Assembly (NCBI GenBank): GCA_025353485.1
Contig: JANXQO010000152.1
Location: forward strand, 1 to 53,481
Length of the DNA stretch: 53,481 nt
Direction: 5' to 3'
Source: Chitinophagales bacterium
GTDB taxonomy: Bacteria > Bacteroidota > Bacteroidia > Chitinophagales > Chitinophagaceae
In this document: positions 1 to 53,481 of the stretch, in pieces
Position numbering within the stretch: the first letter of the stretch is position 1
Layout: every line of letters begins with the position of its first letter
Made by a program: the position numbers and the translations under genes
Notes under the pieces: generated by a model
Database searches by the model: none
What the model was told of the DNA's origin: nothing
Seen by the model: the letters and a program-made list of their open reading frames with translations, nothing else

Positions 1-303
1 GCCTTGAATTTTGGGAAATACCAGTTGTTGAAATATACAATGCGAAAGCTTGCTTCTGAAGAATCCCCATCTCACACCTCAAAAAACTATTATTTTACTG
101 ATGTTATCATCTATTTTATTAAATCAAATGAAAAATTGGAATGTATCAAAAAACTGAACAAAGAAAATATTTTTTTTTATCTTCCATCATCATCATCTTC
201 TTATAATGTGTGGCTCAAAGAAAATACCATCAATTTTAAAAGTGAAAAAGATATTGTGCGTTTCTTAAATTATTACAATGCGCATTTAAATAATTATAAT
301 TAG
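1..303 (+). CDS. C-terminal end of an unidentified protein, cut by the window edge
   Basis: The frame is open from the first base (GCC, then TTG at 4) to the TAG at 301, so this is most likely the last 100 codons of a gene that starts outside the window; the TTG at 4 need not be a start. The visible part is rich in Lys, Asn and Tyr and has a five-serine run around residues 63-67 (PSSSSSYN). It shows no signal peptide, membrane segment or catalytic motif that I recognise. The next gene (acylphosphatase) is convergent. I do not assign a function. Confidence 0.5.
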   Translation, partial: ALNFGKYQLLKYTMRKLASEESPSHTSKNYYFTDVIIYFIKSNEKLECIKKLNKENIFFYLPSSSSSYNVWLKENTINFKSEKDIVRFLNYYNAHLNNYN

Positions 304-360
304 TACAAAAATTTTTTAATCAGGAAGGAAGTGTATTTGAACGATTTCGCTTTTCTCCTG

Positions 361-630
361 TCACCTTACAATTTCAAAATCAGTAAAGAATTTTTCCCCT
401 TCCTCCGCAACAATTACATCTTCAACCTTTGCTTTTTCAGGTCCTTGTTTACACCAGTTTATAAACTGTTTTAATTGTTCTTCATCACCTGTAGCACTTA
501 TTTCTACATCATCGTCTTTTGTATTTCTTATCCAGCCCGTAAGCTTAAGTTTATCCGCAATTTTTTTAGCTGTTGCCCTATAAAAAACTCCCTGTACTTT
601 TCCTTTTACAAATAAATGAATGGTTGGCAT
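361..630 (-). CDS. acyP: Acylphosphatase
   Basis: Small cytosolic enzyme that hydrolyses carboxyl-phosphate bonds of acylphosphates. At 89 residues it has the usual family length. The phosphate-binding loop GKVQGVFYR is at residues 10-18 with the essential Arg18, and the second catalytic residue Asn36 lies in TGWIRNTKDD, followed by the expected VEISATG strand. The ATG at 630 is followed directly by the first beta strand (TIHLFVKG), which supports the start. It is the last gene of the minus-strand cluster that begins with trmH, and lies about 20 bp beyond the remains of a secreted-protein gene. The family call is secure; the physiological substrate is unknown. Confidence 0.93.
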   Translation of the reverse strand: MPTIHLFVKGKVQGVFYRATAKKIADKLKLTGWIRNTKDDDVEISATGDEEQLKQFINWCKQGPEKAKVEDVIVAEEGEKFFTDFEIVR

Positions 631-649
631 GCATTTTTATTTTACAAAA

Positions 650-854
650 TCAAAAAGCGTTGCTGTAAGCTTTATAAAAAGTTGTATCAGTTCTCACCCT
701 TTCAATAATGCCGGAATATTTATTTTATTATTTACAACTACTGTAGAAAGTGTAATAAATCTTCCTTCAATATTTACAATGGTATCATTTTTATTTTGTG
801 CAGGAAGGATAACAGGCAAAAAAAAATAAAGGAAGCAAAGATGTTTTTAAACAT
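650..854 (-). pseudogene. Remnant of a secreted Bacteroidota protein, frameshifted and truncated
   Basis: Read on the minus strand, this gap between def and acyP still codes in pieces. The ATG at 854 opens a signal-peptide-like start (MFKNIFASFIFF). A run of nine T then shifts the frame, and the next frame continues with the export end and first strand: ILPAQNKNDTIVNIEGRF and LSTVVVNNKINIPAL. A second one-base shift near 700 moves it to IERVRTDTTFYKAYSNAF and a stop at 650. From memory, LSEVVV..NxVPAFIxRVKxDTTFYKAF is the opening of a common Bacteroidota secreted family of roughly 250-300 residues, so most of the gene is missing. Sequencing error could explain the homopolymer shift but not the lost C-terminus. 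Confidence 0.55.
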
Positions 855-898
855 GCTGCAAATTTAGAATATAAAATGATGAAGGGTTGGTGAGAATA

Positions 899-1477
899 TT
901 ATTTAGAAAAAATCATTTTATAATCAACATTGATCTTTCCCTTTGTGATATCGTCCAGTTTGCGTTTGAGTAACTTTCTTTTTAACGGTATCAGCAGATC
1001 AATAAACAATTTCCCTTCAATATGATCATACTCATGTAATATAACCCGGGCAGTAATTCCATTAAATGTTTTTGTAAGAGGTTGAAAATTTTCATCCACA
1101 AAATCTATTGTTACTTCTTCCCTGCGAAAAATATCTTCTCTTATTTTTGGAATGCTGAGGCAACCTTCGTTGTAGGCCCAATCTTCGCCGTTTACAGATG
1201 AGATATCAGCATTGATAAAAACTCCTTTATAACCGTCATCATTTGGATATTCTTTTTTTTCTTCATCGTCAAGGCTTTCAATAATCTGAACACTATCCAT
1301 TACAAACAACCTGATATCTTTATTTATTTGCGGAGCTGCTAAGCCCACGCCCTTGCTGTTATACATTGTTTCCCACATATCTTCGATCAGTTTATCCAGT
1401 TGCGGATAATCAGGTGAAATGTCTTCACAAATCTTTCTTAAAACCGGTGAACCGTAAGCAACAATAGGAAGAATCAT
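899..1477 (-). CDS. def: Peptide deformylase
   Basis: Removes the N-formyl group from new proteins with a catalytic metal. All three motifs are present: GVGLAAPQ at residues 43-50, EGCLS at 104-108 with metal ligand Cys106, and HEYDH at 148-152 with both His ligands and the catalytic Glu. I start at the ATG at 1477 (MILPIVAYGSPVLR), giving 192 residues, the usual length; a longer frame from 1531 adds only translated repeat sequence. GGAGGG lies just upstream of the ATG and comes from a palindromic repeat. An acidic, Lys-rich insertion (about residues 68-83) precedes the second motif. The gene follows ruvX in the cluster. Confidence 0.96.
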   Translation of the reverse strand: MILPIVAYGSPVLRKICEDISPDYPQLDKLIEDMWETMYNSKGVGLAAPQINKDIRLFVMDSVQIIESLDDEEKKEYPNDDGYKGVFINADISSVNGEDWAYNEGCLSIPKIREDIFRREEVTIDFVDENFQPLTKTFNGITARVILHEYDHIEGKLFIDLLIPLKRKLLKRKLDDITKGKINVDYKMIFSK

Positions 1478-1482
1478 ATATA

Positions 1483-1511
1483 CCCTCCAACTCCCTAAAG
1501 GGAGAGTTTTG
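1483..1511. repeat. Palindromic repeat, CTCCCTAAAGGGAG core, upstream of def
   Basis: The core CTCCCTAAAGGGAG at 1491-1504 is a near-perfect palindrome flanked by CCCTCC on one side and AGTTTTG on the other. Read on the minus strand it ends in TTGGAGGG, seven bases before the def ATG, so it looks like a Shine-Dalgarno sequence in a lineage that rarely uses one. It resembles the repeat at 1980-2003. Confidence 0.6.
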
Positions 1512-1562
1512 ATTAACAAATAAAAACGCAAATTTAAGATATAGCGGTTACAAATTTTTACT

Positions 1563-1979
1563 TCAATGGCTATGGAATTGCAGATATTCCTGCAACATCA
1601 TCGTAGCAGCAATTTCATCTACTGTTCTTTTATTTTGCCTGTCTTTTTTTTTCATACCCATATCTATCATTGCCTGCTTTGCCATTTTAGAAGTGAATCT
1701 TTCATCAACTGTTTTTATCGGTATCAGTGGAAATTCTTTATTTAATTTTTTTATAGCTTCCTTCACCAAAGGTGTAGCATGCGTATCTGAATCATCTAAA
1801 TTTCTTGGTTCTCCGATTACTATCAGCTCAACTTCTTCCTGCAAAAAATATTTTTTTAAAAATGAGATCAGTTCTTTGGAATCAACTGTTGTAAGGCCTG
1901 TGGCAATTATTTGCAAAGGGTCAGTAACGGCAATGCCTGTTCGTTTTCCGCCATAATCAATACAAAGAATTCTTGCCAT
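1563..1979 (-). CDS. ruvX: YqgF/RuvX family RNase H-fold nuclease
   Basis: Putative Holliday junction resolvase of the RNase H fold, also linked in other bacteria to pre-16S rRNA processing. At 138 residues it has the family length. The opening CIDYGGKRTGIAVTDP carries the first catalytic Asp and the GxxxxGxA turn. IVIGEPRNLDD supplies the central acidic motif, and VDERFTS plus a late TVDEIAATMML supply the remaining acidic residues. The start at 1979 is ten bases from the ubiA-like stop, and the repeat between them places TTAGGGT directly in front of the ATG. Position in the cluster suggests co-transcription with ubiA and def. Confidence 0.93.
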   Translation of the reverse strand: MARILCIDYGGKRTGIAVTDPLQIIATGLTTVDSKELISFLKKYFLQEEVELIVIGEPRNLDDSDTHATPLVKEAIKKLNKEFPLIPIKTVDERFTSKMAKQAMIDMGMKKKDRQNKRTVDEIAATMMLQEYLQFHSH

Positions 1980-2003
1980 ACCCTAACCCCTAAAGGGGAA
2001 TTT
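1980..2003. repeat. Palindromic repeat, CCCCTAAAGGGG core, at the ubiA-ruvX junction
   Basis: The core CCCCTAAAGGGG at 1987-1998 is a near-perfect palindrome followed by AATTTTTA. On the minus strand it encodes the last residues of the UbiA-like protein (IPL), contains its TAG stop (1990-1992), and ends in GGTTAGGGT immediately before the ruvX ATG. One short element therefore carries the end of one gene and the leader of the next. Confidence 0.65.
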
Positions 2004-2928
2004 TTATTTTAGTGATAAATAAATCCAATAGAACAAAGATTGCAAAAATTACAGAAGCAATTCCGTTTGCGGTCATAAATGCAATGTTGATCTTACTCAG
2101 GTCATTTGGTTTTACCAATGAATGCTGATAAATAAGCATGCCGCCAAAAACTAAAACGCCCATCCAATACAACCATGAAAAATGCCCATACACTCCTGCT
2201 GTAATTACACAGGCCAGGCTTAACAAATGCAATAGTTCCGAAACCCTTAATGCTTTTGTTTTTCCCAATACAGAAGGAATAGAATATAAATTATTTGCCT
2301 TATCAAATTCTTCATCCTGCAAGGCATAAATAATATCAAAGCCACTCACCCAAAACAAAACAGTAAACGAAAATAAAATTGGCAACAGTTCAAACTTTCC
2401 TGTAACGGCAAGATAAGCGCCGATGGGTGCCAGGCTCAAACCCAGTCCCAGCACAAGATGGCACAATGGTGTAAACCGTTTTGTATAACTGTAAAATAAA
2501 ATAACAAATAATGCTACCGGAGAAAGATACAGGCAAACAGGATTAATAAAATATGTGCAGGTAATAAAAGCAATGCAATTAAAAATTACAAACAGCATTG
2601 CATTTTTAGAAGTAATAATTCCTGAAGGAATTTCCCTTATTGCAGTTCGTGGATTTAAAGCATCATGCTTTTTATCCAGCCAGCGGTTGAACGCCATAGC
2701 AGCGCTGCGGGCAAAGATCATACAAAGAATTACAAGAATAAAAATGTACCAGTTATGGAACAAATAAACAGAAGATTTTTGCCATTCAGTTTGAATAAAA
2801 TTTCTTTGAATTTTTAAGTAAGGAATATAATTAAGATCTTTTATAGCGATAAAAAATCCAATCAATGCAAAGGGCATCGCAAAAATGGTATGAGAAAATT
2901 TTACAAGAGAAAGGTAATGCTTTATCAA
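1990..2928 (-). CDS. UbiA-family membrane prenyltransferase (menaquinone pathway, MqnP/UbiA-like)
   Basis: Integral membrane enzyme that joins a polyprenyl chain to an aromatic ring in quinone synthesis. The first Asp-rich motif is NRWLDKKHDALNPRT at residues 81-95, and the second is ALQDEEFDKANNLYSIP near 205-220. These metal-diphosphate motifs are separated by several hydrophobic helices. A soluble stretch of about 30 residues separates helices 1 and 2 (about 31-58). Bacteroidota members of this family serve menaquinone synthesis, either as a 4-hydroxybenzoate-type enzyme or as MqnP of the futalosine route; the sequence alone does not decide. The start overlaps the toxin stop by four bases, implying translational coupling. 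The last three residues and the stop lie in a repeat. Confidence 0.88.
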   Translation of the reverse strand: MIKHYLSLVKFSHTIFAMPFALIGFFIAIKDLNYIPYLKIQRNFIQTEWQKSSVYLFHNWYIFILVILCMIFARSAAMAFNRWLDKKHDALNPRTAIREIPSGIITSKNAMLFVIFNCIAFITCTYFINPVCLYLSPVALFVILFYSYTKRFTPLCHLVLGLGLSLAPIGAYLAVTGKFELLPILFSFTVLFWVSGFDIIYALQDEEFDKANNLYSIPSVLGKTKALRVSELLHLLSLACVITAGVYGHFSWLYWMGVLVFGGMLIYQHSLVKPNDLSKINIAFMTANGIASVIFAIFVLLDLFITKIKIPL

Positions 2929-3254
2929 GTTAGGAATCTTTTTAATCGGTCATTAATTTCTTTGTCAGTAATTGTTGCCTTTTCTGACTTATCGTAGATG
3001 CTTATAAGAAGAACTGTTTCTGCTAATATTTGGATATAAGTAATTATCCGGGCACCTCCGCTTTTGCCTTTTCCTTTGCTGGAAATGGCTAACCTCACCT
3101 TATAACAATTTTTACCTATTGTAGTTCCCTGAAGGGGATCATGCGAAAGTTGTTTTATGAAGATTTCAAAATCCTTATATAAAGAAGGATATTTTTTGGA
3201 AAGATGTTTTATTTCTTTTTTAAATTCAGAAGTAAGTAAAATTTTATAATTCAC
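2925..3254 (-). CDS. RelE/ParE-superfamily toxin
   Basis: Probable toxin of a type II toxin-antitoxin pair, likely a ribosome-dependent or free mRNA interferase. The 109-residue protein opens with ILLTSEFKKEIKHLSKKYPSL, typical of the helical hairpin of this family. GKNCYKVRLAISSKGKGKSGGARIITYI matches the core strands of the RelE-like HigB/YafQ branch. The C-terminal ISIYDKSEKATIT supplies the usual last strand and helix. It overlaps the upstream antitoxin by 11 bases and the downstream ubiA-like gene by four bases. Toxin activity is inferred from family and arrangement only. Confidence 0.8.
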   Translation of the reverse strand: MNYKILLTSEFKKEIKHLSKKYPSLYKDFEIFIKQLSHDPLQGTTIGKNCYKVRLAISSKGKGKSGGARIITYIQILAETVLLISIYDKSEKATITDKEINDRLKRFLT

Positions 3255-3456
3255 CTAAAAAGCTTTTTGCATCCTGTAATTGTATTTTTCCTTTTAAGAA
3301 CAAAGCAGCTTCTTTAGCACCGTTTTCTATACTTTTTAATATTTTATCTTTTGAACGTTCTTTATAAACTTCTGTTTTAATGTTGAGGTTGCGTAATAAT
3401 GTGATTACTTCTTTACATTCCTCACTGCTCCTCGGTTTTACTATGATTGTATCCAT
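3244..3456 (-). CDS. Antitoxin partner of the RelE-like toxin
   Basis: Small protein of 70 residues directly upstream of, and overlapping, the toxin gene, the classical antitoxin-first arrangement. It has mixed charge (VKPRSSEECKEVITLL, then SKDKILKSIENGAKEAALF) and no clear DNA-binding ribbon-helix-helix or helix-turn-helix that I can identify. It resembles short antitoxins that Bacteroidota place in front of such toxins. It starts nine bases after the trmH stop, so the pair is transcribed with housekeeping genes. The call rests mainly on context. Confidence 0.68.
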   Translation of the reverse strand: MDTIIVKPRSSEECKEVITLLRNLNIKTEVYKERSKDKILKSIENGAKEAALFLKGKIQLQDAKSFLGEL

Positions 3457-3465
3457 ACGATAAAT

Positions 3466-4005
3466 TTACAAAATTCTTTTAATATTTCTTCTTACAATCT
3501 CCCACAATACAATACCCACAGCCACAGAAATATTTAGAGAATGCTTCATCCCGAATTGCGGTATCTCAATACATCCATCGCAAAAAGAGATTGTATCTGC
3601 TTCTACACCGCTAACTTCGTTGCCAAATATCAAAGCCACTTTACCATTATTTTCTTCGCTGAATTTTTCTAAAGAAATACTTTTATCAACCTGCTCAATT
3701 GCAAAAATTTTATAACCATTTTTTCTTAATTCTTCAATTGCTTCTTTGGAAGAAATAAAATATTTCCAGTTTACGGTTTCTGTAGCGCCAAGTGCAGTCT
3801 TATCAATTTCTTTACGGGGCGGCTGTGCTGTATAGCCGCAAATATAAATGGCTTCAATTAAAAAAGCATCGGCAGTGCGAAATACACTTCCTACATTATG
3901 CATACTGCGGATATTTTCCAAAACAACAATTACAGGAAATTTTTCTGAACGTTTAAATTCATCAACCGTCTTCCGGTCCAGTTCATCCATGCTAAGTTTC
4001 TTCAT
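3466..4005 (-). CDS. SpoU/TrmH-family RNA 2'-O-methyltransferase
   Basis: SPOUT-fold enzyme that uses SAM to methylate ribose 2'-OH of tRNA or rRNA. All three family motifs are present: ENIRSMHNVGSVFRTAD (about residues 31-47), LIFGNEVSGV (about 125-134) and IPQFGMKHSLNISVAVGIVLWE (about 148-170). These form the knotted SAM site. At 179 residues it is a single catalytic domain without an extra RNA-binding domain, so the target RNA cannot be assigned. It heads the minus-strand cluster; mutS starts divergently about 125 bases away. Confidence 0.9.
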   Translation of the reverse strand: MKKLSMDELDRKTVDEFKRSEKFPVIVVLENIRSMHNVGSVFRTADAFLIEAIYICGYTAQPPRKEIDKTALGATETVNWKYFISSKEAIEELRKNGYKIFAIEQVDKSISLEKFSEENNGKVALIFGNEVSGVEADTISFCDGCIEIPQFGMKHSLNISVAVGIVLWEIVRRNIKRIL

Positions 4006-4073
4006 CTAAAAATTCACTTACGGCAAAAGTAATTCAATGAATACAAACCTTTATAGCAACAATGGTAAAACCT

Positions 4074-4081
4074 TATTTTTG
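4074..4081 (+). promoter_or_regulatory. Candidate -7 element for mutS (TATTTTTG)
   Basis: Matches the Bacteroidota -7 consensus TAnnTTTG about 50 bases before the mutS ATG. No clear -33 TTG/TTTG is seen at the right distance, so the call rests on the -7 word alone. Confidence 0.4.
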
Positions 4082-4100
4082 TTCAATAAGTCAATCATCA

Positions 4101-4121
4101 ATTGACCATTGACTATTGCCG
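4101..4121. repeat. Heptamer word array (ATTGACC, ATTGACT, ATTGCCG) before mutS
   Basis: Three consecutive 7-bp units sharing ATTG, preceded by related words (TCAAT), ending ten bases before the mutS start. It is one of several 7-bp arrays next to gene starts in this window. Confidence 0.5.
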
Positions 4122-4130
4122 ACTGATAAC

Positions 4131-6722
4131 ATGACTAAATCTGCAGATACTCCAATGATGTTACAGCACAATGCCATCAAGGCTAAATACCCTGATGCTA
4201 TTTTGTTGTTTCGTGTTGGTGATTTTTATGAAACGTTTGGCGCTGATGCTGTAACGGCTTCCAAAGTGTTGGGCATCACATTAACCAAGCGTAATAATAA
4301 TTCTCCAACTGCCTCTGAGCTTGCCGGTTTTCCTCATCATGCATTGGATACATATCTGCACAAACTGGTAAAAGCGGGATATCGTGTTGCCATCTGCGAC
4401 CAGTTAGAAGATCCAAAACTTGTAAAAGGAATTGTAAAGCGTGGCGTTACAGAATTAATAACTCCAGGTGTGGCAACCAATGATAAATTATTAGAGCATA
4501 ATCGGAATAATTTTTTATGTGGTATGCATTTCAATGAAGAAAAGTTTGGACTTGCTTTTTTAGATATTTCTACAGGAGAATTTTTTATTGCTGAAGGCGA
4601 TATGGAATATGCAGATAAATTATTGCAAAGTTTTCAGCCGGCAGAAATTGTATTTCAAAGGAATCAACAAAAACATTTTAAAAATTATTTCGGAAGTAAA
4701 TTTTATACCTACACTTTAGATGAATGGATATTTACAGAAGCCTACGCTAAGGAAAGTTTACTAAAACATTTTGGCACACAAAGTTTAAAAGGTTTTGGGG
4801 TGGAAGATCTCCATGATGGTATTATAGCAGCAAGTGCTGTTCTCCATTACTTAAAAGATACCGAGCATCCCAACCTGCAGCATATAACATCTTTACAAAG
4901 AATTGATAAGGCTGATCATTTATGGATGGATCGTTTTACGATCCGCAATCTTGAGCTCCTTGGTGGTGTTGAAGGGAATAATTCTTTATTAAAAGTTTTA
5001 GATAATACTGTTTCTCCGATGGGAGCAAGGTTACTGAAACGCTGGATGCTGCTACCTCTTACCAATATAAATAAAATTGAAGAGCGCTTAGACCTGGTAG
5101 AGTTCTTTATAAAATCAGTAGATATAAGAAATAAGATTTCTCAATCCATCAAACAATCAGGTGATGTGGAAAGATTAGTCAGCAAAATGTCTCTTAAAAA
5201 AATAAATCCGAGAGAAGTCTTACAAATTGCCCGTGGCTTACAACAGGTGCAATTGATAAAAGCGTGGTGTGAAAATTCTGAAAATGAATATTTGAAAAGG
5301 TTAGGTGATTCTTTAAATCCCTGTCAATATATTGCTGATAAAATTGTAAAAGAGATAATTGATAATCCTCCCATCGCCACATTTAAAGGAAAAGTGATCG
5401 CAATGAATGTGGATGAAAGTTTGGATGAGCTGCGAAATATTGCAACACATGGCAAAACATACCTTTTGCAATTGCAGAAAAAGGAAAGCGATGCAACAGG
5501 AATTTCTTCATTGCGTATCGGGTTCAATAATGTTTTTGGTTATTACCTGGAGGTTACCAATTTGCATAAATCAAAAGTTCCGGTTGAATGGATTCGTAAA
5601 CAAACACTTACCAATGCAGAAAGATATATTACACCGGAACTAAAAGAATATGAAGAAAAGATTACGGGTGCTGAAGAAAAAATTTTACTGATAGAGTTGC
5701 AGATATTTGAAAAGCTTTTAAATGAGTTGCAGGATTACATGTCACCGATGCAGGTTAACGGCCACGTAATGGCAGTGCTGGATTGCCTTTGCTGCTTTGC
5801 CACCAATGCTTTGCAGTTCAATTATAAAAAACCTACACTGCATGATGGCAATGAAATGGAATTAAAAGAAAGCCGACATCCTGTTATAGAAAGAAATTTA
5901 CCACAGGGTGAAAATTATATCCCCAATGATATTTTTTTAGATCCTTCTTCATTGCAGATAATAATTTTAACCGGGCCTAACATGAGTGGTAAGAGTGCGA
6001 TCCTGCGGCAAACAGCTTTGATAACTTTAATGACACACATGGGAAGTTTTGTTCCGGCTGATGAAGCAAAAATTCCATTGACAGATAAAATTTTTACAAG
6101 AGTTGGCGCCAATGATAATCTCAGCAGTGGCGAAAGCACTTTCATGGTAGAGATGAATGAAACCGCAAGTATTATAAATAACATAACTGCAAAAAGTTTG
6201 ATATTATTGGATGAGATAGGCCGTGGTACTTCAACCTATGATGGTATCTCTATTGCATGGAGTATTGTAGAATTTTTACATGCTTCTCTACATGCGCCCA
6301 AAACTTTATTTGCTACACACTATCATGAATTAAATGAGCTGGAAAATAAATTGCCACGTGTTAAAAATTATCATGTCACCAATAAAGAAGTTGGCAATAA
6401 AATTATTTTTTTAAGAAAGCTGGCTGCCGGTGGCAGTATACACAGCTTTGGTATTCATGTGGCAAAGATGGCGGGGATGCCGCCGTCATTGATCTCCAGG
6501 GCAAATGAAATTTTAAAGCAATTAGAAACAAAACATGTAGACGATTCCATAGGTGAAAATGTAAAAAAACTTTCAACTCCAAAATTGCAGCTTAGTATTT
6601 TTGATGCACACTCACAGGCATTTGAAGAGATAAGAAAAATTTTAGAAGCTGTTGACATTAATCGCCTCACCCCGGTTGAAGCCTTATTAAAACTTCAGGA
6701 AGTAAAAAATATGGTGAAGTAG
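4131..6722 (+). CDS. mutS: DNA mismatch repair protein MutS
   Basis: Recognises mismatches and small loops and starts methyl-independent repair as an ATP-driven clamp. The mismatch-reading Phe-x-Glu is at residues 32-34 (GDFYETFG). The connector, lever and clamp regions fill the middle. The ATPase has Walker A GPNMSGKSA at 615-623, Walker B LILLDEIGRGT and FATHYHEL downstream, and a C-terminal dimerisation tail (VEALLKLQEV). I start at the ATG at 4131, giving 863 residues, a normal MutS1 length; a TTG at 4116 is in frame but less likely. It stands alone between a divergent trmH and a convergent amylase gene. Confidence 0.97.
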   Translation: MTKSADTPMMLQHNAIKAKYPDAILLFRVGDFYETFGADAVTASKVLGITLTKRNNNSPTASELAGFPHHALDTYLHKLVKAGYRVAICDQLEDPKLVKGIVKRGVTELITPGVATNDKLLEHNRNNFLCGMHFNEEKFGLAFLDISTGEFFIAEGDMEYADKLLQSFQPAEIVFQRNQQKHFKNYFGSKFYTYTLDEWIFTEAYAKESLLKHFGTQSLKGFGVEDLHDGIIAASAVLHYLKDTEHPNLQHITSLQRIDKADHLWMDRFTIRNLELLGGVEGNNSLLKVLDNTVSPMGARLLKRWMLLPLTNINKIEERLDLVEFFIKSVDIRNKISQSIKQSGDVERLVSKMSLKKINPREVLQIARGLQQVQLIKAWCENSENEYLKRLGDSLNPCQYIADKIVKEIIDNPPIATFKGKVIAMNVDESLDELRNIATHGKTYLLQLQKKESDATGISSLRIGFNNVFGYYLEVTNLHKSKVPVEWIRKQTLTNAERYITPELKEYEEKITGAEEKILLIELQIFEKLLNELQDYMSPMQVNGHVMAVLDCLCCFATNALQFNYKKPTLHDGNEMELKESRHPVIERNLPQGENYIPNDIFLDPSSLQIIILTGPNMSGKSAILRQTALITLMTHMGSFVPADEAKIPLTDKIFTRVGANDNLSSGESTFMVEMNETASIINNITAKSLILLDEIGRGTSTYDGISIAWSIVEFLHASLHAPKTLFATHYHELNELENKLPRVKNYHVTNKEVGNKIIFLRKLAAGGSIHSFGIHVAKMAGMPPSLISRANEILKQLETKHVDDSIGENVKKLSTPKLQLSIFDAHSQAFEEIRKILEAVDINRLTPVEALLKLQEVKNMVK

Positions 6723-6811
6723 TGATTAGCTAATTTTATAATTAGCTAATGTGCTAATGATTTAGTAATTAAATACACATTAGCAGATCAGCACATTATC
6801 ACATCAGAACA
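6723..6811. repeat. Inverted pair of octamer word arrays between mutS and the amylase gene
   Basis: The left half repeats TAGCTAAT/GTGCTAAT-like words on the plus strand. The right half reads TGATGTGA, TAATGTGC, TGATCTGC, TAATGTGT on the minus strand. The two halves can pair (TAATGTGCTAATG with CATTAGCA...GCACATTA), so the element may serve as a shared terminator between these convergent genes. Confidence 0.45.
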
Positions 6812-8152
6812 TTACTTGTAATCGTACACAATATATCCCCATGGTTCAATACTATAAACGTGGGTGCGGCTTAGTTTTTCTTTTACACCCATAAATACAT
6901 TCATGGGCTGCCCGCTGATGCTATTATCTTTTATTGTAAAACTTTGCGGTTGCCTTGAAAAATTTAATATCACCAATACTTTATGCCCTTGTTTTTCTCT
7001 TGTATATGCAAATATCGCAACGTCATTTGCTGTAATTATTTTTTTATATGATGCGTCTGCGGCTAATGCAGGCGTGCTTTTCCGCAGTTTTAATAAAGTT
7101 GTATAGAACGGTGCCATTTCAAGTTTAGTTCCCCATTCTATCGGATCTTTTATAAAAAATTTCAATCGTCTTTTGTTAGGAATTTCCTGGCCATTATAAA
7201 TGAGCGGAACACTTTGATACATCGTTTGTGTAAATACTGCGAGCGCTTTATATGCCTCTCCGTAACGCTCAAATTCAGTCCCTTCCCAACTGTTCCAATC
7301 ATGGTTAGTAGTAAAAAATACGCGGTAAGCATTTGCAGGAAATACCTGGATATTATGATTAATTATAGAATCTTCCTGCGCCAATGAAAGTTTTCCGGCA
7401 TAAAAGCGTATCCAACCTTCCATTACTCCCCAGCCATAAGTTGCATCAAATCCTGCTGAATGAAATTCAGGATGTTGGCTTTCTGCTAACATAAAAACAT
7501 GCTTAATTTTTTTTAATTCGCTTATACACTGTTTCCAAAAATCAACCGGAATTGCATCCACATGGTCGCAACGAAAACCATCAATATCTGTTTCTTTTAA
7601 CCAAAATTTCATTGCTTCAATCATGCTGTCACGCAATTCCATATTTGCATAATTAAGATTTCGTGTATCAGTATAATCAGCATCATATACTGTGTTTCCG
7701 GTGCTATCTCTTTTATAAAAATCAGCGTGTTTGGTAATCCATGCATTATCAGGTGAAGTATGGTTAGGAACCCAATCAATGATCACCTTAAAACCCATGC
7801 TGTGCGCATGTTTTACCAATGCCTTCCAGTCTGCCATTGTTCCAAATTCTTCATTCACAGCTTTATAATTTTTTACAGCATAATAACTGCCAAGGTCGGC
7901 TTCAGTCATTTTTCTCCCTTCTTTGCCAATAGGAGTAATAGGCATGAACCATAAAATTTCAACTCCCATCTTTTTTAACCTTGGTAAATGTTTTTCAAAA
8001 TCTTTTATAGAGCCGGAAGCAGAATATTGTCTCAGGTTTACTTCATAAATATTGCTTTGAGGGCTCCAGGAAGGGTGAGAGTTTTGAGCAAAACCGGTAC
8101 TAATAAAAAGGATGAATGTTATCTCCGTTACCAGTTGTTTGAATGTATTCAT
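6812..8152 (-). CDS. Secreted alpha-amylase family glycoside hydrolase (GH13)
   Basis: Retaining hydrolase of alpha-glucans, exported by an N-terminal signal peptide (residues 1-22, ending GFAQ). The GH13 signature regions are in order: DWVPNHTS near 126-133, DGFRCDHVD with the nucleophile Asp196, MLAES with the acid/base Glu224, and TTNHDW with the third carboxylate Asp285. The domain ends in a beta-rich C-terminal module (KVLVILNFSRQPQSF). At 446 residues it is a minimal single-domain amylase without a carbohydrate-binding module. It is not inside the SusCD locus, and its neighbours give no hint of a dedicated uptake system. Exact specificity is not predictable. Confidence 0.93.
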   Translation of the reverse strand: MNTFKQLVTEITFILFISTGFAQNSHPSWSPQSNIYEVNLRQYSASGSIKDFEKHLPRLKKMGVEILWFMPITPIGKEGRKMTEADLGSYYAVKNYKAVNEEFGTMADWKALVKHAHSMGFKVIIDWVPNHTSPDNAWITKHADFYKRDSTGNTVYDADYTDTRNLNYANMELRDSMIEAMKFWLKETDIDGFRCDHVDAIPVDFWKQCISELKKIKHVFMLAESQHPEFHSAGFDATYGWGVMEGWIRFYAGKLSLAQEDSIINHNIQVFPANAYRVFFTTNHDWNSWEGTEFERYGEAYKALAVFTQTMYQSVPLIYNGQEIPNKRRLKFFIKDPIEWGTKLEMAPFYTTLLKLRKSTPALAADASYKKIITANDVAIFAYTREKQGHKVLVILNFSRQPQSFTIKDNSISGQPMNVFMGVKEKLSRTHVYSIEPWGYIVYDYK

Positions 8153-8202
8153 GAAAATATTTTGTTGAAGTTACCGGAAAAATATAAATAATCTGTTTCA
8201 AT

Positions 8203-8210
8203 TACCTTTG
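8203..8210 (+). promoter_or_regulatory. Candidate -7 element (TACCTTTG) for the membrane-protein gene
   Basis: Perfect TAnnTTTG match 16 bases before the ATG at 8226. The upstream in-frame TTG at 8208 lies inside this word, which argues that translation begins at the ATG. Confidence 0.45.
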
Positions 8211-8225
8211 TCTCAAACCAGAATT

Positions 8226-8930
8226 ATGCTTAGCGGTTTACCCTTTTATATTCCCTTGCTTTTTATTTTTACAACCCTTGTAACTTTTTTATTTTTTATA
8301 GCTGCGGTTAAAAAAAATACTTCTAATAAAAGAGTTGCAATAGTATCATTAATAATAATTCTCTGGCTATTACTTCATGCAATTTTAGGGCTTAGTCGTT
8401 TTTATACGGTTACAAATACAATGCCTCCGAGATTTGCTTTAATGGTGGCACCTGCATTTTTATATATTCTTATTTTATTTATAACCCAAAGTGGCAGAAA
8501 ATTTATTGATAGTCTTTCTATGAAAATATTAACTCAATTGCACGTTGTTAGGGTTTTTGTAGAAGTAATATTATGGTGGCTTTTTCTTTATAAATACATT
8601 CCCCGGTTAATGACATTTGAAGGAAGAAATTTTGATATTATTGCGGGAATAACTGCCCCTCTCATTACGTATTTTGGGTTTATAAAACGTACGATCAGTA
8701 ACACTTTCATGGTTATATGGAATGTGATATGTCTGTTGCTTTTGATTAATATTGTAGTTAATGCAGTACTCTCAGCTCCATTTCCTTTTCAGCAGTTTGC
8801 ATTAGATCAGCCAAATGTTGCGGTCCTGTATTTCCCTTTTGTGTGGCTGCCATCTTTTATAGTTCCAGTTATATTGTTCTCTCATTTGGTTTTAATAAGA
8901 AGATTATTGAAAAATGAAATACTTAATTAA
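8226..8930 (+). CDS. Multi-pass membrane protein of unknown function
   Basis: A protein of 234 residues (from the ATG at 8226) with about seven hydrophobic segments: near residues 5-25, 35-53, 70-86, 105-122, 137-150, 164-184 and 202-225. Conserved-looking polar features are a GLSRFY loop after helix 2 and KYIPRLMTFEGRNFD between helices 4 and 5. I know similar small hypothetical membrane proteins from Chitinophagaceae but no function. It lies alone between the divergent amylase gene and a convergent lipoprotein gene. Starting at the earlier TTG would add six residues. Confidence 0.75.
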   Translation: MLSGLPFYIPLLFIFTTLVTFLFFIAAVKKNTSNKRVAIVSLIIILWLLLHAILGLSRFYTVTNTMPPRFALMVAPAFLYILILFITQSGRKFIDSLSMKILTQLHVVRVFVEVILWWLFLYKYIPRLMTFEGRNFDIIAGITAPLITYFGFIKRTISNTFMVIWNVICLLLLINIVVNAVLSAPFPFQQFALDQPNVAVLYFPFVWLPSFIVPVILFSHLVLIRRLLKNEILN

Positions 8931-8946
8931 AACAAAGAAACTAAAA

Positions 8947-10047
8947 CTATAACGAAGCATCTATCACTTTAAATGGTGCTCTGATAGCTTTAGGGCGATA
9001 ATAATCAGGATTTTTTCTTCCGCCAATACAGACATTTACACAATTATCATAACCATTAATGCAATACGTTATCAACAATTCATCTTTGCTATTATCATAT
9101 TCAGGATGTGCAATGGCAAGATAAAAAAACGGATAATGTCCCTGTAGTGTATCATTCAATGTCCAGATTATTTTCTTATTTGTAAAAGGTCCGTAAGGTA
9201 GGTCGCTTGTGTATGAGTAAATATTTTTTCCCTGATCGCAGCCCACACTAAACTCTGTTGTAATCAAAACATATTTGTTTTTTATTTTACAAATATTAAA
9301 TGAAGAAGTAAACTCCGAATAAATTTTTTGAATTGCAGAAAGATTTGTGTTCCAACCGGCTGGGCTATAATATTCCCATGGAGCATATAAATTTGCTGAA
9401 GGAAATCTTGCCACAAAAACATCATTTCCGAAACCGTTGCTCTTAGTACCATATATATAATTATAACTGCCATCTTTTATAACCGAGTTATTAAAATTAA
9501 TTCCGTTTTTAGGTGGAAGAATTGAATATCCTGTAACGGTCATATCGGCAATTTTTATTTTCGCTACGTAGTTCGTATCTACACCCGTAAAGCCAAAGCC
9601 ACCGCTGCCGGTAGCCTTTACCCTTGATAAAAAAACGTATGCTGTGTCGCTGTTTTGATAACCGGCACCTGGCCAAAACCAATAATTATTATCGCTTCCG
9701 TAATAAAAGCAGGATGCAGGATTTGCCGTACTTATAAGCGTTGTTTGATTTTGCGGAGTACTGATCCCCATAACAAGGCCTGCATTTCTCACCTGAAATA
9801 AGCATGGAATTGTTTTACTTACGGGATCAAAAAATCCAATATGACTATCGCCCCAAACCCAAAGCGAATTTCCATTATTAAGTGCGATTGAATAACCACC
9901 ATCTCCGGCTACCCATCCTGTAGTTCTTTTAAAGTTATTTGTAAAAGCTGAATCTTTGTAACTACTTACATTAGCCGGAGATAATGAATCATCTTTTTTA
10001 CACGATGCTAACAATAAAATAATTGCGTATAAAAAAAACAGTTTCAT
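8947..10047 (-). CDS. Lipoprotein with a DUF4185/DUF5005-like five-bladed propeller
   Basis: Lipobox LLLASCKKDD places the modified Cys at residue 16, so the mature protein is anchored in a membrane, probably facing outward. The rest is beta-rich. It contains GWVAGDGGYSIALNNGNSLWVWGDSHIGF, the hallmark opening of the DUF4185/DUF5005 families, which are related to five-bladed glycosidase-like propellers, and later DLPYGPF and YYRPKAIRAPF strands. The family is presumed to act on carbohydrate, but no catalytic residues can be named with confidence. The gene is divergent from the tryptophan dioxygenase gene across 85 bases. Confidence 0.7.
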   Translation of the reverse strand: MKLFFLYAIILLLASCKKDDSLSPANVSSYKDSAFTNNFKRTTGWVAGDGGYSIALNNGNSLWVWGDSHIGFFDPVSKTIPCLFQVRNAGLVMGISTPQNQTTLISTANPASCFYYGSDNNYWFWPGAGYQNSDTAYVFLSRVKATGSGGFGFTGVDTNYVAKIKIADMTVTGYSILPPKNGINFNNSVIKDGSYNYIYGTKSNGFGNDVFVARFPSANLYAPWEYYSPAGWNTNLSAIQKIYSEFTSSFNICKIKNKYVLITTEFSVGCDQGKNIYSYTSDLPYGPFTNKKIIWTLNDTLQGHYPFFYLAIAHPEYDNSKDELLITYCINGYDNCVNVCIGGRKNPDYYRPKAIRAPFKVIDASL

Positions 10048-10111
10048 AGTTTAGTTTTTTTATTATTAATCTAAACAATAATTATGCAACTTAAAACTAA
10101 CAAAATCAATT

Positions 10112-10119
10112 TAGATTTG
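10112..10119 (+). promoter_or_regulatory. Candidate -7 element (TAGATTTG) for tryptophan dioxygenase
   Basis: Perfect TAnnTTTG word ending 14 bases before the ATG at 10133, inside the short divergent spacer. Confidence 0.45.
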
Positions 10120-10132
10120 ACTAAAGAAAATT

Positions 10133-11206
10133 ATGCAACAACAACCCATGTATTACAGCGAATATCTTGAGCTAAACAAACTTCTTGATGCACAGCACCC
10201 TGAAAGCTTTAAACTCAATAAGCCGGCGCATGATGAAATGCTCTTTATTATTGTTCACCAGGCGTATGAGCTTTGGTTTAAACAAATTATTTTTGAATTG
10301 GAATTTGTTTGTAATGTTTTTAAAAAAGAAAAGATTGATGATAATTCTGAAGACCTGAATCTTGTGCGTCATCGTTTGCACCGCATCGTTCGTATACTTG
10401 AACTGTTGAATCAACAGGTTGGCTTGATGGATACAATGACCCCATTGGATTTTTTAGAATTCAGAAATCTTCTTACTCCTTCTTCAGGTTTTCAAAGCTT
10501 ACAGTTCAGGCTGGTAGAGGCAAAACTTGGATTAACTATTAATGACCGCCATCAGAAAGGATATTATAAACGTACCAATGAAGGTGGTTTTACGCAGAAC
10601 GATTTTCAGAAAATCAATGAAACAGAAACCGGAGAATCAGTGATCCAATTAATAAATATCTGGCTTGAAAGAATGCCTTTTTTTGAAGAGGAATTCTGGA
10701 AAAATTATCATATAACTGGCAATGATCTGCATCCTTTTTGGAGTGATTACAGAAAAATTTATAAAGATGGATTAACTGAAAGAGAAGCTACTAACATCAA
10801 TTTCTTTGATCTTCTTTTTTTTGAAAACAGAAACACATTAAATGAAGAACAGGCTGCGTTGAGTAAAACAAGTTTGTCTGCCAAAGCTATGAGAGCAGGT
10901 TTATTTATAATGTTGTATAGGGATTTTCCGGTGTTTCAAACATCTTATCAAATATTAGACAGTCTTGTTGAAATAGATCATCAGATGGCGGGTTGGCGGC
11001 ACAAACATTTAGTTATGGTACGCAGAATGATAGGGATGAGAACCGGAACTGGTGGCACTTCCGGCTCTGGCTATCTTGAAGGAGCATTGACGAAACATAA
11101 TATCTTTAAAGACATTGAAGGGTTGTCTACTTTTTTAATAGAAAGAAAAAAATTACCAAAGTTGCCGGAAGAGCTGATAAAGAAATTGAGTTATAATGTT
11201 GTCTGA
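10133..11206 (+). CDS. kynA: Tryptophan 2,3-dioxygenase family protein
   Basis: Haem enzyme that opens the indole ring of L-tryptophan to N-formylkynurenine, the first step of kynurenine catabolism. The substrate-pocket segment VHQAYELWFKQIIFELE lies near residues 41-57. The proximal haem ligand is most likely His292 in WRHKHLVMVRRMIG, followed by the conserved GTGGTSGSGYL loop. At 357 residues it is longer than many bacterial homologues (about 280), because of insertions in the middle (about 130-240). No other kynurenine-pathway gene lies nearby, so the pathway role is inferred from family alone. Confidence 0.9.
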   Translation: MQQQPMYYSEYLELNKLLDAQHPESFKLNKPAHDEMLFIIVHQAYELWFKQIIFELEFVCNVFKKEKIDDNSEDLNLVRHRLHRIVRILELLNQQVGLMDTMTPLDFLEFRNLLTPSSGFQSLQFRLVEAKLGLTINDRHQKGYYKRTNEGGFTQNDFQKINETETGESVIQLINIWLERMPFFEEEFWKNYHITGNDLHPFWSDYRKIYKDGLTEREATNINFFDLLFFENRNTLNEEQAALSKTSLSAKAMRAGLFIMLYRDFPVFQTSYQILDSLVEIDHQMAGWRHKHLVMVRRMIGMRTGTGGTSGSGYLEGALTKHNIFKDIEGLSTFLIERKKLPKLPEELIKKLSYNVV

Positions 11207-11230
11207 ATTTGGATGTATTGGGTTGAGAAA

Positions 11231-11338
11231 TTATTGGATCATAGAGTTAGACAATTTTTTACCAAAACTATTATATGCTATTAATATTCCACCAGCAATT
11301 ACTGTAGTATTTTTAATAAAATCGCTGCGTGATAGCAT
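11231..11338 (-). pseudogene. Orphan export signal: remnant of a Tat-type secreted protein
   Basis: A 35-codon minus-strand frame encodes MLSRSDFIKNTTVIAGG followed by ILIAYNSFGKK and a stop. This is the pattern of a twin-arginine signal (LSRRDFIK..), with the second Arg changed to Ser, as found at the start of Bacteroidota oxidoreductases and sugar isomerases. No mature domain follows. The rest of the gap (11207-11507) holds a palindrome and a promoter word. It looks like the start of a deleted gene, but a chance open frame cannot be excluded. Confidence 0.4.
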
Positions 11339-11433
11339 ATAATATATGTTGCTGGAATAGTAAAAAAATTATCAGATAAAACAAATGCAAAAGATTTTTT
11401 AGCGGGCATTTGAATATAAATTAAACATCGTTG

Positions 11434-11451
11434 TTCCGATAATTATCGGAA
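11434..11451. repeat. Perfect palindrome TTCCGATAATTATCGGAA
   Basis: An 18-bp perfect palindrome of the YCCGATA...TATCGGR type, related to copies inside two coding regions (25653-25668 and 39898-39913). It sits just upstream of the rluF promoter word and is flanked by CATCGTTG and ACTCACTTGTAC, which recur near 33180-33206. Confidence 0.6.
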
Positions 11452-11459
11452 CTCACTTG

Positions 11460-11467
11460 TACTTTTG
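11460..11467 (+). promoter_or_regulatory. Candidate -7 element (TACTTTTG) for rluF
   Basis: Perfect TAnnTTTG word 41 bases before the rluF ATG. A TTG at 11431 is somewhat too far upstream for a normal -33 element. Confidence 0.35.
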
Positions 11468-11507
11468 TTTCCTTTATTCAGCAAAAAATAAATAGTTTGT
11501 AATTGTT

Positions 11508-12269
11508 ATGGCTGTAAGAAATGATATAAGCTTGAATAAGTTTATAAGCGAAACAGGCTTTTGCTCAAGAAGGGAAGCAGACAAATTAATTGAAGCCGGC
11601 AGCGTTACTGTAAATGGTAAGCTGCCAAAATTAGGTAACCGTGTTAGTTATGATGATGTAATTAAAATTGACGGAAAGCCATTAAAGCCAAAAGAGAAAC
11701 CCATTTACATTGCCTTTAATAAACCCATTGGTGTTAGCAGTACAACAGACCGTAAAGACAAATACAATATCATTGATTATATAAACTACCCCAAAAGAAT
11801 ATTTCCCATAGGCAGGCTGGACAAGCCTTCTGAAGGGTTGATATTTTTAACCAATGATGGTGATATTGTAAATAAAATATTACGGGCAGGTAATAATCAT
11901 GAAAAGGAATATATCGTCACCGTTGATAAACCTGTTACTCCCGATTTTATACTGCGCATGAGTAATGGAATAAAAATATTAGATACGGTAACACAAAAAT
12001 GTTTTGTAAAGGAGGAGAGTAAATATGTTTTCAAAATAATATTAACACAGGGATTGAACCGCCAGATAAGAAGAATGTGTGAGATTTTACATTATCATGT
12101 AACTAAACTTATCCGCATCCGCATCATGAACATTACTTTATCAGAAATAGCACCGGGCAAGTGGCGATACTTATCGCAAAGCGAAATTGATACAATTAAT
12201 AAGCTTGTTGAAAATTCTATAAAAACGAAAGAAGCCTCGCTGATTAAAAAGAATTTCCAGAAACCTTGA
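11508..12269 (+). CDS. rluF: RluF-type rRNA pseudouridine synthase
   Basis: Converts a uridine of 23S rRNA to pseudouridine (RluF modifies U2604 in E. coli). An N-terminal S4 RNA-binding domain (residues 8-55, SLNKFISETGFCSRREADKL) precedes the RsuA/RluB/E/F-type catalytic domain. Its catalytic Asp105 lies in GRLDKPSEGLIFLTNDGD, and the conserved late motif GLNRQIRRMCE follows near 180-190. The length of 253 residues is normal. The last two residues and the stop are encoded by the left arm of a perfect 16-bp inverted repeat, so the true ancestral end may have differed. Confidence 0.93.
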   Translation: MAVRNDISLNKFISETGFCSRREADKLIEAGSVTVNGKLPKLGNRVSYDDVIKIDGKPLKPKEKPIYIAFNKPIGVSSTTDRKDKYNIIDYINYPKRIFPIGRLDKPSEGLIFLTNDGDIVNKILRAGNNHEKEYIVTVDKPVTPDFILRMSNGIKILDTVTQKCFVKEESKYVFKIILTQGLNRQIRRMCEILHYHVTKLIRIRIMNITLSEIAPGKWRYLSQSEIDTINKLVENSIKTKEASLIKKNFQKP

Positions 12270-12294
12270 AGGTTTTAAAAAACCTTCAAGGTTT
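12261..12294. repeat. Perfect 16-bp inverted repeat over the rluF stop codon
   Basis: Arms AAACCTTGAAGGTTTT (12261-12276) and its exact complement (12279-12294) are separated by two A. The rluF codons for Lys-Pro and the TGA lie in the left arm. It could act as a terminator, though no T run follows. It resembles other gene-end palindromes in this window. Confidence 0.6.
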
Positions 12295-12481
12295 GAACAG
12301 TTGGATTTTTGACTTATCCACAAAAGTTTACTTATGGCTTACAATTTGTTTTATTGAATTTAAACAAATTTATGGACCCAAATGAATGGGATGATAATCC
12401 CGCAGAAATGGATTCTTTCTAATTTTTCTAAAATCACCGTATGTTTTTGCTGACCAAATGCCGGTAACCAAATACAATTGT

Positions 12482-12513
12482 AAAAAGAGACGGAAATTTT
12501 CCGTCTCTTTTTA
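12482..12513. terminator. Bidirectional intrinsic terminator between rluF and ychF
   Basis: A stem AGAGACGGAAA/TTTCCGTCTCT is flanked by A and T runs on both sides, so it can stop transcription from both convergent genes. The gap 12295-12481 before it holds only a 16-codon frame at 12372 that I do not consider a gene. Confidence 0.75.
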
Positions 12514-12548
12514 TTTATATCCATTCTGTATTTGCGCGGGCTTAGCGT

Positions 12549-13649
12549 TTAAACATTAAATCTAAAATGCATTACATCTCCATCCTGTACAAGATATTCT
12601 TTACCTTCAATTCTTAATCTTCCGTTTTCCCGGGCAGCAGCTTCTGATCTGTATTGTATAAAATCTTTGTAAGAAATAACTTCTGCTTTTATAAATCCCT
12701 TTTCAAAATCTGTATGAATAACACTTGCAGCCTGTGGCGCTTTCCATCCGTGATGAATTGTCCATGCTCTTACTTCCTGTACCCCTGCGGTAAAATAGGT
12801 TGAAAGGTCTAAAAGCTTATAGGCAGAATGAATCAGCCGGTCCAGAGCTGGCTCATTCATTTTATATTCTTCCATAAACATTTGTTTATCCTCAGGGTTT
12901 TCAAACTCCGCAATTTGTGCTTCAATAGCATTTGTCATAATAATAACCTGTGCATTTTCTGCGTTAGCGGCTTCCACTAACGCATCAGAATATTTATTAC
13001 CTGTATGCATAGATGCTTCATCTACATTGGCAACATATAAAACGGGTTTATCCGTTAATAAAAAATTATCTGCGATAGCCAGTTTTTCATCTTTAGATAA
13101 ATTTAAAGAAAGTATATTTTTCCCTTTATCCAAATGTTGTTTACAAAGAAGTAAAACTTCATATTCCAATTTTATTTTTGCATCACCTGTCTTCAGCATT
13201 TTTTCTGTACGTGAAATTTTTCTTTCTACACTGTCAAGATCTTTTAACTGTAATTCTGTTTCAATAATTTCTTTATCACTTATAGGATTAATGGGTCCCT
13301 CATCTCTTAAAATATTTTCATCTTCAAAACATCTTACCACATGAATAATGGCATCCACTTCGCGAATGTTTGCCAAAAATTTATTTCCCAGGCCTTCTCC
13401 CTTACTGGCGCCTTTTACCAAACCTGCAATATCAACTATCTCGATCTGTGTTGGCACTATCCTGTCAGGCTTTACTAATACTGCCAATTTATCAAGCCTT
13501 TCATCGGGTACGTTTACCAAACCAATATTTGGCTCTATGGTACAAAACCTGTAATTACTTGCCTGTGCTTTTGCGCTGTTACTTACTGCATTAAATAAAG
13601 TTGATTTTCCAACGTTGGGTAAGCCAACAATTCCTGCTCTTAAAGCCAT
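12549..13649 (-). CDS. ychF: YchF/OLA1-type Obg-family ATPase
   Basis: Ribosome-associated P-loop NTPase of the Obg group that prefers ATP. The P-loop GLPNVGKST is at residues 9-17 and the switch region DIAGLVKGASKGEGLGNKF near 69-87. The altered G4 (the usual NKxD is replaced by a VANVDE-like motif) and a C-terminal TGS-like domain ending EYLVQDGDVMHFRFNV complete the family. I start at the ATG at 13649 (MALRAGIVG), giving 366 residues as expected. A longer frame from 13715 merely translates an intergenic heptamer array. Confidence 0.96.
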   Translation of the reverse strand: MALRAGIVGLPNVGKSTLFNAVSNSAKAQASNYRFCTIEPNIGLVNVPDERLDKLAVLVKPDRIVPTQIEIVDIAGLVKGASKGEGLGNKFLANIREVDAIIHVVRCFEDENILRDEGPINPISDKEIIETELQLKDLDSVERKISRTEKMLKTGDAKIKLEYEVLLLCKQHLDKGKNILSLNLSKDEKLAIADNFLLTDKPVLYVANVDEASMHTGNKYSDALVEAANAENAQVIIMTNAIEAQIAEFENPEDKQMFMEEYKMNEPALDRLIHSAYKLLDLSTYFTAGVQEVRAWTIHHGWKAPQAASVIHTDFEKGFIKAEVISYKDFIQYRSEAAARENGRLRIEGKEYLVQDGDVMHFRFNV

Positions 13650-13663
13650 GTTGTTTAATGTTT

Positions 13664-13698
13664 GATGTACGATGTACGATGTACGATGTACGATGTAT
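13664..13698. repeat. Heptamer array (GATGTAC)x4 plus GATGTAT upstream of ychF
   Basis: Five consecutive 7-bp units, the last with one change, ending 15 bases before the ychF start. Seven-bp periodicity means copy-number changes would move the reading frame and alter leader length. Confidence 0.85.
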
Positions 13699-13814
13699 AT
13701 TACAAAGAGCGGCAAAAGTAAGTTTATATTCTAAAATGATTTAGGATTATTATCTTAGTTTTTAATTTCAACTACTAAACCCACTAAACCTCTAATCCCT
13801 AAACTTTTTACTAC

Positions 13815-15215
13815 ATGGCATTAAGCAGAATATGGGCAGCGTTTATTATCATAGCTATTATTGCTGCCTCATTTCAATATTTTTCTGGCGGAAAAGATAT
13901 TTACAGCAGGATGGTTGTAGGTAAATCAGGAGATACATCCAAAACAAAAACGCTTGATTCATCTGCACTTTCACCTGATGTTATCAGCACATTAAATGCC
14001 TCAAAAGAATATAAGGATGGTGAATATAAAATTGTAAGAAGCGCTGATAATAAAATTATTAGTTACCGGGAGCAAAGCGCAGATGGTATTATTACAACTT
14101 GTAAAACCGCTGTAGATATTTCGATAAATCTTATTGGGATAATGGCTTTATTCATGGGTTTTATGAGTATTGCTGACGGAGCAGGAGGTATACGGTTATT
14201 ATCAAAAATTATTGGGCCTTTCTTCTCTAAACTATTTCCTGATCTTCCAAAAGGCCATCCTGCAATGGGCCACATGATGATGAATTTTTCAGCCAATTTA
14301 TTAGGGCTGGATAATGCCGCTACTCCGTTTGGATTAAAAGCAATGCAAAGTTTGCAGGAAATAAATCCAAGCAAAGACACAGCATCCAATTCACAAATAA
14401 TGTTTTTGTGTTTGCATGCATCCGGGCTTACTTTAATTCCTGTAAGTATTATTGCTGCAAGAGCGGCTTTAAAGTCTGCAAACCCAACAGATATTTTTGT
14501 GCCCTGCATGATAGCAACTTTTGTTGCAACAATGGCAGCGATGCTCATCGTATCGTACAAACAAAAAATTAATGTTCTTCAGCCGGTAGTATTGTTATGG
14601 GTAGGAGGGCTCTCTGCAATAATTGCGCTGCTTGTTATCTATCTTAAATCTCTTAGCTTCCAGGGAGTGCAAACCTTTTCCGGAGTGTTAAGCAATGGAT
14701 TAATTTTGCTGATCTTTTTCTTAATAATACTGGGCGCTCTTTATAAGAACATAAATATTTTTGATGCATTTGTTGAAGGCGCCAAAGGTGGTTTTGAAAC
14801 AGCAGTAAAAATTATCCCCTACCTGGTGGGGATGCTTGTTGCAATAAGCATGCTGCGTACCAGCGGAACTTTTGATGTTATAATTGAATGGATGAAAACG
14901 TTGTTTGCTGTGATGGGTACTGATACCCGTTTTGTTGATGGCCTGCCAACAGCATTAATAAGACCACTTAGCGGCAGTGGTGCAAGAGGGATGATGATTG
15001 ATACGATGAAAACTTTTTCTCCTGATTCTTTCGCCGGAAGATTGTCTTGTATTTTACAAGGATCATCCGATACAACTTTTTATGTAATTGCCGTTTACTT
15101 TGGTGCTGTCTCTATAAAAAATACCCGATATGCAATAGGCACAATGTTGTTGGCGGATCTTGTAGGAATTATTACTTCAATTATTTTGGCGTATTTGTTT
15201 TTTGGAAATGCTTAG
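13815..15215 (+). CDS. SpmA-SpmB fusion, nucleoside-recognition (gate) domain membrane protein
   Basis: Integral membrane protein of 466 residues that joins the two halves found separately as spore maturation proteins A and B in Bacillus. The N-terminal half has a signal-like helix (8-24), a periplasmic insert of about 60 residues and the gate-domain motif MNFSANLLGLDNAATPFGLKAM. The second half (about 280-466) has GFETAVKIIPYLVGMLVAI and LIRPLSGSGARGMM near its end. In non-sporulating Bacteroidota the fused form is common and its transported ligand is unknown. It stands alone between ychF and a small secreted-protein gene. Confidence 0.85.
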   Translation: MALSRIWAAFIIIAIIAASFQYFSGGKDIYSRMVVGKSGDTSKTKTLDSSALSPDVISTLNASKEYKDGEYKIVRSADNKIISYREQSADGIITTCKTAVDISINLIGIMALFMGFMSIADGAGGIRLLSKIIGPFFSKLFPDLPKGHPAMGHMMMNFSANLLGLDNAATPFGLKAMQSLQEINPSKDTASNSQIMFLCLHASGLTLIPVSIIAARAALKSANPTDIFVPCMIATFVATMAAMLIVSYKQKINVLQPVVLLWVGGLSAIIALLVIYLKSLSFQGVQTFSGVLSNGLILLIFFLIILGALYKNINIFDAFVEGAKGGFETAVKIIPYLVGMLVAISMLRTSGTFDVIIEWMKTLFAVMGTDTRFVDGLPTALIRPLSGSGARGMMIDTMKTFSPDSFAGRLSCILQGSSDTTFYVIAVYFGAVSIKNTRYAIGTMLLADLVGIITSIILAYLFFGNA

Positions 15216-15241
15216 TAAAGGTGATTTTTATTATTACAAAA

Positions 15242-15763
15242 CTATTTCTTTTTTACCTGAAGCGTTTCATCAACACCTGCTACTTTCATTTTATAACTTC
15301 CATATGATCCGGTATAAATATAAACAACAGGCCTGAATACAATAGGACTGAATAATGTTTTTACTTCATCCTGAACCCATGTATCGCCATTCGTTAATTT
15401 AAAAGAAGTAGTGCCATCCCATCCCCTAAAATCCCCCTCTATATTACTCTCAGTAACATCCCGTAATTTAATAGCATTAAAAGGTTTCTCAACTCCCTGA
15501 ATTACTAATTTATAATTTTTTTTGTCTTTGTAAACCTCCACAGCAGGATTGGGAACTTTATTTATTTGTTTTTGGTTTCCTGTTATTTCATAATAATTTT
15601 TCGACCTTGTCTTTAATAAGACACCCTGGGCAAATAAACTATTAACAGGTCCATCATAAAAAGTTGTTTCTTCAAGTTTAGCAGTACTATCAATCTTTCC
15701 CTGACCAAACATTATATTACTAAACAGAAATGAAGAAAGTATAATTAAGAATAATGATTTCAT
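15242..15763 (-). CDS. Small secreted protein of unknown function
   Basis: A 173-residue protein with a signal peptide ending near NIMFGQ (residue 21). The mature part is beta-rich, with an internal segment GWDGTTSFKLTNGDTWVQDEV and a strongly basic tail (VAGVDETLQVKKK). The GDTWxQ and KMKVxGVDExxxV pattern recalls short periplasmic Bacteroidota proteins of unknown role. A terminator at 15920-15954 separates it from the SusCD operon upstream, so it is probably transcribed independently. Confidence 0.72.
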   Translation of the reverse strand: MKSLFLIILSSFLFSNIMFGQGKIDSTAKLEETTFYDGPVNSLFAQGVLLKTRSKNYYEITGNQKQINKVPNPAVEVYKDKKNYKLVIQGVEKPFNAIKLRDVTESNIEGDFRGWDGTTSFKLTNGDTWVQDEVKTLFSPIVFRPVVYIYTGSYGSYKMKVAGVDETLQVKKK

Positions 15764-15919
15764 AAATTAAAATTTAGTATCGAAGGTAAATATAAATCTA
15801 TTGGAATATGATATTGTTGAAATTGTTCGCAAACTCAATATAATCAATAGTTGTATATGATTCCCAAATTTTTACCAGCAATTTTTTATAGGGTTATTTT
15901 TTAGAATGTTGCCTAAAAT

Positions 15920-15954
15920 AAAAAAGCTGCTCAATTTATTTAAGCAGCTTTTTT
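15920..15954 (-). terminator. Intrinsic terminator after the SusCD operon
   Basis: On the minus strand, GCTGCT and AGCAGC arms with an AT-rich loop are followed by six T, starting about 15 bases after the DUF4397 gene stop. Confidence 0.8.
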
Positions 15955-15969
15955 ATAAGATGATTTAAT

Positions 15970-16743
15970 TTAATTATTTGTATAAATAACCAGTCCTCTT
16001 GCTTTGGTACCGGTAGTAGTACCAGGCTGGCCTTTATAAACCAAGGTGAGTGCACGTTGTCTTGCAAATACAACTAGATTTAATCTTGCTAATGTATCAA
16101 GTCTTCCTGGTCTTCTTACTATTAAAGTATCATTTGCAAGGGTATAAGGTAAAGTAGTAAATGGAGTTACCGTTCCGGGACTAATATTAGAGAATATATT
16201 TGCAGCTTGTCGGGTTGAGTATACATCTACATTTTTGCCCACGCTATCATTTAATATTGCATGAATAAATCTTAATGTAAAATGAGTTGTATCAGATATT
16301 GTAAAATTGTCCTGAACAAATATTTGCTTAGACTCATCCGATTTTAAAAGCGAATCAGTAATAATAAATGAATAATAATTTCCTGCAGTAAGTGTTTTAT
16401 TAAAAGATGCAAGGGTGATAGAATCCGGTGTAAGTTTTCCATTTACTGTAATTCTTATTGCTTGAGGGCCTGCAGGAACACCGATATATAAATTAGTTAT
16501 TGTTGGAAAAATTGAGTTATAAGTAAGGAAAGTTCCATTCACTTTAACACCATTCACATAAACATTAAAACTATCACTGCCATTAACTACCTGCCTGAAT
16601 GAAGTAGAAAAATCTGCTATTTTTAAATAAGCCAGACCGCTTGTGCCTGAAACAGGAGAAACAAGTTCAAGTTTTTTGTTACACGACCATATTAGCCCGA
16701 TTGTACATGCGAAGATTAGTACTATTAAAATATTTTTTTTCAT
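15970..16743 (-). CDS. DUF4397-type surface lipoprotein of the SusCD operon
   Basis: Lipobox IWSCNKK puts the lipid on Cys21. The remainder has the strand pattern of DUF4397: LKIADFSTSF, VYVNGVKV, LYIGVPAGPQAIRI, and FTLRFIHAILNDSVGKNVDVY, an immunoglobulin-like domain that occurs in pairs. It follows the SusD gene by 25 bases and ends before a terminator. It therefore probably fills the SusE/SusF-like slot, an extra surface lipoprotein assisting glycan capture. The role is inferred from position; no ligand-binding residues can be named. Confidence 0.8.
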   Translation of the reverse strand: MKKNILIVLIFACTIGLIWSCNKKLELVSPVSGTSGLAYLKIADFSTSFRQVVNGSDSFNVYVNGVKVNGTFLTYNSIFPTITNLYIGVPAGPQAIRITVNGKLTPDSITLASFNKTLTAGNYYSFIITDSLLKSDESKQIFVQDNFTISDTTHFTLRFIHAILNDSVGKNVDVYSTRQAANIFSNISPGTVTPFTTLPYTLANDTLIVRRPGRLDTLARLNLVVFARQRALTLVYKGQPGTTTGTKARGLVIYTNN

Positions 16744-16768
16744 CAGTCTTTTTTTACAGTTAGTGATT

Positions 16769-18448
16769 TTATTTCATTGAGAACCATTCTTCCTGGGTAT
16801 TATAGTCTAAGTTTAAGGCCCCAATTCTTGTTAGCTCAGGAATATCGTATAAGTATTCTGAATTATACCTTGGCCTGGATCTGTACACCAGTTTACCGTT
16901 ATTGGTAGAAATTAAATTTACACCGGCCGGAGGAAAAAAGCCTGTATATACTTTTTGTGGAGTTGGATTTGTTGGATCCAGATCTGTATAATGAAACTTT
17001 CTCATGTCTGTCCATGTTAGTTGAGTTCCCCACGCATATAGTGCAATATATTTTTGTAACATTACATGTGTTAGCGTTAAATCAGTTGCAGCAGGAACCA
17101 CCTTTGGATCAGCAAGGTAAGCTGCCTTTACAGCAGGTGTTATCACATTTGCTGCCGGAATATTTTGAGAGTAAGTTGTAGTTAACATATCAAAATTCAG
17201 ACTTATTGCATTTGTATAAGCAGCAAGTGCCTGGGCTTTAAACGCACTTCCTTTACGCATGTAAGCTTCTGCAATATCAAATTGCATTTCTGATGCAGTC
17301 ATCATAGGCCATGGGCTTGTATTCTGATAAAGATATCTGCTACTATCAGGTGTTGATGCTCCTGTAGAAGAAGGAGCTCCGGTAACATCAGGCGTACTAT
17401 TTCCCCAAAAATTTTTAGGATACTCATTTGCTGACAGACCTGAAATACCTAACCAGGGAACAAAGCCTTTAAACGTTCTATTATAATTTTCGCGAAGTAT
17501 GTACCATGCTCTTGGATCAAAAACTCCCTTAAATGCACTATCAAGTCTGCCCGACATAAGATCAGCAACATAAGATCCCTGCCTGATGGCCCCGATATTA
17601 CCTCTAAATGGACCATAATAATTATTAACAGCTGATATAGTACCACCTGCTACCTTTACAGCAGCATTATCATCATTAGTTGTAATTGAAAGGCTAGCAT
17701 ATTTAATTACAGAATCTGCATAACCATTGGTTGTAAATATTGCTTTATTACTTAGATTAATATAGGAACGGGCTAAAATTCCATAGACAAATTTTTTCCA
17801 TTTATTTACATCACCCTTATAAAAATAGGCATCGCCTATTGCAAGGTTTGCCTGGCTGGCACTGCCATCAGTTCTGTTTAAAAAGCTTAATGACCGAAAA
17901 CAAACAGCACGGCAACTATCATAAAATTCGGGCTGCGTATCATAATGAAATTGGGATAAGCTGGTATTAAATGCTTCTTTTAGTATCGCATCTCCATACA
18001 TGTCGGTTAATTCAAGCCAGCCCCATGCTCTTATAGCCAATGCTACTCCAACATAATCCCATTTTTCCTGTTCAGTTCCATATTGAACGATCTTGTTTAA
18101 GTTCTGTCCCTGGCCATAATAAACTGCTGCCCATAGTCCTCCTAATGCATCACTTGGAGGTAGCACTCCCCCCATTTGGCCATAATTTTCTCCATTAGTT
18201 TGCGTTCCCCAATATTGTACATATCGTCCGAGTAATATTCCATCTGCCTGTACGCCGTAACCTGTGCCTGCGGATGAAAAGAAAGCTGTAAAGCTTCCAA
18301 TTACACCTGATAATATACTTTCCACAGGCTCCTTGGTAGCTGCATTGGGATTTAGATAAGCATCGTCAATTTTTTTCTTGCATGATCCCATTATGAATAT
18401 GCCGAGAATCCCCAGAAAAATTATTGATTTAGAAATTTTATTTTGCAT
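16769..18448 (-). CDS. SusD/RagB-like outer-membrane lipoprotein (SusD-like group 2)
   Basis: Surface substrate-binding partner of the SusC transporter encoded just upstream. The lipobox MGSCKKK places the lipid on Cys23. The long N-terminal helical region with NPNAATKEPVESILSG and the later helical-repeat body (MTASEMQFDIAEAYMRKG; YKGDVNKWKKFVYGILARSYINL) fit the SusD-like superfamily. At 559 residues the length is normal. It starts 37 bases after the susC stop, and the two products are expected to form the lid and barrel of one uptake complex. The substrate is unknown because no glycoside hydrolase or peptidase is linked. Confidence 0.93.
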   Translation of the reverse strand: MQNKISKSIIFLGILGIFIMGSCKKKIDDAYLNPNAATKEPVESILSGVIGSFTAFFSSAGTGYGVQADGILLGRYVQYWGTQTNGENYGQMGGVLPPSDALGGLWAAVYYGQGQNLNKIVQYGTEQEKWDYVGVALAIRAWGWLELTDMYGDAILKEAFNTSLSQFHYDTQPEFYDSCRAVCFRSLSFLNRTDGSASQANLAIGDAYFYKGDVNKWKKFVYGILARSYINLSNKAIFTTNGYADSVIKYASLSITTNDDNAAVKVAGGTISAVNNYYGPFRGNIGAIRQGSYVADLMSGRLDSAFKGVFDPRAWYILRENYNRTFKGFVPWLGISGLSANEYPKNFWGNSTPDVTGAPSSTGASTPDSSRYLYQNTSPWPMMTASEMQFDIAEAYMRKGSAFKAQALAAYTNAISLNFDMLTTTYSQNIPAANVITPAVKAAYLADPKVVPAATDLTLTHVMLQKYIALYAWGTQLTWTDMRKFHYTDLDPTNPTPQKVYTGFFPPAGVNLISTNNGKLVYRSRPRYNSEYLYDIPELTRIGALNLDYNTQEEWFSMK

Positions 18449-18485
18449 ACAAATATTTTTTTATTTTATCATTTACAATTTATCA

Positions 18486-21400
18486 TTAAAAATTAGCACG
18501 TAATCCAAAGCTTAAACTAAGTGGAGTAGGAGCACTTCCGAGATCCAGGCCATATCCTCCAACACCGCCTGTACCAGGATTGTTTGAGTTTACTGCAGGA
18601 TCTGCACCATGGTAATTTGTGATCAATAGTAAGTCGTTACCGGTTACAAAAAAGCTCATGCTCCTTAATCCTTTTACATTGTGAAGAAAACTTTCAGGCA
18701 ATGTATAATTTAATGTCACGTCTCTTAATCTTAGCCAATTAACATTCTTTTGAATAAATTCCTCATCGGGCAGGCCGGTGTAATATGCACTTAAAAAATA
18801 AGGATTTATCACAATAGTATTTACCGTTGGATTAGCTGTATTTTGTAAACCGTCATTCAGTATTCCACTAACTATTAGAGGAGTTAAACGGTTAACTGTT
18901 CTTGCACTTTTACCTAAACCTGTAAGAACCTGATCTGTTCCGTTATAAATATCTCCACCAACTTTTAGATCCCATAAAAAACTTAAGCTCCAGTTTTTAT
19001 ATCTAAGGGTATTATTAGTACCTAATGTAAAATCAGGTGTTCTGTCAGCAATCAGAGAATTACCACCTGTTACAAGTCCACGACCCGTTGTACCATCAAC
19101 CAGAATTTGACCTGCATTATTTCTTTGATAAATTGAGCCTGTAATTGTACCTGTTGAATGACCTCTTATTAATCCACCTCTTACGTTTGATATATATGTA
19201 TCAGAATTATAAAAGTCGTTTAAAATACCAATTGATTCAGGGAGCGTTAATACTTTGCTCCACATGTGATTGAAATTAAAGTTAACTGTCCAGTTAAAAT
19301 CTTTTGTTTTTACCGGTGTTACATTTAATGTTAGCTCAATTCCCTGGTTACGGAGCGATGAAGAATTTGTTGTATTTAATATATATCCTGTTGCATAACT
19401 TGCTCTGTATCCCTGGCTAATTTGGTCCAAAGCAAGTGTATTATAGTAAGCAATCTCCATAGATATTGCGCTTTTAAAAAGCCTCAATTCTGTCCCTATT
19501 TCATAAGTTTTTTGACGTTCAGGCCTAAGATCAGTATTAGCATTTGTAAAACCATAAGTAAAGCCCGGTATTACAGAACTATTCTGATTATTTACAAAAA
19601 CTGATTGGTTGGAATATGGATCATTTAACCTTGCAGTACTTGCTAAGGAGCCTCTTAATTTTACGTAATTAAAAATATTTCCTTTTTTTATTTCCGGAAA
19701 TATATCTGAAACAATTAAACTCATACTTGCTCCCGGATAATGATAATTTCTATTTTGTGCAGGAATTGGAGATGCTGATTCCCACCGGTAAGAATAGGTA
19801 AGAAATGCAACATTCTTATATCCAATAGAAGCTTCACCAAAATAGGCAAGTTCTCTTAAGATAAGTAAATTGGGTAAGCCAAAAGCATTTCTAAGCAAAC
19901 GTGTTCTTGAACTTCCTAAAGTAATGCTGCTATCCCAGGGGTTAAAAGTATTTGGAACAGGGACACCATTTTTATATACTGCTCCCGGGGTAGCTGTGTA
20001 TGATGTTGAATCAACTAAATGGCTTCCCAATATGCCATATTGTTCTGTCTGAAAATCCTCCCACATGGTACCTCCTAACAAACGTGTTGTAAAAGCACCT
20101 ACATCTTTTTTAAGTGTAGCTGTAATTGTATGATTATATCCTTTATAGGTTCTGTAATAATTATCCAGACTTCCGCCGGTTGCTGCGGATAATACAAAAG
20201 ACTGCGGATTTGTTAACAGGTAGCCTTTGCTTTTATATGTATCATAACCAAACCTTCCTGCTAATGATAACCAGGAAAAAGGATTAATATCAATACCAAG
20301 AGTTGCAATGTAACGATCTACTTTATCACCACTAACATTGTTTTGTGCACTCCATAAAGGGTTGTCAAAATCATTGTTGTAATTTGTTTTTGAAAAAGTT
20401 AATAGCTTATTGCCATTAGCATCTTTGTATTGAGTTATGTCATTATTGGCAGGCCATGAATACAGATCAAGAAGATAGCCTCCGCTAGCCGTAGTCCCTT
20501 TAAGCGGTTTAATATTGGTAGAGTTTGTGTAGGCAATAGAAGGAGTGATACTTATATATTTCCCAATTTTAGAATTATTAGAAATCTTGAAATTATACTT
20601 TCTATAAGAGTTATTTGGAACCACTCCCTTATCATCAAAATATTGCCCTGATGCCCTAAACCCTACATTCTTTGATCCAAATTCTAAACTTATATTATGC
20701 GTTTGTGAAAAACCTGTACGATAAAAATGATGAAGATTATCGTACAATGTAGTGCCAGCTGCCCATACCGGACCATAAGATGTAAATTGACCTGAAAGTG
20801 GTGGAGCAGTTGGTATGGCGTTACTGGTGCCGGGTCCATAATCATTATTCAATTCTGCAAAACGGGTAATTTTTTGCATGCGAAAATTATTGTCATACGT
20901 AACCAGTATTTTTCCGTTGGTACTTTTTGCTTTTTTTGTAGTAATTACAATTGCACCGTTTGAAGCCTGGCTACCATATAACGCAGTTGCTTCGGGTCCC
21001 TTTAAAACTGTAACAGCTTCTATATCATTTGGATTTAAATCAGCAATACGATTTGTATAATCATTATTCCTGTTTGGCAGATCAGAAGCAAGCCCTATAC
21101 CTGTACCACCCTGCGAATTTGAATTTAATGTGCTGTTATCTAAAATAATACCATCCACAATAAATAAGGGTTGGTTAGTACCGGATAAAGAATTGAAACC
21201 TCTTAATATAATACCCGAAGAGGCGCCTGCAGCACCGGTTGTTGGAGTAACAGTAAGGCCGGCTACTCTGCCTTCCAAACTGTTTACAAAATTTTCACGT
21301 TGCGTTTCAGCAATAATTTTTCCGCTGACGGTTTGTGTTGAAAACCCTAATTCCCTCGGATTCCTTTTTATATCCAATGCTGTAGTAACTGTTACTTCTT

Positions 21401-21704
21401 CCAAAACACCTGTTGCAGATTGAAGTATAACATCAATTGTAATTCCATTTACCCGAATTTCCCGGGTTGTAAAACTAACACCACTTATTACAAGAACATC
21501 ACCACGATTTGCATTAATTGTAAAGGAACCATTGGCATCTGTTTTTGTACCTGTTCTTTTACCTTTTACTAAAACTGATGCTGAAGCAACAGGGGTATTA
21601 TCACTTGCTAATACTTTACCTGTAATGGGAGTTGTTTGAGCAGAAGTTGAAAATGTAAAATGAATAAAAAGAAAAGCCATTATGGCTATAGCAAATTTTC
21701 TCAT
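18486..21704 (-). CDS. SusC/RagA-type TonB-dependent outer-membrane transporter
   Basis: A 1072-residue outer-membrane transporter energised by TonB. The signal peptide ends near STSAQ (residue 23). A carboxypeptidase-D-like domain (about 26-100, ITGKVLASDNTPVASASVLV) precedes a plug with the SusC signatures NSLEGRVAGLTV and QPLFIVDGIILD. A 22-strand barrel ends in the aromatic terminus LSFGLRANF. It heads a SusC-SusD-DUF4397 operon. No ECF sigma or anti-sigma gene is adjacent, and the 190 bases upstream hold no promoter word I can trust. Confidence 0.96.
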   Translation of the reverse strand: MRKFAIAIMAFLFIHFTFSTSAQTTPITGKVLASDNTPVASASVLVKGKRTGTKTDANGSFTINANRGDVLVISGVSFTTREIRVNGITIDVILQSATGVLEEVTVTTALDIKRNPRELGFSTQTVSGKIIAETQRENFVNSLEGRVAGLTVTPTTGAAGASSGIILRGFNSLSGTNQPLFIVDGIILDNSTLNSNSQGGTGIGLASDLPNRNNDYTNRIADLNPNDIEAVTVLKGPEATALYGSQASNGAIVITTKKAKSTNGKILVTYDNNFRMQKITRFAELNNDYGPGTSNAIPTAPPLSGQFTSYGPVWAAGTTLYDNLHHFYRTGFSQTHNISLEFGSKNVGFRASGQYFDDKGVVPNNSYRKYNFKISNNSKIGKYISITPSIAYTNSTNIKPLKGTTASGGYLLDLYSWPANNDITQYKDANGNKLLTFSKTNYNNDFDNPLWSAQNNVSGDKVDRYIATLGIDINPFSWLSLAGRFGYDTYKSKGYLLTNPQSFVLSAATGGSLDNYYRTYKGYNHTITATLKKDVGAFTTRLLGGTMWEDFQTEQYGILGSHLVDSTSYTATPGAVYKNGVPVPNTFNPWDSSITLGSSRTRLLRNAFGLPNLLILRELAYFGEASIGYKNVAFLTYSYRWESASPIPAQNRNYHYPGASMSLIVSDIFPEIKKGNIFNYVKLRGSLASTARLNDPYSNQSVFVNNQNSSVIPGFTYGFTNANTDLRPERQKTYEIGTELRLFKSAISMEIAYYNTLALDQISQGYRASYATGYILNTTNSSSLRNQGIELTLNVTPVKTKDFNWTVNFNFNHMWSKVLTLPESIGILNDFYNSDTYISNVRGGLIRGHSTGTITGSIYQRNNAGQILVDGTTGRGLVTGGNSLIADRTPDFTLGTNNTLRYKNWSLSFLWDLKVGGDIYNGTDQVLTGLGKSARTVNRLTPLIVSGILNDGLQNTANPTVNTIVINPYFLSAYYTGLPDEEFIQKNVNWLRLRDVTLNYTLPESFLHNVKGLRSMSFFVTGNDLLLITNYHGADPAVNSNNPGTGGVGGYGLDLGSAPTPLSLSFGLRANF

Positions 21705-21894
21705 ATGCTTTGTTTAATTTTTTAAAGTAAAATGCAATCCTTAAAGCAGACAATATTTATATATAAGTTGCTGCTTTATTTTTTAATATTGAAAATATTA
21801 AATTAGCGTTTTTTTTTGGAGAGAATTATTCTATAGGATATAAAAGGATAAAAAAGCAAACTAAGATATTTTTTCTGATATTAAATGTACCAGC

Positions 21895-23130
21895 TTATTT
21901 TTTTTTATTTACCAAGGCATCAGAACTTTTACCAAAATTCAAATCGTTTTCTTTTAAGTCTTCCGTTTTATCAACTTCATCTGTTTCAAAATAATTAGAA
22001 AAAATATTAGCCATTTTTTTTGCGTCATAAACATTGCGGTTGTATTTATTGCCTAAAATAATTATAGTAGTTGAATCCTGCACAAGCCGCATAAGCATTG
22101 TATTGTTGCCATGCCACCAACCTCCATGAAAAATAATTTTTTTGCCATTGGGATAAATATTCATTCTCCATCCAAATCCATAGTTTTTTATTCCCGCTTT
22201 TTCATTGCTGTAAGGTGTAAAAGCTTCTTCTAAAGTTTGCGCTGTAAAAATTTGGTTGGTGTACAATGCCTGATCCCATTTTAAAAGATCTCTTGCGGTA
22301 CTATAAATATTTTTATCGCCAAATCCTTTATCAAGAAAAGTTAATCCTTCCTTCCTTCCACGCCAATCGTAGGAGGGCATTGCTTTTTGTTCATCAGCCA
22401 TTGTAAACACGTACGTGTCATTCATTTTTAAAGGAGTAAAAAAGTTATGCTGCAAAAATTCGGCATAGCTTTTCCCGGAAACTTTTTCAATGATCAAACC
22501 AAGCAAAGTATAATTTGTATTGCAGTAAGAAAAACGGGTGCCTGGCTGATGCGTTAATGGGGGCTGGTATTGTATAAGATAATTGAGTACATCAGTGTTA
22601 TCTGAAAATTGTTTTACATCCCACCCCAACTGCTGCATAAAATAAAGATAGTTAGGCAGGCCGCTTCTATGGCTTAACAGCATTCTTATAGTAATGCCGT
22701 TGTAAGGAAAATTGGGAAAGAATAATTTTACATCATCATCTAATTTTAATTTGCCTTGCTCAACAAGTTTTAGCGTTGCCATGGCAGTAAATGTTTTTGA
22801 TACAGATGCAAGATGAAAGGCGCTGTGCTCATTCAGCGAATCTTTTTTCTGAAGATCAAAATAGCCGCGGTAGTTTTCAAAAATAATTTGCCCTTTTTTG
22901 GCAACTAATATTGCACCGTTAAAGCCTGTTTTTGCCAATGTAGTTTCATAAAATGTATTTATGGCATCATAATATTTTTTAAAATCTTCCGGGTTTAAAC
23001 TTCCCGCAGCAGGAGCAGAATAAATTACAGAATCCTTTGGTATGGATGGTTGTGTTGAAGAGTTATGCGTGCATGCTGTTAATAAAATAGCAAAGCTGAT
23101 AGAAATGGGAATCATTTTCAATAAGGACAT
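21895..23130 (-). CDS. Serine hydrolase of the beta-lactamase/penicillin-binding fold (class C-like), lipoprotein
   Basis: Exported lipoprotein (lipobox ILLTAC, Cys20) with the class C beta-lactamase fold. The catalytic SxxK is Ser109-Val-Ser-Lys112 in HLASVSKTF, and the second motif Tyr202-Cys-Asn204 lies in FSYCNTNY. The third motif is HGGWWHG in place of KTG, as in esterases and peptidases of this family. That makes an esterase or D-aminopeptidase role more likely than antibiotic resistance. The C-terminal 40 residues are highly charged. The gene is divergent from serA. Confidence 0.88.
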   Translation of the reverse strand: MSLLKMIPISISFAILLTACTHNSSTQPSIPKDSVIYSAPAAGSLNPEDFKKYYDAINTFYETTLAKTGFNGAILVAKKGQIIFENYRGYFDLQKKDSLNEHSAFHLASVSKTFTAMATLKLVEQGKLKLDDDVKLFFPNFPYNGITIRMLLSHRSGLPNYLYFMQQLGWDVKQFSDNTDVLNYLIQYQPPLTHQPGTRFSYCNTNYTLLGLIIEKVSGKSYAEFLQHNFFTPLKMNDTYVFTMADEQKAMPSYDWRGRKEGLTFLDKGFGDKNIYSTARDLLKWDQALYTNQIFTAQTLEEAFTPYSNEKAGIKNYGFGWRMNIYPNGKKIIFHGGWWHGNNTMLMRLVQDSTTIIILGNKYNRNVYDAKKMANIFSNYFETDEVDKTEDLKENDLNFGKSSDALVNKKK

Positions 23131-23156
23131 TACAGATCAATAAAAAGTTAACAGGT

Positions 23157-23164
23157 TATATTTG
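23157..23164 (+). promoter_or_regulatory. Candidate -7 element (TATATTTG) for serA
   Basis: Perfect TAnnTTTG word ending 23 bases before the serA ATG at 23187. Confidence 0.45.
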
Positions 23165-23186
23165 CAATATACAGTACAAAATTAAT

Positions 23187-24425
23187 ATGACAGATAAAAA
23201 AACAACCAGTTATCCAAAAGAAAAGATCAACATTCTTTTTTTAGAGAACATAAGCGATGCTGCAATAAAAAAATTTAATGATGCAGGGTATACATCTGTA
23301 AAAAAAATAAATGCAGCCTTAAGTGAAAGTGAGTTGATGAATGAAATAAAAAAGGTTCACCTGCTTGGCATCCGTTCTAAAACACAGCTCACAAGAAATG
23401 TTTTATCGCAGGCAGAAAAACTTCAGGCAATTGGATGTTTTTGTATTGGTGTTAACCAGATTGACCTGACTGCTGCAACAAAAAAAGGGATTGCAGTATT
23501 TAATGCACCCTACTCCAATACCCGCTCTGTTGCTGAATTAGTAATTGCATCTTCAATAATGTTGATAAGAAGGATACCCGATAAAAATAAAGCTGCACAT
23601 AATGGCATTTGGTTAAAGGAAGCGAAGGGCAGTTATGAATTAAGAGGAAAAACATTAGGGATCATTGGCTATGGAAATATAGGGTCACAGGTAAGTGTGC
23701 TTGCAGAATCATTGGGGATGAAAGTTATTTTTTATGATGCAGAAACTAAAATGCCCCTGGGCAATGCAGAGGATAAAAAAACTTTAAAGGAAGTTCTCAG
23801 CCATGCCGATGTAGTAACGCTTCATGTGCCTGAATTAGCGTCTACAAAAAATTTAATTAATAAAACCAATCTTAAATATTTTAAAAAGAATGCTATTCTA
23901 ATTAATTATGCAAGGGGAGAAGTGGTAGACCTGGATGCATTAAAAACAGCATTGCAAAACGAACAGTTGGCCGGTGCTGCAGTGGATGTATATCCTGTAG
24001 AACCGGAAAAGAATGGAGATAAATTTACAACGCCGCTGCAGGGTTTGAGTAATGTAATTCTTACACCGCACATTGGCGGCTCTACTGAAGAGGCACAACA
24101 AAATATTGGGGAAGATGTAAGCACCAAGCTTTTTAATTTTTTAGAAAAAGGAATTACAACCGGCTCACATACGGTGCCTGCATTAAGCCTGCCGCCCCAG
24201 GAAGGAACACACCGCATTTTGCATATTCATAATAATGTTCCCGGTGTGCTTTCTGAAATAAATACGCAGTTATCAAAACATAAAATAAATATTGTGGCAC
24301 AATATTTAAAAACAAATGATGAAATAGGTTACGTGGTTTTGGATGTTGATAAAAGTTTATCAAAAGAAGCGTTGGAGCTTTTACGAAATGTAAAACAAAC
24401 ACTTAAGGCGAGGCTTTTGTATTAG
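23187..24425 (+). CDS. serA: D-3-phosphoglycerate dehydrogenase
   Basis: NAD-dependent first enzyme of serine synthesis. It is of the E. coli type: 412 residues with a C-terminal ACT domain (from about 338, HRILHIHNNVPGVLSEIN) that normally binds serine for feedback control. The NAD site is GIIGYGNIGSQ near 158-168. The catalytic Arg lies in NYARGEVVD, the Glu in VYPVEPEK, and the catalytic His in LTPHIGGST. The TAG stop coincides with the start of a C-rich repeat half (TAGCCCCCT). No other serine-pathway gene is adjacent. Confidence 0.94.
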   Translation: MTDKKTTSYPKEKINILFLENISDAAIKKFNDAGYTSVKKINAALSESELMNEIKKVHLLGIRSKTQLTRNVLSQAEKLQAIGCFCIGVNQIDLTAATKKGIAVFNAPYSNTRSVAELVIASSIMLIRRIPDKNKAAHNGIWLKEAKGSYELRGKTLGIIGYGNIGSQVSVLAESLGMKVIFYDAETKMPLGNAEDKKTLKEVLSHADVVTLHVPELASTKNLINKTNLKYFKKNAILINYARGEVVDLDALKTALQNEQLAGAAVDVYPVEPEKNGDKFTTPLQGLSNVILTPHIGGSTEEAQQNIGEDVSTKLFNFLEKGITTGSHTVPALSLPPQEGTHRILHIHNNVPGVLSEINTQLSKHKINIVAQYLKTNDEIGYVVLDVDKSLSKEALELLRNVKQTLKARLLY

Positions 24426-24525
24426 CCCCCTGTCCCCTTCAATTTTTTGGTGGTGGTGCAGATTGTAGTTTTTTAAAAAAGTAAGAAGAAATAATATTTA
24501 CCAAAAAATAATATTTACAATTATA

Positions 24526-25854
24526 ATGTCTAACATAACTTTTCCCCCTTCGGGGGATAGGGGGCTAAAAATAATAATTATAGGGGGCGGATTTGGAGGA
24601 TTAAAACTTGCACGTTCATTAAATAACAAAGCAGGCTTTGAAATTTATTTGTTAGACAAATATAATTACCACCAGTTTCAGCCATTATTTTACCAGGTGG
24701 CAACAGCGGGGCTTGATGCAAGCAACATTTCTTTTCCACTCCGTAAAGTTTTTCATAAAAGCAACAATGTACATTTTAGAATGGCGGAAGTAAAAGAAAT
24801 TATTTCTATAGAAAATAAAGTAATAACTGATATTGGTGATTTTGTTTACGATGTTTTGGTTTTAGCAACAGGCGCTGATACAAACTTTTTCGGTAATCAA
24901 CAATTAATTGATAATGCCTTCCCCATGAAAAGCACTGTGGAAGCAGTTCAGCTTCGTCATCGCCTGATCCACAATTTTGAAGATGCATTATCAGCAAAAA
25001 CGGAAGAAGAATTACTACGTCTTTTAACGATTGTTGTGGTTGGCGGTGGCCCCACAGGAGTTGAGATGAGTGGTGCTATTGCAGATATGCGAAGATTTGT
25101 TTTACCAAAGGATTATCCTGAATTGGACTTCTCAAAAATGAAAATTTATTTGCTGGAAGGAAGTCCGAAAACATTGGGAGCAATGAGCGAAAGATCCAGT
25201 AATGATTCTCATAAATATTTAGAGAAATTAAATGTTATTGTACAAACAAATACAATTGTAAAAGATTACGACGGGCAAACGGTAACACTGCAAAGCGGTA
25301 ACACAATTGAGAGCTCATTGGTAATTTGGGCAGCAGGAATTAAAGGAAATGTACCTGCAGGAATAAATAAAGAATTAATTGTGAGAGGCAATAGAATTAA
25401 AGTGGACAGGATGAATAAGGTTTTGGACTTTGAAAATATTTTTGCCATTGGTGATGTTGCTTATATGGAAACTGAAAAATATCCTCACGGCCATCCGCAA
25501 GTTGCATCTGTAGCTATTCAGCAGGGAAAATTTCTCGCCTATAATTTACGCAGAATGGAAATGAAAAGTCATCATGTAGAAGAGTTTGAATATTATGATA
25601 AAGGCACAATGGCAACAGTGGGGCGCAATCTTGCAGTAGTTGATATTCCAATCCCGATACCTATCGGGGCTAAGCTTCATGTAAAGGGATTTTTAGCCTG
25701 GATGATGTGGATGGGATTGCATCTCGTTTTATTGCTGGGTGTAAAAAACCGCTTTGCAGTTTTTAGCAACTGGATTTATAATTACATCACTTACGATCAA
25801 AACCTGCGATTGATTTTTAAAGAGTTTTATCGCCCTAAAAAAAATGAAGTATAG
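24526..25854 (+). CDS. ndh: Type II NADH dehydrogenase (NDH-2)
   Basis: Single-subunit flavoprotein that passes electrons from NADH to quinone at the membrane without pumping protons. The FAD-binding GGGFGGLKLA lies near residues 19-28, the NADH-binding VVVGGGPTGVEMSGA in the middle, and FAIGDVAY near 305. The C-terminal amphipathic and hydrophobic segment (FLAWMMWMGLHLVLLLG) anchors it. Two features are odd. Residues 7-14 (PPSGDRGL) are encoded by a G/C palindrome, and residues about 376-382 (IPIPIPIGA) contain a CCCGATA/TATCGGG palindrome. Neither lies in the catalytic core. The stop codon is at the edge of a third palindrome. Confidence 0.93.
   Translation: MSNITFPPSGDRGLKIIIIGGGFGGLKLARSLNNKAGFEIYLLDKYNYHQFQPLFYQVATAGLDASNISFPLRKVFHKSNNVHFRMAEVKEIISIENKVITDIGDFVYDVLVLATGADTNFFGNQQLIDNAFPMKSTVEAVQLRHRLIHNFEDALSAKTEEELLRLLTIVVVGGGPTGVEMSGAIADMRRFVLPKDYPELDFSKMKIYLLEGSPKTLGAMSERSSNDSHKYLEKLNVIVQTNTIVKDYDGQTVTLQSGNTIESSLVIWAAGIKGNVPAGINKELIVRGNRIKVDRMNKVLDFENIFAIGDVAYMETEKYPHGHPQVASVAIQQGKFLAYNLRRMEMKSHHVEEFEYYDKGTMATVGRNLAVVDIPIPIPIGAKLHVKGFLAWMMWMGLHLVLLLGVKNRFAVFSNWIYNYITYDQNLRLIFKEFYRPKKNEV
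24544..24567. repeat. G/C-run palindrome inside the N-terminal codons of ndh
   Basis: CCCCCTTCGGGGG (24544-24556) is followed by TAGGGGGCTA, which is the complement of TAGCCCCCT at 24423-24431 just after serA. The two parts look like the halves of one gene-border repeat split by about 110 bases. The right half codes for residues 7-14 of the NADH dehydrogenase. Confidence 0.6.
25653..25668. repeat. CCCGATA/TATCGGG palindrome inside ndh
   Basis: CCCGATAC followed by CTATCGGG: arms of seven bases with a mismatched centre, read in frame as part of IPIPIPIGA. It is related to 39898-39913 and 11434-11451. Confidence 0.55.
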
Positions 25855-25885
25855 GTGTCTGACAACTTAAAGTTGTCTGACACCT
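25853..25885. repeat. 33-nt imperfect palindrome at the ndh stop (copy 1 of a two-copy family)
   Basis: Arms AGGTGTCTGACAACTT and AAGTTGTCTGACACCT are joined by one A, with a single mismatched pair (CTG opposite CTG). It fills the 32-base gap between the convergent ndh and helical-repeat genes and could terminate both. A second copy lies in a coding region at 49968-50000. Confidence 0.75.
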
Positions 25886-25886
25886 G

Positions 25887-26399
25887 TTACATCCAGCTCT
25901 CTAAAAGTTTTTGCGCCCTGCTTTTAAAACCTGTGGATTGATAAGGCAATTGTTCATCAATTAAAACTTTTATTTCGGGTATTATTTCGGGATATTTTTT
26001 TGCAAGATTGCCTAAAACTGTAAGTGAAAAAACTTTAACAGCTACCGGTTCGGTTGGTGAAGCAAGGTAACCAAAGCATATCTCCATAATTTCTCCCTGA
26101 TATTTTTCAGGAATTTCTACATGCTGTAAAAGCCTGATCGAATTTCTTTTTACCGCATCATGCAAACCAGGTTTGTGAAGATTTTTTATAAGTTTTTTAA
26201 AATAGTTTTTAATAAATTTTGGATGAGCAACTACACAATAGCTTACCGGCCATGCCGCCCTTTGATTAACACCATACACATCATTGAGAAATAAATTAAA
26301 CATCTCTTCAAATCTTTTTTCAGAATCACCAACCCATTGTACAATTTTATTGCATTGTGCTTTTGAATGTTCCCTTAATAACTCTTCACGTAAATTCAT
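25887..26399 (-). CDS. HEAT-like helical-repeat protein of unknown function
   Basis: A 170-residue soluble protein made of helical pairs. Recognisable units are AVKRNSIRLLQHVEIPEKYQGEIMEI and EPVAVKVFSLTVLGNLAKKYPEIIPEI, which fit the adaptor-like HEAT/ARM pattern. The conserved-looking NDVYGVNQRAAWPVSYC segment near residues 39-55 suggests a family-specific surface. No signal peptide is present, so it is probably cytosolic. It is the last of a minus-strand group with the VOC and DinB genes; the gap to the VOC gene holds a repeat. Confidence 0.7.
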   Translation of the reverse strand: MNLREELLREHSKAQCNKIVQWVGDSEKRFEEMFNLFLNDVYGVNQRAAWPVSYCVVAHPKFIKNYFKKLIKNLHKPGLHDAVKRNSIRLLQHVEIPEKYQGEIMEICFGYLASPTEPVAVKVFSLTVLGNLAKKYPEIIPEIKVLIDEQLPYQSTGFKSRAQKLLESWM

Positions 26400-26420
26400 C
26401 CGTCAATAATTTTAGAATTT

Positions 26421-26456
26421 CTTAAGTCCCCCCTTGGGAAATTTAGGGGGCTTCTC
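26421..26456. repeat. GCCCCCT...GGGGACTT-type repeat over the end of the VOC gene
   Basis: Read on the minus strand: GAGAAGCCCCCTAAATTTCC, then CAAGGGGGGACTTAAG. It supplies the last two codons (Ala-Pro) and the TAA of the VOC protein. The same design occurs at 47318-47354 at the end of the MFS gene, in the same frame (GCC CCC T). Confidence 0.65.
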
Positions 26457-26934
26457 TCAACAGGTCATCCAGATCAAGTGCCTGTGTGTACATTTCGATA
26501 GAGCCATCAGGCTTATGGGGCCATTGCTCTCTTGGCCTGTCCCAATAAAGTTCTACTCCGTTTTGGTCGGGGTCATTAAGATATAAAGCTTCTGATACAC
26601 CATGGTCTGCAACACCGGTTAACGGGTAATCCGCATCCAGCAGGCGTTTATAAGCAACAGCAAGATCTTTTCTTGTTGGATATAAAATAGCAGTATGAAA
26701 TAATCCTGCACTATGTACAGGCGCAGGGGGAGCATTTTTACTGTACCATGTATTTAAACCAATATGATGATGGTAGCCACCTGCAGAAATAAATGCTGCA
26801 TCACTTCCGTACATTGTTATTAATTCAAAGCCAAGAAGGTCGCAATAAAAAGCAAGTGCTCTCTTTAGGTCAGCAACTTTTAAATGTACATGACCAATTC
26901 TTGTTTGCGGTGGTATGGTGTAAGATTGTTCCAT
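26443..26934 (-). CDS. VOC-family (glyoxalase/extradiol dioxygenase fold) protein
   Basis: A 163-residue protein with the paired beta-alpha-beta-beta-beta units of the vicinal oxygen chelate fold. Likely metal ligands are the His in IGHVHLKVADL, the His in GLFHTAIL and the Glu in DQNGVELYWDRP. The sequence resembles the N-terminal half of CatE-like catechol 2,3-dioxygenases (YHHHIGLNTWYSKNAPP), though it is half the length of the two-module enzymes. It may therefore bind a different substrate or dimerise. It lies 12 bases after the DinB-like gene, probably in the same transcript. Confidence 0.85.
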   Translation of the reverse strand: MEQSYTIPPQTRIGHVHLKVADLKRALAFYCDLLGFELITMYGSDAAFISAGGYHHHIGLNTWYSKNAPPAPVHSAGLFHTAILYPTRKDLAVAYKRLLDADYPLTGVADHGVSEALYLNDPDQNGVELYWDRPREQWPHKPDGSIEMYTQALDLDDLLREAP

Positions 26935-26946
26935 AAAAATAATTTA

Positions 26947-27444
26947 TTACATAGGCTCATCAGCAGTAGGCCCATACATTCCCGGCACCGGAACGTTAAG
27001 TAAACGCAGGTACACACTCAATTGTGCACGGTGATGAATAAGATGATTCATTGCCATAGAACGGATAACAGCAATCTTTGGTATTTCAAAAAATATTTTT
27101 TCACCACTTCGTAATTTCCATTTTTGCATAAATACATCATCGGTGGCTTTTAGTAATTCCGCTTTTGCTTTGGCAAGATTGTCCTCAAATATTTGCATTA
27201 ATTCTGATGATGTTGCAGCAATCACTGGTTTATCATTTACGCCTGCTAAATCGTATTCAGTGGTAGTAAGTGAACGTGTAAGCCAGTGAGTAATCTCTGC
27301 AACATGAGATGCAAGGCTGCCCAACGTAGTAGATTTCTCATGAGGCTTCCATCCAAAATGTTCTTCAGGAACTCTTTGTAACATTTTTCTTGTATTGGAA
27401 GATTCCTGTTCCAGCTCCTGCAATAAAGATTGATTCAATGCCAT
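26947..27444 (-). CDS. DinB-family four-helix protein, probable metal-dependent transferase
   Basis: A 165-residue four-helix bundle with the DinB His triad: the His in LASHVAEITHWL and the two His in NHLIHHRAQLSVYLRLL, which normally bind a divalent metal. Relatives are thiol-dependent transferases using bacillithiol or other low-molecular thiols, or are induced by damage; the specific reaction here is unknown. The end PVPGMYGPTADEPM is typical of this Bacteroidota subgroup. It heads the small group with the VOC and helical-repeat genes. Confidence 0.85.
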   Translation of the reverse strand: MALNQSLLQELEQESSNTRKMLQRVPEEHFGWKPHEKSTTLGSLASHVAEITHWLTRSLTTTEYDLAGVNDKPVIAATSSELMQIFEDNLAKAKAELLKATDDVFMQKWKLRSGEKIFFEIPKIAVIRSMAMNHLIHHRAQLSVYLRLLNVPVPGMYGPTADEPM

Positions 27445-27540
27445 AGTTATAATTTACAAAATTGAAAGATACAATGGTACAAAGATTCAAATAATTTCAT
27501 TATTGTAGCCTCGTATTCCTGTTTTCAATATTTTTGAAAG

Positions 27541-28140
27541 ATGATTAATGAAAATAATTTTTTTGATACAGAGATTCTTCTTGAAAATGAAAGAGCAAGG
27601 CTAACGTCTTTAAAAGCTGATGATATTGATGAGCTTGATAAAGTTGCCTACGAGCCATCAATTTGGCAATTGGGAATGAGTAATATAAAAGAACAAAAAG
27701 ACCTGGAAGAATATATTGACATTGCCTTAAAAGAAAAGACAACAAAAATATCTTATCCCTTTTTAATTTTTGATAAGCAAACAAACTCTGTTGCAGGCAG
27801 TACACGATATGCAAATATTTCTTTTCAGCATAAAAAGCTTGAGATAGGGTGGACGTGGATACACCCTAAACATCAGGGAACAGGATTAAATAAAGCCTGC
27901 AAATTTTTATTACTGCAGTATGCTTTTGAACAACTTAAGTTTAACCGTGTTGAATTAAAAACTGATGTTTTAAACCGGCAATCGCAAAAAGCAATGCGTA
28001 AGATCGGCGCAAAAGAAGAAGGTATTTTTCGCTGTCACTCTATAACATCTTCGGGTAGAATAAGAGATACGATTTTTTTCAGTATAATTAATAATGAATG
28101 GAAAGAAATAAAAACATCAATATTTAGAGATGTTGTGTAG
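27541..28140 (+). CDS. GNAT-family N-acetyltransferase (RimJ/RimL-like)
   Basis: Transfers an acetyl group from acetyl-CoA to an amine. It is 199 residues with the RimJ/RimL layout: ERARLTSLKADDIDEL at the start, a central EIGWTWIHPKHQGTGLNKACKFL carrying the CoA pyrophosphate loop (QGTGLN), then VELKTDVLNRQSQKAMRKIGAKEEG as the last conserved helix. The substrate is unknown; protein N-termini or small amines are both possible. A TAnnTTTG word at 27529-27536 ends only five bases before the ATG, which would imply a leaderless message if real. Confidence 0.9.
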   Translation: MINENNFFDTEILLENERARLTSLKADDIDELDKVAYEPSIWQLGMSNIKEQKDLEEYIDIALKEKTTKISYPFLIFDKQTNSVAGSTRYANISFQHKKLEIGWTWIHPKHQGTGLNKACKFLLLQYAFEQLKFNRVELKTDVLNRQSQKAMRKIGAKEEGIFRCHSITSSGRIRDTIFFSIINNEWKEIKTSIFRDVV

Positions 28141-28277
28141 AAATTTTTCTTTTTATAAAAAAGAAACAATAGCTTAGCCATCCAAATCCTCCGAAAACTA
28201 ACTGCTTTTATTTTATATTGAATTTCATCTGCTGGTTTATTTCTTTATTAATTATTATAAAATCAAACTCACACAAA

Positions 28278-28823
28278 ATGAAAAAATTAATTTTTGCCGC
28301 TGCCGTGCTTTGTTTCTTTGCTTCCTGTAAAGACTCAGGCACAACCGGCACAACAGACAATTCTCCAAACGAGAAAAATTTAGTAAATAACAAAAAGGTT
28401 TATAAAGCAATTGAAACAGGAGATGCAGCTACTTTGGACAGCCTTATTGCAAGCGATGCTGTTGATCACCAGGGCCCCAACGGAATGGATATAAAAGGTA
28501 AGGACAGTGTACGGCACATGCTGGCAGACATGCACAATCATGTAAAAGATTTTAAGCTTGAAATTATTGCAGATGCAGCTAACGGGGATTATATTTTTAC
28601 TCTGGCTAACATCTCCGGTACAATGAATGATGCATCTATGGGAATGCCTGCAGGAAGCAAAATGGATGAGAAAGGTGTAGATGTTATAAAACTTAAAGAT
28701 GGGAAAATGGTTGAGCACTGGGGATTTGTAGATCCTGCTGCAATGATGAAACACATGCAATCAATGCCTATGAATGATAAGATGGATAAAAATGAGGACA
28801 TGAAAGATAGTATGAAAAAGTAA
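28278..28823 (+). CDS. NTF2/SnoaL-like lipoprotein
   Basis: Exported lipoprotein with Cys17 in FFASCKDSG, followed by a linker and one cone-shaped NTF2/SnoaL-like domain: VYKAIETGDAATLDSLIASDAVDHQGPNG, KGKDSVRHMLADMH, and GVDVIKLKDGKMVEHWGFVDP. In cytosolic relatives this fold makes ester cyclases and isomerases; the secreted version is of unknown function. The tail is unusually rich in Met, Asp and Lys (MKHMQSMPMNDKMDKNEDM), which might bind metal. I use the ATG at 28278, where the signal peptide begins; the frame extends 60 bases upstream without biological sense. Confidence 0.82.
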   Translation: MKKLIFAAAVLCFFASCKDSGTTGTTDNSPNEKNLVNNKKVYKAIETGDAATLDSLIASDAVDHQGPNGMDIKGKDSVRHMLADMHNHVKDFKLEIIADAANGDYIFTLANISGTMNDASMGMPAGSKMDEKGVDVIKLKDGKMVEHWGFVDPAAMMKHMQSMPMNDKMDKNEDMKDSMKK

Positions 28824-28878
28824 ATAAAAATATTACAACTATAGAAAACCAAACCAACCATAGAAAATAATCAAAATT

Positions 28879-28907
28879 AAAAGTCCCGAAAAACCTTCGG
28901 GACTTTT
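28879..28907. terminator. Bidirectional terminator between the NTF2-like gene and rnpB
   Basis: Stem AAAAGTCCCGAA/TTCGGGACTTTT with an AAACC loop, A/T runs on both flanks. It serves the lipoprotein gene on the plus strand and RNase P RNA on the minus strand, whose 3' end is about ten bases away. Confidence 0.8.
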
Positions 28908-28916
28908 AAATTAAAT

Positions 28917-29363
28917 TACTACAAACCTGTAAGCCGGATTCTGTTTCCCGCAATTGCGGCACGGTTATCATTTATCTTGCTGTTACATTACTGCAACAAT
29001 CTTGCTGCCTACCCTTCCCGATACATCGAATGACGATAGTAAGCGAGCAGTTTACCTTGCTCAACAGTTGAAATAAATTCTTCTGTTGAACAAATCAGGA
29101 TATACGTGACATTGCAGCACACAAGGTTTACCCAAAAATATTGTTACCAATATTATTCGTGAGCTCTTACCTCACGTTTTCACCCTTACACCTTTCTCCC
29201 TCTCCACTTGTGGAGAGGGTCGGGGTGAGGTTATTTTCTGTGGCACTATCTTCCCAATTAAAAATTGAGACCGGCTGTTAACCGGTGTGTTGCTCTATGC
29301 TGTCCGGACTTTCCTCACCATCCTTAGCAAAGCTGAGGATGAAGCGATAACCCGGTTTGTAGC
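28917..29363 (-). ncRNA. rnpB: RNase P RNA (bacterial type A)
   Basis: Catalytic RNA that matures tRNA 5' ends. Conserved segments read in order on the minus strand: GGTGAGGAAAGTCCGGACAG near 29300, ATAGTGCCACAGAAAATAAC near 29240, GTAAGGGTGAAAACGTGAGG near 29180, GGTAAACC near 29125, GGGTAGGCAGC near 29010 and ACAGAATCCGGCTTAC near 28940. Helix P1 closes as CTACAAACC (29363-29355) with GGTTTGTAG (28929-28921). At about 447 nt it is longer than the E. coli RNA (377). Part of the excess is the P12 region, which contains a palindromic repeat. A -7 word lies directly upstream. Confidence 0.95.
29195..29234. repeat. Palindromic repeat forming the P12 region of RNase P RNA
   Basis: Read on the minus strand: CCTCACCCCGA, then CCCTCTCCAC paired with GTGGAGAGGG (29219-29198, perfect 10-bp arms with a two-base centre). 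The order CCTCACCC-spacer-CCCTCTCC-GGAGAGGG is the same as in the intergenic copies at 40224-40258 and 42279-42315, so the helix appears to be an inserted member of that family. Confidence 0.7.
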
Positions 29364-29367
29364 AAAG

Positions 29368-29375
29368 CAAAGTTA
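29368..29375 (-). promoter_or_regulatory. -7 element (TAACTTTG) of rnpB
   Basis: Perfect TAnnTTTG on the minus strand, ending about five bases before the predicted 5' end of RNase P RNA, as expected for a Bacteroidota promoter. Confidence 0.65.
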
Positions 29376-29530
29376 GGTTAAGATAAGCTGAAATTTGTGC
29401 GGCTTTACGCAATAGATTATTTTAGAGTTAAGTAAACAAAGGGTAAGCGTAATTTTAAAAGCAAACATAAAAACTAAAAATTTTGAAAACGCAGGATGAT
29501 AAAAAATTAGATAACCCTGTTTAATATTCA

Positions 29531-30163
29531 TTGTCTGAGTGTCATCAAAATTTTGCTGTTGATTATAACAATATAAAATTTTATCATCCTGATTATTGTC
29601 CGTTTGGTGGCTTTGCAAAAATGCTGGGTATTTCAAATTATATTTATGAATATTCATTGTTGGTTGAAAATTTTTTTATAGTTGGCGATAAACCTGAACT
29701 CTCAAACCTGGTAAAATTAAAAGACGAAATAATGTGTCTTCAAATGATTATCAAAGAGAGAATTAATATAGAAATAAAAGAAAAGATTGTAGAACTAACC
29801 AATGCAAATACTGATGCCTTATATCAATTAGTTAATTTGGTGCAACCCGGCTATTTTAAAAAGAAGACAGCCTTATTAGGATGCTATTTTGGAATTTTTA
29901 AAAATGAGCAACTTATAGCAGTTACCGGAGAGCGTATGAAAATGAATGATTTTATTGAAGTAAGTGCAGTTGTTACACACCCCGGTTATACAGGAAAAGG
30001 ATATGCCAAACAATTAATTGCCCATACAGTAAATAATATTCTTAATCAAAATAAAATACCTTATTTACATGTAATTGAAAAAAATAGCGGCCCATTAAAA
30101 TTGTACGAAAACCTGGGATTTAAAACAAGAAGAAAAATTAGCTTCTGGAACATAACAAAATAA
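29531..30163 (+). CDS. GNAT-family acetyltransferase (FR47-like) with an in-frame stop near its natural start
   Basis: Acetyl-CoA-dependent acetyltransferase of the FR47-like group. The C-terminal GNAT core is intact: FIEVSAVVTHPGYTGKGYAKQL carries the CoA loop, and HVIEKNSGPLKLYENLGFKTRR the last helix. The only start after the last stop is a TTG at 29531. In the same frame, codons from 29483 read KTQDDKKLDNPV, then TAA at 29522, then YSLSECHQNFA. From memory relatives open with LDNPVW.SL..H..FA, so the stop replaces a Trp. The gene may be recently inactivated, start late at TTG, or be misread at this point. Confidence 0.7.
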   Translation: MSECHQNFAVDYNNIKFYHPDYCPFGGFAKMLGISNYIYEYSLLVENFFIVGDKPELSNLVKLKDEIMCLQMIIKERINIEIKEKIVELTNANTDALYQLVNLVQPGYFKKKTALLGCYFGIFKNEQLIAVTGERMKMNDFIEVSAVVTHPGYTGKGYAKQLIAHTVNNILNQNKIPYLHVIEKNSGPLKLYENLGFKTRRKISFWNITK

Positions 30164-30221
30164 AACCTTGCTAACCAATTATAGCACGCTATGGAAAAAA
30201 GACAGAATTAAAAAAGTATCA

Positions 30222-30749
30222 TCAATTAACCATAAAACTCACCTGCAGATTTCCCCAGAGTAACATTATTTCCCCGGAATGATTGATCTTGAAAGCCATT
30301 ACTTCTGTGGGTGTGGAAACGGTGGTTACTTTTGCTTTTATTCTAAGTACATCATCCGCTTCTTTATAACTAAAAGCGCCCCACTGGTTCCATGTTTTAT
30401 TAAAGATAACTGTACAATCATTTCCATTAAATAAAGTGAACAATCCGTATTTGCCAGCAGGTAATTTTTTCCCATCAATAGTAAGTGTTCTGTCAGTTTC
30501 AAATACCGTTGCTTCATTTGCTCCTGTACGCCACACTTTGTTATCCAGTGGTTCAAGGTCTTTGCCAATTGTTCTTCCTTTTACTGATGGCTGACTGTAC
30601 TCAATAGAAATGGTGGCGCCTCTTTTAATATTTTGAGTAATTGTTGAAGGCGGGCTTGGCCGTTTAGTTTTATCATCTCCCTGAGCGAATGATTGAAGTG
30701 ATACTGATGTGCAAATGATAATTAATGTGATGGTGAATATTTTTTTCAT
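30222..30749 (-). CDS. DUF2911 secreted protein
   Basis: A 175-residue periplasmic protein with a signal peptide ending SLQSFAQ (residue 22). It shows the DUF2911 hallmarks: RPSPPSTITQNI, ISIEYSQPSVKGRTI, VWRTGANEATVFETDRTLTIDGKKLPAGKYGLFT and TWNQWGAFSYKEADDVLR. The family is widespread in Bacteroidota and has no known function. It is transcribed divergently from the patatin gene. An inverted repeat at 30772-30793 overlaps a weak -7-like word and could be an operator. Confidence 0.88.
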   Translation of the reverse strand: MKKIFTITLIIICTSVSLQSFAQGDDKTKRPSPPSTITQNIKRGATISIEYSQPSVKGRTIGKDLEPLDNKVWRTGANEATVFETDRTLTIDGKKLPAGKYGLFTLFNGNDCTVIFNKTWNQWGAFSYKEADDVLRIKAKVTTVSTPTEVMAFKINHSGEIMLLWGNLQVSFMVN

Positions 30750-30771
30750 TGTCGTAATTTTATTTTTTTAT

Positions 30772-30793
30772 TTATTGTTAAAGATAACAATAA
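30772..30793. promoter_or_regulatory. Inverted repeat TTATTGTTA-N4-TAACAATAA upstream of the DUF2911 gene
   Basis: Perfect 9-bp arms and a 4-base centre. On the minus strand it contains TATCTTTA, one base from TAnnTTTG. It could be an operator overlapping the promoter of the DUF2911 gene; AT-rich chance symmetry is possible. Confidence 0.3.
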
Positions 30794-30921
30794 GAATTTT
30801 ACATATTGAACCGATGATCATATTTTACAGCAATAAAGGTTAGATGTTATATTGATACTGATTTTATGTTGTATATTATCAGGGCATAATAAAGCAAAGG
30901 ATTATATAATTAATTACGGCT

Positions 30922-33141
30922 ATGAAGACATTTGTTCAAAATCTTTATTATTCATTCCCAATACAGCTATTGCTTCTTCATTTTCGTAAAGCCCAGGTAT
31001 TGCTTATTTTCTGGTTCATTCTTTTTTTAACGGTAACCGGAAATTTTATGAAAATATTCGGGGCCAATGCATTGTTTCTTGCTCCTGAATACCTGGGGAA
31101 TGTAAATGCTGCAAGCGCTGCTATTACAGGTGTTGCAACCGGCGTGTTTATCATGAGCTGGAATATCACAACTTTTATTCTGCATAGTCAGCGCTTTCGA
31201 TTTTTGGCAACTAACTCAAAACCATTTTTAAAATATTGCGTTAACAATTCCATTATTCCTATCTGTTTTTTACTGGTTTATTTTTTTGAAGCGCTGTCGT
31301 TTGACAGGAAAATGGAACTTATTCCTTTGGTAGAATTTATGGCAATTGCTGCTGGTTTTGCAGGCGGTTTTTTTTTATTGGTAGCTGTTTCGTTTGTATA
31401 TTTTTTTACCGCAGACAGAACAATTGTGAGAACATTTACACCTGATATTACTGTTTTTGAAAAGCAAAAAAAATATCGCATACACAGAGGCGCTTATGCT
31501 GAAAATAATTTTGGTTTACCTGTGGGTTATTATTTAACTACCCGGTTCAGGTTTATTAAAGCCAGAAAGGTAGGGCATTACAGCCAGCAGTTTTTGGACA
31601 CTATTTTTAAGCGACATCATTTTTCTGCGATGCTAACTTTACTGCTGTCTTTTATTTTTATGATATTTATCGGCTTTTATCTTGATAATAAAATTTTCCA
31701 GGTTCCTGCTGCTGCAAGTGTTCTCATTCTGTTTGCATTGCTCATGTCAGTAATTGGTGCCCTCACTTATTTTCTCAGAAGCTGGAGTATATTGTTTGTT
31801 GTTTTTCTTTTTATTGTTCTCAATGTTCTTTATGTATATGATGTTATTGATCCCCGCAATAAAGCATTCGGTCTCAATTATACCAATTCTTCAAGACCTG
31901 AATATTCGTTGCAGAGTCTTAAAACAATGAATACACCGGAAAAAATTGAAGCCGATAAAAATAATATGCTGGATATTCTTAACCGCTGGAAACAAAAGCA
32001 GGGGGAAGATAAACCTGTGATGATCGTTTTTAATTTTAGCGGCGGCGGTGTAAGAAGCGCAGCTTTTGCAATGAACATTTTGCAGGAGCTGGATAGTATG
32101 AGCCGGGGAACAATAATGAAAAAAACAGTTCTTATCAGTGGCGCTTCCGGCGGAATGCTGGCTGCTGCTTACTTTCGTGAACTGGCAAGGTTAAAGTCTG
32201 ACGGAGAAAATATTAACCTGCAAAATAAAATGTATGTTGATGATATTTCTCAGGATCTGCTTAACCCCGTATTTTCTTCAATGATTGCGAGAGACCTTCT
32301 CTCCCCTGTTCAAAAATTTTCTGTAGGAAAATATAAATACACTAAAGACAGGGGATATGCATTTGAACAAAAATTAAATGATAACACACATCATATTCTT
32401 GATAAAAATATTGGCTTTTTCAAGGGTGAAGAAAGAAATGCACATGTACCATTGATGATATTAAATTCAGTGATAACAAAAGATCTTAGAAAACTAATGG
32501 TATGCACACAGCCGCTTAGCTTTATGATGCAGTCAACATTTACTGACAGCACTTCAAAAATAAGTGGCCCGGATGCTGTTGATTTTGGGGCCATGTTTAA
32601 AGATGCAGATCCGATGAATCTGCGTTTTCTTACTGCGCTAAGAATGAACGCAACCTATCCCTATATTTTGCCCAATGTATGGCTTCCTTCCAATCCTGTA
32701 ATTGATGTAATGGATGCAGGCCTCAGGGATAATTACGGGCAGGAAACATCGCTTCGCTTTATACATGTGTTTAACGATTGGATAAAAAAAAATACACGTG
32801 GAGTATTAATTATTCAGGTAAGATCAAGGCAAAAAGGAAGCTGGGATAATACTTCTGTAAATGGCGATATTACAGGGATTATTACAAAACCATTTACTAT
32901 GTTGCAAACTAACTGGTTCATGCTGCAGGATTATTTCCAGGATGATGAGATAACGTATGCGCAAAATTTTTTAGACAGTAATTTTCATCGTGTAGCATTT
33001 ATGTATATACCTGAAAAAGAAGAACGCGGCGCAACCATTAATTTTCATTTAACTGCCCGTGAAAAAAGTGAAGTGATCTCTTCATTAAAAAGAAAAAATA
33101 ATGTGGAGGCTCTTGAACAGGTAGTGAGATATTTAAAATAG
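30922..33141 (+). CDS. Patatin-like phospholipase with an N-terminal multi-pass membrane domain
   Basis: A 739-residue protein joining a membrane domain to a patatin lipase domain. The first 310 residues have about seven hydrophobic segments, for example near 27-45, 64-82, 110-125, 140-160, 236-255, 260-285 and 290-305. The patatin domain follows: oxyanion loop FNFSGGGVRSAAFAMN near 370-385, nucleophile elbow GASGG with Ser409, and the dyad Asp598 in DAGLRDN (DxG motif). It should hydrolyse acyl esters at the inner membrane face, probably phospholipids. The fusion is unusual compared with soluble or outer-membrane patatins. It is monocistronic. Confidence 0.88.
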   Translation: MKTFVQNLYYSFPIQLLLLHFRKAQVLLIFWFILFLTVTGNFMKIFGANALFLAPEYLGNVNAASAAITGVATGVFIMSWNITTFILHSQRFRFLATNSKPFLKYCVNNSIIPICFLLVYFFEALSFDRKMELIPLVEFMAIAAGFAGGFFLLVAVSFVYFFTADRTIVRTFTPDITVFEKQKKYRIHRGAYAENNFGLPVGYYLTTRFRFIKARKVGHYSQQFLDTIFKRHHFSAMLTLLLSFIFMIFIGFYLDNKIFQVPAAASVLILFALLMSVIGALTYFLRSWSILFVVFLFIVLNVLYVYDVIDPRNKAFGLNYTNSSRPEYSLQSLKTMNTPEKIEADKNNMLDILNRWKQKQGEDKPVMIVFNFSGGGVRSAAFAMNILQELDSMSRGTIMKKTVLISGASGGMLAAAYFRELARLKSDGENINLQNKMYVDDISQDLLNPVFSSMIARDLLSPVQKFSVGKYKYTKDRGYAFEQKLNDNTHHILDKNIGFFKGEERNAHVPLMILNSVITKDLRKLMVCTQPLSFMMQSTFTDSTSKISGPDAVDFGAMFKDADPMNLRFLTALRMNATYPYILPNVWLPSNPVIDVMDAGLRDNYGQETSLRFIHVFNDWIKKNTRGVLIIQVRSRQKGSWDNTSVNGDITGIITKPFTMLQTNWFMLQDYFQDDEITYAQNFLDSNFHRVAFMYIPEKEERGATINFHLTAREKSEVISSLKRKNNVEALEQVVRYLK

Positions 33142-33307
33142 AATAAAAAATTTTGGTTACGGACATTTGTTTTTTATAGCATCATTGTTGTGTCACTCAC
33201 TTGTACCGCATAACAATGTGCAACAAGTTTATATCATGCTAATTGGATGAAAATATGAAATAGTTTATTTAATGTAATCAAACAAAATTAGTTTATCGCA
33301 AAACTTC

Positions 33308-33315
33308 TAAATTTG
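33308..33315 (+). promoter_or_regulatory. Candidate -7 element (TAAATTTG) for the methyltransferase gene
   Basis: Perfect TAnnTTTG word ending 17 bases before the TTG start codon at 33332. Confidence 0.45.
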
Positions 33316-33331
33316 TAAACAAACAAGATAA

Positions 33332-34312
33332 TTGAAATTTACTTCAATAGAAATATGTGCCGGCGCAGGCGGACAAGCTATCGGACTTGAAGAAGCAGGT
33401 TTTGAACATCTTGCACTTGTAGAAATTGAGCCACTAGCATGCCAAACGCTTAATAAAAATCGTCCACATTGGAACGTAATTGAATCTGACATTAAAAATT
33501 TTTCTTCAACTGAATATAATGGAATAGATCTTTTAGCCGGTGGAGTTCCATGTCCTCCGTTTTCAATTGCGGGCAAACAACTGGGACACCTTGATGAGAG
33601 AGATCTTTTTCCGGAAGCACTACGACTTGCAAAACAATGCAATCCTAAAGTGATAATGCTTGAAAATGTTCGTGGGCTTCTTGATATAAAATTCAAAGAA
33701 TACCGCCGACAGATTCTCAATGAACTTTACGAAATGGGTTATCAATGCGATTGGAGACTTGTTAATGCTTCTGATTTTGGAGTATCACAACTTAGGCCCA
33801 GAGCAATTCTCATTGCACTAAAGAAAAAATACTTTGATTATTTTGAATGGCCTGTAAAAAATGAAGATCCGCCTATAACTGTTGGTGAACTCTTGTATGA
33901 AGAAATGGGTTCACTGGGTTGGGAGAATGTTGACAATTGGAAATTAATTGCTAATAAGATTGCCCCAACACTTGTTGGTGGTTCAAAAAAACATGGCGGT
34001 GCTGACTTAGGACCAACAAGAGCTAAGCAAGCATGGGCAACTTTGGGTGTTGATGGTGGCGGACTTGCAAACCAACCTCCTGTAAATGGTTTTAATGCAA
34101 TGCCTAAACTAACTTTAAAAATGACTGCATTAGTTCAGGGATTTCCTAAGGATTGGAAATTTGTTGGTAAAAAAACTCCTGCATATCGACAAGTTGGAAA
34201 TGCTTTTCCTCCGCCTGTTGCAAGTGCCATCGGTATATCAATTAAAAAGGCATTAGAAAAATATGAACAAACGGCCAGCAAAAGAAAAAGGATCAAGAGC
34301 CAACCTGCGTGA
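33332..34312 (+). CDS. DNA (cytosine-5-)-methyltransferase of a type II restriction-modification system
   Basis: Modifies cytosine in the cassette's recognition site to protect the host. The C5-methyltransferase motifs run in order: SAM-binding SIEICAGAGG (5-14), catalytic PCPPFS with Cys74, ENV (111-113), QLRPR (153-157, the QxRxR motif) and a late VGNAFPPPVASAIG. The region between motifs VIII and IX (about 165-265) is short, so the target-recognition domain is small and the site probably short. The start is TTG, forced because a TAA immediately precedes it and motif I begins at residue 5. The next gene overlaps by 50 bases. Confidence 0.93.
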   Translation: MKFTSIEICAGAGGQAIGLEEAGFEHLALVEIEPLACQTLNKNRPHWNVIESDIKNFSSTEYNGIDLLAGGVPCPPFSIAGKQLGHLDERDLFPEALRLAKQCNPKVIMLENVRGLLDIKFKEYRRQILNELYEMGYQCDWRLVNASDFGVSQLRPRAILIALKKKYFDYFEWPVKNEDPPITVGELLYEEMGSLGWENVDNWKLIANKIAPTLVGGSKKHGGADLGPTRAKQAWATLGVDGGGLANQPPVNGFNAMPKLTLKMTALVQGFPKDWKFVGKKTPAYRQVGNAFPPPVASAIGISIKKALEKYEQTASKRKRIKSQPA

Positions 34313-34868
34313 CTACTTTCTTAAACATGTAGGTACTGTTCTTAATTCTGACACATTGAGAGATGTAGCCGGAACAAGTGAATGGGGAAGGCGTGTGAGA
34401 GAATTAAGAAATGAAGAAGGCATGAATATCGTAACACATAATGATAGGAGTGATTTAAAACCAGGAGAATATCTTTTGATAGATATCAAACCATTACCAT
34501 CATTTGAAAGAGGAATTTCCAAAGAGACAAGAGCATTTGTTTTAGATAGGAATGGTTTTACCTGTCAAATGTGCGGCGCAGCTGCAGGTGAACCTCATCC
34601 ATACGATCAGGGTAGAAAAACCCGTTTACACATTGGACATATTATTGACAAATCAATGGGAGGAACTGACGAACCGTCAAATCTTCGTGCAATTTGTTCT
34701 GTATGTAATGAAGGTGCCTCGAACTTAACTCTTAACAGGCCACAGGCAATTAAATTGCTTGCTCAAATAAGAAGATCTCCAACTCCTGACCAATTGGATA
34801 TTCTTAAATGGATTATTCAAAAGTTTCCTAAACAAACAAATGGAATTCTAAAAGAAATTACAAAATAG
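34263..34868 (+). CDS. HNH-type restriction endonuclease, partner of the methyltransferase
   Basis: Probable type II restriction enzyme. The C-terminal half is an HNH beta-beta-alpha-metal domain with a structural zinc site: Cys101-x2-Cys104 in TCQMCG and Cys145-x2-Cys148 in ICSVC. The catalytic His126 lies in RLHIGHIIDKSMGG, and Asn140 is in EPSNLRAIC. The N-terminal part (about 14-60, TVLNSDTLRDVAGTSEWGRRVRELR) looks like a winged-helix DNA reader. It is 201 residues and starts 50 bases inside the methyltransferase gene in another frame, so its translation follows that of the protective enzyme. Cleavage site and activity are unproven. Confidence 0.87.
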   Translation: MNKRPAKEKGSRANLRDYFLKHVGTVLNSDTLRDVAGTSEWGRRVRELRNEEGMNIVTHNDRSDLKPGEYLLIDIKPLPSFERGISKETRAFVLDRNGFTCQMCGAAAGEPHPYDQGRKTRLHIGHIIDKSMGGTDEPSNLRAICSVCNEGASNLTLNRPQAIKLLAQIRRSPTPDQLDILKWIIQKFPKQTNGILKEITK

Positions 34869-34899
34869 TAGCTATTTCTCCGCCGTTGATGTTCAATAG

Positions 34900-35203
34900 C
34901 GCCAATGTTATGCTGCTTCAACAACAGCGGAAATATTATCAATGAAAATACCAGCGCTATAATTAATATCTGACAAATCTCAACACCAACATTGAACATC
35001 AAAATTGAAGTAAAAAATTTATTCGGCGGTTAATGCCCTGTGGTATGATGTGCGTGAAACCTAATGTAAAATAGAACAATGCCACCTCATGCACAGGCGC
35101 ATTCCCCAATGAGTAATTAATGGTGTGTGCAGACAATTTGTGCCATCAATAAAAATCCTGCGAAAAAAATAATTGGTCTTTAATTTTGTTTATTGCTGTT
35201 CAC
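34900..35203 (-). pseudogene. Broken hupE/ureJ-like membrane protein gene
   Basis: Two bases after the TPR gene stop, a GTG at 35203 opens a frame that hits a TAA after seven codons. It resumes as RPIIFFAGFLLMAQIV (a signal or first helix), then needs a frame change near 35136 to continue as LSAHTINYSLGNAPV and FYFTLGFTHIIPQG, the HupE/UreJ signature. The expected DHILF-type core is missing. Beyond the gap another frame reads FNVGVEICQILIIALVF, a later HupE helix. It therefore carries a nonsense codon, a frameshift and an internal deletion. It was probably the third gene after DUF4331 and TPR; the restriction cassette ends about 35 bases away. Confidence 0.7.
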
Positions 35204-35204
35204 T

Positions 35205-36548
35205 TTATAATTTTTGTAATGCTTCAGTACTTTCTTTTTTAATATCCTGCTGCATAACAGGATCATGTTTTAATCCAAGGCCCAACATCATTTTTCCTTT
35301 TTCTGTATTTCCTGTTTTTGCATAAATCAATCCCGCTGTGCATAAAAGCATTGGGTTCTTGCTATGGGTAACAAAAGCTGCGTCTAAATAAGTCTGAGCT
35401 TTTTCCATTTCATTTCTTTTATAATACACCCAGGCCAGCGTTTCGTTCACATCAATATTTTTTGGCCTGCGGTTGTATTCTGCCAAAGCATGCTCCAGCG
35501 CTTTATTATAATTATTGTTTTGCAGGTATGCATATGCCAATTCTTTATCAGAATAATGGCCTATGGTGGGATCATCAATACTCATTTGTGCATTCTTATT
35601 CATTTCATTTATCACTTCTTCATTTATTGCATTTGCTTTTTCACTCTGCCCTGCATTGTAGTAAGTGATGGCAAGATTTTCTTTCACGCCCAGATCACTA
35701 ACCATATTTTGCGCCTGTTGATAATAGTATACGGCGCTGTCATATTTTTTTTCATAACTGGCTATACGGCCCAGTCCTGCCAGGGCATAAGCATAGCCGG
35801 GTCTGGCTGCCAGTGATAAATTATATTGAAAGGCAGCTTTATTTATATCACCCATATTTTCGTATAACCTGCCAAGTTGTGTTCTGCACCATTCTGTTGA
35901 TTCTTCTGAAGGCACACCAGCTTCTACTGCCATCTTCATTGCGCTTACAGCGCCGGGATAATCGCCATATATTTCACGCAAATATGCAATGCGTGAATAA
36001 GATCGCAGGTCAGGTCTTATGGAAACCATTTTGTCTGCAGCATCAAGGGCGGCATCATAATTTCCCATTTCCACATTGGCATCTACCAGTAAGCCATAAA
36101 CAAATGCACTATTAGGATTAATATTTACGGCCGTTGTTGCTGTTGCCAAACCATCAGCAAAATGATGCATGGATAATTGCAGCAATGATTTCAGCATCAA
36201 TGCTTCGTAGTTATCAGGTTCTGTTGCCAAAACGTTGTCTACCGTTTTCATGGCGGCTTTATCGTAATAAGCAATGTTACTGCTGATCCTTGCTTCCATG
36301 ATATATGCATTTGCAAGAGCAATGGCAGATTTTGTATCAGCAGGATTTGCTTTTATTTTATTAATGAGGTTATCAGTATTATTTTTTGCTGCCAACCATT
36401 CTGCATTGTTGCTATTATCTTTTCGGGGGAGCAAAGTATACACCGTATTATTTTCTGACTGCTGCTTGTTTTTATATTTAATTACAACAAAACTTATTGA
36501 CACGATAAAGAATGCTATGAGCATTATATACCAATAATTTTTTTTCAT
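35205..36548 (-). CDS. Membrane-anchored tetratricopeptide-repeat protein
   Basis: A 447-residue protein with one N-terminal transmembrane helix (residues 5-24, not clearly cleaved) and a periplasmic body of TPR helices. Repeats are recognisable around PADTKSAIALANAYIMEA, PDNYEALMLKSLLQLSMHHF, NSAFVYGLLVDANVEMGNY, GYAYALAGLGRIASYEKKY, NIDVNETLAWVYYKRNEMEKA and a last unit. It has no enzymatic motif, so a scaffold role is likely. It follows the DUF4331 gene by 112 bases, with a terminator between, and precedes the hupE remains. From memory this trio recurs in Bacteroidota. Confidence 0.85.
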   Translation of the reverse strand: MKKNYWYIMLIAFFIVSISFVVIKYKNKQQSENNTVYTLLPRKDNSNNAEWLAAKNNTDNLINKIKANPADTKSAIALANAYIMEARISSNIAYYDKAAMKTVDNVLATEPDNYEALMLKSLLQLSMHHFADGLATATTAVNINPNSAFVYGLLVDANVEMGNYDAALDAADKMVSIRPDLRSYSRIAYLREIYGDYPGAVSAMKMAVEAGVPSEESTEWCRTQLGRLYENMGDINKAAFQYNLSLAARPGYAYALAGLGRIASYEKKYDSAVYYYQQAQNMVSDLGVKENLAITYYNAGQSEKANAINEEVINEMNKNAQMSIDDPTIGHYSDKELAYAYLQNNNYNKALEHALAEYNRRPKNIDVNETLAWVYYKRNEMEKAQTYLDAAFVTHSKNPMLLCTAGLIYAKTGNTEKGKMMLGLGLKHDPVMQQDIKKESTEALQKL

Positions 36549-36604
36549 TTCAATGTATTTTTATAAGCATTTTAAGAGATCAAAAAGAGTATAATAAAAA
36601 CAAT

Positions 36605-36655
36605 TAAAAAAGAGGCTGCATCTACTGTGCATGCAAGGCTGCAAATGCAACCTCT
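36605..36655 (-). terminator. Terminator-like hairpin after the DUF4331 gene
   Basis: On the minus strand AGAGGTTGCAT pairs with ATGCAGCCTCT (one G-T pair) and is followed by a run of T. It begins a few bases after the DUF4331 stop and would lower read-through into the TPR gene. Confidence 0.7.
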
Positions 36656-36660
36656 TTGTT

Positions 36661-38823
36661 TTAACCTTTAACGATCCTGAGTGTTTGCTTTACAGTACCG
36701 TCTTTAATCAACTTAATAAGGTAAACCCCTGATGCCATGCCTTTGCTATTTAATAGCTCGGTATAACTACCGGCAGCCTGCCTTTTATTCATCAATATTT
36801 TTACCTGATTACCCTGCGCATCATACACCGCTATGGTTATTTGTGCAGCAGTTGTTAACTGGTATTGTATTGTTGTATTGTCTCTAAATGGGTTGGGAGA
36901 AGTTTTCATTACAAGCTCCGGCACATTTAAAATGCCAAAACTCTTGTTCATCTCCACCGGAATATTAGTGTTGGTAATAGTGTTTTCGGTAAGAACTCTC
37001 TCATTCTGCGCTGACCTGGATGAAGGTGGTGGTAAACAGTCACAGTTATGCGTGCCCGCCCATGGTGTTTGTTCAAAAGGAAACTCAGTTTTAAATGCAA
37101 TATCATTTGCTTCCACCCCTGTTTTATAATTTAGTACAGCCAAAAGCTTTGGAGTAAGCGGGCTTCCGCCGGATACAAAATCATCATACCATAAACCGAT
37201 AGCAGCTAAAACGATTCCGCTTACAGCCTGCAGTTCGATTCTCGTAACATCATCTTCCAGCCTTCTGCCGTTAGGGAAACCATCCATATTCGGAATGAAT
37301 TGTATTGTTTTATTTGCATACATCGGATCGGTTAGTCCCAGAACTGCGGCCTGCAATAATCCTTCACTACTAAACTTTGGATCTGTTCTTTGTGTAGCGG
37401 GTACAGCCATATTTAATCGTAACATATCTCCTCCATTTGGAAGAAAGTTATTGATAAATGGTTTTCCTTTTGCCAATGGATTACCATTTTTCCCGATTGC
37501 TAATTGGTAAGGAGCAAGGTTAGGTACACCGGTATGGAATATAGGCCAAAGATCTACTGAGCGTGGTTTATTGGGGCCAGGTAATAATAAAGCACCAAAA
37601 TTTGCTTCGCTTAGTGCTGTTCCATTTAATGCTGCATTTCCTTTTAAGCCATACAATCCGTTTTGTCCGTTTCCAAAACCAAATTGTCCTAATGAATTCT
37701 TTTGAATTCTTAAAGGGCTAAAAGCAGGAACGGCGCCGCCAAATTTTGCATCATCCATGTACAAAGCCAGTTCAGGATTATAGAAATAATTACCAAATTT
37801 TTTAATCCTTGAAAGATCCTGGTAAGGAGTCAGCCTGTTCCACAAATCTTTATCACCTATCGGAATAACGGCTTCGTTAGTTAATGGCATTCCCAATCTT
37901 GATACCTGTATCCATGGTCCGGAATGAGATTCAAAAGGGTTACCTTCATTCTTTTCATTTTTATCCTTATCATTATCTTCATCATCATTACCTGATTTGG
38001 AAACATCATTTAGCACACTAATTTTTTGCCTGCTTGCAGATGCCCAAACACCGATAACATAATCCGGATCAAGGATACTTTTTGCCTTGCTGATATCTTT
38101 GTGATTTTTTTGTAAATCCTCTACATCAATTTCCAAAGCAATGGTTGAAACGTTTTTGCATTTCAGGCCATCTTCAGAATGGGTAGGTCCCTGGCGGGGA
38201 GCATCTCCCAAATCAAAAATACCACCAAGATCAACAAAGAAAGGATCATCTACCGGGCCGCAAAAAACTCTTTCATCGGTACTGGCTGTCTTAATTGCCT
38301 GTTTCATTAGTGTTTCATAGCTCGGGGCGTTTAGGCCAACCGGAGAACTGATAGACCTTGCACCAATATTTGGTGGAGGCACAATACCGTTAGTAAGTAT
38401 AGTGCTGAAACTTTTTCCACCATTTGTACTTTTTTGCAAAGTATAGGTTGTTTTCAAATTCTCTTTACCCAGTCGGATATTAAAGAAGGTTGTTGGATCT
38501 TCATTTTTTCTTTTGAAGGTAAAGCGGTAAATGATATCATCCCCCGGAGTAGCTATGTTATTATCAATGTGAATCTCATAACGTACATCCTCGCTGAAAT
38601 GATAGAAATTAGGGCCACCCTGTGGCAATTGGAAAGGGATGTAATTGGCGATGATAATGATGTGGTTAGGAACTGTAGGACTTTTAAAAGCATATACATC
38701 AGTATTATCTGCCTCAGGATCATCAGCGATCATAGGTGCTTCCCTATGGCTGGATGCCCATACGGGGAAAGTGTTTAAAACCATAGAAAACAGCAGTATC
38801 GCTGCATAAATTTTTCGTTTCAT
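36661..38823 (-). CDS. DUF4331 protein secreted by the type IX system
   Basis: A 720-residue exported protein. The signal peptide ends FPVWASSHREAPMIADDPEAD, the last part being the hallmark start of DUF4331. The DUF4331 body extends to about residue 600 and contains an acidic low-complexity insert near 285-300 (NDDEDNDKDKNEKNEG). The C-terminal 80 residues are a type A sorting domain of the type IX secretion system (KTSPNPFRDNTTIQYQLT ... GSYTELLNSKGMASGVYLIKL), which implies export to the surface. The function of DUF4331 is unknown. It begins the group with the TPR and hupE-like genes. Confidence 0.9.
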   Translation of the reverse strand: MKRKIYAAILLFSMVLNTFPVWASSHREAPMIADDPEADNTDVYAFKSPTVPNHIIIIANYIPFQLPQGGPNFYHFSEDVRYEIHIDNNIATPGDDIIYRFTFKRKNEDPTTFFNIRLGKENLKTTYTLQKSTNGGKSFSTILTNGIVPPPNIGARSISSPVGLNAPSYETLMKQAIKTASTDERVFCGPVDDPFFVDLGGIFDLGDAPRQGPTHSEDGLKCKNVSTIALEIDVEDLQKNHKDISKAKSILDPDYVIGVWASASRQKISVLNDVSKSGNDDEDNDKDKNEKNEGNPFESHSGPWIQVSRLGMPLTNEAVIPIGDKDLWNRLTPYQDLSRIKKFGNYFYNPELALYMDDAKFGGAVPAFSPLRIQKNSLGQFGFGNGQNGLYGLKGNAALNGTALSEANFGALLLPGPNKPRSVDLWPIFHTGVPNLAPYQLAIGKNGNPLAKGKPFINNFLPNGGDMLRLNMAVPATQRTDPKFSSEGLLQAAVLGLTDPMYANKTIQFIPNMDGFPNGRRLEDDVTRIELQAVSGIVLAAIGLWYDDFVSGGSPLTPKLLAVLNYKTGVEANDIAFKTEFPFEQTPWAGTHNCDCLPPPSSRSAQNERVLTENTITNTNIPVEMNKSFGILNVPELVMKTSPNPFRDNTTIQYQLTTAAQITIAVYDAQGNQVKILMNKRQAAGSYTELLNSKGMASGVYLIKLIKDGTVKQTLRIVKG

Positions 38824-39169
38824 ACATTTTTTAATTTAAAAGTGATTGTAAAATTCCCTGTGATGTTGAAGTAGCTTTAATTATTTATATAGGTTTGTTA
38901 TCCTCCTGAACCTTGGTTAGCAAGCTGGTATTAAAGCGCTTTATTGTGCTAAAACCTATCTAATGAACAATGAGCGCTTTGGGGAAATTATTTTTAACAG
39001 GATAGGATTGCATGCATAAGAGGTACGAGATAATGCTTTCACATGGATTTAACTTTTCATTTTTTTTTTTGATTACTGCACTTCGGCAGTTAATGGGAGA
39101 ATGGATATATGTTCTTCGTGAACAATATGAGGAAGATCAAGAAGACAATGCCAGGTGTAGAATCATAAA
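38824..39169. other. 346-bp gene-free leader upstream of the DUF4331 gene with a long inverted repeat
   Basis: No gene is visible; a 26-codon frame ending near 39177 has no family features. The main structure is an inverted repeat: AAAGCGCTTTATTGT at 38933-38947 against ACAATGAGCGCTTT at 38967-38980, with a 19-base loop. It could be an operator or part of a structured 5' leader. A small hairpin ACTGC/GCAGT with a TTCG-type loop lies near 39077-39092. Confidence 0.4.
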
Positions 39170-40201
39170 CTAATACTCAAAATAAATTTCCGTAGCGCCG
39201 TAACCAAAGTTAGGATGGTACTGGTTTACAAAGGTCTTTGTTTCTTTTTTGGTTTTTAATATTTCATGTATCTCATCCTTCAGTTTGCCACTTCCTACAC
39301 CATGTATTACAATTAAGTTTGGCTGGCGGTGAGCTGTTGCTAAGTAATAATATTTCTCGAAGGCTTTTAATTGTAGGGTAAGAATTTCAAAGTTGGAAAG
39401 ATGTTTCCAGTCATCACTAAGTTTTTCAATGTGCAGGTCAATTACACTTCGGGCAGGCTCAAGGTTTTCTCTTGTTTTTGATGCATCATACATCCTGTAA
39501 CCGGCACCGGACAATGCTGTAAAATCATGTTTCTCTTCAACAACTTTATCAGGATAGGCCTCAAATAATTTATAAGAAAACGTAGGCTCATTCTTAAGTT
39601 TTATTTCTTCAATCTTCTTAAACAATTGTTTGGCTTTTAATTTCAGTGATGCTTCAAAATATTCTGCTTTCTTTTTATCAGCATTCATCAATGAGAATTC
39701 GAATACAAATTTTGGTGCGTCATTCATTTGCTCAAATGGAACATCATGCAAATAAAAATCAGTGAAAGAAAATATTTGGTTCTTTAATTCAAAATCAGGA
39801 GAGCCGCCAAAAGTTATTCGGTAATTAAAATTAAACGGATGTTCCGTTTGGTTGATAAGATAAAGTTTAAAAGATTCAACCACATCATCATCAAACTCCC
39901 GATAGCTATCGGGATTATCAAAAACCGGTAAAAATGCAAGCCATACTCCATTGCTCACTTTGTATTGAGAAGTGGCTTTTTCTTTTTTAATAGCATCAAT
40001 ATATATTTTTTCTTTTTTCTTTTCGAATAATTTCTTTTCAGAAAATCTTTTAAAATAAGGAAAGTCAATTTGATCCATGTAGACCGGAAACCTTACTCCG
40101 CCTACTTCTATGGTAACCATCTTATCATTAATTATTTCAATCACTTTACCTTCTTCCTGGGAATGAAGAACTAAAACTATATCACCAATTTGGTATTTCA
40201 T
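39170..40201 (-). CDS. DUF2027-Smr protein (MutS2-like C-terminal domain)
   Basis: A 343-residue protein. The N-terminal region (KYQIGDIVLVLHSQEEGKV) is a small SH3-like barrel, and the centre is DUF2027. The C-terminal 90 residues are an Smr domain with VIDLHIEKLSDDW and LIVIHGVGSGKLKDEIHEIL, a nicking-nuclease fold shared with MutS2. No MutS ATPase part is present. It is a Bacteroidota-typical architecture and its biological role is unknown. Residues 97-102 (PDSYRE) are encoded by a 16-bp perfect palindrome and look like an insertion compared with remembered homologues. Confidence 0.88.
   Translation of the reverse strand: MKYQIGDIVLVLHSQEEGKVIEIINDKMVTIEVGGVRFPVYMDQIDFPYFKRFSEKKLFEKKKEKIYIDAIKKEKATSQYKVSNGVWLAFLPVFDNPDSYREFDDDVVESFKLYLINQTEHPFNFNYRITFGGSPDFELKNQIFSFTDFYLHDVPFEQMNDAPKFVFEFSLMNADKKKAEYFEASLKLKAKQLFKKIEEIKLKNEPTFSYKLFEAYPDKVVEEKHDFTALSGAGYRMYDASKTRENLEPARSVIDLHIEKLSDDWKHLSNFEILTLQLKAFEKYYYLATAHRQPNLIVIHGVGSGKLKDEIHEILKTKKETKTFVNQYHPNFGYGATEIYFEY
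39898..39913. repeat. Perfect palindrome CCCGATAGCTATCGGG inside the DUF2027-Smr gene
   Basis: A 16-bp perfect palindrome read as Pro-Asp-Ser-Tyr-Arg plus one base. Same family as 25653-25668 (in ndh) and 11434-11451 (intergenic). Confidence 0.65.
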
Positions 40202-40223
40202 TTAGCAAAGGTATAGGCAAACG

Positions 40224-40258
40224 CCTCACCCTTATTCCCTCTCCTTAAGGAGAGGGGA
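40224..40258. repeat. CCTCACCC-CCCTCTCC palindromic repeat, intergenic copy
   Basis: CCTCACCCTTATT followed by the perfect palindrome CCCTCTCCTTAAGGAGAGGG (40237-40256). It lies in the gap 40202-40434 between the Smr and permease genes. Same design as 29195-29234 and 42279-42315. Confidence 0.75.
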
Positions 40259-40367
40259 GCACAGCAATAAAATTTATTTGTTGATAGCAGTTCAATGATG
40301 AAGTGAAAGGAATGATGGTAAGGATTTATTTTAAAGTGCCGCTTCTTAAAACAGATTTTACCGCTTT

Positions 40368-40408
40368 CCTTCTTCTTTAGGAGAAGGTGCCCAAAGGGGG
40401 GATGAGGT
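40368..40408. repeat. Related gene-border repeat (GGAGAAGG / GGGGGGATGAGG)
   Basis: On the minus strand CCTCATCCCCCCTTTGGG is followed by CACCTTCTCC and GAAGAAGG. It looks like a diverged or composite relative of the CCTCACCC repeats and lies 27 bases before the permease stop. Confidence 0.55.
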
Positions 40409-40434
40409 GGAGAAGGAGATGGAGGATGAGGTAC

Positions 40435-42159
40435 TCAATCAATCGTATCCTGCTTAGCAAGATGACTATGATGTCTGCTGTATAAAAAATAAATAGCTAA
40501 TCCAACTACCAGCCAAATTAAAAAGCGCAGCCAGTTTGTATATCCGAGTTCTGTCATCAAATAAAAACAACTTGCAAGACCAAGTACAGGAATGAGAGAA
40601 AGATTTTTTATAAAAGAAGCAATGGCAAGCGCAGTAGCTAAAATAACAAATAAAAAGAATGGAAGTTTATCACGAAAGCCTTCCCACCCTGCACTGTAAT
40701 CAAATAGCCCTAAAAAATTTTTCCAAAAAATAATTACGCCAACAATGTATAGAACAGGCACTATTAGTTTAGAGTTAATGTAAGGGATTTTAAATTTTGC
40801 CTTTGCTTCACCTGCTTCTCTTGCAGGCAATAAAAGTACGCCGCCGCATACAAGCACGAATGCAAATAAAGTTCCTATACTTGTCAGGTCAGTTACTTCA
40901 GTTAAGTTTAAAAACAAGGCAGGGATTGCAACAACCAATCCTGTAAGGATTGTAGAGAACGAAGGGGTTTTATATTTTGGATGAATGCGGCTGAATATTT
41001 TCGGCAGTAAACCATCACGGCTCATGCTCATCCATATACGTGGTTGCCCCATTTGAAAAACAAGTAATACACTTGCTGTTGCAACAACTGCACTAAAAGA
41101 AATAATATAACTGATCTTATTTAAGCCTACCTGTTTAAAAACAAATGCCAATGGATCACCTACCTGAAGTTGTTTATATGAAACCATGCCGGTTAAAACA
41201 ATTGCAATCAAAATATACAACACGGTGCAAATGATCAATGAGTATATCATTCCTTTCGGAAGATCCCGTTGCGGATTTTCACATTCCTCAGCCGTAGTTG
41301 ATATGGCATCAAAGCCAATGTAGGCAAAAAACACAGCCGATACACCTTTCATCATTCCGCCAAAACCATTTGGCAAAAAGGGACTCCAGTTGGCAGGCGC
41401 CACATAAAAAAATCCGATAGCAATTACGGCGATGATGACTACAACTTTTAATAAAACCATCATGTTGGTTGCCTTTCGGGTTTCTCTTATACCCACATAA
41501 ACCAGCCATGTAATTAAGAACACAATTACCAATGCCGGAAGATCAGCTATGATTCGCAGACTGCCCAATTGCGGCGCATGAATCCATGCATTATAACCTG
41601 TCTTTAAATTATCTGCTAAAGCATCAAAGCCTGTACCTGCCGCCATTTGCGTTGTTGCATCGGTAAAAGCTCTTGAAGCGCTTAAATAATCAGTAGTTAA
41701 AAATGAAGGAATGTGTATGTTGATCCCTTCAAGCAAGTTGGTAAAATATGCACTCCACGAAATTGCCACGGCAATATTTCCGATGGCATATTCCATTAAA
41801 AGATCCCATCCGATTATCCATGCTATCAATTCTCCAAACGCAGCGTAGGCATACGTATAAGCACTTCCGCTAACAGGTATCCGGCTGGCAAATTCTGCAT
41901 AACATAACGCTGAGAAGCCGGAACAAACTGCTGTAAGCACAAACAATAAAATTACTCCAGGGCCACCCTGGTATGATGCATTGCCAATGGTGGAAAAAAT
42001 ACCTGCGCCTACAATTGCGGCTATCCCCATTGCTGTAAGGTCTCTTACTTTTAAAACTTTTTTTAAGCCCGAAGAAGAATGTGTTGCATCTGAAAGCCCT
42101 TTTTCAGCATCACTTAAAATTGCAGTGATACTTTTTTTGCGAAACAATGGATGGGACAT
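40435..42159 (-). CDS. APC-superfamily amino-acid permease (cationic amino acid transporter type)
   Basis: A 574-residue inner-membrane transporter with about 12-14 hydrophobic helices. The first helix region VRDLTAMGIAAIVGAGIFSTIG carries the GAGIF substrate loop of the APC fold. FFAYIGFDAISTTAEECENPQRDLPKGM is the helix 6 to helix 7 segment typical of the CAT group, and GQPRIWMSMSRDGLLP follows. A long periplasmic insertion lies between helices 4 and 5 (about 150-205). Substrates are probably amino acids taken up with protons; specificity is not predictable. It is flanked by repeats and not clearly in an operon. Confidence 0.92.
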   Translation of the reverse strand: MSHPLFRKKSITAILSDAEKGLSDATHSSSGLKKVLKVRDLTAMGIAAIVGAGIFSTIGNASYQGGPGVILLFVLTAVCSGFSALCYAEFASRIPVSGSAYTYAYAAFGELIAWIIGWDLLMEYAIGNIAVAISWSAYFTNLLEGINIHIPSFLTTDYLSASRAFTDATTQMAAGTGFDALADNLKTGYNAWIHAPQLGSLRIIADLPALVIVFLITWLVYVGIRETRKATNMMVLLKVVVIIAVIAIGFFYVAPANWSPFLPNGFGGMMKGVSAVFFAYIGFDAISTTAEECENPQRDLPKGMIYSLIICTVLYILIAIVLTGMVSYKQLQVGDPLAFVFKQVGLNKISYIISFSAVVATASVLLVFQMGQPRIWMSMSRDGLLPKIFSRIHPKYKTPSFSTILTGLVVAIPALFLNLTEVTDLTSIGTLFAFVLVCGGVLLLPAREAGEAKAKFKIPYINSKLIVPVLYIVGVIIFWKNFLGLFDYSAGWEGFRDKLPFFLFVILATALAIASFIKNLSLIPVLGLASCFYLMTELGYTNWLRFLIWLVVGLAIYFLYSRHHSHLAKQDTID

Positions 42160-42278
42160 AAGCCTGAGTTTATAAAGGTAAATTAGGAAATATTGTCTGA
42201 ACTATGATTTATTGGAGTAAAAGATTTACATGATTATTTGGAGTGGAATTTCTTGTTACCGGTTGCTTATATGTTGTG

Positions 42279-42315
42279 CTTCCCACTCCTTCAGGAGAGG
42301 AATAAGGGTGAGGTT
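42279..42315. repeat. CCTCACCC-type palindromic repeat upstream of the DinB gene
   Basis: On the minus strand AACCTCACCCTTATTCCTCT is followed by CCTGAAGGAGTGGGAAG. It ends 12 bases before a -7 word of the downstream gene and occupies its -33 region. A forced upstream reading of the DinB frame would translate it, which I reject. Confidence 0.65.
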
Positions 42316-42326
42316 AAAAGAATTAT

Positions 42327-42334
42327 TACATTTG
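42327..42334 (+). promoter_or_regulatory. Candidate -7 element (TACATTTG) for the DinB-like gene
   Basis: Perfect TAnnTTTG word ending 18 bases before the ATG at 42352; supports that ATG as the start rather than an earlier in-frame one at 42238. Confidence 0.45.
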
Positions 42335-42351
42335 AATATAACTGCCCCGCC

Positions 42352-42864
42352 ATGAATACAAAATATATAATTGAAGAATTAAAAAGAAACAAAATTGTTT
42401 TTAATGATATTTTAGAAAATCTTGAGAAGGAAGTTTATTTGTGGAAACCATCTCCTGAAAAATGGTGTATGTTAGAAGTTGTATGTCATTTGTATGATGA
42501 AGAGCGGGAAGACTTTAGGGCAAGAGTGAAGCTAACATTAGAGAACCCTGAAATGCCTGCCAATCCTATAGATCCCGTTAGTTGGGTAAACAGCAGAAAA
42601 TATATAGAACAGGATTACAACAATGTTTTACAAAGATTTTTATTGGAAAGAGATATTTCTGTTGCATGGCTAAATGATCTTAAAAATGCTAAATGGGATA
42701 ATGTATACAAACATCCTTTGCTGGGAGATATTACTGCAGAAATGTTTTTATCAGGCTGGCTGGCTCACGACTATTTGCACATAAAACAAATCACAAAAAT
42801 AAAATACGATTATTTTAAAGAGATGTCCGGAGATAAAATTTTTTATGCAGGGGAGTGGAAATAA
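42352..42864 (+). CDS. DinB-family four-helix protein
   Basis: A 170-residue DinB-like protein. The metal-binding His residues are expected in MLEVVCHLYDEEREDF and in GWLAHDYLHIKQI. Trp-rich positions (LWKPSPEKWCMLEV) match the DinB-2 subgroup of Bacteroidota, which have a conserved WxPxxxxWS-like motif; here the second Trp is followed by Cys. The start at 42352 (MNTKYIIEELKRN) is chosen because the 38 preceding codons only translate a repeat. The enzymatic role is unknown; a thiol transferase is plausible. Neighbours are unrelated. Confidence 0.85.
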   Translation: MNTKYIIEELKRNKIVFNDILENLEKEVYLWKPSPEKWCMLEVVCHLYDEEREDFRARVKLTLENPEMPANPIDPVSWVNSRKYIEQDYNNVLQRFLLERDISVAWLNDLKNAKWDNVYKHPLLGDITAEMFLSGWLAHDYLHIKQITKIKYDYFKEMSGDKIFYAGEWK

Positions 42865-42938
42865 GAAGTCAGTTTATAGTTTGTAGTTAATAGTTCTTAT
42901 TCTTACCTGAAGATTGTAGCTTGTTTCTTGCAGTTTCC

Positions 42939-43904
42939 CTAATGCTCTCTGTTTATTAAATATTCCGCTAATGCCATCAAAGGTTTTTTTCTTGCAGAGA
43001 GAACAGCAATTTCTTCAATGTGATGCATGGCAACTTTGTAATATTTATCTTTTAATTCTTTTGCCCAGGCATCAGCTTTAGTGTCTTTATAAATTTGTAA
43101 AACCTTTTCAACTTTAGAAATTTCATTGCCTTTATTCAGATCAGCCAATTCTTTCAATTGCTCTGCTGTAGCCACTTCCATGGCATGTATAGATAAAAAT
43201 GTTTTTTTATTGGAAAGAATATCTCCGCCGGTTTGTTTGCCAAATTTTTCCGGATCACCAAAGGCATCTAAAAAATCATCCTGTACCTGGAAGGCAATTC
43301 CAAGGTTCTTCCCAAACTCATATAAATGTTGTTGATTGCCTTCGCCGGCACCTCCCAAAATAGCACCAAGCTGTAAACTTGCTGCCAGCGCTACTGACGT
43401 TTTTAATTCTATCATGTTCACATATTCATCAAAACTTATTTTTTCTCTTTTCTCAAAATCCATATCAAGCTGCTGACCTTCGCAAACTTCCTTTGCAGTT
43501 TTATTAAAGAGCCTTATCACTTTTTGCAAACACTCTTTATTTATTTTATTTACATAATCATACGCCACTACCAGCATTACATCACCTGCAAGTAAAGCAG
43601 TTGCCTCGCCATATTTATGGTGAACCGTTTCCATTCCACGGCGCAATGGAGCTTTGTCCATAATGTCATCATGTATCAAAGTAAAATTGTGAAACAATTC
43701 AATGGCAGTAGCCACGTGCCATGTATCAGGATTTATTTTGTTCACCAGTTCATTACCCATCAAACACATAACAGGCCTTATTCTTTTACCTCCTAAGGAT
43801 AAAATATATTGTGAGGGGTCATACAAAGAAACAGGAGCATTTGGGAAATGCCTTATATTAAATTTTTCTTCAAAGAGAATAGATAGTTCCTGGAATGAAT
43901 ACAC
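42939..43904 (-). CDS. Trans-polyprenyl diphosphate synthase (FPP/GGPP type)
   Basis: Condenses isopentenyl diphosphate with an allylic diphosphate to make isoprenoid chains. The first Asp-rich motif is Asp79-Asp80-Ile-Met-Asp83 and the second Asp209-Asp210-Phe-Leu-Asp213. GGKRIRP (38-44) and QLDMDFE are also present. The residue five before the first motif is Phe74, and the motif has no two-residue insertion. This fits a medium chain-length product such as geranylgeranyl diphosphate, but the exact length cannot be read reliably. At 321 residues the length is usual. It lies downstream of rnr, separated by heptamer arrays. Confidence 0.92.
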   Translation of the reverse strand: MYSFQELSILFEEKFNIRHFPNAPVSLYDPSQYILSLGGKRIRPVMCLMGNELVNKINPDTWHVATAIELFHNFTLIHDDIMDKAPLRRGMETVHHKYGEATALLAGDVMLVVAYDYVNKINKECLQKVIRLFNKTAKEVCEGQQLDMDFEKREKISFDEYVNMIELKTSVALAASLQLGAILGGAGEGNQQHLYEFGKNLGIAFQVQDDFLDAFGDPEKFGKQTGGDILSNKKTFLSIHAMEVATAEQLKELADLNKGNEISKVEKVLQIYKDTKADAWAKELKDKYYKVAMHHIEEIAVLSARKKPLMALAEYLINREH

Positions 43905-43913
43905 TTTTATTGA

Positions 43914-44020
43914 GTTACGGGTTATGAGTTGTGGGTTGCGAGTTATCAGTTATCAGTTATCAGAAAGAAAAAGATCATTACTTCCCAGTTACTCATCACT
44001 AATAACTGATCACTTGTTAC
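43914..44020. repeat. Two opposed heptamer word arrays filling the rnr-synthase gap
   Basis: 43914-43962 reads as seven 7-bp units: GTTACGG, GTTATGA, GTTGTGG, GTTGCGA, then GTTATCA three times. From 43986 to 44020 the opposite strand reads GTAACAA, GTGATCA, GTTATTA, GTGATGA, GTAACTG. Almost the whole gap consists of these words in two orientations, so it can fold back on itself. Confidence 0.75.
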
Positions 44021-46006
44021 CTATTTTTTATGTTTCATTTTTTTAGTCTTCACTTTTGGTGTTTCGCCTTCAGGTTTTAATACCCATTCATAATCTAATT
44101 GCCGCTTGGTAAGATTTGCTGCTACAACTTTTATAGTAATAATATCTCCCATTCTAAATTTTCTGCCGCTTCGCAATCCTACCAGGGCATACTCTGTTTC
44201 GTTCAATCTAAAATCATCATACTCTGAAAGATCTCTTACTGAAACAAGTCCTTCACATTTCTGAGCAACTGTTTCAACCCAAAAACCAAATGATGATACA
44301 CCATTTATTACACCTTCAAATTCTTCTCCCAAAAAGTTTTGCATGTACTCAACCTGTTTGTATTTATTGGCTGCTCTTTCTGCTTCCATAGCCGCACGTT
44401 CTTTTTCACTACAGTGCTTACATTTCTCTTCCATCTTTTTATCAGGATGAACATTCTTTTCAAGAATTTCTTCAAGAACACGATGCACTAAAATATCAGG
44501 ATAACGGCGAATGGGTGAAGTGAAATGACAATAATGTTCAAAGCCCAAACCATAGTGGCCAATATTTTCAGAAGTATAAATTGCTTTTGCCATTGTGCGT
44601 ATACCGAGTTGCTCTAACACATGCTGCTCGGGCCTTCCCTGCACATCTTTCAACATCTGATTAAACGATGCAGCCACTGCAGCTTCATCGTCCAGGTCGA
44701 ATTTGTAACCAAACTTTCTTGCAAAAGCTACAAACGGTTTTAGCTTTTCATCATCCGGTTTATCATGAATGCGGTAGGGAAAAGGGATAGGTTTTTTATT
44801 CACCTTTATTTTTGAAACATGCTCCGCAACTTTTCTGTTGGCAAGCAGCATAAATTCTTCAATTAGCTGGTGTGCTTCTTTACTTTCTTTTACAACCATA
44901 CCAATGGGTTTTCCATTTTCATCCAACGTAAAACGAACTTCTGTTGAAGAAAAATTGATGGCTCCATCTTTAAACCGTTGTTTGCGAAATTGCTGTGCAA
45001 GATCATTAAGCAATAAAATTTCCTGCAGATGATCGCCTTGTTTCTTTTCAATTATTTCCTGCACATCTTCGTAAGTAAACCGTCTATCGGAATGAATAAT
45101 TGTTTTGCCCAGCCAGTAATTTTTTACTTCCGATTTATTATTTATCTGGAACATTACAGAGAAAGTAAATTTATCTTCATTGGGTCTTAAGGAACACAAT
45201 TCGTTGGAAATTTTTTCCGGTAACATGGGGTTAACCCTATCCGGCAAATATACGCTGGTGGCTCTGTCATAAGCATTCTCATCAAGTGCAGAACCAGGTT
45301 TTACAAAATGACTTACATCTGCAATATGCACTCCGATCTCATAATTATCATTCTTTAACTTTCTTATTGAAATAGCGTCATCAAAATCTTTTGCATCTAC
45401 AGGATCAATAGTGAAAGTTAGAATTTTACGGCAATCTTTTCTCGAAAAAATCTCGTCATTAACAACTTCTTTCAGGGTTGCTGTTTCTTCTAAAACTTCT
45501 TTACTAAATTCTAAAGGAAATCCCCGCTCAATTAAAATCTCTTTCATCGCCATGTCATTCACATCAGTGGCTTTTAAAACTGTCACTACTTCACCTTCAG
45601 GTTTTTTATCTCCATCGGCCCAGTTTATTATTCTAACAATAACCCTGTCTTTATCTTTTGAGCCATTCAGATTTTTTAAACTCACATAAAAATCAGGCAT
45701 TGGCTTTTGGCTGTCGGGAGTAAAAAAGGCAAAGCTGTCGCTGATTTCTATATTCCCCATAAACTCAATTTGCTTTCGTTCAATAACCTCTTCCACTTTT
45801 CCTTCAAGCCGTTTGCCATTGGTTTCTTTTATGCTGATGCGTACTGTATCGCCATGAAAGGCTTTGCCAAAATCGTGTGGCCTGATAAAAATATCTTTTT
45901 CAACACCTTCAACAATTACATAACCAATTCCTGAGCGTGTTATGTCCAACTTACCTTTTACTGATTTAATTTTATTTTTAAAATCTTTACCCTTTTTTTT
46001 ACTCAT
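44021..46006 (-). CDS. rnr: Ribonuclease R (RNase II/RNB family exoribonuclease)
   Basis: Processive 3'-5' exoribonuclease that degrades structured RNA. A cold-shock-like domain (about 10-65, GKLDITRSGIGYVIVEG) and a second one precede the RNB core. The core opens with TFTIDPVDAKDFDDAISI, whose Asp residues bind the catalytic metals, and includes HFTSPIRRYPDILVHR. The S1 domain lies near 565-645 (FEGVINGVSSFGFWVE). The tail is Lys-rich. At 661 residues it lacks the N-terminal helix-turn-helix of the longer E. coli enzyme (813), as is common in Bacteroidota. It is divergent from the MFS gene. Confidence 0.95.
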   Translation of the reverse strand: MSKKKGKDFKNKIKSVKGKLDITRSGIGYVIVEGVEKDIFIRPHDFGKAFHGDTVRISIKETNGKRLEGKVEEVIERKQIEFMGNIEISDSFAFFTPDSQKPMPDFYVSLKNLNGSKDKDRVIVRIINWADGDKKPEGEVVTVLKATDVNDMAMKEILIERGFPLEFSKEVLEETATLKEVVNDEIFSRKDCRKILTFTIDPVDAKDFDDAISIRKLKNDNYEIGVHIADVSHFVKPGSALDENAYDRATSVYLPDRVNPMLPEKISNELCSLRPNEDKFTFSVMFQINNKSEVKNYWLGKTIIHSDRRFTYEDVQEIIEKKQGDHLQEILLLNDLAQQFRKQRFKDGAINFSSTEVRFTLDENGKPIGMVVKESKEAHQLIEEFMLLANRKVAEHVSKIKVNKKPIPFPYRIHDKPDDEKLKPFVAFARKFGYKFDLDDEAAVAASFNQMLKDVQGRPEQHVLEQLGIRTMAKAIYTSENIGHYGLGFEHYCHFTSPIRRYPDILVHRVLEEILEKNVHPDKKMEEKCKHCSEKERAAMEAERAANKYKQVEYMQNFLGEEFEGVINGVSSFGFWVETVAQKCEGLVSVRDLSEYDDFRLNETEYALVGLRSGRKFRMGDIITIKVVAANLTKRQLDYEWVLKPEGETPKVKTKKMKHKK

Positions 46007-46039
46007 TAATCTTCCGCTTTTATATGTGAATGTACAAAT

Positions 46040-46060
46040 TTAGTCATTAGTCATTAGTCA
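46040..46060. repeat. Heptamer array (TTAGTCA)x3 upstream of rnr
   Basis: Three exact 7-bp units ending 34 bases before the rnr ATG (minus strand), in the divergent rnr-MFS spacer (46007-46156). Confidence 0.75.
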
Positions 46061-46156
46061 ATAAGCCAATACACTTTCTATCAAATAGTATTCTCACTTA
46101 CTGACCGGTGATCAAATGACGTGTCATGAATTGAGACTTCGTACATTTAAATATTA

Positions 46157-47353
46157 ATGAAAACAAAAATAATTACCCGTACTATCTGGGTACTTTCTCT
46201 GGTAAGTCTTTTTACTGATGTGGCAAGTGAAATGCTTTATCCTGTGATGCCTGTTTTTTTGAGAAGTATTGGATTTTCGTTTGTGCTTATTGGTGTGCTG
46301 GAAGGATTTGCAGAAGCTGTAGCCGGATTGAGCAAAGGTTATTTTGGAAAGAAGAGCGATGTTACAGGAAAACGTTTGCCATTTGTACAACTGGGCTATG
46401 CATTAAGCGCTATCTCAAAACCGATGATGGCAGTTTTTATTTACCCGTTGTGGATATTTTTTGCCAGAACAATTGACAGGCTGGGCAAGGGGATAAGAAC
46501 AGGAGCAAGAGATGCAATGTTAAGTGATGAATGCCTGAAAGAAAATAAAGGAAAGGTTTTTGGCTTTCACCGCAGCATGGATACAATGGGCGCTGTGCTT
46601 GGCCCTGCGATAGCTTTGCTATATTTATATTATTACCCGGCAAACTATAAAACGCTTTTTATAATTGCATTTTTTCCGGGAGCGATTGCAATACTTTTTA
46701 CACTTTTTATAAAAGAGAAAAAAAGACAACCCAATAAAGAGGTTCCAAAAGAAAAGAGGAATTTCTTAGTTATTTTTTCTTACTGGAAAAATAGTCCTAA
46801 GGAATATAAAAGGTTGCTGACCGGGTTGCTGCTATTTGCTGCATTCAACAGCTCGGATGTTTTTTTATTATTAAGAATGAAAGAAAGCGGGTTGGCTGAT
46901 ACAGCGGTAATTGGCGTTTATATTTTTTATAATCTTGCCTTTGCATTGCTTGCATACCCTGTAGGGATTCTTGCAGATAAGCTTGGATTAAAAAAAGTAT
47001 TTCTTGCCGGGTTATTCGTCTTTGCAATTGTATATTCAGGTTTTGCTGTTAACAACAATTTCGTTATTTTTTTTGTATTATTTTTTTTATATGGCTTGTA
47101 TGCAGCAGCTACAGAAGGCATTTCCAAAGCATGGATTAGTAATATTGTAAACAAAGATGAAACAGCCACAGCCATTGGAACTTACTCAGGCTTACAAAGC
47201 ATTTGCACCCTGCTTGCCAGTAGCCTCACAGGTTTTTTATGGTTTAGATTTGGATCAGTTACAACATTTACGATCACAGCTTCTGTAACACTTTTAGTAA
47301 TTTTATATTTAGTCCAGGCCCCCTCTAAATCTCCCCCGATAGGGGAGACTTGA
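46157..47353 (+). CDS. Major facilitator superfamily transporter
   Basis: A 398-residue inner-membrane transporter with 12 predicted helices. The family loop between helices 2 and 3 is present (GLSKGYFGKKSDVTGKR), as are the helix 4 segment DRLGKGIRTGARDAMLSDE and the matching second-half loop GILADKLGLKK. The RTGARDA motif resembles a subgroup annotated as drug or unknown-substrate efflux in Bacteroidota. The final residues (APSKSPPIGET) are encoded by an inserted GCCCCCT-type repeat and are probably not functional. It is divergent from rnr and is followed closely by a small conserved gene. Confidence 0.9.
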   Translation: MKTKIITRTIWVLSLVSLFTDVASEMLYPVMPVFLRSIGFSFVLIGVLEGFAEAVAGLSKGYFGKKSDVTGKRLPFVQLGYALSAISKPMMAVFIYPLWIFFARTIDRLGKGIRTGARDAMLSDECLKENKGKVFGFHRSMDTMGAVLGPAIALLYLYYYPANYKTLFIIAFFPGAIAILFTLFIKEKKRQPNKEVPKEKRNFLVIFSYWKNSPKEYKRLLTGLLLFAAFNSSDVFLLLRMKESGLADTAVIGVYIFYNLAFALLAYPVGILADKLGLKKVFLAGLFVFAIVYSGFAVNNNFVIFFVLFFLYGLYAAATEGISKAWISNIVNKDETATAIGTYSGLQSICTLLASSLTGFLWFRFGSVTTFTITASVTLLVILYLVQAPSKSPPIGET

Positions 47354-47354
47354 G
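47318..47354. repeat. GCCCCCT...GGGGAGACTTGAG repeat encoding the end of the MFS gene
   Basis: GCCCCCTCTAAATCTCC then CCCGATAGGGGAGACTTGAG: matching gene-end element of the copy at 26421-26456. It gives the MFS protein its last 11 residues and TGA stop. Both copies meet their host gene in the frame GCC CCC. Confidence 0.7.
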
Positions 47355-47395
47355 AAAAACTATTTTAATTGTGTGTTTAATAAATTCTATTTGTT

Positions 47396-49134
<1,739 letters not shown>

Positions 49135-49139
49135 TTTGG

Positions 49140-50219
49140 TTATACATTCAGCAAATCCTTTTCTTCCTGCAATCTCTGCAACAGTGTAACCTGATTTTTT
49201 GCCCTTATATAATTTTGCCCTTCGTATTTTGCTCCATAATAAATATCATCATTTAAATGATCAGTGATGAACCGGATAGCCTGCATGTATATCATGAATT
49301 TTCCTGCATAAAGAAAATATTTTTTTTCAGTTGTGGTTAATTCCCCTGCCATTTCACTTTCATATCCATTTACTATCGCTTCATAAAAATCTTTTCTAAC
49401 TTCAATTTTGCTGAAATCACTTTCATCTTCGGTAACCGGTGAAAGATATGTTCTCATCATATCTCCGGCATCACTTATAAAATACCCCGGCATTACAGTA
49501 TCAAGATCAATAACACAAATACCTTTATCTTCTTCATTAAATAATACATTACTTATTTTGGTATCGTGATGTGTAACACGAATCTTAAATTCAGGGTTCA
49601 ATTTTATTTTTTCAAATTCGTCAACAATATTTTTTTGCTGATGAATAAAGTTGAGAACGTCTTTTGATTTTTCAATCTTCTCTTTTTTTCCCTTTTGTAT
49701 TGCTATCTGAAAATGTTTGTAACGAAAGGATAGATCATGAAAATGAGGCAAAGTAATTTTTAATTTGGAAGCATCAAGCCCGGATAAAACGTTAGTAAAC
49801 TTTGCAAACTGTTTCGCTGCTTCATAAGCCTGCTCAGGCTTTTGCACAACATCAATAGAGTGAGAATTTTTTATAAAGGGAAACATTCTGAAATAGCCAT
49901 CATCCGTTTTCACAATGTCATTCCCATCTTTTGTTTGCAATGGAGATGTAAATAAATATTTTTTTCCAGGTGTCTGGCCACTAAAAGTGGCCTGACACCT
50001 TTGAAGATAATCTGCAATCAACCGGATATTAAAAGCAATATCCTCCGGAGATTTAAAAACATTTTGATTGATCCGTTGCAGAATAAATTTTTTCTCATAA
50101 CTTTTATTCTCAACGATCCAGGTATTATTAATCAGACCATTGCCAAAGGATAGCGCAGAATAATTTTCAATTCCAAATTTTTTAAGTACTCCGTCCAATT
50201 GCATTGTTTCTAAATTCAA
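49140..50219 (-). CDS. Aminoglycoside-phosphotransferase-fold kinase, N-acetylhexosamine kinase-like
   Basis: A 359-residue small-molecule kinase of the APH fold. The catalytic loop is RVTHHDTKISNVLFN (Asp and Asn) and the metal-binding motif is CVIDLDTVMPGYF with DAGDMMRTYL after it. The opening LSFGNGLINNTWIV is the nucleotide-binding loop seen in N-acetylhexosamine 1-kinases. Position opposite a GH109-like gene fits phosphorylation of a released amino sugar, but this is inference. A 33-nt palindrome is inserted in frame at 49968-50000 and encodes 11 residues (RCQATFSGQTP, residues 74-84) in the N-lobe. Confidence 0.85.
   Translation of the reverse strand: MNLETMQLDGVLKKFGIENYSALSFGNGLINNTWIVENKSYEKKFILQRINQNVFKSPEDIAFNIRLIADYLQRCQATFSGQTPGKKYLFTSPLQTKDGNDIVKTDDGYFRMFPFIKNSHSIDVVQKPEQAYEAAKQFAKFTNVLSGLDASKLKITLPHFHDLSFRYKHFQIAIQKGKKEKIEKSKDVLNFIHQQKNIVDEFEKIKLNPEFKIRVTHHDTKISNVLFNEEDKGICVIDLDTVMPGYFISDAGDMMRTYLSPVTEDESDFSKIEVRKDFYEAIVNGYESEMAGELTTTEKKYFLYAGKFMIYMQAIRFITDHLNDDIYYGAKYEGQNYIRAKNQVTLLQRLQEEKDLLNV
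49968..50000. repeat. 33-nt imperfect palindrome inside the kinase gene (copy 2 of a two-copy family)
   Basis: Arms AGGTGTCTGGCCACT and AGTGGCCTGACACCT with a 3-base centre and one mismatched pair at the same place as in copy 1 (25853-25885). Two other stem pairs differ from copy 1 by changes on both sides (A-T to G-C and A-T to C-G). The length, 33, keeps the reading frame. Confidence 0.85.
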
Positions 50220-50244
50220 TTTGTACGTGTAGGATCAAAGAGTA

Positions 50245-50272
50245 TCTCACGTTTATCGTCTCACGTTTCACG
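50245..50272. repeat. Heptamer array (TCTCACG, TTTATCG, TCTCACG, TTTCACG)
   Basis: Four 7-bp units, also readable as two 14-bp units with two differences, in the gap between the ferritin-like gene and the kinase gene and 26 bases upstream of the kinase ATG. Confidence 0.65.
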
Positions 50273-50277
50273 ATTAT

Positions 50278-50595
50278 TTATTCTTCAATTTTATCTTCAG
50301 CCTTCTCTGCATTCTCAACAATATCTCCTGCTTTAAATAAAACATTTTTCAGTATGGTGCGCCAGTTATCTTTTTTTCTTGCTAAAAATTCCAGGTCCAT
50401 ACTAAAGTGGATGAACTCTTCGTTTTGTGCATGTTCCATAATTGCTTTTGCGTCCTCATCTTTTTCAACACTTATCCGCTGCTCATACCAGTTAATGGCA
50501 TCTGCTTCTTCAATAAGTGATGTGATCATGCGTGCAAATGTTCTTGTTTTCTGGGATAGTTCGCCCGCCGGCTCGTGGTATTGTTCTGTTGGCAT
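50278..50595 (-). CDS. Encapsulated-ferritin-like protein without a neighbouring encapsulin
   Basis: A 105-residue two-helix protein of the EncFtn family, which forms ring-shaped decamers with a ferroxidase centre. The start YHEPAGELSQKTR matches the family. SLIEEADAINWYEQR carries Glu29/Glu30 and Trp36, and HAQNEEFIHFSM carries Glu59/Glu60 and His63. These correspond to the Glu, Glu, His iron ligands and nearby Trp of known EncFtn. The end is Asp/Glu/Lys-rich (NAEKAEDKIEE) and shows no encapsulin-targeting peptide (LTVGSL-like). No encapsulin shell gene is next to it. Iron oxidation is likely from the conserved ligands; encapsulation is not supported. Confidence 0.85.
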   Translation of the reverse strand: MPTEQYHEPAGELSQKTRTFARMITSLIEEADAINWYEQRISVEKDEDAKAIMEHAQNEEFIHFSMDLEFLARKKDNWRTILKNVLFKAGDIVENAEKAEDKIEE

Positions 50596-50694
50596 ATAAA
50601 TATTTTTTTGATGAAGATAAAATATAATCCCTTAGAAAAAATAATAGAATATAATTTATTCAACGAAATATATCGTATTTTAAATTTCATCCTC

Positions 50695-50702
50695 TATATT
50701 TG
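50695..50702 (+). promoter_or_regulatory. Candidate -7 element (TATATTTG) for the Cys-rich gene pair
   Basis: Perfect TAnnTTTG word 42 bases before the ATG at 50744, in the AT-rich divergent spacer shared with the ferritin-like gene. Confidence 0.4.
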
Positions 50703-50743
50703 ATAATAGAAATAAAATAGAATAAATAATTATACATGAAATA

Positions 50744-51127
50744 ATGAAGTTTGCTGCAATTATATCAGGATTAATTTTTGTGTGTTTAGTAATGCAACCA
50801 GTACTTACTCATTGGAACATAGCCAATGCCTGTGGCGGCGCTACTAATGCAAAGTGCTGCAATAAAAGTAAAATGCACAATGATAAAATACACAATGAAA
50901 AATGCAGCAACAGTAAATCTGAAAAACAAAACACTGAAAACCCATGTGAAGGCTGCAATCCTTTATTATGTTATGTAATGTGTGTGTATATTATTCCGGA
51001 ACAGCCATCTCCGGGTTTACCTGCTTTAGCATTGAAGAGTGAAAATACAAATGAGTTAAATAATTTTTTACTTCCTGATTATCACCCTGATTGCTGGCAC
51101 CCGCCTGAATTATTTCTACTTCTTTAA
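50744..51127 (+). CDS. Secreted Cys/His-rich protein, possible metal binder
   Basis: A 127-residue protein with a signal peptide (residues 1-28, ending near ANACGG) and a Cys/His-rich, Asn/Lys-rich body: CGGATNAKCCNKSKMHNDK, IHNEKC, NPCEGCNPLLCYVMC. Eleven Cys and several His in a short exported protein suggest binding of a soft metal such as copper or structural disulfides. The hydrophobic CNPLLCYVMCVYIIP could be a membrane segment. It is followed 32 bases later by another tiny Cys-rich secreted peptide, presumably in one transcript. I know no characterised homologue. Confidence 0.7.
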   Translation: MKFAAIISGLIFVCLVMQPVLTHWNIANACGGATNAKCCNKSKMHNDKIHNEKCSNSKSEKQNTENPCEGCNPLLCYVMCVYIIPEQPSPGLPALALKSENTNELNNFLLPDYHPDCWHPPELFLLL

Positions 51128-51159
51128 ACAACAATTTTTTAAAATTTAAATTTACTATT

Positions 51160-51342
51160 ATGAAAAAAATATTTTTCGGCATACTTGCCTCCATGCTGCT
51201 TACAAGCGGAGTGTATGCAGGTAAAGGCAAAAAGGATCGCTTAAAAAAAGCATCCAAAACCGAAACATGTACAAAAGCAAATTGTCCCAAGTCAGCAAAT
51301 TGCCAACCGGCAAATTGTGTGAACATGGCATGTTGTAAATAA
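51160..51342 (+). CDS. Tiny secreted Cys-rich peptide
   Basis: A 60-residue precursor. The signal peptide (residues 1-20, LTSGVYAG) is followed by a basic linker (KGKKDRLKKASK) and a 25-residue tail with regularly spaced Cys: TCTKANCPKSANCQPANC, then VNMACCK. Three Asn-Cys units (KANC, SANC, PANC) spaced about 5-6 residues apart suggest internal duplication and a metallothionein-like or disulfide-rich mature peptide of about 40 residues. It is followed by a strong terminator. Function unknown; metal buffering is a guess supported by the Cys-rich neighbour. Confidence 0.72.
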   Translation: MKKIFFGILASMLLTSGVYAGKGKKDRLKKASKTETCTKANCPKSANCQPANCVNMACCK

Positions 51343-51359
51343 GCTTACAGGTAAATGTA

Positions 51360-51387
51360 ACCCACCACATTTGTGGTGGGTTTTTTT
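51360..51387 (+). terminator. Strong intrinsic terminator after the Cys-rich pair
   Basis: ACCCACCACA pairs with TGTGGTGGGT and is followed by seven T. The region 51388-51556 after it holds no gene; earlier in-frame codons upstream of the asparaginase ATG run straight through this hairpin and are not credible. Confidence 0.88.
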
Positions 51388-51556
51388 ATGTGCTGCATTT
51401 TATGATTTAAATTCCAGCTATAGAAATAGTCACATCCATATTTGCGGGATACTTTCATCGTTTACAAAAGAGAAATGTAAAACAGGTATTACCGTTTTTA
51501 TAATTACAATGATTATTAGAAATCATTGTTTAAATTGGAATCTAAAATATACTCTG

Positions 51557-52564
51557 ATGTTTGATCGTAGAAAATTTATAAAAATATCTTCATTCACCTC
51601 CCTGCTTGGCTTTACTAAAGTTGCAGCTGCATCTGATGCTTCAGCGATAATAAAACCAATTGTAATTTCTACCTGGGATTTTGGCAAAGAAGCAAATACA
51701 GAAGCATGGAAAATTATTGGCGCAGGCGGCAATGTAGTTGATGCTGTAGAAGCGGGGGTTAAAATTCCCGAGGCTGACCCCAATAACCAAAGTGTTGGCT
51801 ATGGCGGGTTACCGGATAGAGACGGAAGAGTTACACTGGATGCATGCATTATGGATGGCTCAAATTTATCCTGTGGTTCTGTGGCCTGTTTAGAAAATAT
51901 TGTTCACCCTATTTCGGTTGCAAAGTTAGTTATGCAAAAAACGCCACACGTTATGCTGGTGGGTGATGGGGCTTTACAATTTGCATTGGCCAATGGATTT
52001 ATTAAAACAAATTTATTAACGCCAAAAAGTGAACATGATTGGAAAGAGTGGTTAAAGAAAGCCGAATACAAACCAGCAATAAATATTGAAAAAGAGTTAT
52101 CGAATAAAAAAATAATTGGCGATAAAAATAATCATGATACGATTGGGATGATAGCTATTGATGCAACAGGAAACGTTGGCGGAGCATGCTCTACAAGCGG
52201 ACTTGCTTATAAAATGCATGGACGTGTTGGCGACTCTCCAATTATTGGAGCAGGCTTATATGCTGATAGCGAAGTGGGTGCTGCAACATCCAGCGGCATG
52301 GGAGAGGAGGTTATAAGAACATGCGGATCGCACACTGTTGTTGAATTAATGCGACAGGGTTATTTGCCGGAAGAAGCCTGCAAAAAAGCAGTTGAAAGAA
52401 TTATTATCCGCAATCCTGAAAGAGCAAAAACGTTGCAGGTTGGTTTTCTTGCGTTAAATAAAAAAGGAGAATTTGGCGCTTATGCAATTCACAAAGGATT
52501 TAATTATGCTGTGAAAAGTAACAACGAAGAAAAGATTTATGATGCAAAATATTTTATGGACTAA
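51557..52564 (+). CDS. Glycosylasparaginase (N4-(beta-N-acetylglucosaminyl)-L-asparaginase)
   Basis: N-terminal nucleophile hydrolase that cleaves the GlcNAc-asparagine link left from N-glycoproteins. The precursor should cut itself before Thr195 (NHD-TIGMIAIDATGNVGG), making Thr the new N-terminus and nucleophile. WDFGKEANTEAWKII and the late AATSSGMGEEVIRTCGSHTVVELM also match. I start at the ATG at 51557, where a Tat-type signal begins (FDRRKFIKISSFTSLLGF), giving 335 residues; the frame is open upstream only through a terminator. Its TAA overlaps the cutC ATG (TAATG), so the two are translationally coupled. Confidence 0.92.
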   Translation: MFDRRKFIKISSFTSLLGFTKVAAASDASAIIKPIVISTWDFGKEANTEAWKIIGAGGNVVDAVEAGVKIPEADPNNQSVGYGGLPDRDGRVTLDACIMDGSNLSCGSVACLENIVHPISVAKLVMQKTPHVMLVGDGALQFALANGFIKTNLLTPKSEHDWKEWLKKAEYKPAINIEKELSNKKIIGDKNNHDTIGMIAIDATGNVGGACSTSGLAYKMHGRVGDSPIIGAGLYADSEVGAATSSGMGEEVIRTCGSHTVVELMRQGYLPEEACKKAVERIIIRNPERAKTLQVGFLALNKKGEFGAYAIHKGFNYAVKSNNEEKIYDAKYFMD

Positions 52565-53328
52565 TGAATAAACTTGAAGTAATAGGCTTTACGATTGAAG
52601 GTTGCATCACTGCACAAAAAGCCGGTGCACACAGGATCGAACTTTGTGATAACCCTGCAGATGGCGGCACTACAGCTTCTTACGGATTTATAAAAGCAGC
52701 AAGAGAGAAATTGCAGATAGAATTGTATCCTATCATCCGGCCTAGAGGTGGAGATTTTTTTTATAGCGATGATGAGTTCGAAATAATGAAAACCGATGTA
52801 AAGCTTTGTAAAGACCTGGGATGCGATGGTATGGTAATAGGCTTGTTGACAAAGGATGGAAAGGTTGATAAAAAAAGATGCGGAGTATTGGTAGAGTATG
52901 CATATCCATTAGGTGTAACATTTCACCGTGCATTTGACAGAACGGTTGATGCGTTTGAAGCGTTGGAAGATATAATTGAAATTGGCTGCGAAAGAATTTT
53001 AACTTCCGGTCAACAACCAAATGCATCAGAAGGCGCTGAATTAATAAAGCAGTTAATTAAAAAAGCTGATGATAGGATAATAATTATGCCTGGCTCCGGA
53101 GTTAACAGCACAAACATTCTGCAAATTGCTGAAGCTACCGGTGCTGTTGAGTTCCATTCATCAGCAAGAAAGAAAATGAAAAGTAAAATGGGATTTAATA
53201 ACCCTGCATTGAATGAAAATTTGGAATCAATGGTTGTTGGTGAAGAGGAAATAAAAATGATGTTAGCGTCATTGCGAGCCCCGATGAATGGCAACGTGGG
53301 TGGGCATCGGGACGTGGCAATCCCCTGA
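52564..53328 (+). CDS. cutC: CutC family protein
   Basis: TIM-barrel protein named for copper homeostasis, a role that is disputed; the biochemical activity is unknown. Family segments: LEVIGFTIEGCITAQKAGAHRIELC at the start, IRPRGGDFFYSDDEFEIM, GVTFHRAFDRTVD, RILTSGQQPNASEG and IIMPGSGVN. The normal end falls near EEEIKMMLA. The last 19 residues (SLRAPMNGNV, GGHRDVAIP) are encoded by a dispersed repeat and are probably not functional. Coupling to the glycosylasparaginase gene suggests a shared role in sugar or glycoprotein catabolism rather than metal, which is inference. Confidence 0.92.
   Translation: MNKLEVIGFTIEGCITAQKAGAHRIELCDNPADGGTTASYGFIKAAREKLQIELYPIIRPRGGDFFYSDDEFEIMKTDVKLCKDLGCDGMVIGLLTKDGKVDKKRCGVLVEYAYPLGVTFHRAFDRTVDAFEALEDIIEIGCERILTSGQQPNASEGAELIKQLIKKADDRIIIMPGSGVNSTNILQIAEATGAVEFHSSARKKMKSKMGFNNPALNENLESMVVGEEEIKMMLASLRAPMNGNVGGHRDVAIP
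53268..53325. repeat. GTCATTGCGAGC...GACGTGGCAATCCCC repeat forming the cutC 3' end
   Basis: GTCATTGCGAGCCCCGATG and CATCGGGACGTGGCAATCCC flank a short centre. The inner parts CCCGATG/CATCGGG and outer ATTGC/GCAAT are complementary. I recognise this as a type of dispersed repeat common in Bacteroidota intergenic regions. It provides the last 19 codons of cutC, with the TGA directly after it. Confidence 0.75.
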
Positions 53329-53408
53329 ATAAAGGTATAATGCTGAATAATATGTTATGAAGTACGGAGGTTGTGTTTATGACTAGTAACTTCAGCTTCA
53401 ACAAAAAA

Positions 53409-53481
53409 ATGAGCAATTTTTTTTTATTCATTTTATTCCTGATCAGCCAAATCTTGCGCTGTCCTGAGTTTGTAACTCAGG
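53409..53481 (+). CDS. Possible start of a gene cut by the right window edge
   Basis: From the ATG at 53409 the frame stays open to the end of the window and begins like a signal peptide (MSNFFLFILFLISQILRC). However, its last visible codons lie in a palindromic repeat, and no promoter word is evident. It could equally be non-coding. The rest of 53329-53408 holds nothing I recognise. Confidence 0.25.
   Translation, partial: MSNFFLFILFLISQILRCPEFVTQ
53463..53481. repeat. Palindrome CCTGAGTTTGTAACTCAGG at the window end
   Basis: Perfect 8-bp arms CCTGAGTT/AACTCAGG around TGT, preceded by GT that may pair with bases beyond the window. It looks like another dispersed palindromic family. Confidence 0.55.

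Follow-up and report, generated by a model that had tools for sequence, protein, structure and literature searches.

The two 33-nt palindromes found in a 53,481-nt stretch of DNA from a Chitinophagales bacterium (the whole analysed stretch is referred to here as the window) are very probably copies of a REP-like, non-autonomous mobile element that owes its present or former movement to a RAYT-type HUH Y1 transposase, the gene of which is on another contig of the same genome (C5:9943-10557). One of the copies lies in frame within a gene for an ordinary kinase.

Two hairpins in the window

Both copies have the length and the positions reported in a preliminary description of this DNA, 25853-25885 for copy 1 (site C57a) and 49968-50000 for copy 2, each on the plus strand, which in copy 2 is the strand carrying the T.T mismatch. 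The structural claims made there also hold: a single T opposite T is found at position 8 in both, and the inner stems (GACAACT/AGTTGTC in copy 1; GGCCACT/AGTGGCC, between the arms AGGTGTC/GACACCT, in copy 2) differ by paired substitutions, A-T to G-C at pair 10 and A-T to C-G at pair 12. The pattern AGGTGTCTG-N10-20-CTGACACCT matches twice in the window and never in 100 dinucleotide shuffles; two such matches are unexpected by chance.

Copy 1 is situated between the stop codons of two convergent ORFs, a putative ndh-like ORF of 442 aa (24526-25854, plus strand) and an ORF of 170 aa (25887-26399, minus strand), the stop of the latter being 1 nt beyond the hairpin. It had been described as intergenic, which is right with respect to the two ORFs but not to the stop codon of the upstream one, a TAG whose AG comes from the hairpin itself.

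Copy 2 lies within a minus-strand ORF of 359 aa (49140-50219; the mechanical ORF listing starts it at a TTG, and there is an in-frame ATG at codon 6, with its first base at 50204). The product belongs to the APH family (PF01636) and resembles N-acetylhexosamine 1-kinase (4wh1, E 1.8e-48). The hairpin encodes the peptide RCQATFSGQTP. Matches to the kinase exist in 102 other genomes; of the other loci the 29 best were aligned, and 29/29 homologues lack this insert. Neither this result nor the number of copies in the genome (see below) is one of those named beforehand as refuting the earlier interpretation. A search for the orthologue in the near relative G147 recovered none, so that the empty site in the kinase rests on homologues which are about 60% identical or less. 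One of the 29 source genomes, G100 (the same as G150, judging from the hairpin coordinates), carries the hairpin family elsewhere. The addition of "exactly 11 residues" claimed earlier is correct for the codons of the hairpin itself, but the net gain of the protein is nine residues. Between the kinase and the next gene (50243-50281) we also noticed a repeat, TATCTCACGTTTATCGTCTCACGTTTCACG, with short matches at several other places in G147 and in a further relative, G148.

A dispersed hairpin family

The family is not limited to the two copies in the window. A strict hairpin pattern was found at 10 places in the genome, as opposed to 0 in the reversed control, and a covariance model trained on 17 copies, all of which are included in the final set, detected at least 23 distinct places at E<=0.001 and one weak match at E 0.18 (C76:28126-28158); since 150 of 1599 first-look candidates were scored, the count may be a lower bound. 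These 24 copies constitute a dispersed family of short hairpins such as is expected of a REP/RAYT system in the broad sense. T is opposite T at pair 8/26 in 21/24 of them, and 93% of the stem cells are Watson-Crick pairs, compared with a mean of 77% and a maximum of 82% in shuffles. Nine further pair types are present where 4.5 are expected, with a shuffle maximum that is likewise nine. A literature search for the string GGTGTCTGACAC, judged by titles and the opening parts of abstracts, revealed nothing concerning this repeat.

The copies are found predominantly at the ends of genes. Ten of the 24 overlap a gene 3' end, seven of them encoding the last residues (e.g. VSDT or VSGH) and three touching the stop codon only; in another eight the distance to a 3' end is at most 12 nt, which brings the total to 18/24, and two are elsewhere. 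The remaining four are inside genes, all in frame according to mechanical ORFs: those for the kinase, a YfcE-like phosphodiesterase (contig C148), a peptidyl-prolyl isomerase (C159) and the RAYT (C5). In the 6 nt preceding the hairpin on its 5' side, read on both strands, GT[AG]G, the guide of canonical REPs, was found in 0/24 copies. Strong conservation is seen in none of 20 flanking columns, two of which (positions -1 and +5) lie slightly above the 99% null.

Empty sites and the 3'-end hypothesis

For the phosphodiesterase gene, four relatives were searched; the fourth gave no match, and in the three where the site was found (G147, G148 and G045) the hairpin is lacking and the reading frame is continuous. 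These relatives are about 9 nt longer than our gene minus its hairpin, corresponding to a net gain of 24 nt (eight residues) here. Net gains of nine residues in the kinase and eight in the phosphodiesterase, instead of 11, imply that a few codons were lost at insertion, and a simple insertion leaves this net loss of 6-9 nt unexplained. Orthologous sites without the hairpin were also found for C41 (in G148), C139 (in G147 and G148), C151 (in G148) and C141b (in G045), while at C141a a diverged hairpin is present in G147 and none in G148. The gaps at C66, C76, C103, C154, C176 and C57a are occupied by other sequence in the relatives (C185 was left out of this comparison); in the case of C57a, i.e. 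copy 1 of the window, the sequence TAGGTGTCAG stands directly at the stop in G147 and may be what is left of one hairpin arm. The empty sites support mobility of the hairpin, and together with the intact kinase frame they agree with the initial suggestion of a mobile hairpin tolerated within proteins.

Could the hairpins instead be RNA-level elements of mRNA 3' ends, terminators or stabilizers under selection, with the coding copies arising by accident? The 18 copies at gene ends would fit such a role, several stems have been kept by paired changes (see below), and the gap at C76 is occupied in two relatives by a terminator-like hairpin with a T run. However, the orthologous places at C41, C139 and C151 are empty in relatives and four copies reside inside genes, and we consider this explanation unlikely, even if some hairpins may have been used as 3'-end elements later. 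Intrinsic terminators in particular were rejected, because a T-rich 8-mer is found directly beside the hairpin in 5/24 copies versus a background of 22%, which gives no terminator signature. The two relatives just mentioned (L258 and L271) have a GC-rich hairpin followed by the T run opposite the weak copy C76:28126-28158, between convergent genes.

A RAYT gene with flanking and internal hairpins

In agreement with the earlier statement that the window has no transposase, 0/10 Pfam Y1_Tnp matches of the genome fall on its contig. The search for a RAYT/TnpA gene elsewhere led to an ORF of 204 aa on contig C5 (C5:9943-10557) with the motifs NHFH and YIHQN, as judged from the alignment. One hairpin ends 34 bp upstream of it, another begins 2 bp past its stop, and a third (C5:10289-10321) lies in frame inside it, encoding the peptide MVSDTLKVSDTM. 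With 19.1 bits (E 0.0015) against Pfam Y1_Tnp, where the cut-off is 23, the gene was missed by this profile alone and was found through its hairpins. It matches NCBIfam REP_Tyr_transpos (NF047646) at E 8e-10, below the cut-off, and so do three related RAYTs from named loci. The best fold match of an AlphaFold model of one of these relatives is 4er8, the E. coli RAYT with its REP hairpin; as the model is poor (pLDDT 52), we regard this as weak support. The protein thus has the HUH and Y motifs of a Y1 transposase and a predicted RAYT fold, the latter taken from the low-confidence model of a relative. Its Y motif reads YIHQNA, that of many close relatives YIHQNP, and the HUH motif is NHFH in both.

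The in-frame hairpin stretch is missing from 30 other aligned RAYTs; the linker at this place is of variable length, and in several of them it holds a different sequence about as long. The RAYT of G147 is interrupted by an in-frame stop, and its internal hairpin (C5b) has decayed. A plasmid search with the RAYT gave five distant matches.

The genome encodes other RAYTs as well. A second intact one (L304, C171:52649-53230) is 55% identical to the C5 protein and has no AGGTGTC hairpin within the surrounding 3 kb. Another (L305, C7:30552-31157, 201 aa) contains a different hairpin, AACTTTTGGAAAG...CTTTCCAAAAGTT, inside its ORF and has one more 23 nt upstream; it is a second RAYT with self-insertion in the same genome.

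Hairpins and RAYTs in other genomes

The strict hairpin is present in 5/147 genomes of the family and in 0/2 other genomes of the same genus; of these five, G121 does not belong to the 56 genomes in which a RAYT was matched. Scanning the genome collection gave 46 stretches, 36 of them titled Bacteroidota, two titled only "bacterium", four from Bordetella and four singletons elsewhere. Close RAYTs (E<=1e-30) are encoded in 11/25 hairpin-bearing genomes, all 11 among the 18 titled Bacteroidota or only "bacterium", compared with 14/142 family genomes without the strict hairpin. The association is significant when genomes are treated as independent, both for 11/18 (Fisher p 2.4e-6) and for 11/25 (p 1.1e-4). 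A RAYT hit is absent from 14/25 hairpin-bearing genomes at E<=1e-30 and from 8/25 at E<=0.001. Where strict hairpins and a close RAYT coexist, 8/11 genomes have a covariance-model hit no more than about 230 bp from the RAYT gene, and adjoining pairs occur in the named genomes REEB328, UBA1930 and LacPavin. Several related RAYTs are flanked by hairpins of the same build and other sequence, e.g. GGTCAGACGGCTCAAAGCCGTCAGACC; for some others the scan found no flanking hairpins.

In the survey of named genomes, 27/54 hairpins lie outside any ORF of at least 100 aa and more than 20 nt away from the 3' end of such an ORF, and the 3'-end bias is weaker there than in our genome. Five of the nine internal calls in that survey lie in Bordetella or Acidobacteria ORFs, and these calls were not relied on. 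RAYT-like genes of Bordetella (L289, L286, L290) are located near several hairpins with a GTGTC[TA]G core; those of L289 have A.T in place of T.T (7/7 listed), and the motifs of this intact gene, NHVH and YIELNP, are those of a RAYT subclass listed without REPs in the available part of PMC6006769.

A further possibility is that the hairpin is a selfish palindrome comparable to the Rickettsia palindromic element, spread by another or a lost mechanism, with the RAYT being an ordinary host gene of hairpins. In-frame copies in four genes of one genome are reminiscent of such elements, the RAYT is a putative mover, and some hairpin-bearing genomes have no RAYT match. We nevertheless find this account very unlikely, because hairpins repeatedly bracket RAYT genes in different genera, and RAYTs with hairpins of other sequences exhibit the same layout. 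The resemblance to Rickettsia palindromic elements is one of layout only, namely palindromes in frame in genes for unrelated proteins: those elements are longer, we know of no transposase for them, and here the repeat has 33 nt and is accompanied by a RAYT.

Comparison with known systems and a possible mechanism

REPs usually number in the hundreds per genome. The family described here shares with REPs and their RAYT/TnpA-REP genes (REPtrons) a short imperfect stem-loop with a conserved stem irregularity, and copies that flank the RAYT gene and are also scattered over gene ends and the interior of ORFs (PMC3733652, PMC8266576, PMC6006769); that REPs can be located at the ends of genes, serve as stop codons or lie within ORFs has been reported before (PMC3733652). 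Unlike REPtrons, it has no GTAG/GTGG guide, comprises 24 copies, and exhibits a single T.T mismatch instead of the bulge of E. coli REPs. The preliminary assignment to REP-type elements of Y1 transposases is upheld by the RAYT with flanking and internal copies and by the at least 23 places, but not by the guide, and the family is not a canonical REP.

It resembles, as a guide-less variant, the "atypical" RAYT-associated kind reported from Bacteroidetes, where RAYT subclass 2.6 (RAYT group 5) has, according to the available text of PMC6006769, "atypical" secondary structures on its flanks of which further copies exist in the genome. Common to both are a Bacteroidota RAYT, the YIHQNP motif in many relatives and atypical flanking structures with copies elsewhere; the differences are NHFH in place of NH[LIV]H, YIHQNA of our protein in place of YIH[QN]NP, and the hairpin inside the RAYT. 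An in-frame REP inside tnpA-REP is, in the same text, called unique to subclass 2.4. The copy inside the 204-aa ORF is alike in this respect, but the protein has YIHQN, not YIxNNP, and a double-foot GT[AG]G is lacking; as far as sequence features go, the C5 RAYT combines those of subclasses 2.6 and 2.4.

By analogy with the solved TnpA-REP and IS200/IS605 systems, a single strand would fold into the hairpin, the T.T mismatch would mark strand and structure for binding, and the RAYT would cut the hairpin and join it into a new single-stranded site. TnpA-REP binds the single-stranded hairpin in a strand-specific manner and irregularities of the stem matter, while in IS608 and ISDra2 unpaired or mismatched bases are contacted, according to the available text of PMC8266576; the T.T pair would mark the strand in a comparable way. 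With no GTAG/GTGG guide in 24 copies, the choice of the site would have to differ from that of canonical REPs. Copies would survive where they do little harm, that is at stop codons between genes and in frame where a protein is variable, for instance in the N-acetylhexosamine-kinase-like gene. Counting against movement by the RAYT are the missing guide, a number of copies that is small for a REP, NCBIfam scores below the cut-off for our RAYT and its three relatives, the hairpin-free RAYT on C171, the 14/25 hairpin genomes without a close RAYT, and kinase homologues that are only about 60% identical.

Paired evolution of orthologous hairpins

Nine orthologous hairpins were compared with those of G147 (BLAST pieces 75-92% identical, mostly 82-88%), leaving out the decayed C5b and the diverged C141a. 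They exhibit five compensatory changes of Watson-Crick pairs, ten one-sided stem changes, so that pairing is not strictly kept, and changes in the loop; the coding copy at C159 has one compensatory paired change. Along with the paired changes of the two window copies, this agrees with the original proposal that the hairpin is preserved while its sequence drifts. At C16, C114 and C77, one strand has T.T in one genome and A.A in the other, and inverting the hairpin or its centre reduces the distance from 5 to 3, from 10 to 5 and from 8 to 5, respectively, as it does in 0/6 others. Compensatory changes and swapped mismatch strands between orthologous hairpins of two relatives are the new detail of this family.

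Such changes would be expected from template-switch correction of arms and inversion of the spacer. Homogenisation of arms and inversion of spacers are products of template switching between inverted repeats described in PMC8604942, and PMC8794818 concerns the maintenance of hairpins (both in their available parts). After landing, the arms would thus remain matched during drift, probably by switching between them, and the same process is proposed as the reason why some orthologous copies are inverted. Alternatively, a hairpin may have been replaced by a different copy, or the two genomes may have acquired theirs independently at one site. We also put forward, tentatively and as a rather doubtful idea, that replication keeps copying arm onto arm, so that guide-less RAYT hairpins stay palindromic, and that the same switching inverts the centre, making T.T a reversible strand switch for recognition by the RAYT even in copies fixed in protein genes. 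That each hairpin was made in place by template switching on short inverted repeats, with no transposition, is hardly credible: the paired changes and swapped strands would fit it, as would the AG...CC, resembling the hairpin ends, at the empty phosphodiesterase site of two of three relatives, but AGGTGTC...GACACCT arms, mostly with T.T, recur at unrelated sites here and in other genera, by which independent origins in place are largely refuted.

The copies form a compact natural set for studying REP-like movement without a GTAG guide and the way palindromes stay matched. The relatives, mostly 82-88% identical, allow compensatory change and inversion to be traced event by event; the orthologous set includes a coding copy for which an RNA function is an unlikely reason, and cases with empty sites are added for in-frame insertion of RAYT hairpins in ordinary enzymes. 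In G147, three places (L231, L232 and L233) carry a sister hairpin, AGGTGTCCTACACCT...AGGTGTAGGACACCT, whose palindrome is perfect.
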